This document shows positions 1 through 64,000 of a DNA stretch of 64,000 bases, in pieces. Below the pieces are notes generated by a model. That model worked only from the letters and a program-made list of their open reading frames with translations, was not told the origin of the DNA and searched no databases. How positions within the stretch are numbered: the first letter of the stretch is position 1; each line of letters opens with the position of its first letter. Source of the stretch: Clostridia bacterium (GTDB lineage Bacteria > Bacillota > Clostridia > Oscillospirales > CAG-272); NCBI GenBank assembly GCA_017461385.1, contig JAFTXZ010000003.1:82392-146391 (forward strand). The letters run 5' to 3'. The translations under genes and the position numbers were made by a program.

Positions 1-434
1 TGAGGGAAGGTAAGAGCCAAGTCCGACCTTGCTCTTTCAAAATCCGCTTCACTTACCTCTATTTCAAACTCCTCGTATAGATCCTCCGGATTATCTGGCA
101 CATAGCCGTCAGGAATTTCTCTTTCCTTGCCCGGCATTTTTAGCTCCTCGGCAGAATAGCCCCAGTTAAAGGCATAATCAACGTAGCCACCTGAGCGATA
201 CACATCGTGACCTCTTGCCATTATCTTACCAAAGCCACGCTCTGAAAAGGTCCTTTTTCTTCCGTCATTTAGCACAGGCACACAGTATTTATAGCCTTGA
301 TGGTGCATACCTGTAAACATATAGCCATTTTCTCTGATATCATCAGCAATTGCCTCAAACTCCGCATAGGTTACTCCGTCGCTTTCGAAGCGAGGGTCGC
401 TGTAGTTTGTCCAGCCTATAACTCTTACCTTCAT
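1..434 (-). CDS. Unknown protein, paralogue of the next gene (3' end cut by window)
   Basis: Open from an ATG at 434 to the window edge, so only about the first 144 residues are visible. It begins MKVRVIGWTNYSD and shares with the neighbouring protein an N-terminal VIGWT motif, a central PVLNDG motif followed by R and F, an FGxIMARxH motif and a late EEFEI segment. The start lies 13 bases after the stop of that neighbour, so the two look like a tandem duplication in one transcript. There is no signal peptide or membrane segment. I do not recognise the family and assign no function. Confidence 0.75.
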   Translation of the reverse strand, partial: MKVRVIGWTNYSDPRFESDGVTYAEFEAIADDIRENGYMFTGMHHQGYKYCVPVLNDGRKRTFSERGFGKIMARGHDVYRSGGYVDYAFNWGYSAEELKMPGKEREIPDGYVPDNPEDLYEEFEIEVSEADFERARSDLALTFP

Positions 435-447
435 ATTTGTCTCCCCA

Positions 448-1062
448 TTAGTCTTTTTTTGGTTTTAGCATAACAATTGATGTTTCCGTTGGTTTTTCGT
501 TTCTGTCGTGTATGTCAACATACTCTTCTTTTCTTTCGTACTTGTCAATTATAAATTTCTTTTTCTCAGTCTCGCATTTTAGAATCAGGGTATCTCCCTC
601 ATCCATATACCTGTATTCCCACCTGTGAGGAAGTACAAGCTTGCCTACGTTTATCGCATCCTCAAATTGGCTAGAGGTAACATCTATTTCAAACTCCTCG
701 CTAAGATCAGTCTCAATTAGATCTTCTATATCAGATGGATAAATTACCTCCATTCTTTCAGGTGGCATTTTGCATTCCTTATAGCTCCATCTTTCAATGT
801 CGAAGCCACAATAACCATAATAACTATAATTTCCGTGTGCCCTTGCCATAATTTGACCAAATGCTCTTTGAGTAAAGCACCTCATTTTTCCATCGTTCAA
901 AACAGGAACAGCTAAATCAAACTCTTGATGGTTGTAGCCCGTAAACTCATAATCGTGTGCCCTTATATCTTCAATAATTGCTTCCCTTGCTGCAGGGCTA
1001 CAATAAGACGCTTCTATGTTGTCGTTATCGTACCACGTCCAGCCGATCACCTTATATTTCAT
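448..1062 (-). CDS. Unknown protein, 204 residues
   Basis: A soluble, acidic, tyrosine-rich protein without signal peptide or membrane helix. It contains VIGWT near the start, PVLNDG around residue 52 and FGQIMARAH around residue 68, all shared with the paralogue at 1-434. The C-terminal part is charged and ends in a lysine-rich tail. The gene starts just downstream of the terminator hairpin of the kinase-like gene at 1117, so it probably has its own promoter or depends on read-through. Function unknown; the paired paralogues may form a complex or be alternative versions, which is inference only. Confidence 0.8.
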   Translation of the reverse strand: MKYKVIGWTWYDNDNIEASYCSPAAREAIIEDIRAHDYEFTGYNHQEFDLAVPVLNDGKMRCFTQRAFGQIMARAHGNYSYYGYCGFDIERWSYKECKMPPERMEVIYPSDIEDLIETDLSEEFEIDVTSSQFEDAINVGKLVLPHRWEYRYMDEGDTLILKCETEKKKFIIDKYERKEEYVDIHDRNEKPTETSIVMLKPKKD

Positions 1063-1073
1063 TCTTACCTTTC

Positions 1074-1110
1074 CAAAAAAACAGGGGGCTCCCTTTTGAC
1101 AAGGAGCCCC
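1074..1110 (-). terminator. Rho-independent terminator of the cytidylate-kinase-like gene
   Basis: On the minus strand a GC-rich stem (GGGGCTCCTT pairing across a 5-base loop, one bulged base) at 1085-1110 is followed by CTGTTTTTTT. It lies 7 bases after the stop at 1117. Confidence 0.85.
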
Positions 1111-1116
1111 TTTATT

Positions 1117-1710
1117 TTAATCCTCTTGTCTGTAAAGCTCAGCGATAAATTCTGCAGTTTTCTCAACACCAAGATCTGTGCTATTGAGCATAACAGTATA
1201 ATTTTCCCTGTCGCCCCAGCTTTGTCCTGTGTAATACTTGTAGTTGATGCTACGCCTTTTATCTGTTTCGCTGATAAGCTTCTCTGCTTCCTTTTGAGAA
1301 ACGCCCTTAAAGCTCATCGTTCTCTTTACCTTTTCCTTTTGACTTGCATAAATAAACACATTAAGTGTATCCATATCCTTTAGAATGTAGTCTGCGCTTC
1401 GTCCAACAATTACGCAAGGACCCTTCGCTGCAAGCTCCTTAATAACTCTTGTTTGAATTGCAAAAATTTTATCCTCAATAGATTCACCGTTTGCATTTCT
1501 GCCCACAAAGGAATATGCGAAAATAGATTTAGATGGTGCGTATTCACTCGCCCTCTTAATAACCTCATCTGCAAAGCCTGAATCCTTAGCTATCTCCTCA
1601 ATAATATCCTTGTCGTAGAAGGGGATACCAAGCTTCTTAGCTACTAAAATACCAATGTATTTACCACCACTGCCGAATTCACGGCTGATTGTAATTATCT
1701 TATTACTCAT
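1117..1710 (-). CDS. Cytidylate kinase-like family protein
   Basis: This 197-residue P-loop protein belongs to the cytidylate-kinase-like family (Pfam Cytidylate_kin2). The N-terminus has ITISREFGSGGKYIG, the degenerate nucleotide-binding loop typical of the family, followed by LGIPFYDKDII. A second conserved stretch, CVIVGRSADYIL, lies near residue 100, and an arginine-rich lid region (TDKRRSINYKYYTG) near residue 150. Proteins of this family are widespread in Clostridia and their true substrate is usually untested, so CMP phosphorylation is not certain. It has its own promoter at 1756-1784 and its own terminator, so it appears monocistronic. Confidence 0.88.
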   Translation of the reverse strand: MSNKIITISREFGSGGKYIGILVAKKLGIPFYDKDIIEEIAKDSGFADEVIKRASEYAPSKSIFAYSFVGRNANGESIEDKIFAIQTRVIKELAAKGPCVIVGRSADYILKDMDTLNVFIYASQKEKVKRTMSFKGVSQKEAEKLISETDKRRSINYKYYTGQSWGDRENYTVMLNSTDLGVEKTAEFIAELYRQED

Positions 1711-1755
1711 AATAAGTCCTCCTTTTATTTTGGATATTATATTCCCCGTAAGTAC

Positions 1756-1784
1756 ATTTTAGCATAAAAGGGTTGATATGTCAA
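1756..1784 (-). promoter_or_regulatory. Sigma-A promoter for the kinase-like gene
   Basis: Minus-strand -35 TTGACA (1779-1784), 17-base spacer, -10 TAAAAT (1756-1761), about 45 bases before the ATG at 1710, which is preceded by AGGAGG. Confidence 0.85.
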
Positions 1785-1835
1785 TAATTTTTGTGTTGAG
1801 AGCCATATAAACTCAAGTAAAATTAAAGCAATTTA

Positions 1836-1864
1836 TTGCACAAGACAAATTTATGTGCTAGAAT
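1836..1864 (+). promoter_or_regulatory. Promoter for the Mrr-like gene
   Basis: -35 TTGCAC (1836-1841), 17-base spacer, -10 TAGAAT (1859-1864), 25 bases before the ATG at 1890. Confidence 0.7.
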
Positions 1865-1889
1865 ATAATTAGAAAACGAGGTGAGCTTC

Positions 1890-2894
1890 ATGAAAATCAA
1901 TAGTAAAATAAAAAAGAGAGTTGTCTCTAAAATGGTTGAGTTTTTGGCAAGGGTTGAATCTGCCACGAGAAACGAAATTGTTGAAGGCACTATTGGTTTA
2001 ATGGGCATTAAGCCCACACAGGGCTGTGCTATCAATCCTAAAAGTAAATATTGCACAATTAAAAGCTATGCTACTACTGTACTCAACGACCTTCTTGTAA
2101 AAAAGGATATTAAGCGGCAGGGAGATAGATATTCCCTCGCCCGTGAGGAATTTATAATAGTTCACGAGGATTTAGTTGAAAGTGAAATTCGTGCATATAT
2201 CAGCGATGACCTGTTTACTAAGGAGGAAATTTACTCCTATCTTGAGGAATTCTTTGGCACAGACACCACTGCCTCCACAAGAGACGACTATTCCTTGCGT
2301 TCAATTGCCGGCAACATCTTGACTAACCTTTGCTCAAAGGGTGAAATTGAGCTAATAAATGGCAAATATACAAAGAAATCAGCTAGCGAATCCTTGCAAA
2401 GCTTAGACACTCCCCTCAGTGAAAATGAATTTAAGCCAAAATTTTTCAAGGCGCTTTGGCTACGTGGCGGAAGCTTTTTTGAAAGCTTTGTCGCAAATCT
2501 ACTTGAAAAATATTATTCTCTAAATGGCAAAATGGTTGCCTATTGCGAGGTCTCTGGCGGTAGCAACGACGGTGGTATTGATATAGCGCTAAAAATTGTG
2601 GACTATCTTGGCTTTACTGAAAAGATCAAGGTACAAACCAAAAACAGAGACAAGGCGCAGGTAACCGAAAAGGAGGTGCGCGAGTTTTACGGTGCTATGA
2701 TTGCCCAAAAGGGCTCTCGTGGAATTTACGTAACTACTACTCGCTTCCACCAAAGCGCCGAGGACTTTATTGAATCCGTTGATGATTTGGTGGGAATAGA
2801 TGGCGACAAGCTATTTCAGCTTGTAAAAAGAACCCAGTACGGCATTATAAAAACCGCACAGGGCTATCAATTCGATACAGAAATTTTTGATTGA
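1890..2894 (+). CDS. Mrr-type restriction endonuclease-like protein
   Basis: 334 residues. The N-terminal two thirds hold winged-helix-like segments resembling the Mrr N-terminal DNA-binding region. The C-terminal part carries the PD-(D/E)XK nuclease signature of the Mrr_cat family: SGGSNDGGIDIALKI around residue 222 supplies the acidic residue and IKVQTKN about 22 residues later supplies the QxK. Such proteins usually cut methylated foreign DNA (type IV restriction). No methylase lies nearby, which fits a stand-alone enzyme. The ATG at 1890 is chosen over the in-frame GTG at 1881 because GAGGTGA is correctly spaced before it. The hydrolase at 2903 follows after 8 bases, so both are probably cotranscribed. 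Confidence 0.82.
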   Translation: MKINSKIKKRVVSKMVEFLARVESATRNEIVEGTIGLMGIKPTQGCAINPKSKYCTIKSYATTVLNDLLVKKDIKRQGDRYSLAREEFIIVHEDLVESEIRAYISDDLFTKEEIYSYLEEFFGTDTTASTRDDYSLRSIAGNILTNLCSKGEIELINGKYTKKSASESLQSLDTPLSENEFKPKFFKALWLRGGSFFESFVANLLEKYYSLNGKMVAYCEVSGGSNDGGIDIALKIVDYLGFTEKIKVQTKNRDKAQVTEKEVREFYGAMIAQKGSRGIYVTTTRFHQSAEDFIESVDDLVGIDGDKLFQLVKRTQYGIIKTAQGYQFDTEIFD

Positions 2895-2902
2895 GGAATA
2901 AA

Positions 2903-3946
2903 ATGACTACAGAAAAAGTAAAGCAAATGTTGAGGGACGCAATACATAAGCGCTCCGATGAAAAGCCCTTTCTTTTCTATTTTTCTCATAAGGATTTTAA
3001 GGGACTTTGCCAGCATTCATATAACATAAAATCCTCTAAGGGACACCAGCTTGTAGGCTATTTTTACTACTATGAGAGCGAGTATCTTAAGACACCTCTA
3101 AGGACAGATACCCTTGTTGTTTTTGACCACGGCATGTGGTCAGGGCATCGCTCCTACTTTCGCGAAATCGAAATGCTTTGCAGAAACGGATATATAGTTT
3201 ACTCCTACGACCACACAGGGTGCTTCGAATCAGAGGGAGAAGAAACCTTTGGCTTCGCACAATCCTATTTAGATCTGTGCGACGTTTTGTCAAGCTTAAA
3301 GGAACACGAGAAAATCAAGGATATGAAGCTTTACGTCATTGGACATAGTTGGGGCGGCTTTGCCACTATGAACTGTCCTAACCCACACAACGTGGACAAG
3401 GTAGTGGCTATAAGTGGCTTTATATCCGTTGAGGAAATTGTAAATCAGTATATTCCATTTTTCCTAAAAAAGCACAGGCGCGCAGTTTTCAATATGGAAA
3501 CCAAGGACAAGGGCTCTCTTGTTGACGGACGACGCTCCCTATTTCTTAGAAAAACAAAGGCACTTTATATTCATTCCCGTGATGACAAAATTGTAAGCTA
3601 CAAAAAGCATTTTCTTCAGTTAAAAAAAGAACTTGCCAGTGCTTTGCCTGAGCAGGTCCAGTTCCTTTCATTGAATAAAAAGAATCACAACCCAACCTAT
3701 ACCATAAGCGCCCTTAAGGCTAAGAGCAAAATGGAGCGTGAGCTTAAGAGCGCCCACAAAAAGGGACTGCTCAACACGGCAGAGGGTTGCGAAAAATTCA
3801 AAAATAGCTACGACTGGTATCAAATAACTGAACAGGACCAAGAGGTTTGGGACAAAATTCTTGAATTTCTTGACTCCCCTCCCCTTAAAAATCCACCAGA
3901 CCCTGCCTCCTTTGTTCAAGATTTTATCAAGAGCCAAAGCAACTAA
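2903..3946 (+). CDS. Alpha/beta hydrolase, serine aminopeptidase (S33)/lysophospholipase-like
   Basis: 347 residues from the ATG at 2903, which has GAGGAATAAA in front. The fold signature is a DHGMWSG oxyanion region around residue 77 and the nucleophile elbow VIGHSWGGFA around residue 150. A later HSRDDKIV segment supplies the likely acid, and NHNP is a candidate for the catalytic histidine. There is no signal peptide, so it is cytosolic. It would hydrolyse an ester or amide, but the substrate cannot be read from sequence. It follows the Mrr-like nuclease by 8 bases; a link to defence is only positional. Confidence 0.82.
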   Translation: MTTEKVKQMLRDAIHKRSDEKPFLFYFSHKDFKGLCQHSYNIKSSKGHQLVGYFYYYESEYLKTPLRTDTLVVFDHGMWSGHRSYFREIEMLCRNGYIVYSYDHTGCFESEGEETFGFAQSYLDLCDVLSSLKEHEKIKDMKLYVIGHSWGGFATMNCPNPHNVDKVVAISGFISVEEIVNQYIPFFLKKHRRAVFNMETKDKGSLVDGRRSLFLRKTKALYIHSRDDKIVSYKKHFLQLKKELASALPEQVQFLSLNKKNHNPTYTISALKAKSKMERELKSAHKKGLLNTAEGCEKFKNSYDWYQITEQDQEVWDKILEFLDSPPLKNPPDPASFVQDFIKSQSN

Positions 3947-3961
3947 AAAAAGCCAACGATT

Positions 3962-3996
3962 GCGAGACTTCTTACAAGGAAGTCTCGCAGTTTTAT
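3962..3996 (+). terminator. Terminator after the hydrolase gene
   Basis: Stem GCGAGACTTC pairing with GAAGTCTCGC at 3962-3988, followed by AGTTTTATT. Confidence 0.75.
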
Positions 3997-4093
3997 TCGC
4001 CAGAGGCGAATAAAATATCACTACGACCAAAGGAAGTAATATCACTTTTACGAAGTGAAAATATCACTCTTTGCAAGGCAAAGAATATCACTT
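3991..4093. repeat. Micro-hairpin array separated by AATATCACT
   Basis: Short hairpins alternate with the spacer word (A)ATATCACT, which occurs four times. Three hairpins are clear: TTTATTCGCC/GGCGAATAAA, TTTAC/GTGAAA and CTTTGC/GCAAAG, each with a 3-base loop. The fourth interval shows no good stem. The array lies between convergent genes. A single copy of the spacer word also appears near 61525. Confidence 0.7.
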
Positions 4094-4120
4094 GTCTCAT
4101 TTTTACTATATAAATGACAA

Positions 4121-4145
4121 AGCCTCGATTAATCGAGGCTTTTAA
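4121..4145. terminator. Palindromic terminator-like hairpin between convergent genes
   Basis: Perfect palindrome AGCCTCGATTAATCGAGGCT at 4121-4140 with short T runs on both sides. It could end either the BspA-like gene (minus) or read-through from the plus strand. Confidence 0.55.
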
Positions 4146-4185
4146 TATCTTTATGGGTAGTTGCATTTTCGTTGGCTTTTTTTAG

Positions 4186-7100
4186 TTAATCTAAGAGTCC
4201 GTCCGCAATCACAACCGTGCTTGCATGTGGAGTAATATTGCTTACGCTTGTATCTACAAGACCGATTAGTGCATAGTAGTCATTTGTGCTTGTGCCTAGG
4301 TAATAGCCACCCTCATACTCGGTTAGCTCAAGCATTGCGCAATAGGTAAATGCGCCCTTGCCTATTGACAAAATACCCTCCTTAAGTGCAAAACCACTTA
4401 GCTCAGAGCAACCATAGAAGGCTTCCTCTCCAATTGCAGATATGCTTTCAGGAATACCCACATAGTACAAGCTAATGCAATTCTTAAATGCCTCGTTGCC
4501 TATTTTCTCCACTCCGTTTTCAATAGTTACTGAATACAGAGATGAGCAATCTGCAAAGGCACTCTGCGGTATTGTCTTTACGCTTGCAGGAATTGTAATG
4601 CTTTCAAGTCTCGAACAGCCCTCAAAGGCACCATCGGCTATTACCTTTGTTCTTGGACTGATAGTACAATCACTGATCAGCTTTCCCTTAGCCTTAACAA
4701 GCACCATATACATATTATCAAGGCTTCCTACATAATATCCCTTTTCGTACTCGCCAAACACAAGCGCTACACAGCCCTCAAAGGCATCTGATGCAACGTG
4801 CTCTATTGTATTTGGAAGTATTACTCTTGTAAGTGCCGTGCAATTCTTAAGTGCGCCACTTGTAAGCTCTGTGCCACTATTGATTGTAAGCTCAAGCAAG
4901 CTTGATTTTGGCAAATAAGGAACAAGCTCACAGGGTACGGTTGCGTACCTAATGCTTGAATCCTCTGGAATAAGATTTGTAGCAAAGCTCAAGCTAGCCG
5001 GAACCTCTAGTCTTACAAGCTTCTCACAGCCCTTTAGTGCATTTGTGTTAACAACCTTAGTATCTCCATTCATTACACAGAATACTACATCCTTGCTTTT
5101 CGCTTGAATAAATGCGAAATATGGATTTTGATCGTTTCCTAAATAGCTTCCATTTTCGTATTCATTGAAGGCAAGTGAATTGCATCCCTCAAATGCCCCG
5201 TCTATCTTTGTAAGAGTGCTTGGTATATTGATGCTTGTAAGCGCTCCACAGCTCTTGAATGCATCCTTTTCTATAGCTAAAAGCCCCTCGCTGATTTTTA
5301 CGCTTTCAAGTGCACTACAACCCTCAAAGGCGCCCTCACCGATAGTCTCAACGCCTGTTGGAATTGTTACGCTCTTAAGAGACGCCATTCCGTTAAAGGT
5401 GTTTTTCTCTATAACCGTAAAGAACGATGGAATTGTTAACTCCTCAACATCCTGACAGGAAGCAAGCGCATACCCTCTTATAGTATAAGTGCTTCCCTCA
5501 ATTGAGTCTGGTAGAATAACATTTGTCCCCCTCGCCTTACAGCAAACAAGAGAGTAAAAATCTCCGTTTTTATGGAAAACAAGCTCACCGTCTACAACAA
5601 GCTTGCTATCAAAGTCAGCGCTTGTATAAATATCTAGTGCGTATTTACCTACCGAGCCGTTTTCCTCATTTTTGTCAATCTCAAGTGCGCTTGACAAATC
5701 TACAACCTCTACAAGAGAATAACAACCGTTGAAGGCATTTTCGCCAATTGCTTCAAGCGTGCTTGGGAGAGTTATGCTTGTCAAACGATAGCAATTTTCA
5801 AAGGCACCATCCTCAATATACTTCAAGCCCTCTGGCAATGTAACGCTTTCAAGAAGCTTAAAGTCCTTAAAGGCGTTTTTGCAAATTGTGGTAACCGTAG
5901 CGCCCTTTATGGTCTGTGGAATAACAATGCTAGTTAGGCTTCCCTTAATTTGAGTGATTTTCACCTCGTTATCAACGGACATTTCCCAAACGACCTCGCT
6001 TGTTTCTCCGAAATCGCGCACGCCCCATTTAACTGGACACTTGGAGGAATTCCAATCCCTGTCCCAGCCCTTTGGCTTTTCTGTTGCTAGACAGAAAATC
6101 ATAAGGCTTTCGCAATTTTTGAACACGTCCTCACCAGCCTTAAGGGTGGTGTCCGGAATTACTATAGTTTGAAGCTTTTTGCAGTTTTCGAAGGCAAAAT
6201 CACCAATTTCAGTTATCTCGCCCATAATCGTTATTTCTTCTAGGCTAGTGCATCCTTGAGCTAATCCGTCCTCAATTATAAGAACGTATTGAGGAATTAC
6301 AAGACTGGTAATTCCCGTACAGCCTGCAAATGCCTTTTTGCCAATTTCAATTGTATATTCAGGAAGCACAATTTCACTCAAGCCAACACAGCCTGAAATA
6401 AACTCACTTCCGATTATACTTACGGTTTCTGGAATTGTAAGCTCCTTAAGAGAGGTGCAGCCGTAAAGAATTCTTGACTCTAAGACCTCAAGATCAGGAA
6501 GCTCTATTCCCGTAAGAGCCTTACACCTTGCAAAGGCGCTCTTCCCAATTTTAGAAACACCTGTGCCAAGTGAAATTTCCTTTAGTGAGTAGCAGTTTTC
6601 AAAAACGCTTTCACCAAGCTCTGTTACACTGTCAGGTATTATCATTTCCTCAATAAGTCCACAGTAGCTGAATGCGCCCTTCTTGACAATTTCAATTTTA
6701 TCGCCTAGCAAAACGCCCTTTAGCTTGCTGCAGCCTAAGAAGGAATATTCTCCGATAGCAGTCATATCCTCGTGAAGATTAACCTGCTCAAGGCTAGTGC
6801 AATAGTAGAACATATTGTCCGGCACTTCCTTGATGCTTTCAGGGAAGGTAAAGCCTTCTATGGATTTACAGTAGTATAGCACGCCCTTGCCAAGACTTGT
6901 AACAGTACTTGGAATTACAAGCTCCTTAAGGCTTGAGCAATAAGCAAAGGCTCCCTCTCCTATTTCGTAGGTAGCCTCTGGAATTGTAAAGCTCTTTAAC
7001 GAGGTACAGTTCTTAAAGGCGTTCTTTCCTATTTTTGTAAGGGTCGAGGGCACTATAATCTCCTCAAGCACGTCACAATCCAAAAAGGCGTCCTCGCCAA

Positions 7101-7470
7101 TGGCGCGCACAGGCTTTCCTGCATAGCTATCTGCGATTTTCACGCTTTTTTGAGTTCTGTCGCTAATTCCTGAAACGATATAATAGCTTCCGTCAGTGCT
7201 TAGGGAATAGATAAGCAAAACCCTTTGGCAGTTATTGCAAACACCCTCCTCGGAATAGTCGTGTCCCTTAGCGTTTATAACCTCAGCCTGAACAGCCCCA
7301 CAGGAGCATCTTTTCTCCCTATTACCGATTTCTGTGCAGGTTTCCTCCTTTAATACAATCCACTCCCCAAACTCGTGAGTATGTGGACCATTATCTCCGC
7401 AAGAGCCCAGCACTAGGCACAGTGTAATTATGGAGACTATTAAAGCTAAAATCGAAATTAACCTTTTCAT
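4186..7470 (-). CDS. BspA-like leucine-rich-repeat lipoprotein, 1094 residues
   Basis: A lipoprotein signal peptide ends in LVLGSC, with the lipidated cysteine at about residue 24. A short cysteine-containing region (HTHEFGEWIV to CNNCQ, residues 30-85) follows. The rest is made of more than twenty BspA/LRR_5 repeats of the type IGEGAFxxCxxLxxVxIPxxV. Such proteins are displayed on the cell surface and in other species bind host proteins or polysaccharides. Unlike the two other BspA-like genes here it is lipid-anchored and lacks their shared C-terminal domain. It starts 9 bases after rluD and may be the last gene of that run. Confidence 0.9.
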   Translation of the reverse strand: MKRLISILALIVSIITLCLVLGSCGDNGPHTHEFGEWIVLKEETCTEIGNREKRCSCGAVQAEVINAKGHDYSEEGVCNNCQRVLLIYSLSTDGSYYIVSGISDRTQKSVKIADSYAGKPVRAIGEDAFLDCDVLEEIIVPSTLTKIGKNAFKNCTSLKSFTIPEATYEIGEGAFAYCSSLKELVIPSTVTSLGKGVLYYCKSIEGFTFPESIKEVPDNMFYYCTSLEQVNLHEDMTAIGEYSFLGCSKLKGVLLGDKIEIVKKGAFSYCGLIEEMIIPDSVTELGESVFENCYSLKEISLGTGVSKIGKSAFARCKALTGIELPDLEVLESRILYGCTSLKELTIPETVSIIGSEFISGCVGLSEIVLPEYTIEIGKKAFAGCTGITSLVIPQYVLIIEDGLAQGCTSLEEITIMGEITEIGDFAFENCKKLQTIVIPDTTLKAGEDVFKNCESLMIFCLATEKPKGWDRDWNSSKCPVKWGVRDFGETSEVVWEMSVDNEVKITQIKGSLTSIVIPQTIKGATVTTICKNAFKDFKLLESVTLPEGLKYIEDGAFENCYRLTSITLPSTLEAIGENAFNGCYSLVEVVDLSSALEIDKNEENGSVGKYALDIYTSADFDSKLVVDGELVFHKNGDFYSLVCCKARGTNVILPDSIEGSTYTIRGYALASCQDVEELTIPSFFTVIEKNTFNGMASLKSVTIPTGVETIGEGAFEGCSALESVKISEGLLAIEKDAFKSCGALTSINIPSTLTKIDGAFEGCNSLAFNEYENGSYLGNDQNPYFAFIQAKSKDVVFCVMNGDTKVVNTNALKGCEKLVRLEVPASLSFATNLIPEDSSIRYATVPCELVPYLPKSSLLELTINSGTELTSGALKNCTALTRVILPNTIEHVASDAFEGCVALVFGEYEKGYYVGSLDNMYMVLVKAKGKLISDCTISPRTKVIADGAFEGCSRLESITIPASVKTIPQSAFADCSSLYSVTIENGVEKIGNEAFKNCISLYYVGIPESISAIGEEAFYGCSELSGFALKEGILSIGKGAFTYCAMLELTEYEGGYYLGTSTNDYYALIGLVDTSVSNITPHASTVVIADGLLD

Positions 7471-7479
7471 TTTTTCTCC

Positions 7480-8412
7480 TTAATTGGATTTTTCTCTTAA
7501 TCTTTTTAGTAGCTCCTTGAAATTGTCTGGCAAATCGCATTCAAAGCTCATTTCCTCTTTTGTTCTCGGGTGAATAAGAGTAAGCCTTTTTGCATGAAGA
7601 ATTTGCCCATCTAAAAGAGCCTTATTCGTTTTTTCAAAGGGTGTTTTCCCACCACCGTAGACCTCATCTCCTATAATAGGATGACCAAGATATGAGGTGT
7701 GCACCCTTATTTGATGAGTCCTGCCTGTTTCCAGCACCATTTTTGCATAGGTATAGCCTGCAAAATCCTCGATTACTGAATAATGGGTAATCGCCTCTCT
7801 TGCTCCCTGTCTTGTACTGGGAACAACTGCCATTTTCTTTCTATCCACAGGATGCCTTGCCATATATGTTGAGATTGTTCCCTCATTTTCCTTTAGGTGT
7901 CCTGTCAAAATTGCGTGATATTCTCTTGTTATTTGGTGATCCTTTAGTAAGCTAGACAAAAAGACATGACTTTCGTCATTCTTTGCAACTACCAAAAGTC
8001 CGCTGGTATCCTTATCAATTCTATGTACGATTCCTGGGCGCACCACCCCATTTATGCCCGAAAGCTCACCCTTGCAGTGATACAAAAGAGCATTTACCAG
8101 CGTACCGCTTTCGTTACCCGGTGCAGGATGAACTACCATGCCAGAGGGCTTATCTATTACGATAATATCCTTGTCCTCGTAAACGATATTCAAGGGGATA
8201 TCCTCAGGCTCGCAGGAAAGCTCCCGTGGCTCTCTTTCCTCGATTTCCACTATATCTCCCTGCCTTAGGCGATAATTCTTTGGTTGCTCGCCACCGTTTA
8301 CAAGCACGAAGCCATCATCAATTAGCCCTTGGGCACTTGAACGAGTAATTTGCATTGCCTCGGACACGTACAAATCAAGACGTTTTTTTACGTCAGCCTC
8401 ATTTATCTGCAT
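7480..8412 (-). CDS. rluD: Pseudouridine synthase, RluA/RluD family
   Basis: 310 residues. An S4 RNA-binding domain occupies about residues 1-60, and the catalytic domain carries HRIDKDTSGLLVV around residue 132, whose second aspartate is the catalytic one. The later GRTHQIRVH motif is also conserved. Members convert uridines of 23S rRNA to pseudouridine; the exact target positions of this member are unknown. The start overlaps the end of lspA by 14 bases, the usual lspA-rluD arrangement in Bacillota, indicating cotranscription and coupled translation. Confidence 0.93.
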   Translation of the reverse strand: MQINEADVKKRLDLYVSEAMQITRSSAQGLIDDGFVLVNGGEQPKNYRLRQGDIVEIEEREPRELSCEPEDIPLNIVYEDKDIIVIDKPSGMVVHPAPGNESGTLVNALLYHCKGELSGINGVVRPGIVHRIDKDTSGLLVVAKNDESHVFLSSLLKDHQITREYHAILTGHLKENEGTISTYMARHPVDRKKMAVVPSTRQGAREAITHYSVIEDFAGYTYAKMVLETGRTHQIRVHTSYLGHPIIGDEVYGGGKTPFEKTNKALLDGQILHAKRLTLIHPRTKEEMSFECDLPDNFKELLKRLREKSN

Positions 8413-8908
8413 TTTTGTCCTCGCTCTTTTTGTTTTTGATAAGCTCGATAATCAGTGCAAGAACAATAATTCCTGCTCCAACGCATACAAACGCGTCTGC
8501 TCCATTGAACACATACACCCATATACCGCGAAAATCTATCATATCCACCACGTTGTAGCGGAAAATTCTATCAATCATATTTCCAATTCCACCGCTGACA
8601 ATTAAGGCAAGTCCTATCTTTAGTAAGAGCCCCTCCTTGCAGAAGCCAAACAGATAAACACCTATGCCGATGATGGCAAGGGTTGATACGCTCATAAAGA
8701 TAATTCTGCCTGGCAAGGTGTCGAACAAGCCAAACGCCATTCCGTCATTTTCAATATAGGTAAGGTGCAAAAAGCCCGGTATGAGAGGAATGCTTTGCCC
8801 AACGGTCATATTGGCAACTACAATTGCCTTTGTTACCTGGTCAAGAATTATTCCACCAACCACAACGCTTATTAAAATTATAAGTTCCTTTAGGTTAAAT
8901 TTTTTCAT
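8399..8908 (-). CDS. lspA: Lipoprotein signal peptidase (signal peptidase II)
   Basis: 169 residues with four predicted membrane helices. The conserved motifs are LDQVTKAIV near residue 22, NDGMAFG in the middle, and the catalytic aspartate regions GGIGNMIDR and NGADAF. The enzyme cleaves prolipoproteins in the membrane and would serve the several lipoproteins in this window (4186, 29657, 49849, 50402). It follows yggT after 8 bases and overlaps rluD. Confidence 0.95.
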   Translation of the reverse strand: MKKFNLKELIILISVVVGGIILDQVTKAIVVANMTVGQSIPLIPGFLHLTYIENDGMAFGLFDTLPGRIIFMSVSTLAIIGIGVYLFGFCKEGLLLKIGLALIVSGGIGNMIDRIFRYNVVDMIDFRGIWVYVFNGADAFVCVGAGIIVLALIIELIKNKKSEDKNADK

Positions 8909-8916
8909 TTATTCTC

Positions 8917-9183
8917 CTACACTATCAGCCACACTGCATTTGATAATACCTGCACAATAATAACAAGCACTAAAAATGACAAATCTATAGGACACCTTCT
9001 TATAAATTCAAAACGGCTTAGAAAGCTTCTAATAGGTGTCAAAAGTGGTGATAATATTCTATTTATGCTCTCATATAGGCGAGTCCCCCTTGCCTCGGGA
9101 ATCCAAGACATAATCGCACTAACGAGAAGCAATACGTCCAAAACACTTAAAATGCTATAAATAATCCAAGCAAGTGTTTGCAT
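8917..9183 (-). CDS. yggT: YggT family membrane protein
   Basis: 88 residues with two hydrophobic helices around a central SRFEFIRRCPIDLS region, the YggT/YlmG signature. It sits directly after sepF, as ylmG follows sepF in Bacillus. Members influence cell-envelope or division-site organisation, but the molecular role is unknown. Confidence 0.9.
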   Translation of the reverse strand: MQTLAWIIYSILSVLDVLLLVSAIMSWIPEARGTRLYESINRILSPLLTPIRSFLSRFEFIRRCPIDLSFLVLVIIVQVLSNAVWLIV

Positions 9184-9194
9184 ATTTTCTCCCT

Positions 9195-9587
9195 TTATAC
9201 AGTAAAGAATTCATCGTCGCCGTCGTCAGATGCAAATGCCTCTCCACTAACGTCAACGTCCTTTGGAGCAATAAAGTATGAGTCGTTTGTAGCCTTTTTA
9301 ATGCTTACTCCAAGTGCGTAGGCTGCGCCACTTATAAAATCAATCATTCTCTTGTAGGTTTCCTTTTCAACCCCCTCAAGGTTCAAAAGAACAGTTCTAC
9401 CCATTGTTAAATAGTCAACTGCAGGAAGCAATTGCTCTATTGTCTTTGGCTTACATATCTTAAGCTCCAAGGCGCCAGCGCCACCCTCAAGAGAAACGTT
9501 TGCAGAGACGGGCTTACCGCCCTCCTCCTCGTATTCATCCTCATCGTCCTCGTAAGTCTTTTTCTTAAATAAATCAAAAAATCCCAT
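9195..9587 (-). CDS. sepF: Cell division protein SepF
   Basis: 130 residues starting MGFFDLFKKK, the amphipathic membrane-binding helix typical of SepF. An acidic linker follows, and then the SepF core with VLLNLEGVEKETYKRMIDFISG around residue 75. SepF binds FtsZ and tethers it to the membrane. The start at 9587 is chosen because AAGGAAA precedes it and the preceding 12 residues of the longer frame do not look like SepF. It begins 1 base after the stop of the miaA-yggS gene, keeping the ylmE-sepF-ylmG order. Confidence 0.93.
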   Translation of the reverse strand: MGFFDLFKKKTYEDDEDEYEEEGGKPVSANVSLEGGAGALELKICKPKTIEQLLPAVDYLTMGRTVLLNLEGVEKETYKRMIDFISGAAYALGVSIKKATNDSYFIAPKDVDVSGEAFASDDGDDEFFTV

Positions 9588-9588
9588 T

Positions 9589-11193
9589 TTAGTATTTCCT
9601 TTCGCCAAATATTTTGCTTCCAACTCTTACAAGAGTTGCTCCTGCCTCAATAGCATACTCGTAGCTATCACTCATGCCCATTGAGAGTATTGATGTCTCT
9701 TTATCAAAAAGCTTATCAAAAAGCTCCTTTACAATTTTGAAATAACCTAGATACTCCTCCCTTGTGTTACATCTAGGCGCCATAGTCATAAGTCCCTTCA
9801 CGCAAACGCTTTTGTACGCCCTTGCCTGATTGCAGAAATCCTCAACACACTCGGGCATAATTCCACCCTTGCTTTCCTCTCTGCCACTGTTTACCTCGAT
9901 TAGCACGTTTACCACTCTGCCGATTTTTTCTGCCCTTTTGTTTATTTCCTCAAGAAGCGAAAGGCTGTCAACGGAGTGAATAAGGTCCACCTTGTCGATT
10001 ATATACTTTACCTTGTTTTTTTGCAAAGTTCCAATGAAATGTAGCTCTGCGCTTTTATCATAGCCCTCATATTTTTCAAGTAGCTCGTTTACACGATTTT
10101 CGCCGATAACCTTACAACCTAAGGATATTAGGTAGTTTATATCCTCCACGCTCTGCATTTTTGTTGCAGAAAGCAGAGTTACTCGCCCGTTTTTATCAAG
10201 CTCCTTAATTCTTGAAAGCACATTTTCGTAATTCTGTTTTATTTGTTCTTTTCTTGGGTCCATCTTTCCCTCCAGAAGCTCCCTTGCCACTGATATAGGC
10301 TCCTGCTCATCAACATAAATTGTGTGATAATCACTTCGCCTTGAAAACCAGGTTAGCTGACGCTTAGCATAATGTCTTGTAGATAGCTTTAGCTCTGCAA
10401 TGCATTCCTCAAGGCTGGCATTGCCCTCAAAATAAGGAATAAGCTCCTTATAGCCAATAGCGCCAGAGGCAGTATATTGCTTGTCAAGATATCCCTTTTC
10501 AAAAAGATATCTTGCTTCATCCAAAAGTCCCTCCTCAAGCATTATATCAACTCGTTTTTCTATGCGAGAATACAGGGTGTCTCTGTTTTTACAGCTTAGG
10601 AAAAGCACTACGCTATCGTAGGGGCTTTCCTCCACCCTCGACTCCTCATCCCACAGGGATTTAGGCTTCCCCGTGCATTTGTATATTTCAAGGGCGCGAA
10701 TTACCCTTTTTAGATTGTTTTTGTGAATTTGCTCTGCACTCTTAGGGTCAACCTCTTTCAAAAGCTGGTGAACGTATTCGTTGCCCCTTTCCTTAGCCTC
10801 GTTTTCCAAAAACGCCCTGTACTCCTCATTCTTAGATGATTGAGAAAACGATGGATTTTCCAGCACACTGTCCAGATAAAGTCCTGTGCCTCCGCAAAAA
10901 ATTGGAGTTTTTCCTCTTTTTAGTATGTCCTCGATTTTCTCCTTGGCAAGAGCTGCGTAATCTACGCAGGAAAACTGCTCGTCAGGATTTTTTATATCAA
11001 TCAAATGATGTGGCACTAGCTTAAGCTCGTCCTTCGTAGGCTTTGCTGTGCCTATGTCCATCTGTCTGTAAATTTGCATTGAATCACAGGAGATAATTTC
11101 GCCATCAAGCATTTTGGCAAGCTCTATTGCCAAGGCAGTTTTTCCCACTGCCGTAGGGCCAACTATTGCTATAACCCTTGGTTTTTTGCTCAT
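9589..11193 (-). CDS. miaA-yggS: Fused tRNA dimethylallyltransferase (MiaA) and PLP homeostasis protein (YggS/PLPBP)
   Basis: One uninterrupted frame of 534 residues. Residues 1-310 are a full-length MiaA: P-loop GPTAVGKTALA, SCDSMQIYRQMDIGTAKP, and GGTGLYLDS. MiaA adds dimethylallyl to A37 of tRNAs reading UNN codons. Residues 311-534 are a complete YggS/YlmE protein, with the PLP lysine in LLSATKMQ and IGENRVNELLEKY, which buffers pyridoxal phosphate. The junction ELLEGKMDPRK contains an ATG at 10263 preceded by GGAGGG, so the second half may also be made alone. Only the stop codon between two normally separate genes is missing. Confidence 0.9.
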   Translation of the reverse strand: MSKKPRVIAIVGPTAVGKTALAIELAKMLDGEIISCDSMQIYRQMDIGTAKPTKDELKLVPHHLIDIKNPDEQFSCVDYAALAKEKIEDILKRGKTPIFCGGTGLYLDSVLENPSFSQSSKNEEYRAFLENEAKERGNEYVHQLLKEVDPKSAEQIHKNNLKRVIRALEIYKCTGKPKSLWDEESRVEESPYDSVVLFLSCKNRDTLYSRIEKRVDIMLEEGLLDEARYLFEKGYLDKQYTASGAIGYKELIPYFEGNASLEECIAELKLSTRHYAKRQLTWFSRRSDYHTIYVDEQEPISVARELLEGKMDPRKEQIKQNYENVLSRIKELDKNGRVTLLSATKMQSVEDINYLISLGCKVIGENRVNELLEKYEGYDKSAELHFIGTLQKNKVKYIIDKVDLIHSVDSLSLLEEINKRAEKIGRVVNVLIEVNSGREESKGGIMPECVEDFCNQARAYKSVCVKGLMTMAPRCNTREEYLGYFKIVKELFDKLFDKETSILSMGMSDSYEYAIEAGATLVRVGSKIFGERKY

Positions 11194-11269
11194 TCGTTAT
11201 CTCCTTTCTGAAAAAAGCCCGTATCTTTTCCATCTCTGCCTGCTCTATTAAAGCAGGTAGAATTAAACC

Positions 11270-11600
11270 ACGCCTCTTTAAGGCTACACCTCTGCGACTC
11301 ACTTTGTTCCCGTGCATAAGTTCCACTAACGAAAACAAGTTTTCGAGTGTCACTTAATCCACCAGCCGAGCTTGTACCCCTTTTTTTCAAAACAGGAATC
11401 CTTTTGTCGCTTTGCGACATTTCTGCACAAGGGTGCCACAAGAGTGCCCTACTAGGGGAAGGCTACTCAGTTGGTAGTTCGCCAAAAAGCTACAAAAATC
11501 AAGGCGCACCAACTATCAGTCTGGTTCAATAGACGCAGAAAACAAAGGCGCAACGGAACTAGCAGACAAAAACGTACTTTGGGCGTGCGTTAAGGTTGCC
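11270..11600. repeat. Composite interspersed repeat filling the queA-miaA gap
   Basis: The 435-base gap 11194-11628 holds no convincing gene. It contains blocks shared with the array after dapA: GGCTACACCTC near 11281, a CCCTTTTTTTC...AAAACAGGAA block at about 11378, TTTGTCGCTTTGCG at about 11403 and a TGCACAAGGGTGCC...CTAGGGGAAGGC block ending near 11463. It also holds an imperfect inverted repeat AGTTGGTAGTTCGCC / GGCGCACCAACTAT at 11469-11517. The last bases before 11193 carry the AAAGGAG ribosome site of miaA. It behaves like a mosaic of small palindromic repeats. Confidence 0.65.
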
Positions 11601-11628
11601 AGTGAGTAGCAACACAGGTTTTCAAAGT

Positions 11629-12711
11629 CTATTCAATCAGCATTGCATCGCCGAAGGAAAAGAAGCGATATTTCTCTCTCACTGCTTCCTCGTACGCACG
11701 CATAATGTAATCCCTGCCACAAAGAGCTGACACTAGCATTAAAAGTGTGCTTTCTGGTAGGTGGAAGTTTGTTATTAATGCATCTACTGCCTTAAATTTA
11801 TAGCCCGGATATATAAAAATTCCAGTATTTGTTGCTTGAGGAATTATCTCCCCGTTTTCGTTTGCAACGCTTTCAAGGGTACGGCAGGAGGTTGTGCCTA
11901 CGGCGATTATTCTGCCACCCCTTTTGCGTCTTTCGTTTATAACGTCGGCGCTTTCCTTTGTTACTGTAATGAACTCGCTGTGCATTATGTGGTCGGTGAT
12001 TTTATCTGCCTTTACAGGGCGAAAGGTGCCCAAGCCTACGTGAAGCATAACTGGCACTATGGCAACGCCCTTTGCCTTTATTTTTTCAAGAAGCTCCTTT
12101 GTAAAATGTAGCCCTGCCGTGGGGGCTGCGCTACTGCCATTTTCCCTTGCATATACGGTTTGGTATCTTTCCTTATCCTGAAGCTTTTCTGTAATGTATG
12201 GGGGCAGTGGCATAGAGCCGATTATGTTCAAAACCTCAAAAATGTTTGAATATTTCTTTTCATCAAAGGAAAATTCAACTATTCTGTTTCCGTCCTCTAC
12301 AATCTCTAAAACAGTTGCCTCAAGTACGTCTCCGTAGCGAATTTTACCACCAATTTTTATTTTTTTAGCAGGCTTTAGAAGCACCTCCCACTTATTTTGA
12401 GAATGTTGCTTCAAAAGCAAGGTTTCAATCTTAGATGGGTCAGATGCAAATTGTCCCTCATCCCTAACCTTTTCTCCATAGATACGGGCAGGAATTACCC
12501 TTGAATCATTGATAACTAGGGTATCTCCCTCTTTGAGGTAGTCGATTATATCGTAAAAATGCTTGTGAGATATTTTCTTATCCTTGCCCAAAACCATTAA
12601 GCGAGAATGATCCCTTGGCTCAATAGGAGTCTGCGCAATTAGCTCTTGTGGGAGCTCGTAAAAAAAATCACTGGTTTTAAGGTCAGTTTCAATCAATGTA
12701 TTTTTAATCAT
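11629..12711 (-). CDS. queA: S-adenosylmethionine:tRNA ribosyltransferase-isomerase
   Basis: 360 residues with family motifs: [14 protein letters not shown] near the N-terminus, [33 protein letters not shown] in the middle, [12 protein letters not shown], and [16 protein letters not shown] near the end. QueA transfers the ribosyl part of SAM to 7-aminomethyl-7-deazaguanine in tRNA, making epoxyqueuosine. It is transcribed divergently from dapA and separated from the miaA fusion by a repeat-filled gap, so cotranscription with miaA is uncertain. Confidence 0.95.
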
Positions 12712-12744
12712 TTTTGTCGTTTTAGCCCTTTATATCATATTATA

Positions 12745-12772
12745 TTGATAGTACATAATATCATTGTACAAT
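12745..12772 (+). promoter_or_regulatory. Promoter for dapA
   Basis: -35 TTGATA (12745-12750), 16-base spacer, -10 TACAAT (12767-12772), in the AT-rich divergent region between queA and dapA; the ATG at 12825 is preceded by AGGGGGA. Confidence 0.65.
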
Positions 12773-12824
12773 ATTAAACTCTTTTTTGCAACAAATTTTT
12801 ATATTTTAAGGGGGATTTTAATAA

Positions 12825-13709
12825 ATGGCAAGAAAGCAGAGCTTATTTTTTGGAAGTGGTGTTGCGTTGGTTACGCCATTCCGAAATGGCGAGATTGACT
12901 ACGAAGCCCTTGAGGAGCTAATCGACTTTCAAATACGAAACGGCACAGATGCAATAGTGCTTCTTGGCACAACGGGAGAGGCATCTACAATAAATGAGAG
13001 TGAAAGAGAGAAAATAATTCCCTTTGCTAAGGAAAAGATAAAAGGGCGAGTGCCACTCATAGTCGGCACAGGCACAAATTCCACCGAGGTGTCGGTCAGA
13101 TATACAAAAATGGCACAGGAGCTAGGAGCAAACGGGTGCTTAGTGGTTACTCCCTACTACAACAAGGCAACTGACAATGGAATCATTGCTCACTATAAAA
13201 AAGTGGCAGGGAGTGTCGATATTCCTATAATTTTGTACAACGTTCCATCTCGCACAGGAGTTACCATTTCCAAGGGTGTGTATAGAGAGCTTTCTAAAAT
13301 CGACAACATTGTAGGAGTTAAGGAGGCTAGCGGAAGCATTTCATATATGCAGGAAATAGCCCGTGAGCTTGGCGACGTGCTTGATATATACACAGGCAAC
13401 GACGAGCTGACCTATTCCACCCTCGCTCTTGGTGGAAGTGGCGTAATTTCCGTATGTGCCAACGTTACCCCCAGCCTTATGCATCAAGTCTGCTACGAAT
13501 TCAAGTCTGGCAATTATCAAAAGAGCCGTGAGCTTCTTTTTAGACTTCTTCCCCTCATCGAGGAGCTTTTCAAGGAGGTCAACCCAATTCCAGTAAAGGC
13601 GTCTCTTTACTTAATGGGTATGGTTAAGAATGAGTTCAGGCTGCCTCTTTGCAAATCAACAAGATTAAGCGAGCTGGAAAGTGTTTTATCTAATCTAAAT
13701 CTCGTTTAG
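12825..13709 (+). CDS. dapA: 4-hydroxy-tetrahydrodipicolinate synthase
   Basis: 294 residues, the normal length. DapA condenses pyruvate with aspartate semialdehyde in lysine and diaminopimelate synthesis. The TIM barrel shows GVALVTPF near the start, LLGTTGEAST around residue 47, YNVPSRTG around residue 137 (catalytic tyrosine) and GVKEASGS around residue 165 (Schiff-base lysine). The protein ends EFRLPLCKSTRLSELESVLSNLNLV (given here only as the last coding segment, 13632-13709). That segment is repeated three more times downstream in imperfect form, a striking oddity described separately. Confidence 0.95.
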   Translation: MARKQSLFFGSGVALVTPFRNGEIDYEALEELIDFQIRNGTDAIVLLGTTGEASTINESEREKIIPFAKEKIKGRVPLIVGTGTNSTEVSVRYTKMAQELGANGCLVVTPYYNKATDNGIIAHYKKVAGSVDIPIILYNVPSRTGVTISKGVYRELSKIDNIVGVKEASGSISYMQEIARELGDVLDIYTGNDELTYSTLALGGSGVISVCANVTPSLMHQVCYEFKSGNYQKSRELLFRLLPLIEELFKEVNPIPVKASLYLMGMVKNEFRLPLCKSTRLSELESVLSNLNLV

Positions 13710-13774
13710 TTACTACACCTCATCCACCGTCTTATGACGGTCCCCCTTCCCCTCCGTACAAAGGGGAAGGCTTG

Positions 13775-13852
13775 GAATTCCGTTTACCCTTATGCAAATC
13801 GACAAGACTAAATGAGTTGGAAACTGTTTTATCTAATCTAAATCTCGTTTAG
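13775..13852 (+). pseudogene. Second dapA 3' end (detached)
   Basis: Reads 25 codons plus TAG in the dapA frame. Against the real end, 8 codons differ synonymously and two differ conservatively (Ser to Asn, Ser to Thr). No start codon or ribosome site precedes it. Confidence 0.85.
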
Positions 13853-14055
13853 TTACTACACCTCATCCACCACCCGAGCGTCCCTTTGGCAGGGCGCAAC
13901 CCTTTTGTCGCTTTGCGCCATTTCCCCTCACAGGGGAATCGCCCCCTTTTTTTCCAAAACAGGAACCCCTTTGTCGCTTTGCGCCATTTCTGCACAAGGC
14001 ACGCCACAAGGGTGCCCTACTAGGGGAATCGCCTCCAAACAAAGGGGAAGGCTTG

Positions 14056-14133
14056 GAATTTCGTTTACCCTTATGCAAATCAACAAGATTAAGCGAGCTG
14101 GAGAGCGTTCTTTCGCAGCTAAATTTAGTTTAA
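14056..14133 (+). pseudogene. Third dapA 3' end (detached)
   Basis: Reads 25 codons plus TAA. About eleven codons plus the stop differ synonymously from the real end and only one amino acid changes (Asn to Gln). The first codons match the second copy, whereas the middle matches the real gene. Confidence 0.85.
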
Positions 14134-14232
14134 CTATCCACACCCTTGCAAGGCTACACCTCATCCGTCTGCTTTGCAGACACCTTTCTGCGCAAGGCAC
14201 GCCCTAAAGGGTGCCCTCAAGGGGAAGGCTTG

Positions 14233-14298
14233 GAATTTCGTTTACCCTTATTCAAATCAACAAGATTAAGCGAGTTGGAAAGCGTTCTTTGCAATTAA
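14233..14298 (+). pseudogene. Fourth dapA 3' end (detached, frayed)
   Basis: Begins like the third copy but has Cys to Phe, then a small deletion after the VL codons that creates an early TAA. Homology to the normal end continues out of frame for a few bases. Confidence 0.75.
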
Positions 14299-14321
14299 AT
14301 TTACTCCAGGCTCAAATTTTC

Positions 14322-14350
14322 TTGACTTTTACTCTTTAGTAGGTTATACT
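14322..14350 (+). promoter_or_regulatory. Promoter for the small membrane protein
   Basis: -35 TTGACT (14322-14327), 17-base spacer, -10 TATACT (14345-14350), 37 bases before the ATG at 14388; ribosome site GAAAGGAG. Confidence 0.85.
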
Positions 14351-14387
14351 TCTAGTATAAAGCATGACATCTTGAAAGGAGTACACT

Positions 14388-14591
14388 ATGGACGCTGAAA
14401 GAATTATACTTTGTATCGTATCCTTCCTTTTCCCAATTGTAGGCATTATTTTGTGGGCAGTAAAAAAGGATGAGGGTAAAATTTATGGTATCGTCGGAAT
14501 CGCTTCTTGGATTATAAGCGCAGTGGTCGGTTTCATTTCGGGATTTATAATTTCCGTGTTACCACTTTTGTTAGAATCCCTTGCTATCTAA
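14388..14591 (+). CDS. Small two-helix membrane protein, 67 residues
   Basis: Two hydrophobic helices (about residues 6-24 and 33-60) are separated by a charged loop, KKDEGKIYG. It has a strong promoter, a good ribosome site and a bidirectional terminator directly behind it, so it is a genuine single-gene unit. The pattern resembles small DUF4190-like membrane proteins, but the match is too weak to name. Function unknown. Confidence 0.75.
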   Translation: MDAERIILCIVSFLFPIVGIILWAVKKDEGKIYGIVGIASWIISAVVGFISGFIISVLPLLLESLAI

Positions 14592-14598
14592 ATAAATA

Positions 14599-14629
14599 AA
14601 AAGAGCTTGCTATTTCGCAAGCTCTTTTT
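14599..14629. terminator. Bidirectional terminator between the small gene and jag
   Basis: Stem AAAGAGCTTGC pairing with GCAAGCTCTTT around a 5-base loop, with A/T tracts on both sides; serves both convergent genes. Confidence 0.85.
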
Positions 14630-14630
14630 A

Positions 14631-15503
14631 TTATTTCTTATTCTTTTTCTTCTCAGGGCAGATAACGATTCTTCTGTTTTCGTCGTAGCCTACTGAGTGA
14701 GTAGATACGCCCTCGATGCCTTGAATTTCAGAGTGAATAATCATTCTCTCATAAGGATTCATTGGCTCAAGCTGTACGTTTCTTTGATACTTCATTGCCT
14801 TGTCAGCCATTCTCTTTGCAAGGGAGCGAAGTGTTTGCTCTCTCTTTTCTCTATAGCTTGCAATGTCAACGATTACCTTAACGTATTCCTTGTTGTCGCC
14901 CTCGCTCTTACGCGCTAGGCAAAGATTTGCAAGGTATTGAAGTGCATCAAGCATTTCTCCTCTATGACCGATAAGAGAAGGAGCATCCTCGCCCTCAATT
15001 GTGATAAGTCTTGATACAAAGCCCTTTTCATTTAGTGTAAGGTCGCCCTCAACTGTGCAAGCAAGACCGATATCGCGAACAAAGTCCTTCAAGAAGTTCA
15101 TTGCAAGGGTCTTTTCCTCAACCGTTACATTGATGCTTTCTTCCTTTTCTTCCTTTGTCTTTACCTTTTCTGCTGGCTGTGGCTGTGCCTCAACCTTCTT
15201 TTCCTGCTTTGGAGTCTCCTTCTTTTGCTGTGGCTTTGGCTCGTGCTTCTTTTCTTGCTTAGCCTCAACCTTTTTCTCCTGCTTTGGCTCTGGCTTCTTT
15301 TCTGGCTTTGGAGCTACAATCTCCTCCTTGCCATCGTCAACTATAACCAATATTTCAGCAGGCTTGCTTCCGATTCCTAGAAAGCCCTTTTTGCCTGAGC
15401 TAATAACCTGAATATCTAAATCGCCAAGCTGATCGTAAATATCGTGAGCCTTTGCATAAGCCTCCTCAACGGTTTTAGCCATTATCTTAAATTCTTGTTT
15501 CAT
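14631..15503 (-). CDS. jag: RNA-binding protein Jag/KhpB (SpoIIIJ-associated)
   Basis: 290 residues. A Jag N-terminal domain (about 1-55) has FLGIGSKPA. A long Lys/Glu/Pro/Gln-rich linker follows (about 68-125), then a KH domain with LIGHRGEMLDALQYLANL, then an R3H domain with NPYERMIIHSEIQ. KhpB proteins bind RNA and affect cell-envelope synthesis and division. The start overlaps yidC by 4 bases, so translation is coupled. The repetitive linker is low-complexity and would be prone to length change. Confidence 0.93.
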   Translation of the reverse strand: MKQEFKIMAKTVEEAYAKAHDIYDQLGDLDIQVISSGKKGFLGIGSKPAEILVIVDDGKEEIVAPKPEKKPEPKQEKKVEAKQEKKHEPKPQQKKETPKQEKKVEAQPQPAEKVKTKEEKEESINVTVEEKTLAMNFLKDFVRDIGLACTVEGDLTLNEKGFVSRLITIEGEDAPSLIGHRGEMLDALQYLANLCLARKSEGDNKEYVKVIVDIASYREKREQTLRSLAKRMADKAMKYQRNVQLEPMNPYERMIIHSEIQGIEGVSTHSVGYDENRRIVICPEKKKNKK

Positions 15504-16546
15504 TGTTCTGAATCTCCGTCGTTTTCACTCTTTGTTGATTTAGGTTTCTTCTTGTTTACCTTTAATTCCTTTTCTATTGCCTTGATATCCTCGTCGGAAA
15601 ACTTTGGATACGGCATTGTCTTTGCAAGTATAAATTGCTGTAGGGAGTTTAGAATTGTTCTAAATATCCAGTAAACACCAATTGCTGCTGGGAAGGTAAA
15701 CGTAAAGAACATTGACATAAGAGGCATTGTATATAGCATTAGGTTCATTGAACTCATAGCGCCCTGTGCCTCTGTCTGCTGTGAGCTTTGATATGAAAGC
15801 TTCTTTGATATAAATTGTGCCAAATAGGTAAGTCCTAGGTTTACTATTGGAATGAAAATCAACCACCAGTAGCTTTGACCAAATGCATTCCATGGTGTAA
15901 TTCCAAGCTCTGTGCCAAACATTGTAACGTCTGGCAAAAATCTTCCGTTAAGTCCCTCGAGCTGACCGATGGTTGCCGTTACCTGCTCTGGAGAAACAAG
16001 CCATTCGCCTGCTGTTTCAGATGGTACTGCAACAATCTTCTCTGCCCATTTTCCACCCTCTGCAATAAAGTTTCTGATTTGTGAGGAAAGTGCAACCTGA
16101 TAACCAGAGGTGCCCGTTCCAATTCCAAAAGCCTCTGCAGCAATTCTACAGGTTTCTGCAGACAAGTCGGTAATAAATTCAAGTGGTCTTATAACAACCT
16201 GATAAAGTGGGAAAATTATGAGAATTTGCACTATCATTGGCAAGCATCCGCCAAGTGGGCTATAGCCCTCCTTTTGATAGAGCGCTCTCAGCTCCTCTTG
16301 GTACTTTTGCATAGTCACCTGATCGTTTCTGCCAGCGTACTTTTTACGCAAAATTACCTCATAGGGACGAAGTGATGCCTGCTTTATCATATTCTTTTGC
16401 TGTCTTATGCCAAATACAAGGCACATAAAAATTTGCATAACAAGTGCAAATAGGAGCAGTGCAACAACATAGTTTTGTGTTAGCCAATAGCAGCCCTTAA
16501 GTAAATACGCAAACGGAACTGCTAAAGTATCCCAAAATCCGTTCAT
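15500..16546 (-). CDS. yidC: Membrane protein insertase YidC
   Basis: 348 residues with five or more membrane helices. The conserved core includes [16 protein letters not shown], with the arginine of the hydrophilic groove, [18 protein letters not shown], and a final helix before a Lys-rich tail. There is no clear lipobox. YidC inserts membrane proteins with or without SecYEG. The region between the first and second core helices is enlarged (about residues 150-215). The gene overlaps yidD and jag by 4 bases each. Confidence 0.95.
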
Positions 16547-16803
16547 TCTTTATTTTCTCCTGTATTTTTCCTCTGTCCTCTGAGTGTAAACCTCTCGGGT
16601 ACAGGGTCGTAGCCCCCTCTTGAATAGGGGTTGCATCTTAAAATCCGCCAGATTGCCAGTATGCAACCACGAATTATTCCATGCCTTTCGATAGCCTCTA
16701 TTGCATATTCCGAGCAGGTGGGGGTGAACCTACATGCGCAGGGCAAAAGAGGTGAGATGAATTTTTTATATACCCTAATGGGAAATGTAAAAATTTTCTT
16801 CAT
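16543..16803 (-). CDS. yidD: Membrane protein insertion efficiency factor YidD
   Basis: 86 residues with the family core [31 protein letters not shown] and [13 protein letters not shown]. YidD is a small membrane-associated protein that assists YidC. Its stop overlaps the yidC start, the normal order in Bacillota. Confidence 0.95.
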
Positions 16804-16854
16804 AATTCAATTCTTTTCTAAGAAATTCAAGCAAAATAGCAAGGTATATGTTAA

Positions 16855-17247
16855 TTATTCCCCTGCCACCGTTGTATTTATTAGCCCTAAGGACACAAGC
16901 GCCCTCTTTAGCTCTCGTGCCACCTCCGTGCTTTTACTGTTTGCACAGGCTTGTCTTGCTACAAGCACTAATAGATAGCCCTTTTCTACTTGATTCTCTT
17001 TTTCTACTTGTCTTAAAGCCTCTCTAAGTACTCGCTTCATCCTATTACGCTCAACAGCTCCTCCGAGCTTTTTTGAAACAGTAAGTCCAACACGATTCAC
17101 AAAAACGTGCTGTGGATGGGCACACATAAGCTTTTTAGCGTGGTAATCCTTCAAAGCGTAAGTAATTAAGCTTTTGGATACATGCTTTTTTCCTTTAGTA
17201 TATGCCTTCGAGTATAAATGATTTTCACAAATTGCAATATGCTTCAT
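16855..17247 (-). CDS. rnpA: Ribonuclease P protein component
   Basis: 130 residues. The RNR signature GAVERNRMKRVLREALRQ is near residue 80, preceded by VNRVGLTVSKKLG. With the RNase P RNA, which is not in this window, it matures the 5' ends of tRNAs. It lies between rpmH and yidD as usual. The terminator hairpin at 17351-17376 between rpmH and rnpA suggests lower expression of rnpA than of rpmH. Confidence 0.95.
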   Translation of the reverse strand: MKHIAICENHLYSKAYTKGKKHVSKSLITYALKDYHAKKLMCAHPQHVFVNRVGLTVSKKLGGAVERNRMKRVLREALRQVEKENQVEKGYLLVLVARQACANSKSTEVARELKRALVSLGLINTTVAGE

Positions 17248-17350
17248 ATAACCGCTTCCTTCCTAAATTCTGCAGACAAATCTCTGCACCTTTTCATTCA
17301 CGATTATGCGACGATTAGCTCCGTCGTAAAGCTTGCCTAAAACGAAAAAT

Positions 17351-17376
17351 CGGGACTGCTGGCAAAAGCAGTCCCG
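17351..17376 (-). terminator. Terminator or attenuator between rpmH and rnpA
   Basis: Minus-strand stem CGGGACTGCT pairing with AGCAGTCCCG (GC-rich), followed by ATTTTTCGTTTT. Confidence 0.8.
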
Positions 17377-17399
17377 AACTTAAAGCATGCAATCAACAA

Positions 17400-17534
17400 T
17401 TAATAAGTAAGTCTTGCTCTGCCCTTAGCGCGTCTTCTCTTCAAAACTTTTCTACCGTCAGCGGTTCTCATTCTCTTTCTGAAGCCGTGCTCTTTTTTTC
17501 TTTGACGCTTCTTTGGTTGGTAAGTTCTTAACAT
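17400..17534 (-). CDS. rpmH: Ribosomal protein L34 (bL34)
   Basis: 44 residues, basic, reading [20 protein letters not shown] and ending RARLTY. The ATG at 17534 is preceded by AAGGAGG. It has a consensus promoter and starts the rpmH-rnpA-yidD-yidC-jag cluster. The cluster is often next to dnaA and the origin, but dnaA is not seen here. Confidence 0.95.
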
Positions 17535-17623
17535 AGTAGCACCTCCTTGATTCAAATTGGAAGCCGTATTTTCATACGCAATCTGATAGATGAATATTTA
17601 TCTCGGTTTTTAAGACAAATAAT

Positions 17624-17652
17624 ATTATACACATACAACTAGGCTTTGTCAA
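17624..17652 (-). promoter_or_regulatory. Consensus promoter of rpmH
   Basis: Minus-strand -35 TTGACA (17647-17652), 17-base spacer, -10 TATAAT (17624-17629): a perfect sigma-A match about 90 bases before rpmH. Confidence 0.93.
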
Positions 17653-17715
17653 GCATTTTTTTCTACAAAAGCCGAATTTTGCCCGTGTGTTCCTTGGGCA
17701 AGCACCCCTTTTTTG

Positions 17716-19707
17716 CTATTTTTTCTTAGGGGAGTGTCTGTTTTTCGCCCTTTTTGTATCTGTTTTTTGTGTTATTTTCCTTGTGTTTTTGTTTGTTTTT
17801 TCTTTGTTTTTCTGCAAAACCTTGCCTTGAGGCTTGCCTTTTGCGCTGGATTTTCTTGCGCTCTGCGTCTTTGCATTTTGCCTCTCAAAATATTCAGAGC
17901 CGACACGCAAATCTGGCTTTACAAGGCATTTTCCCTCAAAGCCTATTAAATCCTCTCTGCCTGCTTTAGCAAGAGCCTCTCTTACTAAATTCCTATTTTC
18001 AGGCTTTCTATATTGCAAAAGCGCCCTTTGCATTAGCTTTTCACGATAATCGTCAGGAGCGTAAACTCTTTTGCCGTCAAGAGGATTTATTCCCGTGTAA
18101 TACATAACGGTTGAGGCAGTGCCCGGAGTTGGATAAAAGTCCTGTACCTGTTCAGGATTCAAGCCTAGCTCCTTTAGGTACAGAGCAAGCTCTACCGCGT
18201 CCTTTAGCTCACTTCCCGGGTGAGAGGACATAAGGTATGGAACAAGATATTGCTCCTTACCAGCCTCCTTGCAAAGCTTGAAATACTTATTCTTGAATTT
18301 ATTGTAAACGCTAATATCCGGCTTGCCCATATATTTGAGCACCTGAGATGAGCAATGCTCTGGCGCTACCTTGAGCTGACCGCTTACGTGATCACAAACG
18401 AGCTTCCTGAAAAAAGCATCGCTTTTGTCGTACATCATATAGTCAAAGCGAATTCCTGAGCGAATAAACACCTTCTTCACCTTGGGCAATGCTTCAATTT
18501 GACTAAGCAAATCTATGTACTCCGAGTGGTCCACCTTAAGGCTTGGGCATGGAGTAGGCACAAGACATTTTCTATTAGTGCAAACACCACTCTTTAGCTG
18601 TTTATCACAGGCTGGATATCTAAAGTTTGCCGTAGGACCGCCCACGTCATGAATATAGCCCTTAAAGTCCTTCATTTCAGTAATCAGCTTAGCCTCCTCC
18701 AAAACGGACGCTATGCTTCTTGACCTTACCTGCCTGCCCTGATGAAATGCAAGGGCGCAGAAGTTACACGCGCCAAAGCAACCACGATTGTGAGTTATCG
18801 AAAACTTAACCTCGCTGATTGCAGGCACTCCACCCTCCTTTTCGTACACAGGGTGATACTCTCTCATATATGGAAGTGCATAAACCCTGTCAAGCTCCTC
18901 TCGCTCAAGAGGAAAGGCAGGTGGATTTTGAACCAGCTTTTTGTTGTCGTAATATTCAACGATCGCCTTACCGCTTATGGCGTCTTGATTTTTATATTGT
19001 ATTCCAAAGGCACGAGCATACTCCTCCGGACTTTCCTTGATTAGATTAAAATCAAGCTCTGCTCCCACAGGGAAGGAAACCTCGTCCTCTCTTTTACAGA
19101 GATATACACAGCCCCTCTCGCCTCTGATTTTCTTTACAGGCACTCCACGGTCAAGCAATTTTGCTATTCTTAAAATAATGTTTTCTCCCATACCGTAGGT
19201 GAGAATATCTGCTCGGCTATCAACAAGAATGCTTCGCCTGATTTTGTTGTCCCAATAATCGTAATGAGCAAAGCGCCTAAGTGATGCCTCAAGCCCGCCT
19301 ATGATGATAGGAATATCTCCATAAGCCTCTCTTATTCTATTTGAATAAACTATAACTGCGCGGTCAGGGCGCTTGCCCATTTTTCCACCTGCAGAGTAGT
19401 AGTCGTAGCTTCTTTTCTTCTTTGATACAGTGTAGTGGGCAACCATTGAATCAATGTTACCAGCACTTACTAAAAAGCCTAAGCGGGGTCTTCCAAAACG
19501 CTTAAAATCCTCTGCGCTTTTATAGTCAGGCTGTGCCAAAACTGCTACCTTAAAGCCTGCATTTTCCAGAACTCTGGTTATAATAGCAGTACCAAAGGAC
19601 GGATGGTCAACATACGCATCGCCACTGACATATACAAAATCTGGAGCGCCCCAGCCAAGCGCATCGCATTCAGCCCTTGTAATTGGCAAAAAGCCCTTTC
19701 CCTTCAC
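17716..19707 (-). CDS. ygiQ: YgiQ family radical SAM protein (UPF0313)
   Basis: About 663 residues. The start region [20 protein letters not shown] is followed by [18 protein letters not shown]. The radical SAM cluster motif CFGACNFC sits near residue 315, and [12 protein letters not shown] near residue 480. A Lys/Arg-rich disordered tail closes the protein. Biochemical function is unknown. I place the start at the GTG at 19707, which has TAGGAGG six bases ahead; an upstream in-frame ATG at 19740 with AAGAGGAA is possible and would add 11 residues. Confidence 0.88.
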
Positions 19708-19812
19708 TTTTGTCCTCCTAAGGAAAGAACAGGCATTCACCTGTTCCTCTTATTTATAATCAACCTTTAGGTTGCATGTAACGCACAGAATCACTGCCGA
19801 CGGTTGTGTATC

Positions 19813-20115
19813 CTATTCTTCCTCGTTGTCATTCATTAGAATGTCCATTATATTATTTGCAACCTTTTCATCCTCAAGGTAAACAAGGCAATCGTTTTCC
19901 TCGTCAATACGGAAAATGAGAACCTCGTTTTCTTCCACGCCCTCTAGCTTGGTCAATGGCTTAAGAACTGCGTAGTAGCTACCCTCGTAATCTACAACGG
20001 CAACCTGATCAAACTCAATCTCTTTGCCGTTGTTATCCTCTACAACAATTGATTCAAAGTTGTTGTCGTCAAAAAGCTTGTCGACAAATCTTGCTTTCTT
20101 TTCTTTATTGTCCAT
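19813..20115 (-). CDS. DUF1292 domain protein, 100 residues
   Basis: A small acidic protein with the DUF1292 core VVEDNNGKEIEFDQV and YYAVLKPL, and VLIFRIDEEND later. The frame extends upstream without a stop, but the ATG at 20115 has GGAGG five bases ahead and gives the family's normal length. Its first 11 bases lie inside the end of dnaB, so it is translated with dnaB. Function unknown. Confidence 0.85.
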   Translation of the reverse strand: MDNKEKKARFVDKLFDDNNFESIVVEDNNGKEIEFDQVAVVDYEGSYYAVLKPLTKLEGVEENEVLIFRIDEENDCLVYLEDEKVANNIMDILMNDNEEE

Positions 20116-21466
20116 AATATCCTCCGCTTCCATCACCCATATTCTTTTCAAGGCCAGAGAACTTGGTGTATTCACCAGTCCAGCCCATTTGTACCGTTCC
20201 TGTATTACCTTGACGGTTTTTAGCCACGATAACGTCAACCAAATGCTCCTTCTCAGGGTCCTCACCATAATAGTCTCGAGACAGGAATATAACCTTGTCC
20301 GCATCCTGCTCAATAGAGCCTGATTCACGAAGGTCGGAAAGCATTGGCTTTCTCTTTTCCTTTTCCTTTTCCGATGCACGTCCTAGCTGTGAGCAGGTGA
20401 TAACTGGCACGTTAAGCTCGTTTGCAAGAAGCTTAAGTCCTCTTGTAAGATCAGAAACCTCGTTTACACGAGAGCCGTCCTTGCGCTTCTTATCCGACTC
20501 CATAAGCTGTAGGTAGTCCACAATAACAAGCCCTAAATCCTTAATTCTGCGAAGCTTGGATTTCATCGCGTTTATGGTTATATTTGACGTATCATCAATA
20601 TAAATATTAGTTTCGGAAAGAATAGATGAGGCATACGCCAAGCTATCCCAATCCTTTTCGCTAAGAGTTCCTGTTCTGAGGTTAGAGGAGTCAACCATAG
20701 CCTCAGAGGACAAAATTCTCATTACCAGTGCCTCGTTAGGCATTTCAAGAGAGAAAATGCATACTGCCTTTTTAGACTTCTTAGCAATATTTGTGCCTAT
20801 GTTAAGACAAAACGCAGTTTTACCTACACCTGGACGAGCTCCAACAACTATAAGCTCACCCTTGCCAAAGCCGACAATCATATTGTCAAGGTCCTTAAAG
20901 CCTGAGGAAAGCCCCTTTCCCTTGTCTGGATTATTTTTAAGCTCCTCAAGGTTTCCACATACGTTTACAATAACGTCTCTTATGTGTACAAAATCGCTTC
21001 TTTGATTTCTTTCGGCAATTTCAAAAATCCTTTGCTCAGCCACGTCAACAATGTTGTCAACAGTGTCATTTTCCTCAAAGGCGTCCTGTTGAATAAGCTG
21101 AGAGGCCTCTATAAGCTTTCTCAAAACGCTTTTTTCATAAACGATTTGAACGTAATCCCTTACGTTAGCAGTTGTTGGCACAATGTCAACAAGAAGCTGA
21201 ATATATGAGTGGGCAGATGTCTCGTCCTGATAAACCCCTGATTTAACAATTGCATTTATAACTGCAATATTATCAACAGTTCTGCTGTCGCCCTTTAGGT
21301 CGCAAATTGAATCGTAAATTCTTTGGTGGTCCTCAATGTAAAAATCTTGAGGCTTCAAGTATTGAGAGGCAATCTCGAAGCATTTTTCCGGGTCTGCTAT
21401 AATACAGCCCAAAACAGCCTGCTCAGCATCCACTGAGTAGGGTAGCTTTCTCTGTAATCCGTCCAT
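20105..21466 (-). CDS. dnaB: Replicative DNA helicase DnaB
   Basis: 453 residues. The N-terminal primase-interacting domain begins LPYSVDAEQAVLG. The RecA-like motor has Walker A GARPGVGKTAF near residue 206, IYIDDTSNIT, the Walker B-like LVIVDYLQLM and SRGL-type DLTRGLKLLA. It unwinds DNA at the fork as a hexamer. It starts 1 base after rplI ends and overlaps the DUF1292 gene, so gdpP-rplI-dnaB is an operon, as in many Bacillota. Confidence 0.95.
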   Translation of the reverse strand: MDGLQRKLPYSVDAEQAVLGCIIADPEKCFEIASQYLKPQDFYIEDHQRIYDSICDLKGDSRTVDNIAVINAIVKSGVYQDETSAHSYIQLLVDIVPTTANVRDYVQIVYEKSVLRKLIEASQLIQQDAFEENDTVDNIVDVAEQRIFEIAERNQRSDFVHIRDVIVNVCGNLEELKNNPDKGKGLSSGFKDLDNMIVGFGKGELIVVGARPGVGKTAFCLNIGTNIAKKSKKAVCIFSLEMPNEALVMRILSSEAMVDSSNLRTGTLSEKDWDSLAYASSILSETNIYIDDTSNITINAMKSKLRRIKDLGLVIVDYLQLMESDKKRKDGSRVNEVSDLTRGLKLLANELNVPVITCSQLGRASEKEKEKRKPMLSDLRESGSIEQDADKVIFLSRDYYGEDPEKEHLVDVIVAKNRQGNTGTVQMGWTGEYTKFSGLEKNMGDGSGGYYGQ

Positions 21467-21467
21467 T

Positions 21468-21914
21468 TTACTTCTCCGTTACAGTAACAGTAAGCTTGCC
21501 TACAACGTCAGGGTAAACCTTAACGTCAAGAATGTACGTGCCAAACGCCTTGATTGGCGCATCAAGCTGAATTTTTCTCTTATCAATCTCAAGAGCGCAC
21601 TGACTCTTTAATGCCTCTGCAATATCCTTTGCAGTAATTGCACCGTAAAATCTACCCTCGTTGCCTGCCTCAGCCTTAATTTCTACCTTGCATGCAGAAA
21701 TTTTCTTTGCAAGCTCGCTAGCCTCCGCCTTCTCTACATCCTTACGATGCTTGTCGGAGCTTTCCTTATTCTTAACGTCATTGATTGCCTTAGCGTCAGC
21801 TACAACTGCAAGCTTTCTTGGAAAAAGAAAGTTTCTCGCATAGCCCTCTGAAACATCAATAATTTGATTCTTTTTACCTTGGGACTTAACGTCCTGTAAA
21901 AGTACAACCTTCAT
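21468..21914 (-). CDS. rplI: Ribosomal protein L9 (bL9)
   Basis: 148 residues, the usual length. The N-terminal 23S rRNA-binding domain reads MKVVLLQDVKSQGKKNQIID followed by EGYARNFLFPRKLA; a helical linker and C-terminal domain follow. It lies between gdpP and dnaB, the conserved order. Confidence 0.96.
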   Translation of the reverse strand: MKVVLLQDVKSQGKKNQIIDVSEGYARNFLFPRKLAVVADAKAINDVKNKESSDKHRKDVEKAEASELAKKISACKVEIKAEAGNEGRFYGAITAKDIAEALKSQCALEIDKRKIQLDAPIKAFGTYILDVKVYPDVVGKLTVTVTEK

Positions 21915-21925
21915 TTTATTTCTCC

Positions 21926-23932
21926 TTATTCATCCATGTTAATTTTATCATCAATTGCCTGCTTTAGCCTGTCGAGAACACGTTGCATATTTGGCATTTT
22001 TTCATTGAGCACAACCTGTGCGCCCGCCTCGTCAAAGCGTCCGCCACCCTTCAGCTCCTCAAGAATGAGCTGAACGTTTACAGATCCGTTTGAACGAGCT
22101 GAAATAGCAACAGTATTTCCGATTCTTACCAACGCAAAGCTTGCAGAAACGCCCTCAAGAGAAAGCATCTTATCAGCAACCTTTGCGTTCATAATTCTGT
22201 CAAGTGAATCCTTACCGTTTTCATTGATAGCAATTGCAAAGCAATTACGATAGGTATCGAGAGTTTCTGCGTATTTTATTTCCTTTTTGTAGTCAAAAAG
22301 ATTTGTTTTGAATAGATTTTGAATGCTCTCATATTGCGCACCGTGGTCTCTTAGATACATAGATGCAGAGTGAGTTTTTGTACCAACGCCCTTTGTAAAG
22401 TGCTTTGTGTCAAGCAAAATGCCTGAATAAATCATATTTGCATCCATTGGTGTCAGAAAGTCAACAGGTAGAACCTGCTCAAGAAGCTCTGCCACAATTT
22501 CACTAGCACTTGACGCACTTGGCTCAATATATGAAAGAAGTGGCTCCTTTTCAAACTCTGCAGTCTTACGGTGGTGGTCGATATAAATGATATTATCAAC
22601 CATCTTTGCAAGCTCAGGAGATTCAAACATTTTTGCGTTGTTTACGTCAACAACGATAAGAAGCGTATCTGTACGCACTAGGTCAAGACCCTTTGAGGCG
22701 TTTACAAAAACGCCCTTCATATTATCGTAGCCCTCTAGTAGCTTTAAGCATCTCTTAACGTTTGCATCCTTAAAGGCAGTAACGATATTTACCTTCTTTT
22801 TGCACATCATTGCAAGACGCGCAATACCTACAGACGCTCCTATTGCGTCATAGTCTGGGAACTTATGCGCCATTACAAGCACGTTGCCTGCCTCGTTAAT
22901 GCAGGTGAGAAGCTCGCTGGCAATAACACGGGAACGAACCTTTACTCTGTTTTGTAGCGTATTTACAAGTCCGCCATAGAATAAAACTCTTTCACCAATT
23001 CTTACTGCAGCCTGGTCACCACCACGCTGAAGCGCCATGTCAAGCGCCTGCTGAGCAATCTTTTCCTTTTCACCCATAGTACCCTCAACAGAGGCAATAC
23101 CCATTGAAAGAGTTACAGGAATGTTGCTTCTTCCAGCCTTAATCTCTCTTACCTTGTCAAGCACGTCGAACTCTGACTTGATAAATTCGTCAAGGTCCTC
23201 TCTGTCAAAGATGAAAATATACTTGTCCTTTTCATATTCCTTGAGCATACCGTTAACAGAATCGCACCAGCCACGAAGGATAACCTCGATTTTAGCGGAG
23301 ATTTCACGATATCTTTCCTGCTCAAATCTCAAAATCTCATCAATATTGTCGATAATAACGTAAGCAACGACCTTTTCCTTATTGCGAATAAAGGTCTTTC
23401 TTTCGGTAAGCTCCGTTATATTCACAAAGCTCAAAAGGAAGCATCTTTCCTCGCCACTATCAAGACGAGTTTCATCAACAACGTACCTTTCATCTGCATA
23501 GAGCACGGATTCAGGTGTTTTGTTTTTAGGTGTGGAGTTTTCCTTTAGAACGTAGCCGAATAGCTTCTCCACGCTCATACCAACCACGCTCTTTTTATTA
23601 ATCGCCTTTGGTGTAAACTTGTTAGTCCAAAGAATCTTGTTGTTGATATCACAAATTACACAAGGCACGCCCTCAACGTTTACTCTGTCGTAAATAACGT
23701 CCTCAATTCTTGGGCCAACCTTTTCTCTTGTTTTTTTGTCGAGCACGCCCGCTAACACAGCAATAGCTATGAATATCACAACATACGCAACTATGCTACC
23801 AATGCCAAAAATAAGTGCTTTTTCTGGGAATTTGTATAGTAGAAACGCCTCAAGTCCTAACACAATAGCTGTTAGAATTGGCATAACAACACGATACGCA
23901 ATCTTTTTGAAGTCAATTCGTTTTTTGAACAT
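21926..23932 (-). CDS. gdpP: Cyclic-di-AMP phosphodiesterase GdpP (DHH/DHHA1)
   Basis: 668 residues. Two N-terminal membrane helices (about 12-62) are followed by a PAS-like domain, a degenerate GGDEF domain (residues about 180-310) and a DHH-DHHA1 phosphodiesterase. The DHH domain shows AHKFPDYDAIGASVG near residue 360, VVDVNN and YIDHHRKTAEF near residue 455. The enzyme hydrolyses c-di-AMP, which sets potassium balance and cell-wall stress responses. A promoter lies at 23977-24005 and rplI and dnaB follow closely. Confidence 0.94.
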   Translation of the reverse strand: MFKKRIDFKKIAYRVVMPILTAIVLGLEAFLLYKFPEKALIFGIGSIVAYVVIFIAIAVLAGVLDKKTREKVGPRIEDVIYDRVNVEGVPCVICDINNKILWTNKFTPKAINKKSVVGMSVEKLFGYVLKENSTPKNKTPESVLYADERYVVDETRLDSGEERCFLLSFVNITELTERKTFIRNKEKVVAYVIIDNIDEILRFEQERYREISAKIEVILRGWCDSVNGMLKEYEKDKYIFIFDREDLDEFIKSEFDVLDKVREIKAGRSNIPVTLSMGIASVEGTMGEKEKIAQQALDMALQRGGDQAAVRIGERVLFYGGLVNTLQNRVKVRSRVIASELLTCINEAGNVLVMAHKFPDYDAIGASVGIARLAMMCKKKVNIVTAFKDANVKRCLKLLEGYDNMKGVFVNASKGLDLVRTDTLLIVVDVNNAKMFESPELAKMVDNIIYIDHHRKTAEFEKEPLLSYIEPSASSASEIVAELLEQVLPVDFLTPMDANMIYSGILLDTKHFTKGVGTKTHSASMYLRDHGAQYESIQNLFKTNLFDYKKEIKYAETLDTYRNCFAIAINENGKDSLDRIMNAKVADKMLSLEGVSASFALVRIGNTVAISARSNGSVNVQLILEELKGGGRFDEAGAQVVLNEKMPNMQRVLDRLKQAIDDKINMDE

Positions 23933-23976
23933 AGCGACCCCCTTCTATAATAATAAAAAACTATATCGTAAATAAT

Positions 23977-24005
23977 AGTGTAGCATATTTTTATTATTTT
24001 GTAAA
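23977..24005 (-). promoter_or_regulatory. Promoter of the gdpP-rplI-dnaB run
   Basis: Minus-strand -35 TTTACA (24000-24005), 17-base spacer, -10 TACACT (23977-23982), 45 bases before the gdpP start. Confidence 0.7.
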
Positions 24006-24025
24006 GTAGTTTTTAATTTTTGCAC

Positions 24026-24054
24026 TTGCATAGGTTGTGGTTTTGTGATATACT
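24026..24054 (+). promoter_or_regulatory. Promoter of the glmU-like/pth run
   Basis: -35 TTGCAT (24026-24031), 17-base spacer, -10 TATACT (24049-24054), 41 bases before the ATG at 24095, with AAAGGAG ahead of it. Divergent from the gdpP promoter. Confidence 0.8.
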
Positions 24055-24094
24055 TATGATGGTTTAATATCGTTCAAAGGAGAAAAACGAAGCA

Positions 24095-25261
24095 ATGAAG
24101 AAACTATATATGGTTGTTTGCGACCTTGACCCTGTTGCCTATTTGCCAGATGGCAGAGATACCAAGGTCTTTGACTCGCCTATTTATGAGCATACCTTTA
24201 GAAAGATTAAGGACGCCTCAAACAAGCTGGGCCTGGACGTGGAATTTGTTCGTGCCTCAACCTGTGATATTGAAAATACAAAATCCAGAATTAGTCCAGA
24301 CTTTGATGATATCGTGGTTTTTGCATCTCCCCTTGCGTTTTTAGCTAAGGGCACGGATGTTGAGGGTGCGCTGGACTACGTTTTGAAAAGCGACGTTGGC
24401 TACGCAACCGTAGGTAGCTTAAGAAGCCTTTATCTTGCAGTAGGTCAAGGCAGAATGCTGACAGATGGTGAAATTACCTCCTGCGCAGGCTTCGTTGCCT
24501 CAATCAATGCAAATGGCACAAAGGTTTACTCGGCTCACTTCGCTGACAGTGAAAAATCCGTACCTATTTCAAAGCTTGATTTTTATAAAAAAATAGACAC
24601 GTATCGCCACGAAATGCTAGACTATCTAGTTTTAAGTGGTGTCGATATTGAGTCAAGAGACGGCATTATCGTTTCCCCGGTTACGGAAATCCATCGTGGC
24701 GTTAAGCTACTGACTGGCTCCGTTATCAAGGACGGAACTAAGATTCTTGACAATGCAATTATCGGTCCTCATTCATATATTTCTGCCTCTGAAATTGGCG
24801 AAGAATCTAAAATTATTCAATCCAGAATCGAGGGAAGTATTGTTGAGCACGGCGCTGTGGTTGGTCCATTCTCTACCCTTGCTGAAGGCTGTCATATTCT
24901 TACCGAATCAGTTGTTGGCTCATACTGCGAGCTTCGTGGTACAATGGTTAGCACAGGCTCTGTCATTTCCTCTCATTGTGTCCTTTCTTATACGGACGTT
25001 GAGCAAAGGTGCTTAATCGGTAGCGGTGTAGTAACAGTTGATTTTGAAAACAAAAAGAAGCAAAATCGTGTAAGAATAAGCACAGGTACTGTTATTGGAA
25101 GCAACTCTACCCTTATCTCCCCCATTACGATTGGAATGAACGCCTTTGTTGCTGCCGGCTCTACAATTACCGACGACGTTCCACAGGGCGCTCTTGGTAT
25201 TGCAAGAGAATATCAGACAAATCACGATGGTTGGGCAAGGCGCAGAGCTCCAAGACACTAA
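24095..25261 (+). CDS. GlmU-like acetyltransferase with degenerate N-terminal domain
   Basis: 388 residues. The C-terminal two thirds form a left-handed beta helix of GlmU type: VSPVTEIHRGVKLL around residue 194, a histidine in SSHCVLSY at the position of the GlmU catalytic histidine, IGSGVVTVDFENKKK, and GSTITDDVPQGALGIAREYQ. That domain would acetylate glucosamine-1-phosphate. The N-terminal 160 residues keep the outline of the uridylyltransferase fold but lack the LAAGxGTRM loop and the metal-binding Gly-Asp, so UDP-GlcNAc synthesis by this protein is doubtful. It replaces glmU in the usual glmU-pth-mfd order. Confidence 0.75.
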   Translation: MKKLYMVVCDLDPVAYLPDGRDTKVFDSPIYEHTFRKIKDASNKLGLDVEFVRASTCDIENTKSRISPDFDDIVVFASPLAFLAKGTDVEGALDYVLKSDVGYATVGSLRSLYLAVGQGRMLTDGEITSCAGFVASINANGTKVYSAHFADSEKSVPISKLDFYKKIDTYRHEMLDYLVLSGVDIESRDGIIVSPVTEIHRGVKLLTGSVIKDGTKILDNAIIGPHSYISASEIGEESKIIQSRIEGSIVEHGAVVGPFSTLAEGCHILTESVVGSYCELRGTMVSTGSVISSHCVLSYTDVEQRCLIGSGVVTVDFENKKKQNRVRISTGTVIGSNSTLISPITIGMNAFVAAGSTITDDVPQGALGIAREYQTNHDGWARRRAPRH

Positions 25262-25270
25262 GGAGATAAA

Positions 25271-25900
25271 ATGGCAAGCATTTTTGATTTATTTAAGCAG
25301 ATAGAAAAAAAGGATGAGCGTGGCTCAATCACACATCTTGTGGTCGGTCTTGGCAATCCTGAAGCAAAATACACCTATACGAGGCATAACGCAGGCTTTT
25401 TGGCAATAGACTATCTTTGTGGAAAAATCGGAGCAAAATGCGACAGATTGAAATTCAAGGCGCTTGTTGGCGAAGCCACAATTGGTGGTTGCCGTGTGCT
25501 TTTAATGAAGCCACAGACGTATATGAACCGTTCAGGCGAGGCAGTTATTGAGGCATCTAGCTTCTATAAAATCCCTGCAGAAAACATAATCGTTTTGTCC
25601 GATGACACCTCCCTTGACGTGGGTAGGCTTCGCATTCGCAAAAATGGCAGTGCTGGCGGTCATAATGGCTTGAAGAACATAATTGAGCATCTCGGCACAG
25701 ATAGCTTCCCAAGAATTAAGCTAGGCGTAGGTCAAAAGCCACCTCAATATGATATGACCGACTGGGTTCTTGGTAGAATGAGCGAGGAAAACGAGAACAA
25801 GCAATTTGAAATTATAAAGCTTGTGCCTGACATTCTTCCTCTTATGCTAACAGGCGAAATAGAAAAAGCCATGTGCGATTTCAACGGCATAGTAAAGTAA
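25271..25900 (+). CDS. pth: Peptidyl-tRNA hydrolase
   Basis: 209 residues. VVGLGNPEAKYTYTRHNAGF includes the catalytic histidine, and KPQTYMNRSGEAV, VLSDDTSLDVG and SAGGHNGLKNII follow. An N-terminal extension of about 23 residues precedes the usual start. The enzyme frees tRNA from dropped peptidyl-tRNA. It begins 9 bases after the GlmU-like gene and ends with a terminator before mfd. Confidence 0.95.
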   Translation: MASIFDLFKQIEKKDERGSITHLVVGLGNPEAKYTYTRHNAGFLAIDYLCGKIGAKCDRLKFKALVGEATIGGCRVLLMKPQTYMNRSGEAVIEASSFYKIPAENIIVLSDDTSLDVGRLRIRKNGSAGGHNGLKNIIEHLGTDSFPRIKLGVGQKPPQYDMTDWVLGRMSEENENKQFEIIKLVPDILPLMLTGEIEKAMCDFNGIVK

Positions 25901-25919
25901 AACATAAAAAAATATCAGG

Positions 25920-25960
25920 AGAGCCACTTTGAAAAAAGTGGCACTCTGTGTTTGTTTTTC
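25920..25960 (+). terminator. Terminator after pth
   Basis: Hairpin GCCACTTT/AAGTGGC extended by AGAG/CTCT with one bulge (25920-25947), followed by GTGTTTGTTTTTC. A second small hairpin CGTTAC/GTAACG lies at about 25974-25991. Confidence 0.7.
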
Positions 25961-26024
25961 AAAGATTTTGCCAACGTTACCACTCTGTAACGTCGGCTTA
26001 ATTGTATAAAGGAAGGAGCAAGGC

Positions 26025-29000
26025 TTGAACAACGCAATTACAAAATTAATTAAGGAATCTAAAAAGTACGAGGAGCTTTTAGCCCGCTTAGTCGAGCTAA
26101 AGGAGCAGGAAAAGCCTCTCCCCCTTTTGGTTGATGGAATTTCCGAGGGTGCGCTTTTTGCCCTTTGCGCCTCTTTGGTTGAGGACTCAAGAAAAAAATA
26201 CAAGGAATCTACTCTTATTATGGTAAGCGAGGAAAGGCTTGCTAATAAGCTAAATGATTTTTTGAAGAAAATCGGCTTAAGCAGTGAATTTTATCAAGCG
26301 AGAGACTTAAGCTTTTACGACGTGGTTGCATCTCACGAGGTGGAATGCGAAAGGCTAAAAATTCTTGCAGGCATTCTTAATAAATCCTGTGACGTGGTAA
26401 TAACCACCCCAGACGCATCAATTCAGCTAACCGTTCCGCCTGAAAGGCTAAGGAGCAAGCTAGTGCAGATAAAATCAGACACCTCCCTTGAGATTTCCCA
26501 GCTTGTTGCCCAGCTTCATAATCTTGGCTATACCAGCTGTGAGCAGGTTGAAAGTCCAGGTCAGTACTCTGTAAGAGGATATATCGTCGACCTGTTTCCC
26601 ACTAGCTGTGAGTATAAAATCGACGGCAAAATTTACACCGAGCCAGCACCTGTCAGAATTGAGCTTTTTGGTGACGAAATTGATCGTATGGCAATTTTTG
26701 ACACAAAAACCCAAAGGGTTAGCTCCTTTATTACCGAATTCTCCATTTCTCCATCAAGAGAGATTATTGCAACCGATGAGCAGATACTCACGATTAAAGG
26801 CGAGCTAGAGACTCTTTTGAGGGGCACTAAAAAGGAAAGCACCGTTGCAGAGCTAAAAAGGGAGCTTGCCTCTCTTTCCACAGGGGACTCCTCTTATCCG
26901 TTCTTTGACAAGCTAATTTCTCTTGTTTATCCAGAGGAAAAATGTCTGCTTGATTACTTTTCAAGGGATACCATAGCGATTGTGTGCGACTCCTCTCAAA
27001 TTTCAAGACGAGCAAAGGATGCAGAAATGGTGGAAAACGAGCTTGCCAAGGACTTGATAGACAACGAGCTTATTCCATCAAAATACGCAAAATTCTCTGC
27101 CCCTGTGTCTAAAATTGATAGGCTCTTCAAGTCCTGCTACACGATAAACGTTGACCCATTTATCATGTCAAGGCTAGACTCCGTTGGTGGAATCTTCAAC
27201 TTTAACACCAAGGGCACTCACGCAACTAGCCATTCCATCTCGTCAGTTCTTGACGACCTTTCATATTTTGCGAAAAGCAAATACAAAACTCTTCTTGTTT
27301 GCCAAACGGAGGCAGAGGCAAAAAATGCAGTTTCCGTCCTTTGCGACGAGGGCTATTCCGCCTACTCCTTAGCAAGAGATCTAAAGGAGGGGGCTATTGC
27401 AGTTACCTGCGACACCTTCCCAGAGGGCTTTGAAATTCCGTCCTCAAGGCTTGCGCTGGTAGTTCTTTCCTCAAGAAACAGGCTTGATAAAAGCAAAATC
27501 AAGCGTAAGGCTAACAAAAATAAATCTGCAGGCGAAAAAATTCTTTCCTGTCAGGACCTTATGGTTGGCGACTACGTGGTACACGAAAAGTATGGTATTG
27601 GTAAATACCTTGGAATACAAAATCTATTTACAATGGGTGCCCACAGGGACTATATTGCCATTCAATATTCAGGCTCTGACAAGCTTTACCTGCCTGTTGA
27701 CCAGCTTGATATGGTTTCAAAATATATAGGTGCGTCCTCCTCAACTGGAGAGGTTAAGCTATCTAAAATGGGTGGTACTGAATGGAAAAGAGCAAAATCC
27801 AAGGCAAAATCCTCTGCTAAGGATATGGCAAAGGAGCTTATCGATTTATATGCTAGGCGCACTCGAATGAGTGGCTTCGCCTTTATGCCTGACGATATTA
27901 TGGAGATTGATTTTGAGTCCTCCTTTGAATATGATGAAACAGATAGTCAGCTTCTAGCCATTAGCGAGATTAAAAGCGATATGGAAAAGCCTTATCCTAT
28001 GGACAGGGTCCTTTGTGGCGACGTAGGCTATGGAAAAACCGAGGTTGCACTTCGCGCAGCAATGAAGGCAGTATCAAACAACAAGCAGGTTGCTATTTTA
28101 GTTCCTACAACTATTCTTGCAATGCAACATTACCAGACTGCTCTTTCTCGCTTTGCAGGAACTGGTGTTAACATTGATATGATTTCCCGCTTCAGAACCC
28201 AAAAGGAGCAAAGTGCGATATTAAGCAAGCTAAAAAAAGGAAGCCTGGATATTATAATCGGCACACACAAGCTACTTGGTAGCTCCGTCACCTTCAAGGA
28301 TTTAGGTCTTTTGATAATTGACGAGGAGCAACGCTTCGGTGTTGCCCAAAAGGAGAAAATCAAAAAAGCTTATCCTTACGTTGACGTGCTTTCCTTATCT
28401 GCAACTCCAATTCCAAGAACGCTTTCTATGGCTATGGGTGGAATCCGTGATTTGTCTATACTTGACGAGTCCCCCGAGGGTCGTGTTGGTACACAATCCT
28501 ACGTTATGGAATATAACGAGCCCTTCCTCAATGACGCAATCAAAAGAGAGCTTCATCGCGGTGGACAGGTTTTCTACCTTGTTAACAATATCGACAGGGT
28601 TTATTCTATTGCTGACAGGCTACAAAAGACCTTCCCTAACAATTCCGTTTCCGTTGCCCACGGTCAAATGGACAGAGATAGTCTTGAAAGAATTTGGCAC
28701 AACCTTGTGGTTGGCGAAATAGATATTTTGGTTTGCACCACCATTATCGAAACGGGAATTGACATTCCAAACGCTAATACTCTTATTATTGAAAACGCAG
28801 ATAAAATGGGACTTGCCCAGCTCCATCAAATCCGTGGACGCGTAGGCAGAAGTCATCGTCGTGCTTACGCATTCTTTACCTATCCACCATATAGTGCATT
28901 GACAGGCAACTCAAGAGAGCGACTAAGTGCAATTCGAGACTTTGCCGAGTTTGGCGCAGGCTTCAAAATTGCTATGCGTGATTTGGAAATAAGAGGCGCA

Positions 29001-29570
29001 GGAGACCTTTTAGGCTCATCTCAGCATGGTCATTTAGACGCCGTAGGCTACGATTTGTATATCAGGCTATTAAACGAAGCCGTTCTTGAAGAAAAGGGCG
29101 AGCTTATCCCTCAAAGGCAAGAAACTACTATGGTTATCTCCTCCGATGCATTTTTACCACCCAGCTACGTTTCCTCCTCTAGCCAAAGAATGGAGCTTTA
29201 CAAAAGAATTGCCCATATTGAGAGCGAGGAAGAAAAGCTTGAGCTTGAGTCTGAAATTACAGATCGCTTTGGAAAAATGCCTGCCGAGGCTAAAATGCTT
29301 ACCTCTGTGGCTATTGTAAAGCATTTCGCCTCCATAGCGCAAATTCGCAAGGTTGAGCAATTAAGCGGTGAGATTAGACTATATCCTACCACAACAAACC
29401 TTATGGCGTTGGGAATAGTTTCTCAATTCGACAAGGAAAACGTGCGCATTGTTGGAATAAAGGAAATTCCTTACATTTCAATTAGATATAAGCCAAGCGA
29501 AAGCTTTGCTGAAAAATCTATAGCTGTCCTTAAGCTTTATGCCAAGGCGCTTTCCGAGTCAAGCGTATAA
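26025..29570 (+). CDS. mfd: Transcription-repair coupling factor Mfd
   Basis: 1181 residues from a TTG start preceded by GGAAGGAG. Domains in order: UvrB-like N-terminal region; CarD-like RNA polymerase interaction domain with VGDYVVHEKYGIGKYLGI near residue 513; helicase motor with GDVGYGKTEVALRA near residue 664, DEEQRFG near residue 765 and ETGIDIPNANTLI; and a C-terminal TRCF domain. Mfd removes stalled RNA polymerase and recruits UvrA. There is no closer ATG that would keep the N-terminal domain whole. Confidence 0.95.
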   Translation: MNNAITKLIKESKKYEELLARLVELKEQEKPLPLLVDGISEGALFALCASLVEDSRKKYKESTLIMVSEERLANKLNDFLKKIGLSSEFYQARDLSFYDVVASHEVECERLKILAGILNKSCDVVITTPDASIQLTVPPERLRSKLVQIKSDTSLEISQLVAQLHNLGYTSCEQVESPGQYSVRGYIVDLFPTSCEYKIDGKIYTEPAPVRIELFGDEIDRMAIFDTKTQRVSSFITEFSISPSREIIATDEQILTIKGELETLLRGTKKESTVAELKRELASLSTGDSSYPFFDKLISLVYPEEKCLLDYFSRDTIAIVCDSSQISRRAKDAEMVENELAKDLIDNELIPSKYAKFSAPVSKIDRLFKSCYTINVDPFIMSRLDSVGGIFNFNTKGTHATSHSISSVLDDLSYFAKSKYKTLLVCQTEAEAKNAVSVLCDEGYSAYSLARDLKEGAIAVTCDTFPEGFEIPSSRLALVVLSSRNRLDKSKIKRKANKNKSAGEKILSCQDLMVGDYVVHEKYGIGKYLGIQNLFTMGAHRDYIAIQYSGSDKLYLPVDQLDMVSKYIGASSSTGEVKLSKMGGTEWKRAKSKAKSSAKDMAKELIDLYARRTRMSGFAFMPDDIMEIDFESSFEYDETDSQLLAISEIKSDMEKPYPMDRVLCGDVGYGKTEVALRAAMKAVSNNKQVAILVPTTILAMQHYQTALSRFAGTGVNIDMISRFRTQKEQSAILSKLKKGSLDIIIGTHKLLGSSVTFKDLGLLIIDEEQRFGVAQKEKIKKAYPYVDVLSLSATPIPRTLSMAMGGIRDLSILDESPEGRVGTQSYVMEYNEPFLNDAIKRELHRGGQVFYLVNNIDRVYSIADRLQKTFPNNSVSVAHGQMDRDSLERIWHNLVVGEIDILVCTTIIETGIDIPNANTLIIENADKMGLAQLHQIRGRVGRSHRRAYAFFTYPPYSALTGNSRERLSAIRDFAEFGAGFKIAMRDLEIRGAGDLLGSSQHGHLDAVGYDLYIRLLNEAVLEEKGELIPQRQETTMVISSDAFLPPSYVSSSSQRMELYKRIAHIESEEEKLELESEITDRFGKMPAEAKMLTSVAIVKHFASIAQIRKVEQLSGEIRLYPTTTNLMALGIVSQFDKENVRIVGIKEIPYISIRYKPSESFAEKSIAVLKLYAKALSESSV

Positions 29571-29656
29571 TTACACAAAAAAGTAACAACTAACGTATGG
29601 ATTTTTGCTAAATCTTATGCTACAATAGTTACATTATTATATTTTAGGAGTACAAC

Positions 29657-30889
29657 GTGAAAAAAACACTTATAAGAGCTCTTGCTCTTGTTCTTTGTCT
29701 GCTTCTGCTAGCTCCTAGCTTGTTTTCCTGCGATAACGGAGATGTAATTTACAAGCTGGGTGGCTATGCAATAAGAGCCGATGAATATAACTATCTTCTG
29801 GGCATGCAAAAGAAGCAAGCTATGGTTGCCCTTGGATATACCGAGGATCAGCTTGATCTAGAAATCAAGGAGGGCTACACGGTTCGTAACTATATCGACG
29901 ATTCCTATAGCGCACAGTTCGAGCAGTCAGTGCTTATTCTGCTTTTTTCAGTGGCTCTTTTCGATGAGTATGGACTAAGCATAGACGAGGAAAAGCAACG
30001 AGTTTCTGATGAAATTATAGATACCCTTATTACCTACTACGGTGGTTATTCTGAAAAATTCCTTAACAAAAGGCTCTCCTCTATGGGCTACGGCTTTAGC
30101 ACCGACACCCTGCGCAGAGTTTATCAAATGCAATTGAAGCAGGACGCAGTTTTAGACCATCTCTACGGCTCTGACTATTCGAGGCTTTCAAAGGACGCCC
30201 TTGAGCAATATTGCGACGACTATTATATGCACTTCCAGGTGCTTATTGTAAATACCCTTTATAAATCTCACACAGACTCAGAGGGAAATACGCAGTACGT
30301 TAATCTAACCGAGGACGAAATTGAAATTCAAAAGCGAATTACAACGGAGCTAACCGAGCTTTTAGTAAACAATAACAAGGATTTCAATTACATTATTATT
30401 GACCCAACCCTTTCTTACGAGGAGCTTTGGGAAAAATATTCCGACGACACACTCTACCCTCAGGGCTACTTTATGAGAAAACCTGCCTCCTTACAATCTA
30501 CAACCTCCAAAACAATTATGACCGCTTTTGCGTTAAAGGTTGGCGACTGTGGCGCAATTCCTGCCAATCGCTATTTTGACGGCAATGGAACAATTACCAC
30601 CGAGGACGGCAAAACAACAATTAAAGAAGGCGACTATTTTGAGTATGGCACAGCAATTATTAAGAAGCTGGATATGGAAAAGGACGCATACTCAAAGGAA
30701 GAAAACAAGGACTTTTTCCCATCTGACACCTTTATGCATCAGGCTACTCAGGGTGCATTCTACAAGGAGCTTCAAAAATACGAAAACGAGTCATCCATAA
30801 AGGTTGAATATTCAAATTCTATTGGAAATTATTCAATTTCTGGCGCTACAACAAACGAGCTTGATTATTACTACTTCTTCGGTAGCTAA
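29657..30889 (+). CDS. PrsA/SurA-like foldase lipoprotein
   Basis: 410 residues. A lipoprotein signal peptide ends in LAPSLFSC, with the lipidated cysteine at about residue 25. The N-terminal part is a SurA_N-type helical chaperone region (residues about 40-185). A divergent peptidyl-prolyl isomerase-like region follows, around residues 255-360, with IIDPTLSYEELWEKYSDD and GYFMRKP. It would fold exported proteins outside the membrane. The mfd-prsA order is common in Clostridia. The isomerase part is too divergent for me to be sure of activity. Confidence 0.8.
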   Translation: MKKTLIRALALVLCLLLLAPSLFSCDNGDVIYKLGGYAIRADEYNYLLGMQKKQAMVALGYTEDQLDLEIKEGYTVRNYIDDSYSAQFEQSVLILLFSVALFDEYGLSIDEEKQRVSDEIIDTLITYYGGYSEKFLNKRLSSMGYGFSTDTLRRVYQMQLKQDAVLDHLYGSDYSRLSKDALEQYCDDYYMHFQVLIVNTLYKSHTDSEGNTQYVNLTEDEIEIQKRITTELTELLVNNNKDFNYIIIDPTLSYEELWEKYSDDTLYPQGYFMRKPASLQSTTSKTIMTAFALKVGDCGAIPANRYFDGNGTITTEDGKTTIKEGDYFEYGTAIIKKLDMEKDAYSKEENKDFFPSDTFMHQATQGAFYKELQKYENESSIKVEYSNSIGNYSISGATTNELDYYYFFGS

Positions 30890-30903
30890 AATAGGCAGAT
30901 TTA

Positions 30904-30938
30904 AGGACAGAGATGTAAAAGCATTCTCTGTCCTTTTT
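30904..30938 (+). terminator. Terminator after the PrsA-like gene
   Basis: Stem AGGACAGAGA pairing with TCTCTGTCCT around an 11-base loop, followed by TTTTCTT. Confidence 0.88.
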
Positions 30939-31013
30939 CTTGGCAAGCACTGATTTTGTGGACAAAATACATATAATGAAATAAGGAGAAAAGATTATGA
31001 AAAATTAAGTATT

Positions 31014-31634
31014 TTGATGGCACTTATGCTTGTTTTGACAATTGGTGGCGTTTACGCTACATGGTCCTATGCAGGCACAAATGACATTGCAGACGCTTTT
31101 GCTGAGGCAAAGGTTACAATTGAAGACGTTGAGCTTATCGGCGCTAATGGTACCTACAAAATTGAAAGCAACCTTGTTCTTTCCATAGACCAAGCTAACG
31201 AGGACCACGAGGCTGAATTGGTATTCTCATCAAACGATAGCAACCCAATTTACCTAACGGTTACCTTTACACCTGCTGCAAACGCACCACAATCAATCAA
31301 AGAGAATGCAGTCCCTACCGAGCTTTACTTCGGTACTACAACCGATATGAAGTACTCAATCGATAGCGAAGGCAACTACAGTGCAACAGGCACACCAACT
31401 GATATCTTTACATTCTCTAACCCATCAGATGGCAACTTCTCTGAAAACGTTTCATGGTCAGGCCCACAAGCAGACGGCTCATTTACCTACTCTCTAACAG
31501 AGACTGAGCTTAAGTCAATGATTACTCTTTCACGTACATTCGTGCTTGATATTAAGGCTGAGCATGACGCATTCCGTACAGCTCTAACAGGTAACATTGT
31601 TGCACGCGTAACAGACGGCGTAGTTACACCATAA
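31014..31634 (+). CDS. SipW-dependent TasA/camelysin-like secreted protein, start frameshifted
   Basis: The protein begins with a hydrophobic stretch ALMLVLTIGGVYATWSYAGT, the SipW-type signal sequence, followed by a beta-rich extracellular domain of about 190 residues. Homology and spacing expect translation from the ATG at 30997, which has AAGGAG ahead, but that frame reads Met-Lys-Asn-stop. One more A in the A5 run at 31000-31004 would restore a start reading MKKLSILMALML. As written, only the TTG at 31014 or ATG at 31017 is in frame and neither has a ribosome site. It sits beside the SipW-like peptidase, which would process it. Confidence 0.7.
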   Translation: MMALMLVLTIGGVYATWSYAGTNDIADAFAEAKVTIEDVELIGANGTYKIESNLVLSIDQANEDHEAELVFSSNDSNPIYLTVTFTPAANAPQSIKENAVPTELYFGTTTDMKYSIDSEGNYSATGTPTDIFTFSNPSDGNFSENVSWSGPQADGSFTYSLTETELKSMITLSRTFVLDIKAEHDAFRTALTGNIVARVTDGVVTP

Positions 31635-31651
31635 CAATTTAGCATTCTAAT

Positions 31652-31676
31652 ACGGCAAGGCGAATAGTCTTGCCGT
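31652..31676 (+). other. Intercistronic hairpin between the TasA-like and SipW genes
   Basis: Stem ACGGCAAG pairing with CTTGCCGT around a 9-base loop, with no T tract behind it; more likely an mRNA-stability or processing hairpin than a terminator. Confidence 0.55.
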
Positions 31677-31716
31677 TAAACACTTAATTCAAAAATTACA
31701 CAAAGGAGCAGGCTTT

Positions 31717-32853
31717 ATGTCAAGCTATCAGCTTTACGTGTTTTTGATGTGTCTTGTGGTTTTTATTCTTTTGACGTCTCTTTCAATCTTTTGCATAGCC
31801 GTAATTTTACGCTTGTCGCTTAGATTGATTAATCATGGTGTAGATGACAAGAAAATAATCGACGAGCACAAAAAGAACCAAGGTAAAAAACGTAAAACTA
31901 AATATGCTAAGCTTTTCGATTATGCCTTTTCTGGTATAATCTGTTTTGTTGTGCTCGCTATGCTTGTATGCTCCTTTGTAGTTAAGGGAAACGAAAGAGC
32001 CGTTGTTGGAAATATGCCTGTTTATAGAATTGTAAACACAGGCTCCATGGCAAAGAAAAACGAGAAAAACACTTATCTTGTAAAAAACGGCTTAGACAAT
32101 CAAATTCAAACCTTTGACTTAATAAAAACAGAAAGACTTCCTGGGGAATTTGAGCTTAAGCTATACGATATCGTTGTTTACGAGGTGGACGACATGCTAA
32201 TCGTTCACCGTATAGTTGAAATTGAGGAGCCAAATAGCACTCACCCAAGCTGTCGACATTTCAAATTACAGGGTGACGCAGTTGAATCTCCTGACCGCTT
32301 TCCTGTTTTATACAGTCAAATGCGCGCTATTTACCGTGATAGTCGCATACCATTTATTGGTAGCTTTATTATGTTTATGCAGTCTCCAGCAGGCTGGCTT
32401 TGTGCCTTGCTTGTTCTTGTTGCATTGCTTGCTATGCCTATTCTTGACAGTAAGCTTGAAAAGGCAAGGAAAAAGCGCTTGCAAATTTATCTTGACAAGC
32501 AAAAGCCAAGCAATATGCACAAGGGTGCAACGGTTATTATTCTTAAGGATGCTGAGGGCAAAATCGCAGAGATTAGCCTAGACGTGCTTGAATCTAATTT
32601 TGAAAAATATAAAACCGTTGATATTCGCTCCCTTAAGAAAAAGGGCTTAGTCGATGAGGATTGCAGAAAGCTTAGAATTTTAGCCAAGGGTGAGCTTAAG
32701 AAGCCACTTGTTATTAAGGCTCATTACCTTGAGCCATTGGCAATTAAGAAAATTAAGCAGGCTGGCGGACAAATTGTCAAGATTGCCCCCTTTGTTGATA
32801 AGAAAATTATAAGACCAAGGTCTATGAAAGCAGGGGGTGGCGCTAATGGTTAA
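31717..32853 (+). CDS. SipW-type signal peptidase I with C-terminal ribosomal L15-like domain
   Basis: 378 residues. Two N-terminal membrane helices (about 8-33 and 70-90) lead to the catalytic serine in NTGSMAKK (about residue 110) and IVHRI (about residue 164), where a histidine stands in place of the usual lysine, as in SipW and ER-type enzymes. A third helix lies near residues 222-245. Residues about 265-360 do not belong to signal peptidases. They read TVDIRSLKKKGLV, LRILAKGELKKPLVIKAH and a final KIKQAGGQIVKI, the pattern of the C-terminal half of ribosomal protein L15. It is flanked by two SipW-type substrates. Confidence 0.88.
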   Translation: MSSYQLYVFLMCLVVFILLTSLSIFCIAVILRLSLRLINHGVDDKKIIDEHKKNQGKKRKTKYAKLFDYAFSGIICFVVLAMLVCSFVVKGNERAVVGNMPVYRIVNTGSMAKKNEKNTYLVKNGLDNQIQTFDLIKTERLPGEFELKLYDIVVYEVDDMLIVHRIVEIEEPNSTHPSCRHFKLQGDAVESPDRFPVLYSQMRAIYRDSRIPFIGSFIMFMQSPAGWLCALLVLVALLAMPILDSKLEKARKKRLQIYLDKQKPSNMHKGATVIILKDAEGKIAEISLDVLESNFEKYKTVDIRSLKKKGLVDEDCRKLRILAKGELKKPLVIKAHYLEPLAIKKIKQAGGQIVKIAPFVDKKIIRPRSMKAGGGANG

Positions 32854-33484
32854 ACGCTTCGCTTTGATTATAAGCTGGGTTCTTATTCTTTCTACAATAG
32901 GTGGAGTCTATGCAACCTGGAATTATGCTACATATCCCATTCAGTCCGTTCATCAAAATCTGGGCGTTACTCTTTCGGAATTCCACTATCCGCCTGAGGA
33001 GATTTTGCCCGGTGGTGATAATGATAGTGAGGTTGAGCTGGGTGGAAACCACTATACAGTAGTTAAGCTTATTGTTGACGAGGCTGGTAGGGGCTATAGC
33101 TTAAACGATGCTAACTCAATAATTCATTCCCTGCTTGAATCCTATGACAGCATTTACTCTAACCAAAAGATTTCTGGTGGTAACCTAAAATTTATTCTTG
33201 ACCCAAAGAATAATACCCACAAGCTCTACTATGCAATGGAAAGGATCAGTGAAGATATATATTACATTTATACCTATTCAATTGATGATCTTGCAACAGT
33301 GGGAGGCACAGATTTAGAGCTTCCTGTTTATAGAACAGAGGTTAATAAAATCGATGGAACGTGGACTCTTTACGATAGCCATATTGGCTACGCAAAATCC
33401 GTAGAGCTTTCCTCTCTCGGCTTTTCGTCAATGTCGCAAACCTTGAACTACGTAATAGACGTAAGCTCTTGGCGCCACGAATAG
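32846..33484 (+). CDS. SipW-type exported protein
   Basis: 212 residues from the ATG at 32846, preceded by GGGGGTGG and overlapping the peptidase gene by 8 bases, so translation is coupled. The signal sequence ALIISWVLILSTIGGVYATW has the same TIGGVYATW end as the TasA-like protein at 31014, which marks both as substrates of the neighbouring peptidase. The mature part is acidic, beta-rich and has no recognised domain. It may be an accessory fibre or anchor protein, which is inference from context. Confidence 0.8.
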   Translation: MVKRFALIISWVLILSTIGGVYATWNYATYPIQSVHQNLGVTLSEFHYPPEEILPGGDNDSEVELGGNHYTVVKLIVDEAGRGYSLNDANSIIHSLLESYDSIYSNQKISGGNLKFILDPKNNTHKLYYAMERISEDIYYIYTYSIDDLATVGGTDLELPVYRTEVNKIDGTWTLYDSHIGYAKSVELSSLGFSSMSQTLNYVIDVSSWRHE

Positions 33485-33509
33485 ATTAGCAACGATTAAA
33501 AGAAATAAA

Positions 33510-33536
33510 AAAGGCAGACCTGTGTCTGCCTTTTTT
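33510..33536. terminator. Bidirectional terminator
   Basis: Stem AAAGGCAGAC pairing with GTCTGCCTTT between the convergent SipW-substrate and DUF6062 genes, A-rich on one side and T-rich on the other. Confidence 0.88.
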
Positions 33537-34251
33537 ATTTCTTTTCCTTGTCTACTCCACTTGATAAGAATCTTATTGTGCGTTCAACTGAATCCTTTGA
33601 ATCGTACCAAGGCTCGGTGTCGTAGCGGTAGTCAAACTTCTTGCAAAACCAAGAAACGTCGTTTTTTAGCTTTTCAAGATATGCGTTTTGTATCTCGCTT
33701 ACGTCCTTTGAAAGCTCTGCGAGCTTTTTCTTGTCAAGCTTTGCTACTGCCAGAGTCATAAATCTTTCATAATGAGGTAAGCAAAAGCATTTTTGCGCCT
33801 TTAGCTTTACCTTAAAATCCACGTCGTAGGCATAGAGTAAAACAGCGGTTTCAAGCATTCTTGAAAAATTGTACTCAATTCTTTCGCAAATATAACAGCT
33901 TTTGCCAAGGCTGTTTGCTGTTTTAATAGATTTTTTAGCCTGCGTACCTGTTAGATTTGTGAGGAAATTGCCCTTCATTTTACCCTTTATAGTATCTAGA
34001 TGGCTTTCCAAAATTAATGCCAAGGACAAGCGATTGTTCTTTTCAAGCATAAGTGCATAGTGATCCTTGCAAAAGCCCTTTTCATTAGTTTGTATTCTTG
34101 TATTTGGCTCCATCATAGAAGGGCCAAGAGCTAATTCAACCTCTTTTTTCTCTAGCTTTTCAAAAAGCTTACAAAACGGGCATTCGTAGCCCTTTTCATC
34201 TCTTGCCTGCTCAAAGGCTTCATTTACGGGGATAGTATAAATCTGCTCCAT
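33535..34251 (-). CDS. DUF6062 family protein, cysteine-motif rich
   Basis: 238 residues, soluble. It carries two matching halves of metal-binding-like motifs: CPFC (near residue 24) with FCKDH (near 60), and CYIC (near 118) with CFCLPH (near 155). This suggests two zinc-ribbon-like sites. The function of the family is unknown. It has its own convergent terminator and is divergent from ogg. Confidence 0.82.
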   Translation of the reverse strand: MEQIYTIPVNEAFEQARDEKGYECPFCKLFEKLEKKEVELALGPSMMEPNTRIQTNEKGFCKDHYALMLEKNNRLSLALILESHLDTIKGKMKGNFLTNLTGTQAKKSIKTANSLGKSCYICERIEYNFSRMLETAVLLYAYDVDFKVKLKAQKCFCLPHYERFMTLAVAKLDKKKLAELSKDVSEIQNAYLEKLKNDVSWFCKKFDYRYDTEPWYDSKDSVERTIRFLSSGVDKEKK

Positions 34252-34279
34252 ATTTTTTCCTTTCGGTTATTTTTGGTAC

Positions 34280-34308
34280 TTGATTTAATTTAATTATAAA
34301 TGTATAAT
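34280..34308 (+). promoter_or_regulatory. Promoter of ogg
   Basis: -35 TTGATT (34280-34285), 17-base spacer, -10 TATAAT (34303-34308), 40 bases before the ATG at 34348. Confidence 0.85.
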
Positions 34309-34347
34309 TAAGATAATGCAACATTTTTTTGGAAAAGGGGGTATCTT

Positions 34348-35217
34348 ATGAAGATTACACAAGGCTATGAGCGTGGTGTTCCTTACGTTTATCTTGAGGA
34401 AATTCCAGCATTTAGCGTAGAAAAAAGCTTTGACTGTGGTCAATGCTTCAGATTTGACCCCGTTTCCACATTTGAAAGGCGCTTTCAGGTGGGAGGTGTT
34501 GCTCTTGGCAAATACGTAATTTTTGCACAGGACAACGAAAATGAGCTCTACATTTATAATGCCACAAGGGACGACTACCTTTCCCTCTGGGAAAAATATC
34601 TTTCCCTTGATTGCGATTACGAAAAAAAGCACAAAACACTTCAATCCTTAAAAAACGAGCATTTAACAAAGGCTATTGAGCTTGGAAACGGTATTAGAAT
34701 TTTAAGGCAAGAGCCTTGGGAGGCGCTTTGTAGCTTTATCATTTCTCAAAATAATAATATACCCAGAATTAAAAAAATTATTTCCTCCCTTTGCCAAAGG
34801 TATGGAAGAAAAATTGAATTTTTAGGCGAAGCGCACTACTCGTTTCCTACGTACAATGCTCTTTATGAGGCGGGAGTTGACGAAATTTTTGCTCTCAAAA
34901 CTGGCTTTCGCGCAAAATATATTTTTGATGCCTGTAAAACCCTTTTAGAAAACGAGGACTTTTTACAACGTGTAAGCGAAGCAGACTTTAAGTGCGCCGA
35001 GGAGCTTTTATGCACGATTAAGGGGGTAGGCAAAAAGGTGGCAGGCTGCGTCTTGCTTTTTGGCTTCGACCGTGGCGAGGGCTTCCCCGTTGACGTACAT
35101 ATTAAGCGCACCCTTGAAAAATATTTTCCAAACGGACTTGATTTTTCTCTTTTAGGGGACAGTGCAGGACTATGTCAGCAATATTTATTTTATTACGAAA
35201 GATATTTAGGTCAATAG
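34348..35217 (+). CDS. ogg: 8-oxoguanine DNA glycosylase (Ogg family)
   Basis: 289 residues. An N-terminal OGG_N-like domain (SFDCGQCFRF near residue 30) precedes the helix-hairpin-helix DNA glycosylase domain with EALCSFIISQNNNIPRIKK. The catalytic lysine is in IKGVGKKVAGC (about residue 230), with the partner aspartate in FPVDVHIKR about 20 residues later, matching Lys249 and Asp268 of human OGG1. It removes oxidised guanine and can nick the strand. It has its own consensus promoter. Confidence 0.93.
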   Translation: MKITQGYERGVPYVYLEEIPAFSVEKSFDCGQCFRFDPVSTFERRFQVGGVALGKYVIFAQDNENELYIYNATRDDYLSLWEKYLSLDCDYEKKHKTLQSLKNEHLTKAIELGNGIRILRQEPWEALCSFIISQNNNIPRIKKIISSLCQRYGRKIEFLGEAHYSFPTYNALYEAGVDEIFALKTGFRAKYIFDACKTLLENEDFLQRVSEADFKCAEELLCTIKGVGKKVAGCVLLFGFDRGEGFPVDVHIKRTLEKYFPNGLDFSLLGDSAGLCQQYLFYYERYLGQ

Positions 35218-35219
35218 GC

Positions 35220-35248
35220 TTGACTAAATATAAAAATTAAGCTATAAT
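35220..35248 (+). promoter_or_regulatory. Promoter of the sugar kinase gene
   Basis: -35 TTGACT (35220-35225), 17-base spacer, -10 TATAAT (35243-35248), 45 bases before the ATG at 35293. Confidence 0.88.
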
Positions 35249-35292
35249 TTGAATAGTCCGTAGGACTAAATATTTCTATTTGAGGTAAAATT

Positions 35293-36318
35293 ATGAAAAC
35301 AGTATGCTTCGGCGAAATTATGCTAAGACTCAATCCTTGTGGCTACACAAGATTTGTTCAAACAGATACATTTGGCGCTACCTATGGCGGTGGCGAGGCT
35401 AACGTGGCAGTATCTCTTGCTAACTACGGCATTGATGCATCCTACGTTACAAAGCTTCCTAAGCACGAAATCGGTCAAAGCGCAGTTAATTCCTTAAGAA
35501 AATACGGCGTTGACACAAGTGATATTGTAAGAGGTGGCGAAAGAGTTGGTATTTACTACCTTGAAACAGGCGCATCACAGCGTCCATCAAAGGTAATTTA
35601 CGACAGAGCCTACTCTGCAATTGCACTTGCAAAAAGAAGCGACTTTGACTGGGAGAAAATTCTTGAGGGTGCAAGCTGGTTCCACTTTACAGGTATTACC
35701 CCAGCTCTAGGCGGAGAGCTTCCTGAAATTTGTATGGACGCACTTACAGTATGCCGTAAAAAGGGCATCACAACAAGCTGTGATCTTAACTACCGTAAGA
35801 ACCTTTGGACAACCGAGGAGGCTGGCAGGGTAATGGGTCAGCTTATGAAGCTTGTTGACGTATGTATTGCAAACGAGGAGGATGCTGAAAAGGTATTCGG
35901 CATCAAGGCTGAAAACACAGACGTTGATAAGGGTGTTGTAAATCACGACGGCTACAAGAGCGTTGCAAAGCAATTGTCCGACACCTTTGGCTTTAAGAGA
36001 GTTGCAATTACACTTCGTACAAGCATTTCTGCAAATGATAATATTTGGGCTGCTATGCTTTATGATAAGAGTGAGAATGAATATTACTTCTCTCGCTCCT
36101 ACAATATACATATTGTTGACCGTGTAGGCGGTGGCGACTCCTTCGGCGGTGGACTTATCTATGCTTCACTTATGAACAAGTCCTCACAGGACGTTATCGA
36201 ATTTGCCGTTGCTGCATCATGTCTGAAGCACACCATTATAGGCGACTATAACCTAGTATCCGTTGCTGAGGTTGAGGGCCTAATCAAGGGTGGCGGAAGC
36301 GGAAGAGTTCAGAGATAA
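35293..36318 (+). CDS. kdgK: 2-keto-3-deoxygluconate kinase-like PfkB sugar kinase
   Basis: 341 residues of the PfkB family. GEIMLRLNP starts the protein, GGGEANVAVSLANYG is the sugar-binding region, and VDRVGGGDSFGGGLIY (about residue 277) holds the anion hole and catalytic aspartate. The pattern fits KDG kinases that feed uronic acid breakdown into KDPG, but other sugars are possible. It is monocistronic: own promoter and terminator, no aldolase nearby. Confidence 0.85.
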   Translation: MKTVCFGEIMLRLNPCGYTRFVQTDTFGATYGGGEANVAVSLANYGIDASYVTKLPKHEIGQSAVNSLRKYGVDTSDIVRGGERVGIYYLETGASQRPSKVIYDRAYSAIALAKRSDFDWEKILEGASWFHFTGITPALGGELPEICMDALTVCRKKGITTSCDLNYRKNLWTTEEAGRVMGQLMKLVDVCIANEEDAEKVFGIKAENTDVDKGVVNHDGYKSVAKQLSDTFGFKRVAITLRTSISANDNIWAAMLYDKSENEYYFSRSYNIHIVDRVGGGDSFGGGLIYASLMNKSSQDVIEFAVAASCLKHTIIGDYNLVSVAEVEGLIKGGGSGRVQR

Positions 36319-36325
36319 GAAAACT

Positions 36326-36358
36326 AAAAGACCTAGGCAAGCTAGGTCTTTTGTTTTC
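36326..36358 (+). terminator. Terminator of the sugar kinase gene
   Basis: Stem AAAAGACCTAG pairing with CTAGGTCTTTT, followed by GTTTTC. Confidence 0.9.
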
Positions 36359-36430
36359 AATGAAAACCTTTTTGCAAAAGGGGTAAATCAACTATGTTGA
36401 TGAAATCCTTGCCCTGCAAGGGTTATAGGT
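36354..36430. repeat. Interspersed AAATC-type hairpin repeat, copy 1
   Basis: Short hairpins (CCTTTTTGCAAAAGG, CAACTATGTTG, CCTTGCCCTGCAAGG) are joined by the words TAAATC and GATGAAATC. The same words recur at 39296-39376 and, in part, 41157-41275. Confidence 0.6.
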
Positions 36431-36457
36431 TAATTTATTTTTGGGAGCGTTAAATCT

Positions 36458-37261
36458 GTGAAAAAATTTGATTACAAGAATAAGGTTGCAATTATTACGG
36501 GGGCATCAAGTGGAATTGGCAAGACTCTTGCAACCGAGCTAATTATAAAATACAATTGCACTGTTTATGCAGTGGCAAGAAACGAGGAGAGACTAAATCT
36601 TACAAAGCAAAGCCTTGGGGAAAAATACATACCCACGCCCTTTGACGTTTGCCTAGAGGAAAATTGGCAAAGCTTTGCCCAAAAGCTAAAAAACGACGGG
36701 ACAAGTGTAGATATTTTAATAAATTGTGCAGGAATTTTACCTAAATTCAAGCAATTTGAAAAGAGCAATCCAAGTGAGCTTAAGGAGGTTTTTGACATAA
36801 ACTTCTTTTCCTGTGTTTATTCCTGTCATCACCTAAGAGAATGTATAAGTGGTGGGGGTATGATAATAAATATCTCCAGTGCCTCTGCTCTTTGCCCATT
36901 TTCTGGAGTTAGCGCTTATTCCTCGTCAAAATCGGCCCTTGATAGATTTTCAACTACTCTTGCCTATGAAAGTAAGGACATATCTGTAACTACTGTGTTA
37001 CCCGGCTTCGTTAAGACCGATATTATGAAAAACCAAAATGCCACCCAAAAGGACAAGTCCTTAATTGACAAGTTTAGCGCCAACCCAAGTAAAATTACAA
37101 GAAAAATCCTAAAGAAAGCAAGGAAACGCAAAAAGCGAATAATCCTAGGCTTTGACGGACGGCTTCTCGGCTTCTTGTATAAGCATTTTCCCAACCTTGC
37201 GCCTAAGGTTATAGGCAAATTCCTCAAAAAATCGGGTCTTGAACTATTTTCCGACCTTTAG
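36458..37261 (+). CDS. Short-chain dehydrogenase/reductase
   Basis: 267 residues from a GTG start with GGGAG about 11 bases ahead. The Rossmann motif is ITGASSGIGK near residue 14, followed by the NCAG motif at about residue 90. Catalytic Ser and Tyr-x-x-x-Lys are in ISSASALC and YSSSKSALD (about residues 145-160). It is an NAD(P)-dependent oxidoreductase of unknown substrate. The basic C-terminal region (KKARKRKKR and a hydrophobic tail) resembles the membrane-associated DltE-like/ketosteroid-type SDRs. Confidence 0.85.
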   Translation: MKKFDYKNKVAIITGASSGIGKTLATELIIKYNCTVYAVARNEERLNLTKQSLGEKYIPTPFDVCLEENWQSFAQKLKNDGTSVDILINCAGILPKFKQFEKSNPSELKEVFDINFFSCVYSCHHLRECISGGGMIINISSASALCPFSGVSAYSSSKSALDRFSTTLAYESKDISVTTVLPGFVKTDIMKNQNATQKDKSLIDKFSANPSKITRKILKKARKRKKRIILGFDGRLLGFLYKHFPNLAPKVIGKFLKKSGLELFSDL

Positions 37262-37274
37262 ACACGCAACTTGA

Positions 37275-37296
37275 AAAGCCCTTTAGGGCTTTTTTC
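37275..37296 (+). terminator. Terminator of the SDR gene
   Basis: Palindrome AAAGCCCTTTAGGGCTTT followed by TTTTC. Confidence 0.8.
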
Positions 37297-37337
37297 TTTA
37301 TTCTGTTGCTTTGTGCATTTTTTACAAATTTTGCTTA

Positions 37338-37392
37338 TTTTTTTTTTTTTTTTGTGAACGTTGTTGACTTTTCCACACCCCTGTGGTAAAAT
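37338..37392 (+). promoter_or_regulatory. T16 tract plus consensus promoter of a BspA-like gene
   Basis: A run of 16 T (37338-37353) lies 10 bases upstream of -35 TTGACT (37364-37369); the spacer is 17 bases and the -10 is TAAAAT (37387-37392). The same layout precedes the BspA-like gene that starts at 61178. Confidence 0.85.
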
Positions 37393-37433
37393 TCTTTTAC
37401 AAAGGCTACTATAATATTATTAAGGAGAATATT

Positions 37434-39257
37434 ATGAAAAAGAAATTACTTTTGACCCTTGCTATTGTATCTATTCTCGTTTGCGCACTTGCTCTTTCTG
37501 TTAGTGCAGAAGTATATGGCGAAAGCGACATATACTATTTTGATGCTACTGTTGAGGAGCTAAGTAGCAAAACAACTGAGGACGCATTGTTCTACACTCA
37601 CAGAAATTCGGATGACGTTATCACTGAATACGAGGGAGCATTTCCAAAAACTAATGCATTAGGCGATGCAATTTCTTGGTATAAGTTAGGACAAGTAACT
37701 GTTGGCAGTGACATTTTCGTAGCTGTAAAGAGCTTCGTTACAACCGACCCTGCTTATAGCACAATTAACGCGGGTAATGGTATGTATAAATTTATCACCT
37801 CTGCCGGACCAACTAAATCAAATATCGTTTCAATCAACTTCCCTAATGACTCAAACATTAAGAGCTTCTCCAACGGAAGCTCCTACGGATTTTACGCAAC
37901 TACAGGCGACTATTACCCAGAAGCCTCCGAGCTTTTGTTTGCATATTTCCCAAACACCTGGTGCGATTCCAACCGTATTGTTCAAGCTACACCTGTATTA
38001 GAGGTATATATTCACGTCGATGCTCCATTTAACGAAATAAATGGAACAGTTTATGAAGCGTCTACTCTTAACAACACAGCCTTTCATGGCTGTGAATCCG
38101 TAAGGAAAATCGTTTTTCCTAGGGCATTAAAGGTTATCGCAAATGGTGCGCTAGCGGGTAACTCTTACGGTTCACTTTATCGTTGTATAAGCTTGACCGA
38201 TGTCGTTTTCCCAGAGGGTTGTGGATTAACCACAATAGGTGCGCATGCTTTTTCACATTGTATGAGCCTTACTAGTCTTTCTCTTCCTAATACCGTTACA
38301 ACAATCGGTCTAAGAGCATTCCAACAATGCCACTCCCTTCAGGAGCTTCGCTTAAGTGATAGTCTTACAACAATTACAGACGGTCAAAGTCTTCTTTGGG
38401 AATCAAAAAGCCTTACAAAGCTTTACTTACCCGCTACAATCATTTCAAACACAGCATCACTTACAGGCTCACACGTATTTCATGGTACTGGCACAAAGGG
38501 TGTAATCTTCTTCACAGGCTCACTTGAGGAATTAAACGCACTTAAGTCTATTCTTCAAAAGCCTAATGACAACCAACAAAGACTCATTCACGACAACGTG
38601 TTGGATTGGGATTCAACAATTTCAGATGACGAATACGTTCAAAAGGCAATCACCGACAACAAATATTACGTTGTATACAATTATAGTAAATGTAACGCAT
38701 TCTACGAAAACGAGCACGTAGGCGAGGAAAAGCTTGTATTCACAGGCGAAAAGCTACTTTCAAGCGCTAACGTTTGCGTAATTTGTACTCGTTGCAACAA
38801 CACAGAAACAACCGATACAAAGGACGCATTGTTTACAAATAACGGCTACTCAACAGATGGAAAGGGTACTATCATTCAAGGCTTTGTTATCAATAAAGCT
38901 CTTGTTGAATTCTATGAGGAGTGGCTAGGAAATCTCAACTACGGTCTTGTTGCAGGCGTTTACTCTTACGTTGACGGCGAGGAAACAAAGTATCTACACC
39001 AAACAGGCGAGCTACTAACCCTTACCGAGGGCAACGTTGTAGCAAATGAAAAGGTTGCTTCCGTTTCCTTTGATGACAAGCCAGACTTTGAGGTATTTGA
39101 AATGAAGGTTTCAGGCCTTAAGGGCGACCTTGCTTCAACCGAGGTATTCTGCTGTGCTTACGTGGTTTATGGTGGCACAATCTATTACATGAATAACGAC
39201 GTGGTTACAGAGGGTAACGCAGGCTCTGCAATTTCAATTGATAAAATTCCAGCATAA
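37434..39257 (+). CDS. BspA-like leucine-rich-repeat secreted protein
   Basis: 607 residues from the ATG at 37434, preceded by AAGGAG. A cleavable signal peptide (MKKKLLLTLAIVSILV and ALALSVSAE) is followed by an N-terminal region of about 190 residues. LRR_5 repeats lie at about 215-340 (TTIGAHAFSHCMSLTSLSL). The C-terminal region of about 180 residues has CVICTRC and GYSTDGKGTIIQGFVINKAL. That C-terminal region is shared with the BspA-like protein at 58818. No LPXTG or lipobox is seen. It is a surface or secreted adhesin-like protein. Confidence 0.88.
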   Translation: MKKKLLLTLAIVSILVCALALSVSAEVYGESDIYYFDATVEELSSKTTEDALFYTHRNSDDVITEYEGAFPKTNALGDAISWYKLGQVTVGSDIFVAVKSFVTTDPAYSTINAGNGMYKFITSAGPTKSNIVSINFPNDSNIKSFSNGSSYGFYATTGDYYPEASELLFAYFPNTWCDSNRIVQATPVLEVYIHVDAPFNEINGTVYEASTLNNTAFHGCESVRKIVFPRALKVIANGALAGNSYGSLYRCISLTDVVFPEGCGLTTIGAHAFSHCMSLTSLSLPNTVTTIGLRAFQQCHSLQELRLSDSLTTITDGQSLLWESKSLTKLYLPATIISNTASLTGSHVFHGTGTKGVIFFTGSLEELNALKSILQKPNDNQQRLIHDNVLDWDSTISDDEYVQKAITDNKYYVVYNYSKCNAFYENEHVGEEKLVFTGEKLLSSANVCVICTRCNNTETTDTKDALFTNNGYSTDGKGTIIQGFVINKALVEFYEEWLGNLNYGLVAGVYSYVDGEETKYLHQTGELLTLTEGNVVANEKVASVSFDDKPDFEVFEMKVSGLKGDLASTEVFCCAYVVYGGTIYYMNNDVVTEGNAGSAISIDKIPA

Positions 39258-39260
39258 AGA

Positions 39261-39295
39261 AAAAAGACACTTACCAAGAGGTAAGTGTCTTTTTA
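39261..39295 (+). terminator. Terminator of the BspA-like gene
   Basis: Stem AAAAAGACACTTACC pairing with GGTAAGTGTCTTTTT around a 4-base loop. Confidence 0.92.
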
Positions 39296-39376
39296 ATTAA
39301 ATCCGTCAAGACGGGTTAAATCAATACGTGATGAAATCCTGCTAAAGCACGATTAAATCCTTGCTACTCAAGGGTT
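39296..39376. repeat. Interspersed AAATC-type hairpin repeat, copy 2
   Basis: Units such as AAATCCGTCAAGACGGGTT and AAATCAATACGTGATGAAATC, each a small hairpin flanked by AAATC words, as at 36354-36430. Confidence 0.6.
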
Positions 39377-39377
39377 T

Positions 39378-40118
39378 TTACATAAACAAGCAAAGTAAGA
39401 TTGGCAAAAAGACTGCCGGAAGCATATTTGCAATTTTAATTTTCGTTACGCCCAGCATATTAAGTCCGAGGGCACAAACGATAACTGAGCCAACGGCAGA
39501 TATTTCTGTAATTGAGCCTGCCAAAAAAACGCTTAAGCCACTGGCACAAAGCTCAATTATACCCTGATACAAGAAAATTACCACCGAGGCAGCTGCAGCA
39601 CCCAAGCCAAAGGCTGAAGAAAATACTACTGCAGTTACAAAGTCAAGGACGCATTTTGTGTACAAAAGCTCTTGATTAGCCCCACCTGAAAGTCCGCTTT
39701 CAAGAGCGCCCGTAATGGCTAACGCGCCCACGCAACAGGTGAGTGCAGTTGAAACAAAGGCTTTAGAAAAGCTCTTTTGTGCTCTACCCTCTGTAAGCTC
39801 CGGATGCTTAGGATTTACCTTGTTTTTTACAAATCTTCTCTCAACACTCTTGCCTAGCTTTTCAAACAAGCCATCAATGTCAATTATTGAGCCTATAACA
39901 GTACCTATAACTAGGGAAATAAGCAAAACAATAGGCTTTTCCGAGTCTAGTGCCCCGTCAATCCCTATAACGATAACCACCACTGAAATGGCTTTCATAA
40001 CACTGGTTGGTATATCTCTTAGTCTTGGATGCTTTTCAAAAACCTTTGAGAGAAAATTGCCCAGCACAGAGCCAATGATTACCACCAGGGCATTAAGAAT
40101 GGTTGCTCTTAAAATCAT
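39378..40118 (-). CDS. DUF554 family membrane protein
   Basis: 246 residues with about six membrane helices. Recognisable features are NALVVIIGSVLGNFL at the start, SVVVIVIGIDGAL, VIGTVIGSIIDIDG and the later CVGALAITGALESGLSG. The family is widespread in Bacillota and its transport substrate is unknown. The start overlaps the ksgA stop by 4 bases (ATGA), so the two are coupled. Confidence 0.9.
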   Translation of the reverse strand: MILRATILNALVVIIGSVLGNFLSKVFEKHPRLRDIPTSVMKAISVVVIVIGIDGALDSEKPIVLLISLVIGTVIGSIIDIDGLFEKLGKSVERRFVKNKVNPKHPELTEGRAQKSFSKAFVSTALTCCVGALAITGALESGLSGGANQELLYTKCVLDFVTAVVFSSAFGLGAAAASVVIFLYQGIIELCASGLSVFLAGSITEISAVGSVIVCALGLNMLGVTKIKIANMLPAVFLPILLCLFM

Positions 40119-41002
40119 TTTTCCTCCCCCAATTTATCAGAAAGCGCGCAAAAGTCGCTTATATCAAGCTTCTCTCCACGCACGCTTGCATCAAAGCCTA
40201 GCTCTGCAATTATTTCTCCAAGCCTTTCCTTTGAAATATTTCCAAGGCTTGTACCAAGGGAGTTAAGAAGGGTTTTTCTTCTTTGAGAAAAAGCTCCCTG
40301 AATAGTCTTAAAGAGCATTTGCTCATCATTTACCTTATATTTTGGCTTATCATAAAGCTCAATTCTGACAACGCTGGAGGTTACCTTTGGGGCTGGCAAA
40401 AAGTTGTCTGGGGACACGTCAAAAAGCTTTTTTGCCTCGCCATAATAAGCAATTGAGGCAGTTATAGCACCATAGTCTCCCTTTTTAGTTGTGGCACAAA
40501 GACGGTCAGCTACCTCCTTTTGTACCATTACTGTAATTGAGGTAAGCATTCCCCTTGCCTTTTCCAAAAGTGCCATAATGATTGGGGTTGTAATGTAATA
40601 AGGAAGATTTGCGCAAACGGAAATGTCGTATTCCTCCCTGTATGCACCAAAAAACTCCTCAAGATTCATTTTCAGAAAGTCGTTATTTATTATTTCCACA
40701 TTGTCAAATTCACCAAGGGTTTCATCAAGAATTGGCAAGAGGGTTTTGTCAATTTCAATAGCAATAACCTTGTCATAACAGCCTGCCAGCTCGTAGGTTA
40801 AGCAACCGATACCAGGACCAATTTCAACCACAAGGCTCTTTTTTTGTCCCCTTGAAAGGTGATAAGAATAGCTTGCCTCGGCAATTGCTTCAGGCACTTG
40901 CTTATTTATTAAAAAATTTTGACCAAAGGACTTTTTTGTCCCTGTCTGATGCCTTGACATTAGTCTTTTAACATAGCCGATATCACACAAATTCATAGCC
41001 AT
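40115..41002 (-). CDS. ksgA: 16S rRNA (adenine1518/1519-N6) dimethyltransferase
   Basis: 295 residues. KKSFGQNFLIN opens the protein, VVEIGPGIGCLTYELA is SAM motif I (about residue 54), and NLPYYITTPI is the catalytic motif IV (about residue 133). The C-terminal helical domain contains AFSQRRKTLLNSL. KsgA dimethylates two adenines in helix 45 during 30S maturation. Confidence 0.96.
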   Translation of the reverse strand: MAMNLCDIGYVKRLMSRHQTGTKKSFGQNFLINKQVPEAIAEASYSYHLSRGQKKSLVVEIGPGIGCLTYELAGCYDKVIAIEIDKTLLPILDETLGEFDNVEIINNDFLKMNLEEFFGAYREEYDISVCANLPYYITTPIIMALLEKARGMLTSITVMVQKEVADRLCATTKKGDYGAITASIAYYGEAKKLFDVSPDNFLPAPKVTSSVVRIELYDKPKYKVNDEQMLFKTIQGAFSQRRKTLLNSLGTSLGNISKERLGEIIAELGFDASVRGEKLDISDFCALSDKLGEEK

Positions 41003-41008
41003 TCCCCC

Positions 41009-41037
41009 TTGACAAATTAAGTATTATATAGTAAAAT
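41009..41037 (+). promoter_or_regulatory. Promoter of tRNA-Thr
   Basis: -35 TTGACA (41009-41014), 17-base spacer, -10 TAAAAT (41032-41037), 13 bases before the tRNA 5' end. Confidence 0.9.
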
Positions 41038-41050
41038 ACTTTGTAGTTAT

Positions 41051-41125
41051 GCTGGAGTAGCACAGTGGTAGTGCAGCTGATTCGTAATCAGCAGGTCGTG
41101 GGTTCAAATCCCATCTTCAGCTCCA
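41051..41125 (+). tRNA. tRNA-Thr (anticodon CGT)
   Basis: Acceptor stem GCTGGAG/CTTCAGC with one G-U pair. D arm GCAC/GTGC. Anticodon stem GCTGA/TCAGC with loop TTCGTAA, hence anticodon CGT reading ACG. T arm GTGGG/CCCAT with TTCAAAT. CCA is encoded at 41123-41125. Confidence 0.97.
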
Positions 41126-41156
41126 AAAAAACCTCAACCAGTAGGTTGGGGTTTTT
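41125..41156 (+). terminator. Terminator of tRNA-Thr
   Basis: Stem ACCTCAACC pairing with GGTTGGGGT (one G-U) around a 4-base loop, followed by TTTTT. Confidence 0.9.
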
Positions 41157-41275
41157 CAATTAAATCCGTTTTCACGAAATAAATCCATAAGACGGATTTA
41201 TTTCATCCAAATGGAATGAGGATTTCATTTTAACATCTACCACTCGACAGTATAACACAAAACCTTTATAAAATC
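41157..41275. repeat. Interspersed AAATC-type hairpin repeat, copy 3
   Basis: Contains AAATCCGTTTTCACG, AAATAAATCC...GGATTTATTT (stem of 10) and ATGAGGATTTCATT, and ends CATCTACCACTCGACAGTAT. It is related to copies at 36354 and 39296 by the AAATC words. Nothing else is evident between the tRNA terminator and the HD gene. Confidence 0.55.
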
Positions 41276-41297
41276 AATTAAATTTTGAGGAGTCCAG

Positions 41298-42041
41298 ATG
41301 ATTTATACAGAAAAAACAAAAAAAGCACTCGCCTTATGCTTTGAGGCGCACAAGAATCAGGTTGATAAGGCAGGTATGCCTTACGTTTTCCATCCCTTTC
41401 ATCTGGCTGAGCAAGCAAAAACTGAGGAGGAAGCCATAACTGCACTGCTTCACGACGTGGTTGAGGACACGGACACAACCCTTGATGACCTTGCAGAAAT
41501 GGGCTTTGGCGTGTCTGTAATTGAAGCATTAAGGCTCCTTACGCATCAAGATGGAGTTGATTATTTTGACTACGTTAAGGAAATTTCCAAAAACGAAATT
41601 GCAAGGGCTGTAAAAATAGCCGACCTTACTCACAACTCAACTCTTGAAAGGCTTGACTACCGTAACGTTACCCCTTGGGACATTGAAAGACAACAAAAGT
41701 ATTTCAAGGCTCTTGAAATTTTGGGTGAAAACCCATACGCAAGAACCCCAAGCCTCACTTCTCGGCTTGAGGACCCCTATACAACGAGAACCCCAAGCCT
41801 CGCTTCTCGGCTTGAGGACCCCTATACAACGAGAACCCCAAGCCTCGGTTCTCGGCTTGAGGACCCCTATGCAATTAAATATTTACGTTGTGCCTGCTGT
41901 GGGGCTACTACCTTTAATGAGGACTACGTGGGTGCCTTTGACACCTGTCCTATCTGTGGCTTTAACGATGAGGACCTTGTTACAACCGACATAACTCTTG
42001 AAGAGGCAAGAGCGCAATTCCTAAAAAGGTGGGCTGACTAG
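41298..42041 (+). CDS. HD-domain protein (RelA/SpoT-hydrolase-like) with repeat insert and zinc ribbon
   Basis: 247 residues. Residues 1-140 form an HD domain of the RelA/SpoT hydrolase type: MPYVFHPFHLAE, ALLHDVVEDTDTTLDD and VKIADLTHN give the metal ligands. Residues 149-193 are three in-frame 15-residue repeats, RTPSLxSRLEDPYTT. Residues about 195-222 form a zinc-ribbon-like motif with CACCG and CPICG, then an acidic tail. Without a synthetase or TGS domain it may be a small alarmone hydrolase or another phosphohydrolase. The repeats are encoded by a palindromic DNA element. Confidence 0.82.
   Translation: MIYTEKTKKALALCFEAHKNQVDKAGMPYVFHPFHLAEQAKTEEEAITALLHDVVEDTDTTLDDLAEMGFGVSVIEALRLLTHQDGVDYFDYVKEISKNEIARAVKIADLTHNSTLERLDYRNVTPWDIERQQKYFKALEILGENPYARTPSLTSRLEDPYTTRTPSLASRLEDPYTTRTPSLGSRLEDPYAIKYLRCACCGATTFNEDYVGAFDTCPICGFNDEDLVTTDITLEEARAQFLKRWAD
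41742..41876 (+). repeat. Three tandem 45-base palindromic repeats inside a coding region
   Basis: Units 41742-41786, 41787-41831 and 41832-41876. Each has AGAACCCCAAGCCTC, a short centre and CGGCTTGAGGACCCCTAT; AAGCC pairs with GGCTT. The length is a multiple of three and the frame stays open. The third unit diverges at its last six bases. Confidence 0.93.
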
Positions 42042-42093
42042 TCTCTTGTATTATTGCAAAGCCCTCGCTTCATTTCAAGCACATAGCATATAT

Positions 42094-42130
42094 AAAAGAG
42101 CAAATCGACAACTCGATTTGCTCTTTTTAT
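42094..42130. terminator. Bidirectional terminator
   Basis: Stem AAAAGAGCAAATCGA pairing with TCGATTTGCTCTTTT around a 4-base loop, between the convergent HD and GH94 genes. Confidence 0.92.
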
Positions 42131-42131
42131 A

Positions 42132-44468
42132 TTATTTTATAGTAACTACGACTGTATGTGTGCCAGACTTAAAGTCAGGTACAACGTTGCCGTCGATTTT
42201 CTTGCCGTCAACCACAATTTCAAGAGTGTAATCCTTATGCTTGTTTTGTGAGTTGTCGATTGAGATTTCGTAGGTTGCGCCACGGAATTCTCTCTTCATT
42301 GTAGCCTTATCAAATGGAAGATGTGGCTCGATAACAAGACCCTCATAGGTTGGTCTTGCGCCGATTAGGTAGTTTTCCATTGTATTTGTGTACCAAGCAA
42401 CGGAGCCTGTAATCCAGCTATATTCCATTTGGAACGCACTATTCTTATGCTCTGGACCAAAGTAGCAGTTTGAGAACATATATGGTAGGCACTTGTTCTT
42501 AATTTCTGCATTGTCGCCGATAATATAGCCTGGTGCAATCTTCTTAAATAGCTCGTAAGCCTTGTCAACCTTGCCATACTTCAAAAGACCTAAAATCATC
42601 CAGATATTTGTATGTGAATAGATAGTACCATTTTCGCAAATGCCTGGCTCCATAGCAGAAATACGACCGATTGTTGAGTCAAACTCCTTAAAGGATGGAG
42701 TTAGTAGCATATATCCAACAGGAGTTGCCATATTCTCATCCATAGCCTTAATAACTGTATTAGCTCTTTCCTCACTTGCAACGCCAGATACCAAGGACCA
42801 GCATTGTGATTCCATAAACATCTTTGCGTACTTGTTTTCCTTTGAGCCAAGAGGCTTGCCTGCGTCGGTGTAGCAACGTCTGTACCAGTCGCCGTCCCAA
42901 GCATTGTCGTTGATAGCCTTAGCAATAGCTTCTCTGCGTGCAAGATAATTTGCTTCCTTTTCCTTATTGCCAAGGAATTTTGCAAGCTCTGCCATTTCCA
43001 AAAGCGCTTGTGCATAAGCGATTGATAGCCATACGCTCTCGCCCTTGCCCTCCTTACCAACGCCTGTCAGTGAGTCGTTCCAGTCACCAAACTTGATAAG
43101 AAGCAGGTCGTGTGCGCCCTTGTTGGACTCTAGGAAGTCAAGGGCTCTGTCCATGTGTCCAAGCACAGTAGCCTCGCCCTCGTCTCTGAATGGAACAACC
43201 TCGTTTAGAAAGTCAATATCACAGGTTTCACGTAGATATGCAGTAAGTGTAAACTCAAGCCAAAGCGCAGAGTCTGAGTAAGCCTTTGTATCAACAGGGT
43301 TCCAGCCACGAACTGCCATACCGCTTGCATACTGATTCTTGATAGCCTCACGAAGAATTTCCTTTGTTCTTTCGTTCTTGAAGGAAACAACGCCAAAGCC
43401 ATGTTGAACGATATCGCGATAGCCATTATAGCCCCAACGACACCAGGTTGCACCAAAGTTGGTTGCGTGCTTACCCCAGTAGTTGATTAGACGGTCAAAG
43501 TGCTCATCGCTTGTGGTTAGGTGGTTCTTTGAGTAAAGATCCTTATAATACTTCTTTGTTTCCTCAAAGTATTTGTCTTGATTCTTTAGATACTTGTCAG
43601 CATATTTTTCGCTTTCGCACTCACACTCGCCAGCGCCAAGAAGTAGGCTGATTTCCTTTTCCTCGCCCTTGTCAAGCGTAATATCAAAGCGAAGTGAGCA
43701 AATGGTTGCATTAGCTGAGCCGATAGAGTTTCTTGAAACGCCCTCTCTTACAACCTCAGGGGAGGCAATTGTTCCGTACTCACCAACGAATACGTTCTGA
43801 CAGCCCTCGCTACCTGTAATTTTCTCGTCAGCTACCATAAACGCAGTTAGGTAGTTGTGTGGCACGATAAATGGATGCTTTGACATATAGAAGGTATTCT
43901 TCTTTTCATCAAAGCGAGTGCAACGATACATAGTATCACCATAGCTATCGAAGCCCCACTTGAATCTGAACTGAATTTGGCTATATGTAAATATGGAGTA
44001 GGAGCGCTTGCCCTCACCCTCGTTTTTGAAGGAAAGCTTCCAGATTTCAACAGGGTCCTTGCCTACTGGCACGAAAAGACGCATTTTTGCAAGAGTATCG
44101 CAGGTCTTATTCTCAATAAGAGTATAGCCTAAGCCCTGTGTACACTTATAGCTTTGATAAGGATGGCAAACGGGCTCCCAGTTAAGAGTCCAAAACTCGC
44201 CAGTTTCATTATCTCTTATAAATACGAGTCTGTTATAAAGGTGATCCTTACCAAAAACGTCATAGTCGCAGATACGACCAACGCCTGTGTAAAGCTGAAT
44301 ACCCTCGGTACCATTGATTTGATAATCGAAGCATCCTATACCTGTCTGATGCACGTTTGCATAGCAGGAATCGTTAAACAAAAAGTTGTCAAAGGGACGA
44401 GGTGTGTTTGGTGCTGTAATAATAAACTCGTCGCCATCTTGGTTAAAGTAACCGTATTTGTACTCCAT
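42132..44468 (-). CDS. GH94 glycoside phosphorylase (cellobiose phosphorylase-like)
   Basis: 778 residues. The start MEYKYGYFNQDGDEFIIT and NDSCYANVHQTGIGC match the N-terminal beta-sandwich of GH94. An (alpha/alpha)6 barrel carries FGDWNDSLTGVGKEG around residue 460, whose aspartate is the general acid, and WNPVDTKAYSDSALWLEFT. GH94 enzymes split beta-glucosides with phosphate, yielding sugar-1-phosphate and saving ATP. Cellobiose is the likely substrate by similarity, but related disaccharides are possible. There is no signal peptide, so it acts in the cytosol on imported sugar; no transporter is adjacent. Confidence 0.9.
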   Translation of the reverse strand: MEYKYGYFNQDGDEFIITAPNTPRPFDNFLFNDSCYANVHQTGIGCFDYQINGTEGIQLYTGVGRICDYDVFGKDHLYNRLVFIRDNETGEFWTLNWEPVCHPYQSYKCTQGLGYTLIENKTCDTLAKMRLFVPVGKDPVEIWKLSFKNEGEGKRSYSIFTYSQIQFRFKWGFDSYGDTMYRCTRFDEKKNTFYMSKHPFIVPHNYLTAFMVADEKITGSEGCQNVFVGEYGTIASPEVVREGVSRNSIGSANATICSLRFDITLDKGEEKEISLLLGAGECECESEKYADKYLKNQDKYFEETKKYYKDLYSKNHLTTSDEHFDRLINYWGKHATNFGATWCRWGYNGYRDIVQHGFGVVSFKNERTKEILREAIKNQYASGMAVRGWNPVDTKAYSDSALWLEFTLTAYLRETCDIDFLNEVVPFRDEGEATVLGHMDRALDFLESNKGAHDLLLIKFGDWNDSLTGVGKEGKGESVWLSIAYAQALLEMAELAKFLGNKEKEANYLARREAIAKAINDNAWDGDWYRRCYTDAGKPLGSKENKYAKMFMESQCWSLVSGVASEERANTVIKAMDENMATPVGYMLLTPSFKEFDSTIGRISAMEPGICENGTIYSHTNIWMILGLLKYGKVDKAYELFKKIAPGYIIGDNAEIKNKCLPYMFSNCYFGPEHKNSAFQMEYSWITGSVAWYTNTMENYLIGARPTYEGLVIEPHLPFDKATMKREFRGATYEISIDNSQNKHKDYTLEIVVDGKKIDGNVVPDFKSGTHTVVVTIK

Positions 44469-44507
44469 ATTTTTCTCCTATTATTTGTTTTTGGCTATGC
44501 CAAAAAA

Positions 44508-44536
44508 ATTTTAACATACATTGGTGGGTTTTTCAA
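44508..44536 (-). promoter_or_regulatory. Promoter of the GH94 gene
   Basis: Minus-strand -35 TTGAAA (44531-44536), 17-base spacer, -10 TAAAAT (44508-44513), 40 bases before the start. Confidence 0.75.
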
Positions 44537-44541
44537 GTGTA

Positions 44542-46287
44542 TTAGTAAATTATGTTGTCAGGACGAATCTTTCCGCCCTCCATAACTATTTTGTAGTTGT
44601 CGGTAATCTTCTCTACGTGCCCCATTGTTGTATCGAATACCACCGTTGGGCTTCCCCATACCTTAACGCCCTCCTCGATTTGTCCCTCGCAATACTCTGC
44701 AACGGCGTAGCTGGCGTTAATTTTGTAATAAGTGTAGCGAAGTAATTTGCCATCGTTTCTTTCTGCAATAAGCTCATAAACCATATTCTCCTCTACCATA
44801 ACCTCTGCAAGCTCCTCTTGGCTCATCGAATTAAGGCGTCGTGGCATTGGATAGAAAATAAGCAGAGTGTATAGATTTGAGAATTGGTTTCTTTCGTACA
44901 CGTCATCGCTTTCAACGTCTATGAAGGTCTTTCCGCTATTCTTTGTAGTTACAGAAAGCTTTCCCTTCAAAATATCATAGTCAATATAGAAGGTTTCTTT
45001 GTAGTCCTTAGTATTTATTGTGATTTCCTTCATACCAGGCTCGTCAGCCTCCTCATCTCTGTGAAGATACTCGTAAAAGCCTGTTAAAACCGTATTAGTG
45101 GCTGCATAATTTTCCAAAAGGAATTTATCGTCCTCGTTTATAAAATAGAGCTGTTCCTTTGGAATTTTTATAATCAAGCCAATGCTTTGGTCGTAAAATC
45201 TTGCAATGGTGTAATGGTAGCCATCTATTTCATGACTTACATCAAGAATAAAGGTTCTATTTTCACCATTTTTGTCCGTTTCATCAAAAACTGCACTTAT
45301 AAAGTAGTGGTTTTGTCCTATATCAAGTCCGTATTTTGAAAGGTCCGTGTCCTCTGTGTAAATATCAACAACGCTTTCGCCCTTAAATTCAACGAACAAA
45401 TCCGCAAAGATAAGTCCCATGAAATCGTTATCGGCAAGAGCTATTTTGCTTCCACCCTCGCCACGCTCAAGAATAAGCTCAAAGGCTACTGTGTCTTTTG
45501 ATTTATCCTTGCTCTTTAGCAAAACGCTTAAGAGGCTAGTAAGCTCAACCTGTCCGTCGCCGTTTTTGTCCTCAAGGGTCGTTTTATAAACGTTGAACGC
45601 GTCCGTGCCCATAAGAGCTTGCGTTGCATTTGCAAAGCCCTTAAAGATTGTTGGTGTGATATATTCAAGCTCCCCCTTGAAGAATACCTCTTCAAGACTC
45701 ATCATACCAGTTACGCCTGCCTGAAGCATATATATATTGCTTCTGCCCTCTACGTAAGCATAGTAGGTTGGAGTGTTGGAGTTTACCTTATCTCCTATTC
45801 TTACAGTAACGGTTTTTTGCTCCCTATTCTCAGTTTCATAAACCAAGGTGTAGCCGTTTTTACAGCTTTCATCAACACCATAGTTTTTGAGCTGCTCCTC
45901 TGTGGCATTCCTTATAGGAGGCTGTGTTAACGGTGTGCCTAAATAGGACGCCAAAATCGTTGTCATGCTTTCATCACAGGGAATGCTTTGGTAATTCTTA
46001 AGCCTTAAGGAATAGTTGCTACTTGCTGAATCCCATTTTTGAACAAGAGTAAAGTCGCCCTTTTCATTTTTAATAGCAAGGGAGACTATATTTTTTGCGC
46101 TTACCTGTGGATACATTAAAAGCGCATTATAATAAAGTCCCTCGCCAGCCTCTGGTACTGGGTCGTTGCCCGGCGCCTCGGGTGTGTTGTTTCCTAGCCA
46201 GCTTGGTAAGCCGAGAGACAAAACAGCACCAGCAATCAAGACTATAGCACCAATTATAAGAGCTATTATTTGTTTTTTTATTTTCAT
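44542..46287 (-). CDS. DUF4340 domain membrane-anchored protein
   Basis: 581 residues. One N-terminal membrane helix (about 8-30) is followed by a Pro-rich linker and repeated DUF4340 beta-rich domains such as SLRLKNYQSIPCDES and KNYGVDESCKNGYTLVYETE. It begins inside the end of the GldG-like gene (4-base overlap) and is the last gene of the ABC operon 49652-44542. DUF4340 proteins regularly accompany GldG/GldF-like ABC systems; what they move or position is unknown. Confidence 0.85.
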   Translation of the reverse strand: MKIKKQIIALIIGAIVLIAGAVLSLGLPSWLGNNTPEAPGNDPVPEAGEGLYYNALLMYPQVSAKNIVSLAIKNEKGDFTLVQKWDSASSNYSLRLKNYQSIPCDESMTTILASYLGTPLTQPPIRNATEEQLKNYGVDESCKNGYTLVYETENREQKTVTVRIGDKVNSNTPTYYAYVEGRSNIYMLQAGVTGMMSLEEVFFKGELEYITPTIFKGFANATQALMGTDAFNVYKTTLEDKNGDGQVELTSLLSVLLKSKDKSKDTVAFELILERGEGGSKIALADNDFMGLIFADLFVEFKGESVVDIYTEDTDLSKYGLDIGQNHYFISAVFDETDKNGENRTFILDVSHEIDGYHYTIARFYDQSIGLIIKIPKEQLYFINEDDKFLLENYAATNTVLTGFYEYLHRDEEADEPGMKEITINTKDYKETFYIDYDILKGKLSVTTKNSGKTFIDVESDDVYERNQFSNLYTLLIFYPMPRRLNSMSQEELAEVMVEENMVYELIAERNDGKLLRYTYYKINASYAVAEYCEGQIEEGVKVWGSPTVVFDTTMGHVEKITDNYKIVMEGGKIRPDNIIY

Positions 46288-47963
46288 CTACGCTTTCTCC
46301 TTATGAGTACTACGCTCATAACACCAAGCACAGCAAGTGATGGAATTGTAGCAAGCAAGATAAGTGAGGTGTTCGCGCTTGCGCTTGTCATATCAAGGCT
46401 ATAGTCTGCAATTGGCTTTGGATCAATATATGCAGGCACCTGTGCAGCGGTTGTTGCGCGAATTAACGAATAGATTATTTCATCGTTTGGATAAGAATTT
46501 GAGCCTAAAAGCCTGTCGTCTATAAAGTCAGGACACGTGCAGGTAATCAAATATGATGTATACGCATCGTTTGTCGTATTGGACTGATCGTTCTCATTAG
46601 TCTTAAAGGTTTCGGAATAGGTTACGGTCATAAGATTATAAGCGCCTCTTACACCACCTGCCATTGCATAGTCAGAGGTAACGATAAGTGGCAGGGTTCC
46701 TCTTTCGCCATCACCTGTATTGTAGCCACCGGTTGCTGTTGGAATGTAACGATTATCAATATCAATATGCGTTGCGCCGTTAAACATTGGTCTAAGGTCA
46801 GAGCCACCTGTAAACTTTGGGAAATAGGTGTTTGTTGCATTATTTGAAATAACGCTTCCTCTTAGGGAGTTTGGCATATTCAAATCAGCTGTTGAGCTAT
46901 CAGTTATCTTTTCGTCCCCAACGGAGATTCCTCCCCATTCCTCAAGGAATAGATAAAGGTTATCAAGGCGCGCTCCCGACTCGAGAACATTTGGATTTGA
47001 GAAGCACATTACTGTGCCTTGGCCATCAAGATATTTTCTAAGCAAGGAAATCTCTGAATCAAGATAGTCCTTTTTAGGATTATTTATAATAACCGCACGG
47101 GCATCCTCTGGAATATTTGGTCTTGCCACCAGATTATTCAAAACATGCTCAATATCGTAGGTTTTTTTACATTTAGGGCACTGATAGCTCTTTCTGTCCT
47201 TCTCTGCGTCTGTTGCAGGGCTGAACTGAGTATCACAATCGTTTTCACAAAGGAAAACGTTGTCGCTTAAGAAGATTGGCACAAGATTAAAGCCACTATC
47301 TACAAAAAGTTGGAAAAACTCAAGCGTACTAGTTGATTCCTCGTGTCCGTAGCATACGTAAACGTAAGGCTCTCCGTCTCTGCAAAGGCTGATTAGGTCT
47401 GTTGCAAAAACGTACTCTGCATCGTAGGCATAAATTTCATTGTTTTCATTCTGTGAGAAGAATTGGCTTACTGCGTGAATACGCTCACCCGTAGCATAGG
47501 AGCCGTCTGCCTGACGTCTTGCCACAATTACGTTTGTTCTTGTAGCCTGACCGAGCCAGCCGTTATCCTTAAAGAAAACGTGGTCATTTAGCGGGTCCTT
47601 ATATAAAACGCTTACGTTTGACATTCTTCTGCTTAGCTGTTGAGCAGTTGAGTGAACGTAGGTAAGCATACCGCCGGTTGGGTCCTCGTCTATGTTCTGC
47701 GCCTCGTAGCTGGAGCAACAAAAGATAATATCAATTTGAGCATCCTTGGCAGTTTCAATTGCAAGCTGAGCAAGTGCGTCTGAAACGGTATAGGCACGCT
47801 CTGCCGTCATATCCACGTACCACTCAAGGCTTTCGGCTAAGACTGAAATTACTGAGTTAAAAACAATAACTATTGCAATTACTATTGCACAAAAGCCAAT
47901 GGTAACGCTTCCGTACTTTAGCTTTTTCTTGTTGGAGAATGATTTCAAAAATCCTAATTTCAT
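46284..47963 (-). CDS. GldG-like ABC-type auxiliary protein
   Basis: 559 residues. There is one N-terminal membrane helix (about 18-42), an extracytoplasmic domain of the ABC_transp_aux/GldG type with YVDMTAERAYTVSDA, and a C-terminal helix ending VVLIRRKRR. The middle has VYVCYGHEESTSTLEFF. Around residues 235-270 there is an unusual cysteine insert, CENDC and CPKCKK, resembling a zinc ribbon. It lies between the ABC permease and the DUF4340 gene. In Flavobacteria GldFG takes part in gliding, but in Clostridia the role is unknown. Confidence 0.87.
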   Translation of the reverse strand: MKLGFLKSFSNKKKLKYGSVTIGFCAIVIAIVIVFNSVISVLAESLEWYVDMTAERAYTVSDALAQLAIETAKDAQIDIIFCCSSYEAQNIDEDPTGGMLTYVHSTAQQLSRRMSNVSVLYKDPLNDHVFFKDNGWLGQATRTNVIVARRQADGSYATGERIHAVSQFFSQNENNEIYAYDAEYVFATDLISLCRDGEPYVYVCYGHEESTSTLEFFQLFVDSGFNLVPIFLSDNVFLCENDCDTQFSPATDAEKDRKSYQCPKCKKTYDIEHVLNNLVARPNIPEDARAVIINNPKKDYLDSEISLLRKYLDGQGTVMCFSNPNVLESGARLDNLYLFLEEWGGISVGDEKITDSSTADLNMPNSLRGSVISNNATNTYFPKFTGGSDLRPMFNGATHIDIDNRYIPTATGGYNTGDGERGTLPLIVTSDYAMAGGVRGAYNLMTVTYSETFKTNENDQSNTTNDAYTSYLITCTCPDFIDDRLLGSNSYPNDEIIYSLIRATTAAQVPAYIDPKPIADYSLDMTSASANTSLILLATIPSLAVLGVMSVVLIRRKRR

Positions 47964-47976
47964 CGCTTCACCCTCC

Positions 47977-48702
47977 TTAGCCTAGCCTTCTAACCTGAAA
48001 TATTCTCTCGCTCAAGAACAAAAATATGCCTGTCAGAGAAAGATAATAAATCAAGGAGGCTATATCGAAAATACCATAGGTGAAGCTTGTAAATCTACCA
48101 TAGATTGAAATCCACTCAAAAACGACCTCAAGCACTGGCAAATCTATTAACATATTGATGAAATAAATGAATAGTAGCACAATCAAAATACCAATTGTAA
48201 TAATCATGCTAACTGCTGAGTTTTCAGTAAGGGTCGAGGCAAAAATGCCTATTGCAATAAAGCAGGAGCCTACCAAAATCAGCGCCATAATGTTGCCAAT
48301 GATAATTGTAGCATTTGGCTCGTTTGCATTTTGCGCCACGTTTGCATAGATTGGTATAAGATTAAATAGTGAAAGCGCCACGTACATTAAAAATACCGTA
48401 AGGGCAGATAGGAATTTTCCTATTACAAGTCCTGCAATTGATACAGGGGAGGTGAACAAAAGCTGATCTGTTTTTGTTCTTCTTTCCTCACTAAATGACC
48501 TCATTGTCAAAATCGGAAGGAAAATCACCATTAAGAAAATCATAATGGTAAAATACGAGGTTGTATTTGAGGTAGGGTCAGAGGAATAATAGGTAGTCAA
48601 GGCAAAGGCAAAGGCAGACACGCAAAGGGCAACGGCTAGGAAAATATAGCCTAGTGGTGTTGTGAAATACGTGCGCATTTCCTTTTTGTAAATTGCTAGC
48701 AT
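47977..48702 (-). CDS. ABC-2 type permease (GldF-like)
   Basis: 241 residues with six membrane helices. MLAIYKKEMRTYFTTPLGY at the start and TMRSFSEERRTKTDQLLFTSP near residue 70 are signatures of GldF-like ABC-2 permeases. The start overlaps the ATPase gene by 7 bases, and the GldG-like gene follows after 13 bases. Confidence 0.92.
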   Translation of the reverse strand: MLAIYKKEMRTYFTTPLGYIFLAVALCVSAFAFALTTYYSSDPTSNTTSYFTIMIFLMVIFLPILTMRSFSEERRTKTDQLLFTSPVSIAGLVIGKFLSALTVFLMYVALSLFNLIPIYANVAQNANEPNATIIIGNIMALILVGSCFIAIGIFASTLTENSAVSMIITIGILIVLLFIYFINMLIDLPVLEVVFEWISIYGRFTSFTYGIFDIASLIYYLSLTGIFLFLSERIFQVRRLG

Positions 48703-49652
48703 TTTGCTCCTCCATTTCCTTCTGCATTTTTAATAAGCTGAACAAATACGTCCTCAAGGGTGGTTTCAACGCCCTCCATTGCAAGGATAGGCCAGCCTCT
48801 TTTTGCAAGCTCGTTAAACATCATTTTTCTGATATCAACAGAGCCTGTGTAGTCAACGACGTAGGTATAAGCGTCCCCATCGCGATAGCCGTCGCAGGTA
48901 ACTGATTTTACGCTATGTATTGCACGAAGCAGGTTTTGTACCTCCTTCTGAGGTCCTGCAATTTTAACCTGAAAGCGATTGTTTTGTCCAACAACCTGCT
49001 TAAAGCTTGCAGTGGGCTGGTCTGCAATAATCTTACCCTGATTCATAACTAAAATTCTGCTACAAACTGCCTGCACCTCACTTAAAATGTGAGTTGAAAG
49101 AATTACTGTGTGCTTTTTTCCAAGGCTTCTCACCAGACTTCTGAACTCAATAACCTGCTCAGGGCTGAGTCCAACCGTTGGCTCATCAAGAATAATTATT
49201 CTTGGGTTGCCAATAAGTGCGCCTGCAATACCTACTCTTTGCTTAAAGCCCTTAGACAGATTTTTAATAAGCTTGTCCCTTACGTCAGTAATCTTAACAA
49301 GCCCCATAATCTCTCCTAAATGCTCCCTTTTATTAAACTCACAAAGCTTTAGCTCGTGAACAAAGGAAAGATATTCCCAAACGGTCATATCCATATAAAG
49401 AGGCGGTTGCTCAGGCAAAAAGCCGATTTTCTTTCTTGAAGCCTGCGGGTCATCAAAAATATCAACGCCGTCTATCTTAATCTCACCACTTGTTGGGGAA
49501 AGATAGCCCGTTAGCATATTCATAGTTGTAGATTTTCCCGCACCATTTGGTCCAAGTAGTCCGACAACCTCTCCATCTCCTATGAGAAAGCTAACGTCAT
49601 CAACTGCATAATTGTTACCAAACCTACGGCTTAAGCTATTTACTTCAATCAT
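48696..49652 (-). CDS. ABC transporter ATP-binding protein (GldA-like)
   Basis: 318 residues. Walker A GLLGPNGAGKSTTMNML (about residue 35), Q-loop GFLPEQPPLYMDMTVWEYL, signature LSKGFKQRVGIAGAL and Walker B IIILDEPTVGLSPEQ are all intact. A C-terminal region of about 100 residues follows. It powers the GldF-like permease encoded next. The operon has its own promoter at 49716-49744. Confidence 0.94.
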   Translation of the reverse strand: MIEVNSLSRRFGNNYAVDDVSFLIGDGEVVGLLGPNGAGKSTTMNMLTGYLSPTSGEIKIDGVDIFDDPQASRKKIGFLPEQPPLYMDMTVWEYLSFVHELKLCEFNKREHLGEIMGLVKITDVRDKLIKNLSKGFKQRVGIAGALIGNPRIIILDEPTVGLSPEQVIEFRSLVRSLGKKHTVILSTHILSEVQAVCSRILVMNQGKIIADQPTASFKQVVGQNNRFQVKIAGPQKEVQNLLRAIHSVKSVTCDGYRDGDAYTYVVDYTGSVDIRKMMFNELAKRGWPILAMEGVETTLEDVFVQLIKNAEGNGGAKC

Positions 49653-49715
49653 ATTTTCTCCTGTTTTTGAAGGTATGCCACAGGTGTGGCACTATATTAT
49701 AAATTATCATTTTAT

Positions 49716-49744
49716 AGTATAGCATACAAATAAATGCATTTCAA
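49716..49744 (-). promoter_or_regulatory. Promoter of the ABC/GldG/DUF4340 operon
   Basis: Minus-strand -35 TTGAAA (49739-49744), 17-base spacer, -10 TATACT (49716-49721). A small inverted repeat GCCACACCTGTGGC follows in the leader (about 49677-49690). Confidence 0.8.
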
Positions 49745-49798
49745 TAACAATATTTTCTAATTAACACAAAATTCACCCTCATATCACAGAGATATCTC

Positions 49799-49827
49799 TT
49801 GACTCTCCCTTCTGCGCGTGCTACAAT
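49799..49827 (+). promoter_or_regulatory. Promoter of the small lipoprotein gene
   Basis: -35 TTGACT (49799-49804), 17-base spacer, -10 TACAAT (49822-49827), 22 bases before the ATG at 49849. Confidence 0.88.
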
Positions 49828-49848
49828 TAAAAAAAGGAGCGTGATAAT

Positions 49849-50367
49849 ATGAATAAGGTTAAATCAATTTCTTTAGTGCTTGCCCTTTTGCTAGCTATTT
49901 CTCTTTTGCTATCAGGCTGTGGCTTGCTAAAGTCTGCATACGAGGGAAAAAGCAAGATTTTCACGTCGGAAAACGTGGAAATTACACTTACAGATAGCTT
50001 TTACGAGCAGGACGATGAGGGATACTACGAGTTTTTCTACTACTCCTCAACTGCTGGTGTAATTTGCAACAGTGAAAAAAAGTCTGAGCTTCTGGGTACA
50101 ACCACCTGGACGCTTGAGAAGTATGCAGAGCTTACAAGGGAATCTCTTGATTCCGATATGACCTCACAGGACGTTTGCACAATAGACGGTCTTGTTGTGT
50201 TGGAATGCTCCTGGGTTGACGAGGACGGCGAAGAGTGGACGTATTTCTTGACCTTCTTTGAGACTGAGGGCTACTTCTGGACAGTTCAATTCCATTGCTT
50301 AAGCGAGGAATATGAGGTACACAAGCCATATTTTGTTGAATGGGCAAAAACCGTTAAATTTACATAA
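49849..50367 (+). CDS. Putative lipoprotein, 172 residues
   Basis: The signal peptide ends in LLLSGC, with the lipidated cysteine at residue 24. The mature domain is acidic and rich in aromatic residues (YYEFFYYSS, EEWTYFLTFFETEG), suggesting a small beta-sheet fold similar to PsbP/DUF1795-like lipoproteins, a weak impression. It is a single gene with promoter and terminator. Function unknown. Confidence 0.8.
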   Translation: MNKVKSISLVLALLLAISLLLSGCGLLKSAYEGKSKIFTSENVEITLTDSFYEQDDEGYYEFFYYSSTAGVICNSEKKSELLGTTTWTLEKYAELTRESLDSDMTSQDVCTIDGLVVLECSWVDEDGEEWTYFLTFFETEGYFWTVQFHCLSEEYEVHKPYFVEWAKTVKFT

Positions 50368-50370
50368 AGC

Positions 50371-50401
50371 AAAATCCGTAGTCGCCGACTACGGATTTTT
50401 A
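50371..50401. terminator. Bidirectional terminator
   Basis: Stem AAAATCCGTAGTCG pairing with CGACTACGGATTTT around a 2-base centre, between two convergent lipoprotein genes. Confidence 0.9.
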
Positions 50402-51520
50402 TTATTCATTTTTCATATCAACGCTCAGGATTACACCCTTTGGATCGCCTAGATAATTGATATCTGCAGTTGCTAAATAGAATGTATTTCCTGCTTTTGC
50501 AAGGCTTACACAGAGGTGTTCGCTCTTAAAATACATAAGTCTTTCAAAATTAACATCATTCCTTGTCAAATCCAACGCCCAAATTGACGTTTCATATTGA
50601 CCGTTTTTTAATGGATAATGGCACAATGCATACAGTGTGCTTCCATCTTGATAATAATCTAGCAGATATTCTCCTTGAAAATCAAGCTGGTAAAAATCAA
50701 CCATATTGTCAGTATAATAGCCCTGTGAGGTTGCTATAAATAATCTGTCCCCTATAACAGCCTTTGAGCCGATGATTTTGAAATTTATATACGAGGCAAC
50801 CCTTGCTGAGCTTCCTAAATCAGACAGATACTCAAAGGTGTCATTTTCCTCATTGTATTTGTACACCTCAAGGATAAGAGTGCGATTCTCGTCTCTTGAC
50901 ATTATGGCGTAAAGCTGGTCGTGTAGCACAACTAAATCAAACACTCTTGCCGACTCAATGCCCTTTGTAACTCTTTTTCCGTCCTTATAAAAGTAATGTC
51001 GTACCAAATCCTCGTCGTTTTTATTTGTGGAAAAGCATGGTGAGTATGAGATGTCGGCATCAACGCCATAGAAATATCGGTCGCCAAAGCTTGCCAAATC
51101 AAAGCAATGCTCCGTATTTGTCAAAATTCTGTGCTGTATCCACTCGCCGTTTTCGTAGGTGTTATAATTAGAGATATTGTTGTTTTGTGTTGAATCAATT
51201 CCAGGCGCTACCAGGATTCCGTCAACAACCAAAAAGGTATTAACAACCTCCTCTAGTAAAACACCACTTTCAAAAAAGCTTCCTGATTCAAGATCATAAG
51301 CATAAACAGAGATAGGACCTGTGTTTGCATTTCCATCGCCTGTGCCAAAGAAAATTTTGTTATCCCACAGGCGCATATCCCACACGTTGTCCTCAATGGG
51401 ACTATCAATTACAGTAAACTCTGTAAGCTCTCCACCCTTTTCCTTGTTACAGGAGGAAAGGCTAAGGCAAATGCTCATGCAAATAGCAACTGCAAGAATC
51501 ATGGCTATTGCTTTTTTCAT
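50402..51520 (-). CDS. Putative lipoprotein, beta-propeller-like
   Basis: 372 residues from the ATG at 51520, preceded by GGGAGAAG; the longer frame upstream runs into the neighbouring gene and is not used. The signal peptide MKKAIAMILAVAICMS ends in LSSC (residue 24). The mature part has repeated blade-like segments: DNKIFFGTGDGN, DRYFYGVDAD, DQLYAIMSRD, GDRLFIATSQGYY and GNTFYLATAD. This suggests a beta propeller that binds a ligand outside the cell. It is the last gene of the dehydrogenase/isomerase operon (22-base gap). Confidence 0.78.
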   Translation of the reverse strand: MKKAIAMILAVAICMSICLSLSSCNKEKGGELTEFTVIDSPIEDNVWDMRLWDNKIFFGTGDGNANTGPISVYAYDLESGSFFESGVLLEEVVNTFLVVDGILVAPGIDSTQNNNISNYNTYENGEWIQHRILTNTEHCFDLASFGDRYFYGVDADISYSPCFSTNKNDEDLVRHYFYKDGKRVTKGIESARVFDLVVLHDQLYAIMSRDENRTLILEVYKYNEENDTFEYLSDLGSSARVASYINFKIIGSKAVIGDRLFIATSQGYYTDNMVDFYQLDFQGEYLLDYYQDGSTLYALCHYPLKNGQYETSIWALDLTRNDVNFERLMYFKSEHLCVSLAKAGNTFYLATADINYLGDPKGVILSVDMKNE

Positions 51521-51542
51521 AAGACTTCTCCCTTCTTGTGGG

Positions 51543-52661
51543 TTACCAATTTGTGTTCCATTTTGCTTGATAGGTGCTACTAAGAGGCTTGTCCGTCTCG
51601 TTTTTAGACACTGGGTCCTCATTTTTTTGCATTATATCAAGGAATCCAAGGAATTCATCCTCGTTGATTGGCAAATCAACCTTCTCATTTTTATATGAGG
51701 AAAGATAAGCACAATTTGAAATTTCAAGACTCTTTAGTCCCTCGCTAGCGGGGGCTAGGAGCTCCTTTTTATAAAGAATAGCATTTGTAAAATCCTGTAC
51801 AATCTCCAAATGGCCATTATATTCCTTGTCCCTAAAGGTCCTTGGCGTCTGTCCGTCTCTTTGTAGAATCAGCCTGCCCTTTTCCAAAACAATAGAGCCA
51901 CGCTCACCACTTATTTCCAGTCTATTAGTGCCGTATTTATCGCCTGTTGTGGTGATAAAGGTGCCTGTTGCACCATTTTCGTACTCGGCAAAAATCGTTG
52001 CCTCGTCCTCGACGGAAATATCGTGATACTTGCCGTTTTTACAAATAGCATAAATCGATTTTGGCATACCGCAAATCCATTGCCATAAATCCAGATTGTG
52101 CGGTGCCTGATTGAGAAGCACTCCGCCTCCCTCACCCTGCCAGCTACCGCGCCAGCTGTCGGATTCGTAATACTCTTGCGTGCGATACCAGTTAGTAATT
52201 ATCCACACGTGTCTGCGTATTTTGCCAATTTCGCCATTTTTTACAAGCTCGTGCGCCAAAGAGAAAAGCTTGTTTGTTCGCTGGTTTAGCATAATGCCAA
52301 ACACAACTCCCTTGTCTCTTGCCCTTTGGCAAAGAGCCTCCCCACCCTTGGTGAACACACCGAAGGGCTTCTCTATAAGCACGTGTATGCCCTTTTCAAT
52401 AGCCCTTTCAGCTATTATTGGGTGTAGATAGTGGGGGGTTGCAATAATCACTGCATCAATGCCACTATTCAGCAAATCCTCATAATCCTCAAACAATGAA
52501 AGCTGAGGATAGGCGTCCTTAAGCGCCTTTAGCTTTTGCGCATCAATATCGCAAGCGCCAGAAAGCACGCCTCCCTTTACTTTGTTTTTTGCAAGGGTGC
52601 TAAGATGCACGCTACCTATATTGCCTACACCTACAATACCTATTTTAACAGTCTTTTCCAT
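51543..52661 (-). CDS. Gfo/Idh/MocA family dehydrogenase, copy 2
   Basis: 372 residues. The Rossmann start is KIGIVGVGNIGSVHL, the family EKP motif is in HVLIEKPFGVF (about residue 96), and GGGVLLNQAPHNLDLWQWIC (about residue 180) holds the catalytic histidine region. The family oxidises or reduces sugars and inositols with NAD(P). It is clearly paralogous to the next gene (GEGGGVLLNQ, GATGTFITTTGD shared) but differs throughout, so the two probably act on successive or related intermediates. Confidence 0.92.
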   Translation of the reverse strand: MEKTVKIGIVGVGNIGSVHLSTLAKNKVKGGVLSGACDIDAQKLKALKDAYPQLSLFEDYEDLLNSGIDAVIIATPHYLHPIIAERAIEKGIHVLIEKPFGVFTKGGEALCQRARDKGVVFGIMLNQRTNKLFSLAHELVKNGEIGKIRRHVWIITNWYRTQEYYESDSWRGSWQGEGGGVLLNQAPHNLDLWQWICGMPKSIYAICKNGKYHDISVEDEATIFAEYENGATGTFITTTGDKYGTNRLEISGERGSIVLEKGRLILQRDGQTPRTFRDKEYNGHLEIVQDFTNAILYKKELLAPASEGLKSLEISNCAYLSSYKNEKVDLPINEDEFLGFLDIMQKNEDPVSKNETDKPLSSTYQAKWNTNW

Positions 52662-52664
52662 AAT

Positions 52665-53828
52665 TTAGTGGAATGAATCTCCCATATTTACCTTTGCTTC
52701 CCTTGCTTCCTTTTTCTTACCAGAGGATGCGTTTATTCTCTTTTGTAGCTCCTCATAGAAAAGGTCGTGGTCAAGAGATGCGATTTCTATTTCCTTACCA
52801 AGCCAAGAGGAAAGATGCATTGCATTTGAAATGCTCAAGCCTAAAATGCCCTCTACTGCCTCTGCCACCATTGGCTCATCCCTTAGGATTGCGCCTGCAA
52901 ATGCATTCAGAACGCCTGCGTGCTGAGGGTTTTCTCCGTCTGTTTCAACTACTGTCTTTACGTAAGATGGCGCACCGAAGGCATTCTCGGTGGTTTTCGA
53001 CCATTCAGGCTCGGACATTTCTGTTTTCCACATAGTAAGCTCGTTGTTTTCGCAAATTAGCTTACCCCATTCAAGTGTAATTTCAAAGCGATTTGTACCA
53101 GGAGTGTCGCCCGTTGTGGTAATAAAGGTGCCTGTTGCCCCGTTTTCATACTCAACGTATGCAGTAACGTCATCCTCTACCTCAATATCGTGCCACTTAC
53201 CATAGTGAAGCTTTGCTTCAACCTTTTTCGGCATACCGCAAATCCATTGCCATAGGTCAAGATTGTGAGGGCATTGATTGAGAAGCACTCCGCCTCCCTC
53301 ACCCTGCCAGGTAGCACGCCAGTCCCCTGATTGATAGTAAATTGATGGTCTATACCAGTCGGTAATAATCCAGCTTGTACGCTTGATAGCGCCCATTTCT
53401 CCACTCTTGACAATCTCACGCATTTTACGATAAATACAGTTTGTTCTTTGGTTCATCATAATACCAACCTTAACGCCTGCATTCTTTGCATACTCGTTCA
53501 TTTCCAAAACCTGCTTAGTATATACGCCAGCAGGCTTTTCAATCATTACGTGCAGATTCTTTTTAATAGCCATGATTGCATATTTTGGGTGGTCATAGTG
53601 AGGCACTGCTACCAAAATAGCGTCAACCAGTCCGCTGTCCATCATTTTTTCTGCATCATCAAATACGTGGACATCCGGCTTCTTTTCAAGGGCTTCCTTT
53701 CTTCTTTCTTCCTTCAGATCGCAAACTGCGCAAAGGTCGATTTCAGGACACTTGCCCCCTATAATGTTATCTGTATGTACCTTGCCTATGTTACCAAAGC
53801 CAATTATACCAAGTCTTACCTTTTTCAT
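52665..53828 (-). CDS. Gfo/Idh/MocA family dehydrogenase, copy 1
   Basis: 387 residues. RLGIIGFGNIGKVHTDNI is the nucleotide-binding start, HVMIEKPAGVYTKQV carries the EKP motif, and GGGVLLNQCPHNLDLWQWIC the active-site region. A charged C-terminal tail (KKEAREAKVNMGDSFH) is absent from the paralogue. It lies 3 bases upstream of copy 2 and 1 base downstream of the isomerase gene, so the operon is tightly packed. Confidence 0.92.
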   Translation of the reverse strand: MKKVRLGIIGFGNIGKVHTDNIIGGKCPEIDLCAVCDLKEERRKEALEKKPDVHVFDDAEKMMDSGLVDAILVAVPHYDHPKYAIMAIKKNLHVMIEKPAGVYTKQVLEMNEYAKNAGVKVGIMMNQRTNCIYRKMREIVKSGEMGAIKRTSWIITDWYRPSIYYQSGDWRATWQGEGGGVLLNQCPHNLDLWQWICGMPKKVEAKLHYGKWHDIEVEDDVTAYVEYENGATGTFITTTGDTPGTNRFEITLEWGKLICENNELTMWKTEMSEPEWSKTTENAFGAPSYVKTVVETDGENPQHAGVLNAFAGAILRDEPMVAEAVEGILGLSISNAMHLSSWLGKEIEIASLDHDLFYEELQKRINASSGKKKEAREAKVNMGDSFH

Positions 53829-53829
53829 A

Positions 53830-54585
53830 TTATAAACCTCTTGATTTCAAATATTTGTAGCTGTCAGCCAAGCAATCAAATGGGCAAGCGCCATTACAGT
53901 TGTCCTGTTCAACTAAAAGGTACTTTGCACCGCTTTTTGCACAGGCGTCAATAATTCTTTCCATATTCAAGTTACCATAGCCAACTCTTTCCATAATTGG
54001 GTTGCCAAGAGAAACTCCGTAATCCTTTAGGTGTACGCATTCAACTCTGCCCTTAAGTGATTTAATCAGCTCCTCTGGTATCAAACCACCATACTGTGCC
54101 CAGTAGGTGTCAACGGTAATTCCAAGCTCCTCCGGTGGGAACGCTTCAAGGATTTTATCCATAAAGGTGTCGCCGTCCTCAAGACGCTCAAACTCGTGGC
54201 CGTGGTGGTGATAGAATAGCTTTGCGCCATTTTCTCTGAAAATTCTTGCAGGCTCCTTGAAGTTTTTGATAAACAATTCAAGGTTTTCCTTGGTTGGTCC
54301 ACCGGGCATAATTCCAATACCGATATTGGTACAGCCAAAAATCTTGTGTTCCTCTACAACCTTTTCAGGCTCGTTTATAATTCTGTCGGGGCTTGTGTGA
54401 GTCAAAACACATCTAAGACCATATTTGTCAAGCTTTTCCTTAAGCCAGTATGGGTCATAGCCGCATGTTCCTGATATTTGAACTGTTTTGTAGCCGATTT
54501 CAGACACTCTCTTAAGTGTTTTTTCAAAATCCTCAAGACAAGCGCAATTATCTCTTAACGTGTAAAACTGTACTCCTATTTCCAT
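53830..54585 (-). CDS. Sugar phosphate isomerase/epimerase (xylose isomerase-like TIM barrel)
   Basis: 251 residues of the AP_endonuc_2 superfamily. GVQFYTLRDNC starts the barrel; metal-ligand candidates include YHHHGHEFERL (about residue 128) and LGITVDTYWAQYGG (about residue 160), with VECVHLKDYG and LLVEQDNC later. Such enzymes epimerise or isomerise keto sugars or inositol derivatives, fitting the adjacent Gfo/Idh/MocA pair. Substrate unknown. Confidence 0.88.
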   Translation of the reverse strand: MEIGVQFYTLRDNCACLEDFEKTLKRVSEIGYKTVQISGTCGYDPYWLKEKLDKYGLRCVLTHTSPDRIINEPEKVVEEHKIFGCTNIGIGIMPGGPTKENLELFIKNFKEPARIFRENGAKLFYHHHGHEFERLEDGDTFMDKILEAFPPEELGITVDTYWAQYGGLIPEELIKSLKGRVECVHLKDYGVSLGNPIMERVGYGNLNMERIIDACAKSGAKYLLVEQDNCNGACPFDCLADSYKYLKSRGL

Positions 54586-54587
54586 TT

Positions 54588-55418
54588 TTAATACTCCAAT
54601 CCTAGTTTGTCAAGTAATTTCTTCAAAGCAGAAACGCCTGTATCAAAGGCTTCGTTTTCGTCGTCAAACTTGCCCATTCCCTTAATGCTTTCCCCGTTTT
54701 CAAGCTTGGAAAGTCCGTAAAACTCCATTAGGTGTGGCTCAAGGGTTAATACCTCGCCACCCATTTTTGCATATTCGGAAACTATATATTCTAGGTTGCC
54801 TATGCCCTGTCCTGCCGGCACAACCTGTCCGTCATCAAGGGCGTCCTTTATATGTAGATAGTCAACGTAAGGGTTAAGCATTTCCCAAGCACTCTTGGTG
54901 TAAACCCCACATTGTACGAAGTTTGCAGGGTCAAATACCGCCTTAATTCCCTTTACCTCTTTACATATAGTCAAGCACTTTTCTGCCTTGTCGCCGTAAA
55001 TACCCTTTTCATTTTCGTGACAAAGAATAATATCCTCGCCTGCTATTTCGCAAAGGTGATTTAGTCTTGCAATAACCTCGTTTTCTTCTCCGTCAAAGAA
55101 GCTAAACATTCTTATTCTTTGACAGCCGAAAAGTCTTGCAATTTCACAAAGCCTTAAAAAGGTTTCCTCTTGTATTTGAACGTTTTCGTTTATTTTCGCC
55201 TTGCCCACAGGTGAGCCGATTGACCAAACGGAAATTCCGTTTTTGTCAAGCAATTCCTTTACCTCTTTTGCCTTTTCTAGGGAAATTTCAGAGATATTTT
55301 TTCCGTCAACCCCTCTTATTTCCAAAAGGGAAATATTATTTCTTTTAAGTGCCTCTATTTGCCCAGCTAAATCCTTAGACGCCTCGTCGGCAAAGGCACA
55401 CAATTTCATTTTTGCCAT
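54588..55418 (-). CDS. Sugar phosphate isomerase/epimerase, second family member
   Basis: 276 residues. LCAFADEASKDLAGQIEAL starts the barrel; LLEIRGVDGKNI, ILCHENEKGIYGDKAEKC (about residue 135), VFDPANFVQCG and YLHIKDALDDGQVVPAGQGI follow the xylose-isomerase-like pattern with conserved Glu, Asp, His and Glu ligands. It is the first gene of the operon and starts 50 bases downstream of its promoter. With the next three genes it forms a likely oxidise-isomerise-reduce route for an unusual sugar. Confidence 0.88.
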   Translation of the reverse strand: MAKMKLCAFADEASKDLAGQIEALKRNNISLLEIRGVDGKNISEISLEKAKEVKELLDKNGISVWSIGSPVGKAKINENVQIQEETFLRLCEIARLFGCQRIRMFSFFDGEENEVIARLNHLCEIAGEDIILCHENEKGIYGDKAEKCLTICKEVKGIKAVFDPANFVQCGVYTKSAWEMLNPYVDYLHIKDALDDGQVVPAGQGIGNLEYIVSEYAKMGGEVLTLEPHLMEFYGLSKLENGESIKGMGKFDDENEAFDTGVSALKKLLDKLGLEY

Positions 55419-55451
55419 ATTTTTCTCCTTTGTAGATTTACTACTTTCTTT

Positions 55452-55480
55452 ATTTTACTACACTTTTCTCGGTATTACAA
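55452..55480 (-). promoter_or_regulatory. Promoter of the dehydrogenase/isomerase operon
   Basis: Minus-strand -35 TTGTAA (55475-55480), 17-base spacer, -10 TAAAAT (55452-55457). Confidence 0.65.
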
Positions 55481-55513
55481 TGATATTTTTTATTTTTATT
55501 AAAAATAAAAGCA

Positions 55514-55549
55514 AAAAAAGACTAACGAAAAAAATCGTTAGTCTTTTTT
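55514..55549 (-). terminator. Terminator of the M3 peptidase gene
   Basis: Stem AAAAAAGACTAACGA pairing with TCGTTAGTCTTTTTT, directly behind the peptidase stop at 55551. Confidence 0.9.
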
Positions 55550-55550
55550 G

Positions 55551-57239
55551 TTATTGTAGCTTGTTTAATAGCTTCTCAATCTTGTCGGCGATTCCATTAA
55601 GCGCGCCATTTTCAAAGGGGGACTTAATTCCTGCAAAGCTTAAAAGGTCAACGAAGCTATAGTTTCCTGTGCGCCTTGCGTGGTCGATATAGGTCGCAAG
55701 TGCGCTCTCGTAGTTTTCAAGGCTTAGGCACAAGAACTCAAAGGCAACTGCCTGTGCAAGACAGTAGTCAACGTAGTAAAACGGGCTTTGGAAAATGTGA
55801 TTTTGGTATTGCCATCTTGTACCCTTTTCAAGGTATTCGATGCCCTGTGCGTTCATCCAAGGACGAAACTCCTTTTCAAGCCTTGCCCAAAGCTGATTTC
55901 GCTCAGCCGGAGTCATATTTGGGTTTTCGTAAACTATTTGTTGGAAGTAGTCAACGATAATTCCGTAAGGAATAAAGGAAAGCGCCGAGAAAAGGTGCTT
56001 ATACTTGTAAGCCTGTGCCTTATCTCCAAAGAATTTATCCATATATTTCCACGCAAAGAACTCCATGCTCATTGAGTGGGTTTCAGCAGTTTCCATTCCG
56101 CCTAAGGACAATTCAGGTGTCATATCCTCAGCGCCTACAAAGTAAGCAAAGGCGTGGCCTGCCTCGTGAGTAATTACGTCAATATCGGCTGTTGTGCCGT
56201 TAAAGTTTGCAAAGATAAACGGTTGCTTGTAAATTGGGAAGAAGGTCATATAACCGCCTGTCCACTTGCCCTCCCTTGGCATAACGTCAAAAGCGTCCGT
56301 TTCAAACATTACGTCAATGAATTTCGCAGTTTCAGGAGACATTTCGTGATACATTTCCTTACCTGCCTCTAAAATTCCCTGAGCATCAAGAATTGGAGTT
56401 GGGTCGTTTTCGGAATAGGTGTTATCGTCATAAAGCTTCATTTCCTCAATGCCCAGACGCTTTGCAAGCTCACCCTTAAGCCTTGTAATAACAGGCACAA
56501 GATCACGCTTTACGTTTTCACGGAATACGGCAATTTTCTCCTTGTCGTAGCAGGTTCTTTGCATCAGGTTGTAGCCAAGTCCAACATAGTTTTCATATCC
56601 AAGCTTGGTTGCCATTTGATGGCGCACCTTTACCATTTCGTCATAAATTCCATCAAGGAATTCACTATTCTCGCTAAGAGCCTTGCCGAGAGAATTATAT
56701 GCCTCTTTTCTTGTTTCTCTATCACTATCCTGCATATATTTTCTCAAGGCTCCAAGGGTCAGCCTTTCACCTCTGAAATCATAGGTTAGCTCAGAAACAA
56801 ACTTAGAATATTTTGTAGTTAGCTCATTTTCCTTTTGCATTTCTGCAACTACCCTTTCATCAGCACACTTGACGGATAGCTCCATCATAGTAATAACTAA
56901 TGGGTTAAGCTTCTTTTTAGCCTCGCTAAGATGCGGAGAAGCTAAAAATGCCTTGGTAAATTCAACATCATAAATTTGAAGCTGGGGCAATGCGCTATTG
57001 AAAAAGTCCATTTCCTTTTCGTAAAACTCATCTCTGCTATTGAGATTTAGCCTTGTTGAAGCAAGGCGAGCCATTGTACCAACCAGCTCACTCTCAGCAT
57101 TATAGCTTTCTCTTGCATTTAGTAAATCCTGTGGACCCTTTGCGTTTTTTACTGCCTCAATTTGCTCCTTGATTTTTGAAATGACCTTTTCTAAATCAGG
57201 TCTTTCGTACTGCATATCCTTAATTTTTACGTAGCTCAT
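55551..57239 (-). CDS. M3 family oligoendopeptidase
   Basis: 562 residues. The zinc motif DVITHEAGHAFAYF (HExxH, about residue 345) and the downstream glutamate region GGMETAETHSMSMEF are present. The protein is shorter than typical PepF (about 600) but matches the M3 oligoendopeptidase subfamily common in Clostridia. It is cytosolic and cuts short peptides. It follows the HAD gene after 9 bases and probably shares its transcript. Confidence 0.93.
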   Translation of the reverse strand: MSYVKIKDMQYERPDLEKVISKIKEQIEAVKNAKGPQDLLNARESYNAESELVGTMARLASTRLNLNSRDEFYEKEMDFFNSALPQLQIYDVEFTKAFLASPHLSEAKKKLNPLVITMMELSVKCADERVVAEMQKENELTTKYSKFVSELTYDFRGERLTLGALRKYMQDSDRETRKEAYNSLGKALSENSEFLDGIYDEMVKVRHQMATKLGYENYVGLGYNLMQRTCYDKEKIAVFRENVKRDLVPVITRLKGELAKRLGIEEMKLYDDNTYSENDPTPILDAQGILEAGKEMYHEMSPETAKFIDVMFETDAFDVMPREGKWTGGYMTFFPIYKQPFIFANFNGTTADIDVITHEAGHAFAYFVGAEDMTPELSLGGMETAETHSMSMEFFAWKYMDKFFGDKAQAYKYKHLFSALSFIPYGIIVDYFQQIVYENPNMTPAERNQLWARLEKEFRPWMNAQGIEYLEKGTRWQYQNHIFQSPFYYVDYCLAQAVAFEFLCLSLENYESALATYIDHARRTGNYSFVDLLSFAGIKSPFENGALNGIADKIEKLLNKLQ

Positions 57240-57248
57240 TTTTTCTCC

Positions 57249-57854
57249 TTAGCCTAATACGCTATCTAAATATTTTTTCAGCTGACTTGCATCTTTATCA
57301 AATTGGTATGTATTGATTCCAACAGCCTTTGCGCCCTTTATATTCTTCTCGTTATCATCGACAAAAAGACACTCCCCTGCCTTTAAGCCAAATTTGCTTA
57401 ATAGATGCTCAAAGATTTCACGGTCTGGCTTTACTATCCCAAGCTCACCTGAGAAAACATAGCCATCAAGCAAGCCGAGAATTGGAATTTCGTCCTTGTG
57501 TGAGGAAAAGTAGGTTGAAATGTTAGAAAGCAAATAGGTATTTACCCCATATTTTTCCTTGATATAAAGAATAAGCTTCCTCATACCATCAACCTCGGGT
57601 ATGTTGTAAATCCAATTGTAATAAATAGTGTCAGCCACATTCCAAAGCCTTTGTGGTAACCTTTCTTTTGCAAGAGAAAGAGCTTCCTCGTTTGAAATTG
57701 TTCCTGCATCAAGCCTGTCCCAATAAAGCCTATCAAAAAGAACGTTTTCCAAAAGAGCCTTATCACCCTTATCCTGTACGTATTTCCCAACCATATACTC
57801 AGGCTCAAAATGAACAAGCACTTGCCCAAAATCAAAAATAACCGTTTTAATCAT
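57249..57854 (-). CDS. HAD family hydrolase
   Basis: 201 residues from the ATG at 57854; an upstream TTG would add 7 residues. Motif I is VIFDFGQVLVHF, where the second acidic residue is replaced by Gly-Gln as in the epoxide-hydrolase-like HAD subgroup. Motif II is YLLSNIS, the lysine is in IVKPDREIF and motif IV is CLFVDDNEKNI. It is probably a small-molecule phosphatase or dehalogenase-like enzyme; the substrate is unknown. Confidence 0.88.
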   Translation of the reverse strand: MIKTVIFDFGQVLVHFEPEYMVGKYVQDKGDKALLENVLFDRLYWDRLDAGTISNEEALSLAKERLPQRLWNVADTIYYNWIYNIPEVDGMRKLILYIKEKYGVNTYLLSNISTYFSSHKDEIPILGLLDGYVFSGELGIVKPDREIFEHLLSKFGLKAGECLFVDDNEKNIKGAKAVGINTYQFDKDASQLKKYLDSVLG

Positions 57855-57920
57855 AGCGTACCCCCGTCGCTCCAAAATAATACAATAAATAGTATAACAA
57901 GATAAATTATATATAAATAC

Positions 57921-57949
57921 ATTGTATCATATAATACTAGATATTTCAA
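57921..57949 (-). promoter_or_regulatory. Promoter of the HAD/M3 run
   Basis: Minus-strand -35 TTGAAA (57944-57949), 17-base spacer, -10 TACAAT (57921-57926). Confidence 0.72.
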
Positions 57950-58000
57950 GGTTGTATAGCCTTTAATTGAGTAAAAGAAAAAAGAAAAGCAAACACTTTC

Positions 58001-58063
58001 TATCTATCACTTCTTATAGATAACTACTTATCTATCACTAGATATCTATCACTAGTGATAGAG
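58001..58063. promoter_or_regulatory. TCTATCACT repeats with a palindromic centre, operator-like
   Basis: The word TATCTATCAC(T) occurs at about 58001, 58029 and 58044; the last copy continues into the palindrome CTATCACTAGTGATAG, reminiscent of TetR-type operators. It lies about 50 bases upstream of the HAD promoter. No regulator gene is adjacent. Confidence 0.45.
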
Positions 58064-58109
58064 GCTAACATAAAAAGCAGGCTTTTATAGTGCTGAGCAC
58101 GATTTCATT

Positions 58110-58643
58110 AAAAAAGAAAAGCAAGAACTTTATGTCCTTGCTTTCTTGTGTTTTGTTTTACGGGGTTATGGTTTTACCAGTATGTACCCGTCATTGACGT
58201 GGTAGATATGGAGCAGAATTTGTGCTTTTCAACCGAAGGCATACTTCGTATGTCGAGAGGCGAAAAGTGCAAAAGCAAACAAATATAATTTTTGAGGAAA
58301 AACGATAGTTTTTCAACCTTATATACGCTCTAAACGAAAAACAAAAGGGCACTAAATTAATAGCACCCTTTGTTTTTTATTTTGTTTGCGGTTGTGCCCG
58401 TAGGTACAAGTCAATTATTGACGTGGTAGATGGTGAGGAAAAATCGTCGTTTTCAACCGAAGATGTACTTTGTACCTCGAGAGGTGAGAAACGGCGATAA
58501 TAACCCCGTTTTAATGAAGAAAGGTGGCACACCTTTCAACCTTATAACTGAGCCGATACAAAAAAGAAAAGCAAGAACTTTATGTCCTTGCTTTCTTGTG
58601 TTTTGTTTTACGGGGTTATGGTTTTACCAGTATGTACCCGTCA
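58110..58643. repeat. Duplicated hairpin element, possible structured RNA
   Basis: An 84-base segment is exactly repeated at 58110-58193 and 58560-58643. Two diverged bodies lie between (about 58194-58309 and 58400-58558). Both share TTGACGTGGTAGAT, TTCAACCGAAG, a CGAGAGG word and TTTCAACCTTATA, but their paired arms differ. Terminator-like hairpins at 58121-58143, 58346-58370 and 58571-58593 pair best on the minus strand, whereas the body stems pair best on the plus strand. The plus-strand frame at 58430-58843 runs through this repeat and is not considered a gene. The rest of the 57855-58644 gap holds only the promoter and operator-like repeats. Confidence 0.75.
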
Positions 58644-58644
58644 A

Positions 58645-58818
58645 TCAGAATAGTAGGTCTTCGATTTTTGCAGTAGCAGAAGCCTTAGTTACGTTAACCT
58701 CGCCCTTGCCGTCGCCAAAGTCAAATTTATCATTAGATACTGCCAAATTGTTTGGAGAAAATTCCATAATGTCCTCGCTTGAAATTACTTCAAGCTTGTA
58801 TTCAGGTGTTTTATACAT
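58645..58818 (-). CDS. Small acidic protein coupled to the BspA-like gene, 57 residues
   Basis: It starts at 58818 in a TAATG overlap with the BspA stop, with AAGGAGG eight bases ahead, so it is translated directly after it. The sequence begins MYKTPEYKLEVISSEDIMEF and ends IEDLLF. It is acidic, has no cysteine and no hydrophobic segment. Such short proteins starting Met-x-Lys-x-Pro-Glu near surface-protein genes occur in gut Clostridia, but I know no function. A precursor peptide is one possibility and is not supported by a maturation gene here. Confidence 0.75.
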   Translation of the reverse strand: MYKTPEYKLEVISSEDIMEFSPNNLAVSNDKFDFGDGKGEVNVTKASATAKIEDLLF

Positions 58819-61178
58819 TATTCTTCCTCCTTACTTGTTGTAACGAAGCCGTAGTCCGGTGAAACGAACTCTGCTACGTCCTCATAGCAAACGCCTGTTG
58901 CAGAATCGCTTGTTGTATTATTGTTTAGATAATATACGTTAGTATCTACTATTAGGTATGCACAAAGGAAGAAGGATGTTGCTCTGTACTTATACTCACC
59001 GGTGACGTCATCCTTAGTGTCCATGCCTGAAATCTTAATTTCAAAAACGTCAAAGCCTCTGTTGGTCATATCACAAACAGCAACCTTATTGTTGATGCCT
59101 GTACCATCTGCGTTTACAATCTTACCGCTTGTTGTATCAAAGTTAGCTTCAGCGTTTGTGCCGTTGAATGCTGCTACAAGACCAAACTTAAGAGTTGGGA
59201 ATAGGTTCTTGTATTCGCTTTCCCAAAGTTCATTATTGATAGTAAATGCTTGCATCATAGCAGTTCCAGATGTTGAGAAGCCCTTTGATACAAATAGTGG
59301 AGCAAGCTCCTTAATTACAGTTTCAGCACCACAGTTTCTTCCACATGGGCATACAATTTTGTAGTTAGACAAGAACTTATCGCCTGTCCACTTGCTTATT
59401 TGCTCCTCTGTTTTAACGTGTCCGTCGTAGAACGCATCGCAAAGGTTGTAGCCTGAAACGATATACTTAGTTCCCGATGTATATTCACCCTTCTGGTATT
59501 GAGCATAGGTAATTACGTTTGAAATGCCTGTTGTTGCACTAATTGTTGCAAGAGCATTTGAATCTGTGCTTGTTACGAAAATAAGCTGGAAGTTAGCATT
59601 ACCCGGAGATAGAACAGTTGTTGATGCAGGTGCATAAACGTACTTAAGGCTTTTAGTGCCTGCAAATGAGTGTAAGCCGCCCTCCTCTATGTGTTCAAAG
59701 TTAGCACCCAAGATAAGAGTTGTCATTTGAACGTCTGCTAAGCCGTAGCCACCAATGTATGTAACTGTATTTGGAAGTCTTATCACACCGTTTTCATCAC
59801 CTGTCCAGGTCCTTACGCCTCTGAACATTTGGTATGAAATGCAAGGTATTTGAGTATTTTCAAGACCGATAACCTCTGTAAGTGCTGTATTCAAGAAATG
59901 ACTGCTACCATCAATGGTATTTATGGTGGTGGAGAAGGTAACGCTTGCAAGCTTTGAGCAAGAGTTAAACATACCGTTAGGCAAGTTAGTCAAGCCCTCG
60001 GGAAGAACAACCTTTGTAAGAGACGTACATTTTTCAAATGGTGCCCAGCCGTAGAAGGTAAGAGGATTGTACGTACCGTTTGGTAGTAATCTGTCTTCAA
60101 AGATTAAAGTTTCAAGTCCTGAGCTTGTAAAGGTATTGCCGTATATGTCCTTAAGTGAAGCAGGAATTGTGATTGACTTAAGTGAAGTACATTCCTCAAA
60201 GGTACCCTCGTCGTTATTGCCACTTGCACCGTTAATTTTTGTAACGGTTGATGGAATTGTTATATTTGCCAATGATGTACATTGAAAGAACGCACCGTTT
60301 CCAATCGTTGTAATAGCTCCCTCAAAAACAACGGTAGTTAAGCTCTTGCATTGCTTAAAGGTTGAGCCAGGTATTACAGTTACACCGCTTGGAATAGTAA
60401 CAGAGGTAATCCCTGTACCTTGCAAGCACCAGCTATTACCAAGGCTTGTTAGTGTTGAGGGGAAAACAATGCCGGACATAGGTACATTTGCAAACACACC
60501 ATCTCCACATAGGTCTATCAAGGCTGTTTTTGAAAGGTCAAGCACTTGACCTGCAAAAAGGCTCTTACAATCACGGAAAGCATAACCGTTAATTCTCTTA
60601 AGACCTGTTAGATCCTTCAAATTAACATACTTCAAATTAGATGCTCCATAGAAGGTGCTACCTTGAATTGCGAGAGTGTCATATCTGAGGTAAGCATATT
60701 GAAGGTTTGTTTTGCTCTGAAAAACACCCGTTAAGCAGTTAACGATTGAGCCCACGGGAGCATTGCCTTGCTTTGAGGTTGTAACCTTAACATCGTCGTC
60801 CATAATGTTGAAAACAACAACGTTTGCCAAATCAACCGAGTTGCCGTTTGCATCAGTGATGAGGATTTTGTCAACCTGATTTGCCATAGTGCCGTGTGTT
60901 GAGGCCGCCCAGCTGTTAACCTGGTAATCAACAAACGGACCACCCGCTGTGTTCGATTGAGCCTTGATTGATGAATAGCCACTCTCGGCATTTGCATCAA
61001 TATACCAAATTAGCGCATCACCCTCTTGGTCAAAAAGAGGTAGAACTGTGTTGTCACTAAGAGTTACGGTTTCTGTCTTGTCAACGTTTGCGTGAACAGA
61101 ATCAGCAAAGGCTGAAATTGCAAGCAAGGAAGCAAGAGCAATTACCATAGCAACAACTAAAAGTAATTTCTTTTTCAT
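58818..61178 (-). CDS. BspA-like leucine-rich-repeat secreted protein, 786 residues
   Basis: The ATG at 61178 with AAGGAG is chosen over the longer frame. A signal peptide (MKKKLLLVVAMVIALAS ... AFADS) is followed by an N-terminal region, then LRR_5 repeats at about 160-560 (ITTIGNGAFFQCTSLANITI). The C-terminal region has C-x-C-x-x-x-C cysteines (VCPCGRNC) and GFSTSGTAMMQAFTINNEL. It matches the C-terminal region of the protein at 37434. No sorting signal or lipobox is seen. The gene has a promoter with an upstream T tract and is followed by the coupled 57-residue gene. Confidence 0.9.
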   Translation of the reverse strand: MKKKLLLVVAMVIALASLLAISAFADSVHANVDKTETVTLSDNTVLPLFDQEGDALIWYIDANAESGYSSIKAQSNTAGGPFVDYQVNSWAASTHGTMANQVDKILITDANGNSVDLANVVVFNIMDDDVKVTTSKQGNAPVGSIVNCLTGVFQSKTNLQYAYLRYDTLAIQGSTFYGASNLKYVNLKDLTGLKRINGYAFRDCKSLFAGQVLDLSKTALIDLCGDGVFANVPMSGIVFPSTLTSLGNSWCLQGTGITSVTIPSGVTVIPGSTFKQCKSLTTVVFEGAITTIGNGAFFQCTSLANITIPSTVTKINGASGNNDEGTFEECTSLKSITIPASLKDIYGNTFTSSGLETLIFEDRLLPNGTYNPLTFYGWAPFEKCTSLTKVVLPEGLTNLPNGMFNSCSKLASVTFSTTINTIDGSSHFLNTALTEVIGLENTQIPCISYQMFRGVRTWTGDENGVIRLPNTVTYIGGYGLADVQMTTLILGANFEHIEEGGLHSFAGTKSLKYVYAPASTTVLSPGNANFQLIFVTSTDSNALATISATTGISNVITYAQYQKGEYTSGTKYIVSGYNLCDAFYDGHVKTEEQISKWTGDKFLSNYKIVCPCGRNCGAETVIKELAPLFVSKGFSTSGTAMMQAFTINNELWESEYKNLFPTLKFGLVAAFNGTNAEANFDTTSGKIVNADGTGINNKVAVCDMTNRGFDVFEIKISGMDTKDDVTGEYKYRATSFFLCAYLIVDTNVYYLNNNTTSDSATGVCYEDVAEFVSPDYGFVTTSKEEE

Positions 61179-61218
61179 AAGTTTTCTCCTTATTATAATA
61201 AAATAAATTTGCACAATT

Positions 61219-61270
61219 ATTCTAACATATAAAGGAAATTTCGTCAAGGCGCACCAAAAAAAAAAAAAAA
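61219..61270 (-). promoter_or_regulatory. Promoter with upstream T15 tract for the BspA-like gene
   Basis: On the minus strand a run of 15 T (61256-61270) lies 8 bases upstream of -35 TTGACG (61242-61247); the spacer is 17 bases and the -10 is TAGAAT (61219-61224). Confidence 0.82.
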
Positions 61271-61541
61271 TAGATAATTTTGTTTACATTGCACAAAAAA
61301 CGTGAAGTCGTACCACTCGTTTAACCTGTTTTATGCTCCCAAAGATGGATATTTTCGGCAGTATTGCCAAAAAGGGTACAAATGTTAATTTTTTGTAAAC
61401 AAATAGCTTATATAAGAAAAAGCGAGCTGTTTAGCGTGATACTCTTAAGGTCGTATCATGCAAGCTCTATTCACCTTCGGCGAGTTCTATTGCTACGCAA
61501 GTTTATAAGCGAACAGAATATCACTTTATACCAACGAAAAA
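61271..61541. other. Non-coding stretch with repeat fragments
   Basis: No gene is visible. It holds a GCCAAAAAGGGTACAAATG segment near 61374, a mixed segment TTCGGCGAGTTCTATTGC near 61483 and one copy of AATATCACT near 61519, resembling fragments of the interspersed repeats elsewhere. Confidence 0.4.
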
Positions 61542-61585
61542 AGAGATAACATTTCGGCGAAGAACCGATTTGTTATCTCTTTTTG
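61541..61585 (-). terminator. Terminator of the GH39-like gene
   Basis: Stem AGAGATAACA pairing with TGTTATCTCT (inner CGG/CCG pairs), followed on the minus strand by a T run; it abuts the stop at 61586. Confidence 0.88.
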
Positions 61586-62905
61586 CTATTTTTCGATATA
61601 GACTATTGTGTTTCTTTCAAGTCTTAGAGTGATTTTGCCGTCTTCAAATTTGTCGATTTTGTTCTCAAACATAGTTTTAGTTTCGTCGGTTACGTAAATT
61701 TTTGCATTTGACATATCCTCACCAGTTACGTCAAGAGTTACAAAATCAGCACCCTTGTTGTCGTTTTCTGTGTAATAAACAAGGAAAATGCCACACTCCC
61801 CGCCACTTTTTGCACCTACAACGTAAACGTCGTCGTTATCGCTTGATGCTTCAACTTGATTTTTTAGCTCGTACAAATTTGAGAAAAGATAGAATGGATA
61901 GTAGCCCTTTAGTGGCTCTTGGGTGTAAAAATCAAAGAGTCCGTTCATTCCACAGGGACGGGCATCGTAGTACATAAGCATATCAATCGAGGGGTTGTTT
62001 TGGCACTCTGCCATACAAGCGCCTGTAAAGGCAGCTCCCTTCATTCCTATAATTTGCTTTATGCTATATACGAACTCATCAATCCAGCCACGAATATAGT
62101 TCCACTCGTTGCATATGCTTTCTGCGTTTCCGTAGCCGTATTTTTCAAGGATTTTGCGTATTCTTGTAGCCTTAGCCGATAAATCCTTTGGCTCTGTCCA
62201 ATACCAATGCCAGGAAACGAAGTCAAAGGTAACGCCCTTACCCTTTATTCTTTCAAAAAACCTTTCAAGCCAAGCCTCGTCACCTGCTGACGCAGGTCCG
62301 CCTATTTTCAGGTGTGGAAAACGCTTTTTCAAATGGTTTGAGGCAACTGCGTAAAACTCTGCAAATTCTGCCTCCGTACCCTGCCAGCATCTTTTGTTTT
62401 TACTGTCGTCGGTGTCAAGGTCAGGCTCGTTCCAGATTTCCCAATATTCAATATCATACTTGAAGCCGTTTGCCCAGCCCTCGGTATAGTGGGCGATTAT
62501 ATGCTCACATATCTCTGCCCATTTCTGAAAATCAGGCGGTACAAGTGTGCCGTACTTCTTTACACCATGCTCTATTTTTGAGCCTAAACGGTAAAAAGGC
62601 TTAGCCCCGTATCTGAAAAGCTGGTTCATATAGTTATCTGTGCATGCAAAATCATAGCTTTCAGGGTCGTTTACGTCTGCATTAAAATTTGGAAAAATTG
62701 CGTGGACGTCAACAGTATGCTCACCGCCGTAGGGTGCGTAAAAGGCTGCGTCGTGTACTCTTGCATAAGGGATCCTTGCCGCCTTATAGTAGTCCTGATT
62801 GCCACTTTTTTGATCCTTGCCTGCAACCTTAGGTCCGTTATTTACAGCGTGCATTACTTTGATTTTTCCCACTTTTTTGGAAAAGTCAACCTTAACGTTA
62901 CTCAT
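61586..62905 (-). CDS. GH39-like glycoside hydrolase (beta-xylosidase family)
   Basis: 439 residues of the GH-A clan. The acid/base glutamate is in YWEIWNEPDLDTDD (about residue 155), a conserved GGPASAG follows near residue 200, FVSWHWYW near 230, and the nucleophile candidate is in SICNEWNYI (about residue 265). A small beta domain closes the protein. There is no signal peptide, so it acts in the cytosol, probably on xylosides or related oligosaccharides. Its ribosome site GAGGAATAAATCT overlaps the end of the small broken frame upstream. Confidence 0.85.
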   Translation of the reverse strand: MSNVKVDFSKKVGKIKVMHAVNNGPKVAGKDQKSGNQDYYKAARIPYARVHDAAFYAPYGGEHTVDVHAIFPNFNADVNDPESYDFACTDNYMNQLFRYGAKPFYRLGSKIEHGVKKYGTLVPPDFQKWAEICEHIIAHYTEGWANGFKYDIEYWEIWNEPDLDTDDSKNKRCWQGTEAEFAEFYAVASNHLKKRFPHLKIGGPASAGDEAWLERFFERIKGKGVTFDFVSWHWYWTEPKDLSAKATRIRKILEKYGYGNAESICNEWNYIRGWIDEFVYSIKQIIGMKGAAFTGACMAECQNNPSIDMLMYYDARPCGMNGLFDFYTQEPLKGYYPFYLFSNLYELKNQVEASSDNDDVYVVGAKSGGECGIFLVYYTENDNKGADFVTLDVTGEDMSNAKIYVTDETKTMFENKIDKFEDGKITLRLERNTIVYIEK

Positions 62906-62909
62906 AGAT

Positions 62910-63050
62910 TTATTCCTCGTATATCTTTACTTTCTTTATTACGGTATCAGTAATTGCTATTGGAAATTATCTTGTAATTTCTACTTTTTCTGCCAATTTA
63001 TAGGCATTTTTAATTGTTTCAAGCTCCGGGCGAAGGTCGATTACGCTCAT
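62910..63050 (-). pseudogene. 46-codon frame split by an in-frame TAA
   Basis: An ATG at 63050 with GGAG upstream reads 27 residues (MSVIDLRPELETIKNAYKLA and on) to a TAA at 62967-62969. The same frame then continues 18 sensible codons (FPIAITDTVIKKVKIYEE) to a TAA at 62910, immediately before the GH39-like start. It may be a gene remnant broken by one substitution, or a short leader peptide. I cannot name it. Confidence 0.4.
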
Positions 63051-63067
63051 TTTTTCTCCAAAGCAAG

Positions 63068-63085
63068 GGAGCGCCGCGGCGCTCC
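63068..63085. terminator. Perfect GC-rich palindrome after the Hsp70 gene
   Basis: GGAGCGCCGCGGCGCTCC, perfectly self-complementary. On the minus strand it is followed by CTTGCTTTGG, a poor T tract, so termination there is uncertain; the T run lies on the plus side. Confidence 0.5.
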
Positions 63086-63093
63086 TTTTTAGA

Positions 63094-64000
63094 TTAAAGC
63101 TTTCTCTTTTCTGTTCCTATTACCTTACCCTTTTGGTCACGAACCGTAATTACGAGAATTTCGTTCTCGTCAATGCTAAGCTCAGGTCTGATTACAAAGG
63201 ACTTAGCCTTGCCCTTATATTCATCGGGCACGTCAACCGTAACCTTTATGCCGTTTGAGTTTCCTGCTGTAAACTCAATCCAGTTTGCGTCCGAGCCCTC
63301 TCCCTGTCTCATAGCATCTGACTCATATACTGTGAAGGCTGCTCTTGTCTGATTGTCCTCTCTTGGGGTAAAGGTTGTTTCTGCCACACTTGTTGCAGGC
63401 TTCTTTTCACCCTTATAAAGAATGTTATAAATCATGTGAACGCCGTCTTTGTGTGAGTCAACGCCATAGGTGTGGGAAAGATTATCCACAGGCTTAACGT
63501 TTTTGCCCTTGCCCGGGTCCTCCTCAACCATTTTGGCATAGATGGCAGCACCCTTAGAAATAGCCTTTGATGGGTCAAATCTAAAGATATTGTCGGCTCC
63601 ACCTACTACGTTTGCAAATTCGCTTTTTAGTCTTGATTCGATTTGCGGCATATTTGATGCACCGCCAACCAAAACAATTTTGTCGATTTCCCCTGTGTAT
63701 CTGCCAAGAACTCGTCTTACAACCTTTACCGCATTGTCAAGAAGTCCCTTAGATGCGTTCTCAAACTCTGCTCTTGTAACGTCCGCAAAGTAGCCTCTTG
63801 AATCCTTCTTGAAATAGATTTCGCCTGATGGGTTAGGTGTCAAATCCTCTTTGAGGGCAACTATCTTTGAGATAAACTTGCTCTTTTCCTCAGGATCTGT
63901 CATATCGCCCGTTATTCCTGCCTTCTTAACAACAAGTCCTGCAAGGGCTTGGTCCCAGTCGTTTCCACCGAGCTGTAAATCTCCGTCCTTATCCTTGATG
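63094..64000 (-). CDS. Hsp70 (DnaK-like) family protein, 5' end outside window
   Basis: The frame stays open to the window edge, so the N-terminus is missing; about 301 residues are visible. LQLGGNDWDQALA near the edge is the DnaK LGGDDFD-type motif. KDSRGYFADVTRAEFE, IDKIVLVGGASNMPQIESRL and FDPSKAISKGAAIYA are the ATPase subdomain motifs. A short substrate-binding domain with PATSVAETTFTPREDNQTRA follows and the protein ends soon after, without the usual helical lid. It is thus a lidless Hsp70 homologue rather than canonical DnaK. No grpE or dnaJ is visible here. Confidence 0.88.
   Translation of the reverse strand, partial: IKDKDGDLQLGGNDWDQALAGLVVKKAGITGDMTDPEEKSKFISKIVALKEDLTPNPSGEIYFKKDSRGYFADVTRAEFENASKGLLDNAVKVVRRVLGRYTGEIDKIVLVGGASNMPQIESRLKSEFANVVGGADNIFRFDPSKAISKGAAIYAKMVEEDPGKGKNVKPVDNLSHTYGVDSHKDGVHMIYNILYKGEKKPATSVAETTFTPREDNQTRAAFTVYESDAMRQGEGSDANWIEFTAGNSNGIKVTVDVPDEYKGKAKSFVIRPELSIDENEILVITVRDQKGKVIGTEKRKL

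Follow-up and report, generated by a model that had tools for sequence, protein, structure and literature searches.

The dapA locus and its ladder of 3' ends

The analyzed window is a 64,000-nucleotide stretch of contig JAFTXZ010000003.1 from a Clostridia bacterium (assembly GCA_017461385.1). The list of open reading frames and tblastn searches against relatives placed an intact dapA of 294 aa on its plus strand at 12825..13709; tblastn matches were obtained in loci from 17 further genomes of this genus, at 49–81% on the amino acid level, and two of them were partial. The last 26 codons of the working gene, stop included (c1, 13632..13709), were followed on the same strand by three detached tail copies, which were delimited by codon comparison: c2 at 13775..13852, c3 at 14056..14133, which is open to its stop, and c4 at 14233..14310, which is frame-shifted and decaying. 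The 3' end of dapA hence occurs in four 78-nt copies that make up one repeat family, spaced by 143, 281, and 177 bp from start to start and separated by 65, 203, and 99 bp, with copies of a hairpin repeat, here called R, between them. As judged from the sequence and from an alignment of R, the three R of the ladder have three sizes (61, 199, and 78 bp). R1 (13713..13773, plus strand) is a short form of the hairpin repeat; R2 (13856..14054, plus strand) is a long composite with extra modules, parts of which matched many places in the same genome; and R3 (14154..14231, plus strand) is a middle form, preceded at 14134..14153 (plus strand) by a leader with a short inverted repeat directly before CTACACC; leaders of other R were compiled as well.

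An initial annotation, made from the letters of the window alone, had stated that the last 26 dapA codons recur three times downstream and that each new copy adjoins a palindromic repeat. Both statements were confirmed: c2, c3, and c4 lie at 13775–14310, and each starts 1 nt past a hairpin repeat R ending in GGGGAAGGCTT. Its codon counts were reproduced as well. Between c1 and c2, we counted 8 synonymous and 2 nonsynonymous differences (given there as 8 synonymous and 2 conservative), and between c1 and c3, 12 synonymous differences, stop included, and 1 nonsynonymous difference (given as about 11 synonymous plus the stop, with 1 amino acid). Between c1 and c4 there were 9 synonymous and 7 nonsynonymous differences together with a frame shift near the end of c4, in line with the description of this copy as decaying.

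The differences were unevenly placed along the tails. Over the first 18 nt, c2, c3, and c4 mutually agreed at 17–18 positions and c1 departed from all of them at 8–9; the odd one out is the left part of the real dapA gene, not of the copies. The last 27 nt were identical in c1 and c2. Because its left side agrees with c3 and c4 and its last 27 nt agree with c1, c2 looks like a mosaic that joins the left part found in c3 and c4 to the right part found in the gene. Comparison with real dapA ends of relatives, proposed in the initial annotation as a check, set the right end of c3 nearer to the dapA of the related genome G003 (24 of the last 27 nt identical) than that of c1 (18 of 27), which suggests, from the aligned bases, that the right end of c1 and c2 was replaced.

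Elsewhere in the window, a 534-aa open reading frame on the minus strand (9589-11193) consists of two parts in frame, which we read as presumably MiaA and, after it, a PLP-binding protein of the YggS type; the two may have been fused.

The hairpin repeat R and the repeated sequences around it

R starts with CTACACCTCATCC and ends with GGGGAAGGCTT. The 679-base region gave 69 matches within this genome, itself included, and 14 of the genus's 29 genomes contained the exact 13-base start of R. Alignment of 32 selected short R showed invariant blocks around a variable hairpin, the two sides of which, by eye, changed together. By eye, too, these 32 R had no terminal inverted repeats, the ends CTACACCTCAT and GGGGAAGGCTT not being inverted versions of each other. 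In 43 of 121 R, compared with 4 of 121 control stretches, TACACC was directly preceded, on the CTAC side, by a stem of 5 bp or more. In a scan of neighbors only, the left neighbor was in sense orientation for 74 of 122 R, antisense for 34, and absent for 14; within 100 bp, 35 R had a sense left neighbor and 32 had an antisense right neighbor. In positions 13500-14400 of the window, the part searched, the R region gave a single Rfam match, to tmRNA on the minus strand and below the threshold. Another R-like end, whose modules resemble those of R2, lies at about 11376-11465 of the window (plus strand), between two minus-strand genes, and at another locus of this genome (contig C6, 14000-25813), also between minus-strand genes, R is flanked by repeated terminator-like sequence.

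In the scan of one genome per species, R occurred in at least 116 stretches. The 80 matches listed were all MAG or uncultured records, with an animal gut source where the title gives one, under the names Clostridia, Clostridiales, Oscillospiraceae, Lachnospiraceae, Ruminococcus, and Eubacterium. One pattern scan of viral contigs gave 1 contig with two R and, by eye, no gene end beside them. In this IMG/VR contig, the two R copies lie 206 bp apart in a GC-rich setting.

R was compared with known short repeats and insertion elements. GTAG REPs are described, in the accessible parts of the literature on them, as hairpins beside GTAG or CTAC that lie mostly downstream of coding regions, and clusters of REPs repeated together with flanking DNA are reported in the available text of PMC3733652. 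R may resemble GTAG REPs, in that part of its copies (43 of 121) have a hairpin beside CTAC, but it differs from them in its further conserved parts and in its repeated flanks, among which are gene ends that diverge mostly at synonymous sites; the main text of the GTAG REP paper does not contain the word Firmicutes. Nor is a Y1 transposase family consistently present with R. PF01797, which covers the whole Y1 family and not only its REP-associated members, was detected in 8 of the 14 R-bearing genomes and in 4 of the 15 that lack R (P = 0.14), several genomes being incomplete; among the R-bearing genomes, again several of them incomplete, it was not found in G001, G003, G004, G007, G012, and G016. 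Because the REP transposase is not consistently present, R is not filed as a REP.

IS1549 and IS1634 insertions are flanked by variable direct repeats of 8–514 bp, for which the available part of PMC2266710 proposes no mechanism. Long variable direct repeats also flank R (61 of 121 R; aligned lengths, 20–159), but R is tiny and without terminal inverted repeats, and IS1634-family transposases were over the cut-off in none of the 29 genomes, 3 of which had weak matches. The IS1634 and Y1 transposase families do not account for R. The nearest precedents that we found, as far as the accessible text of both sources goes, are the REP clusters with flanking DNA (PMC3733652) and the direct repeats of IS1549 and IS1634 (PMC2266710), and those parts of the two papers make no mention of stacked, synonymously diverged gene ends. 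Judged by titles and the starts of abstracts, no gene-end ladders of this kind were found in the part of the open-access literature that was searched.

The repeated flanks were surveyed in 81 loci chosen around R in this genome and others of the genus. From 141 R starts, 19 without a recognized end were left out, giving 122, and 1 with short flanks was left out as well, giving 121 testable R. In 61 of these 121, the same sequence stood on both sides of R (flank score of at least 20; aligned lengths, 20–159). When flanks were paired across loci, the 95th percentile of the score was 11 and the 99th was 30.5, with the top of this null lifted by pairs drawn partly from the same gene in two loci. 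In 27 of the 61 cases, later rungs and short genes among them, the duplicated flank was not assigned to the end of a gene of 90 aa or more, and therefore the duplicated material does not consist solely of gene ends. A repeated 3' end was found for 23 of 49 frames with R at most 300 bp downstream, compared with 6 of 476 other frames; by eye, four of the six exceptions hold an R variant or a reversed R. The frames in this comparison ran from stop to stop over at least 150 codons in the fetched loci. Some frames taken for genes, as in L095 and L142, might not be real ones. Since the loci were picked for R or for genes bearing R, these and the other rates are not whole-genome rates. In one fetched locus (L028:13774, minus strand), a gene end is repeated in tandem downstream without a recognized R.

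The initial annotation had considered the 3' end of a housekeeping gene a habitual insertion point for the repeat. This idea was widened by the survey: R lies beside many genes, and the duplicated 3' ends were nearly always in sense orientation to R (28, one of them called both ways through a reverse frame, compared with 2 that were antisense only), although R had a sense left neighbor within 100 bp about as frequently (35) as an antisense right one (32). For six genes, two or three species share an R behind the gene; we take these genes to be mnmG, typA, ybaK, a YitT-like gene, an esterase-like gene of 288 aa, and a small gene following cysS. For the third gene of the same-gene comparison, 18 of 27 rows were covered. 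At 45 R-to-copy junctions (flank score of at least 24, start within 9 nt of GGGGAAGGC), neither a target consensus nor microhomology was evident, and CTT or GCT occurred within 6 nt at 10 of the 45, compared with 22% in the control. Identical flank pairs also exist (65 of 65 positions at L104 and 50 of 50 at L102). R-linked stacking of gene ends is real and occurs in several species of the genus.

Among the matches listed in a scan of a wider collection, 15 of 127 R had a flank score of at least 20 (null, 2.1%). Five of the 15 lay on contigs apparently belonging to G003, G015, and G017, and others were in an inverted arrangement; therefore, the repeated-flank effect looks concentrated in this genus. 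In two loci of other Clostridia (L179 and L208), R occurs on both strands close by, with long repeated flanks.

Codon differences between genes and their copies

The 42 gene/copy pairs came from 33 loci, two of which are one gene on two contigs, and their 812 aligned codons contained 158 synonymous and 40 nonsynonymous differences (80% synonymous). By codon position, the base differences in the 42 pairs numbered 33, 23, and 174. A neutral simulation of the copy gave 24% synonymous differences (standard deviation, 3%; maximum in 500 runs, 35%), and for a constrained gene with a neutral copy a formula gave an expectation of 39%. Local alignment trims poorly matching ends (in the dapA ladder it kept 19 of the 26 codons of c3 and 14 of the 26 of c4); when the alignments were extended ungapped to the stop of the gene, a stricter count that lengthens them toward the stop and not leftward, 167 differences were synonymous and 52 were not (76%). 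With one pair per locus at 32 loci, 125 synonymous and 36 nonsynonymous differences were counted, and synonymous differences outnumbered nonsynonymous ones at 23 of the 32 loci, were fewer at 5, and were equal at 4.

The bias was also present in the least diverged pairs. In the 18 pairs that differed at no more than three codons, 20 differences were synonymous and 5 were not; with one near-identical pair per locus, the counts were 14 and 5 (P = 0.002). Tested against drift, the divergent pairs gave P = 9e-28 and the near-identical pairs gave P = 4e-5. An individual case is ybaK of G003, whose copy had 17 synonymous differences and 1 nonsynonymous difference in 34 codons. For comparison, the functional orthologous ends of four hand-picked genes in G003 and G015 differed by 40 synonymous codons and 6 that were not synonymous.

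Most copies specify a protein end almost identical to that of the gene, and the spare copies differ from the gene as working relatives do. The initial annotation had disfavored simple duplication with drift and had proposed a comparison of synonymous and nonsynonymous rates; this comparison (158 and 40 codon differences in 42 pairs, where drift predicts 24–39% synonymous) led us to reject such an origin for this class of loci, at 80% synonymous or at the stricter 76%.

Proposed exchange between strains and competing explanations

Because the copies differ as working relatives do, exchange from strain to strain is favored over simple duplication and decay. We commit, at roughly even odds (a probability of about 0.5), to the reading that related strains recombine at gene ends marked by R and that ends which formerly worked are stacked in this way, and we take exchange between strains as the source of the differences. 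Plainly observed are the tie of the copies to R, a difference pattern like that of functional alleles, the clustering of the differences, a difference in rung number between two contigs, and one copy shared with the working end of another species; recombination between strains as their cause and the order of events are what we infer. On this account, R would be a mobile or formerly mobile hairpin repeat, its mobility being deduced, that marks gene ends in the genus. Recombination between strains or species carrying R at the same gene would place the complete end of one allele before R and that of the other behind it; the end before R would be translated, and the end behind it would be left without its gene. 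Unequal recombination later on, using tails and R as homologous sequence, could then add or remove rungs. The copies would look protein-like through recent derivation of each from a working allele, and older ones, such as c4, would decay. The 3' end of R might have been joined first inside the coding sequence either by one insertion with a long target duplication or by a crossover between differently placed R copies. Crossing over between two strains whose R occupy different places behind the gene would produce such an arrangement, with both alleles present at the outset, and would require alleles with R inside the coding end; the long target duplication would require later allele replacement.

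Evidence on such exchange came from comparisons within and between genomes. Differing codons clustered around identical cores (combined P = 2e-9 for 19 pairs, not all of them independent; single pairs, 0.001–0.89), and two-sided mosaics with an identical core were present in a mnmG-like gene at three loci (L090, L146, and L138). In the 288-aa gene, whose locus aligns at 82% between this genome and G003, the detached copy of this genome (G000), compared over 42 nt, matched the functional end of G003 at 41 positions and its own gene at 32; in the reverse comparison, the working end of this genome was just a little nearer to the copy in G003 (34 of 42 nt) than to the working end in G003 (31 of 42). 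This was the one gene among five hand-picked ones with a copy nearer to the working end of another species. In typA, the copy in G003 was tied (42 of 48 with its own gene, 42 of 48 with that of G015), and the remaining copies in the five-gene comparison most resembled either their own gene or a further copy. In a 238-aa gene of G003, the working C-terminus is unlike that of G015, and the copy behind R runs on into an ending and subsequent bases that resemble those of G015; inside the aligned part, however, G015 matched the gene four times and the copy once. At seven hand-picked loci, sister species matched the gene 27 times, the copy 30 times, and neither 19 times out of 76. The genomes available were one per species, and many of those of relatives were incomplete.

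One locus is present on two contigs of this assembly, with three tails on C7 (169000-174000) and four on C20 (1-5000); the BLAST pieces shared by the two matched at 98.8% and 96.3%, with 6 and 5 mismatches and one gap each. The extra rung on C20 has another R form, which argues against tandem copying of the neighboring rung alone. Another locus is also held twice in the assembly, contig C23 (5738 bp) matching C14 over its full length at 99.98%.

The initial annotation had derived the copies from working dapA genes by recombination at the flanking repeats, and its interpretation as a whole is partly supported. The part that stood is the tie of R to the duplication, the rung number that differs between two contigs, and the copy that matches a working end of another species; against this, such a match was seen in 1 of 5 genes, and the sister-species comparison (27 for the gene, 30 for the copy) was even.

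The rival that survives best, although on balance unlikely, is a one-step insertion of R with a long variable target-site duplication, in which later recombinational replacement of the working copy gives the synonymous differences. It fits the repeated flanks on both sides of R, noncoding ones included, the lack of an evident target consensus or microhomology at the 45 junctions, and the identical pairs at L104 and L102, and direct repeats of 8–514 bp at IS1549 and IS1634 offer a precedent in the accessible part of PMC2266710. However, no IS1634-family match over the cut-off was obtained in the 29 genomes, no terminal inverted repeats appeared in the alignment of R, a plain target duplication would not lead one to expect the 28 to 2 orientation bias, and near-identical pairs, too, were mostly synonymous.

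We think it quite improbable that R and a foreign gene end form a mobile cassette that enters the corresponding gene end of another species by homology and replaces the working end each time. The two-sided mosaics of the mnmG-like gene, the extra rung with a different R form, and the shared end of the 288-aa gene would suit it, but no free form was seen, the one scan of viral contigs having given 1 contig with two R and no gene end beside them by eye.

A reservoir of exchangeable gene ends maintained by selection for use, the other suggestion of the initial annotation, was not upheld and appears very unlikely. Open coding copies at many loci and the difference in rungs between contigs speak for it, but some copies decay (c4, and an excess of nonsynonymous differences at 5 of 32 loci), and switching between ends that encode nearly the same protein end would change little. 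Silent cassettes of alternative C-termini occur in maf, rhs, and pilS systems. The ladders resemble these in having extra gene pieces without start codons near the gene, but their ends, unlike the alternative C-termini, encode nearly the same protein end as the gene.

Little credence can be given to plain duplication of a gene end with neutrally drifting copies: the decay of c4 and some other copies agrees with it, but it is rejected on the synonymous fraction set against expectation (80%, or 76% on the stricter count, versus 24–39%), at P values of 9e-28, 4e-5, and 0.002. An assembly artefact of mixed strains is equally hard to credit. Every named genome is a MAG or an uncultured record, several contigs have a terminus no more than about 250 bp from R, and C7 and C20 hold one locus twice, but the R-to-tail junctions recur at 33 loci in several genomes, each with the sequence of its own gene.

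Integrative elements at gene 3' ends leave a replacement end in front and the old end behind. Remnants of such site-specific elements, which use gene 3' ends (for example, SGI1 integrates at the trmE 3' end, according to the available text of PMC8409611), are the least credible source, rejected for the short spacers of the dapA ladder: its inserts are tiny (65, 203, and 99 bp) and without integrase or cargo, and the tail changes from gene to gene while the one R remains constant across many target genes.

Whatever produced them, these ladders offer something that can be counted: gene ends, across several species of a single genus, of which at least two alleles stand side by side in one genome. 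If exchange between strains at R-marked gene ends were confirmed, the ladders would directly record recombination between strains or species of uncultured bacteria. It is conceivable, though improbable, that R and the gene end together are a new kind of mobile cassette, one that would cross species, home by homology to the matching 3' end, install a foreign working end, and leave the old one behind, making the ladders a readable history of gene-end transfer across a community. Confirmed exchange at R-marked gene ends would also give a handle on the spread of short hairpin repeats, which the available text of PMC8266576 calls "poorly understood."
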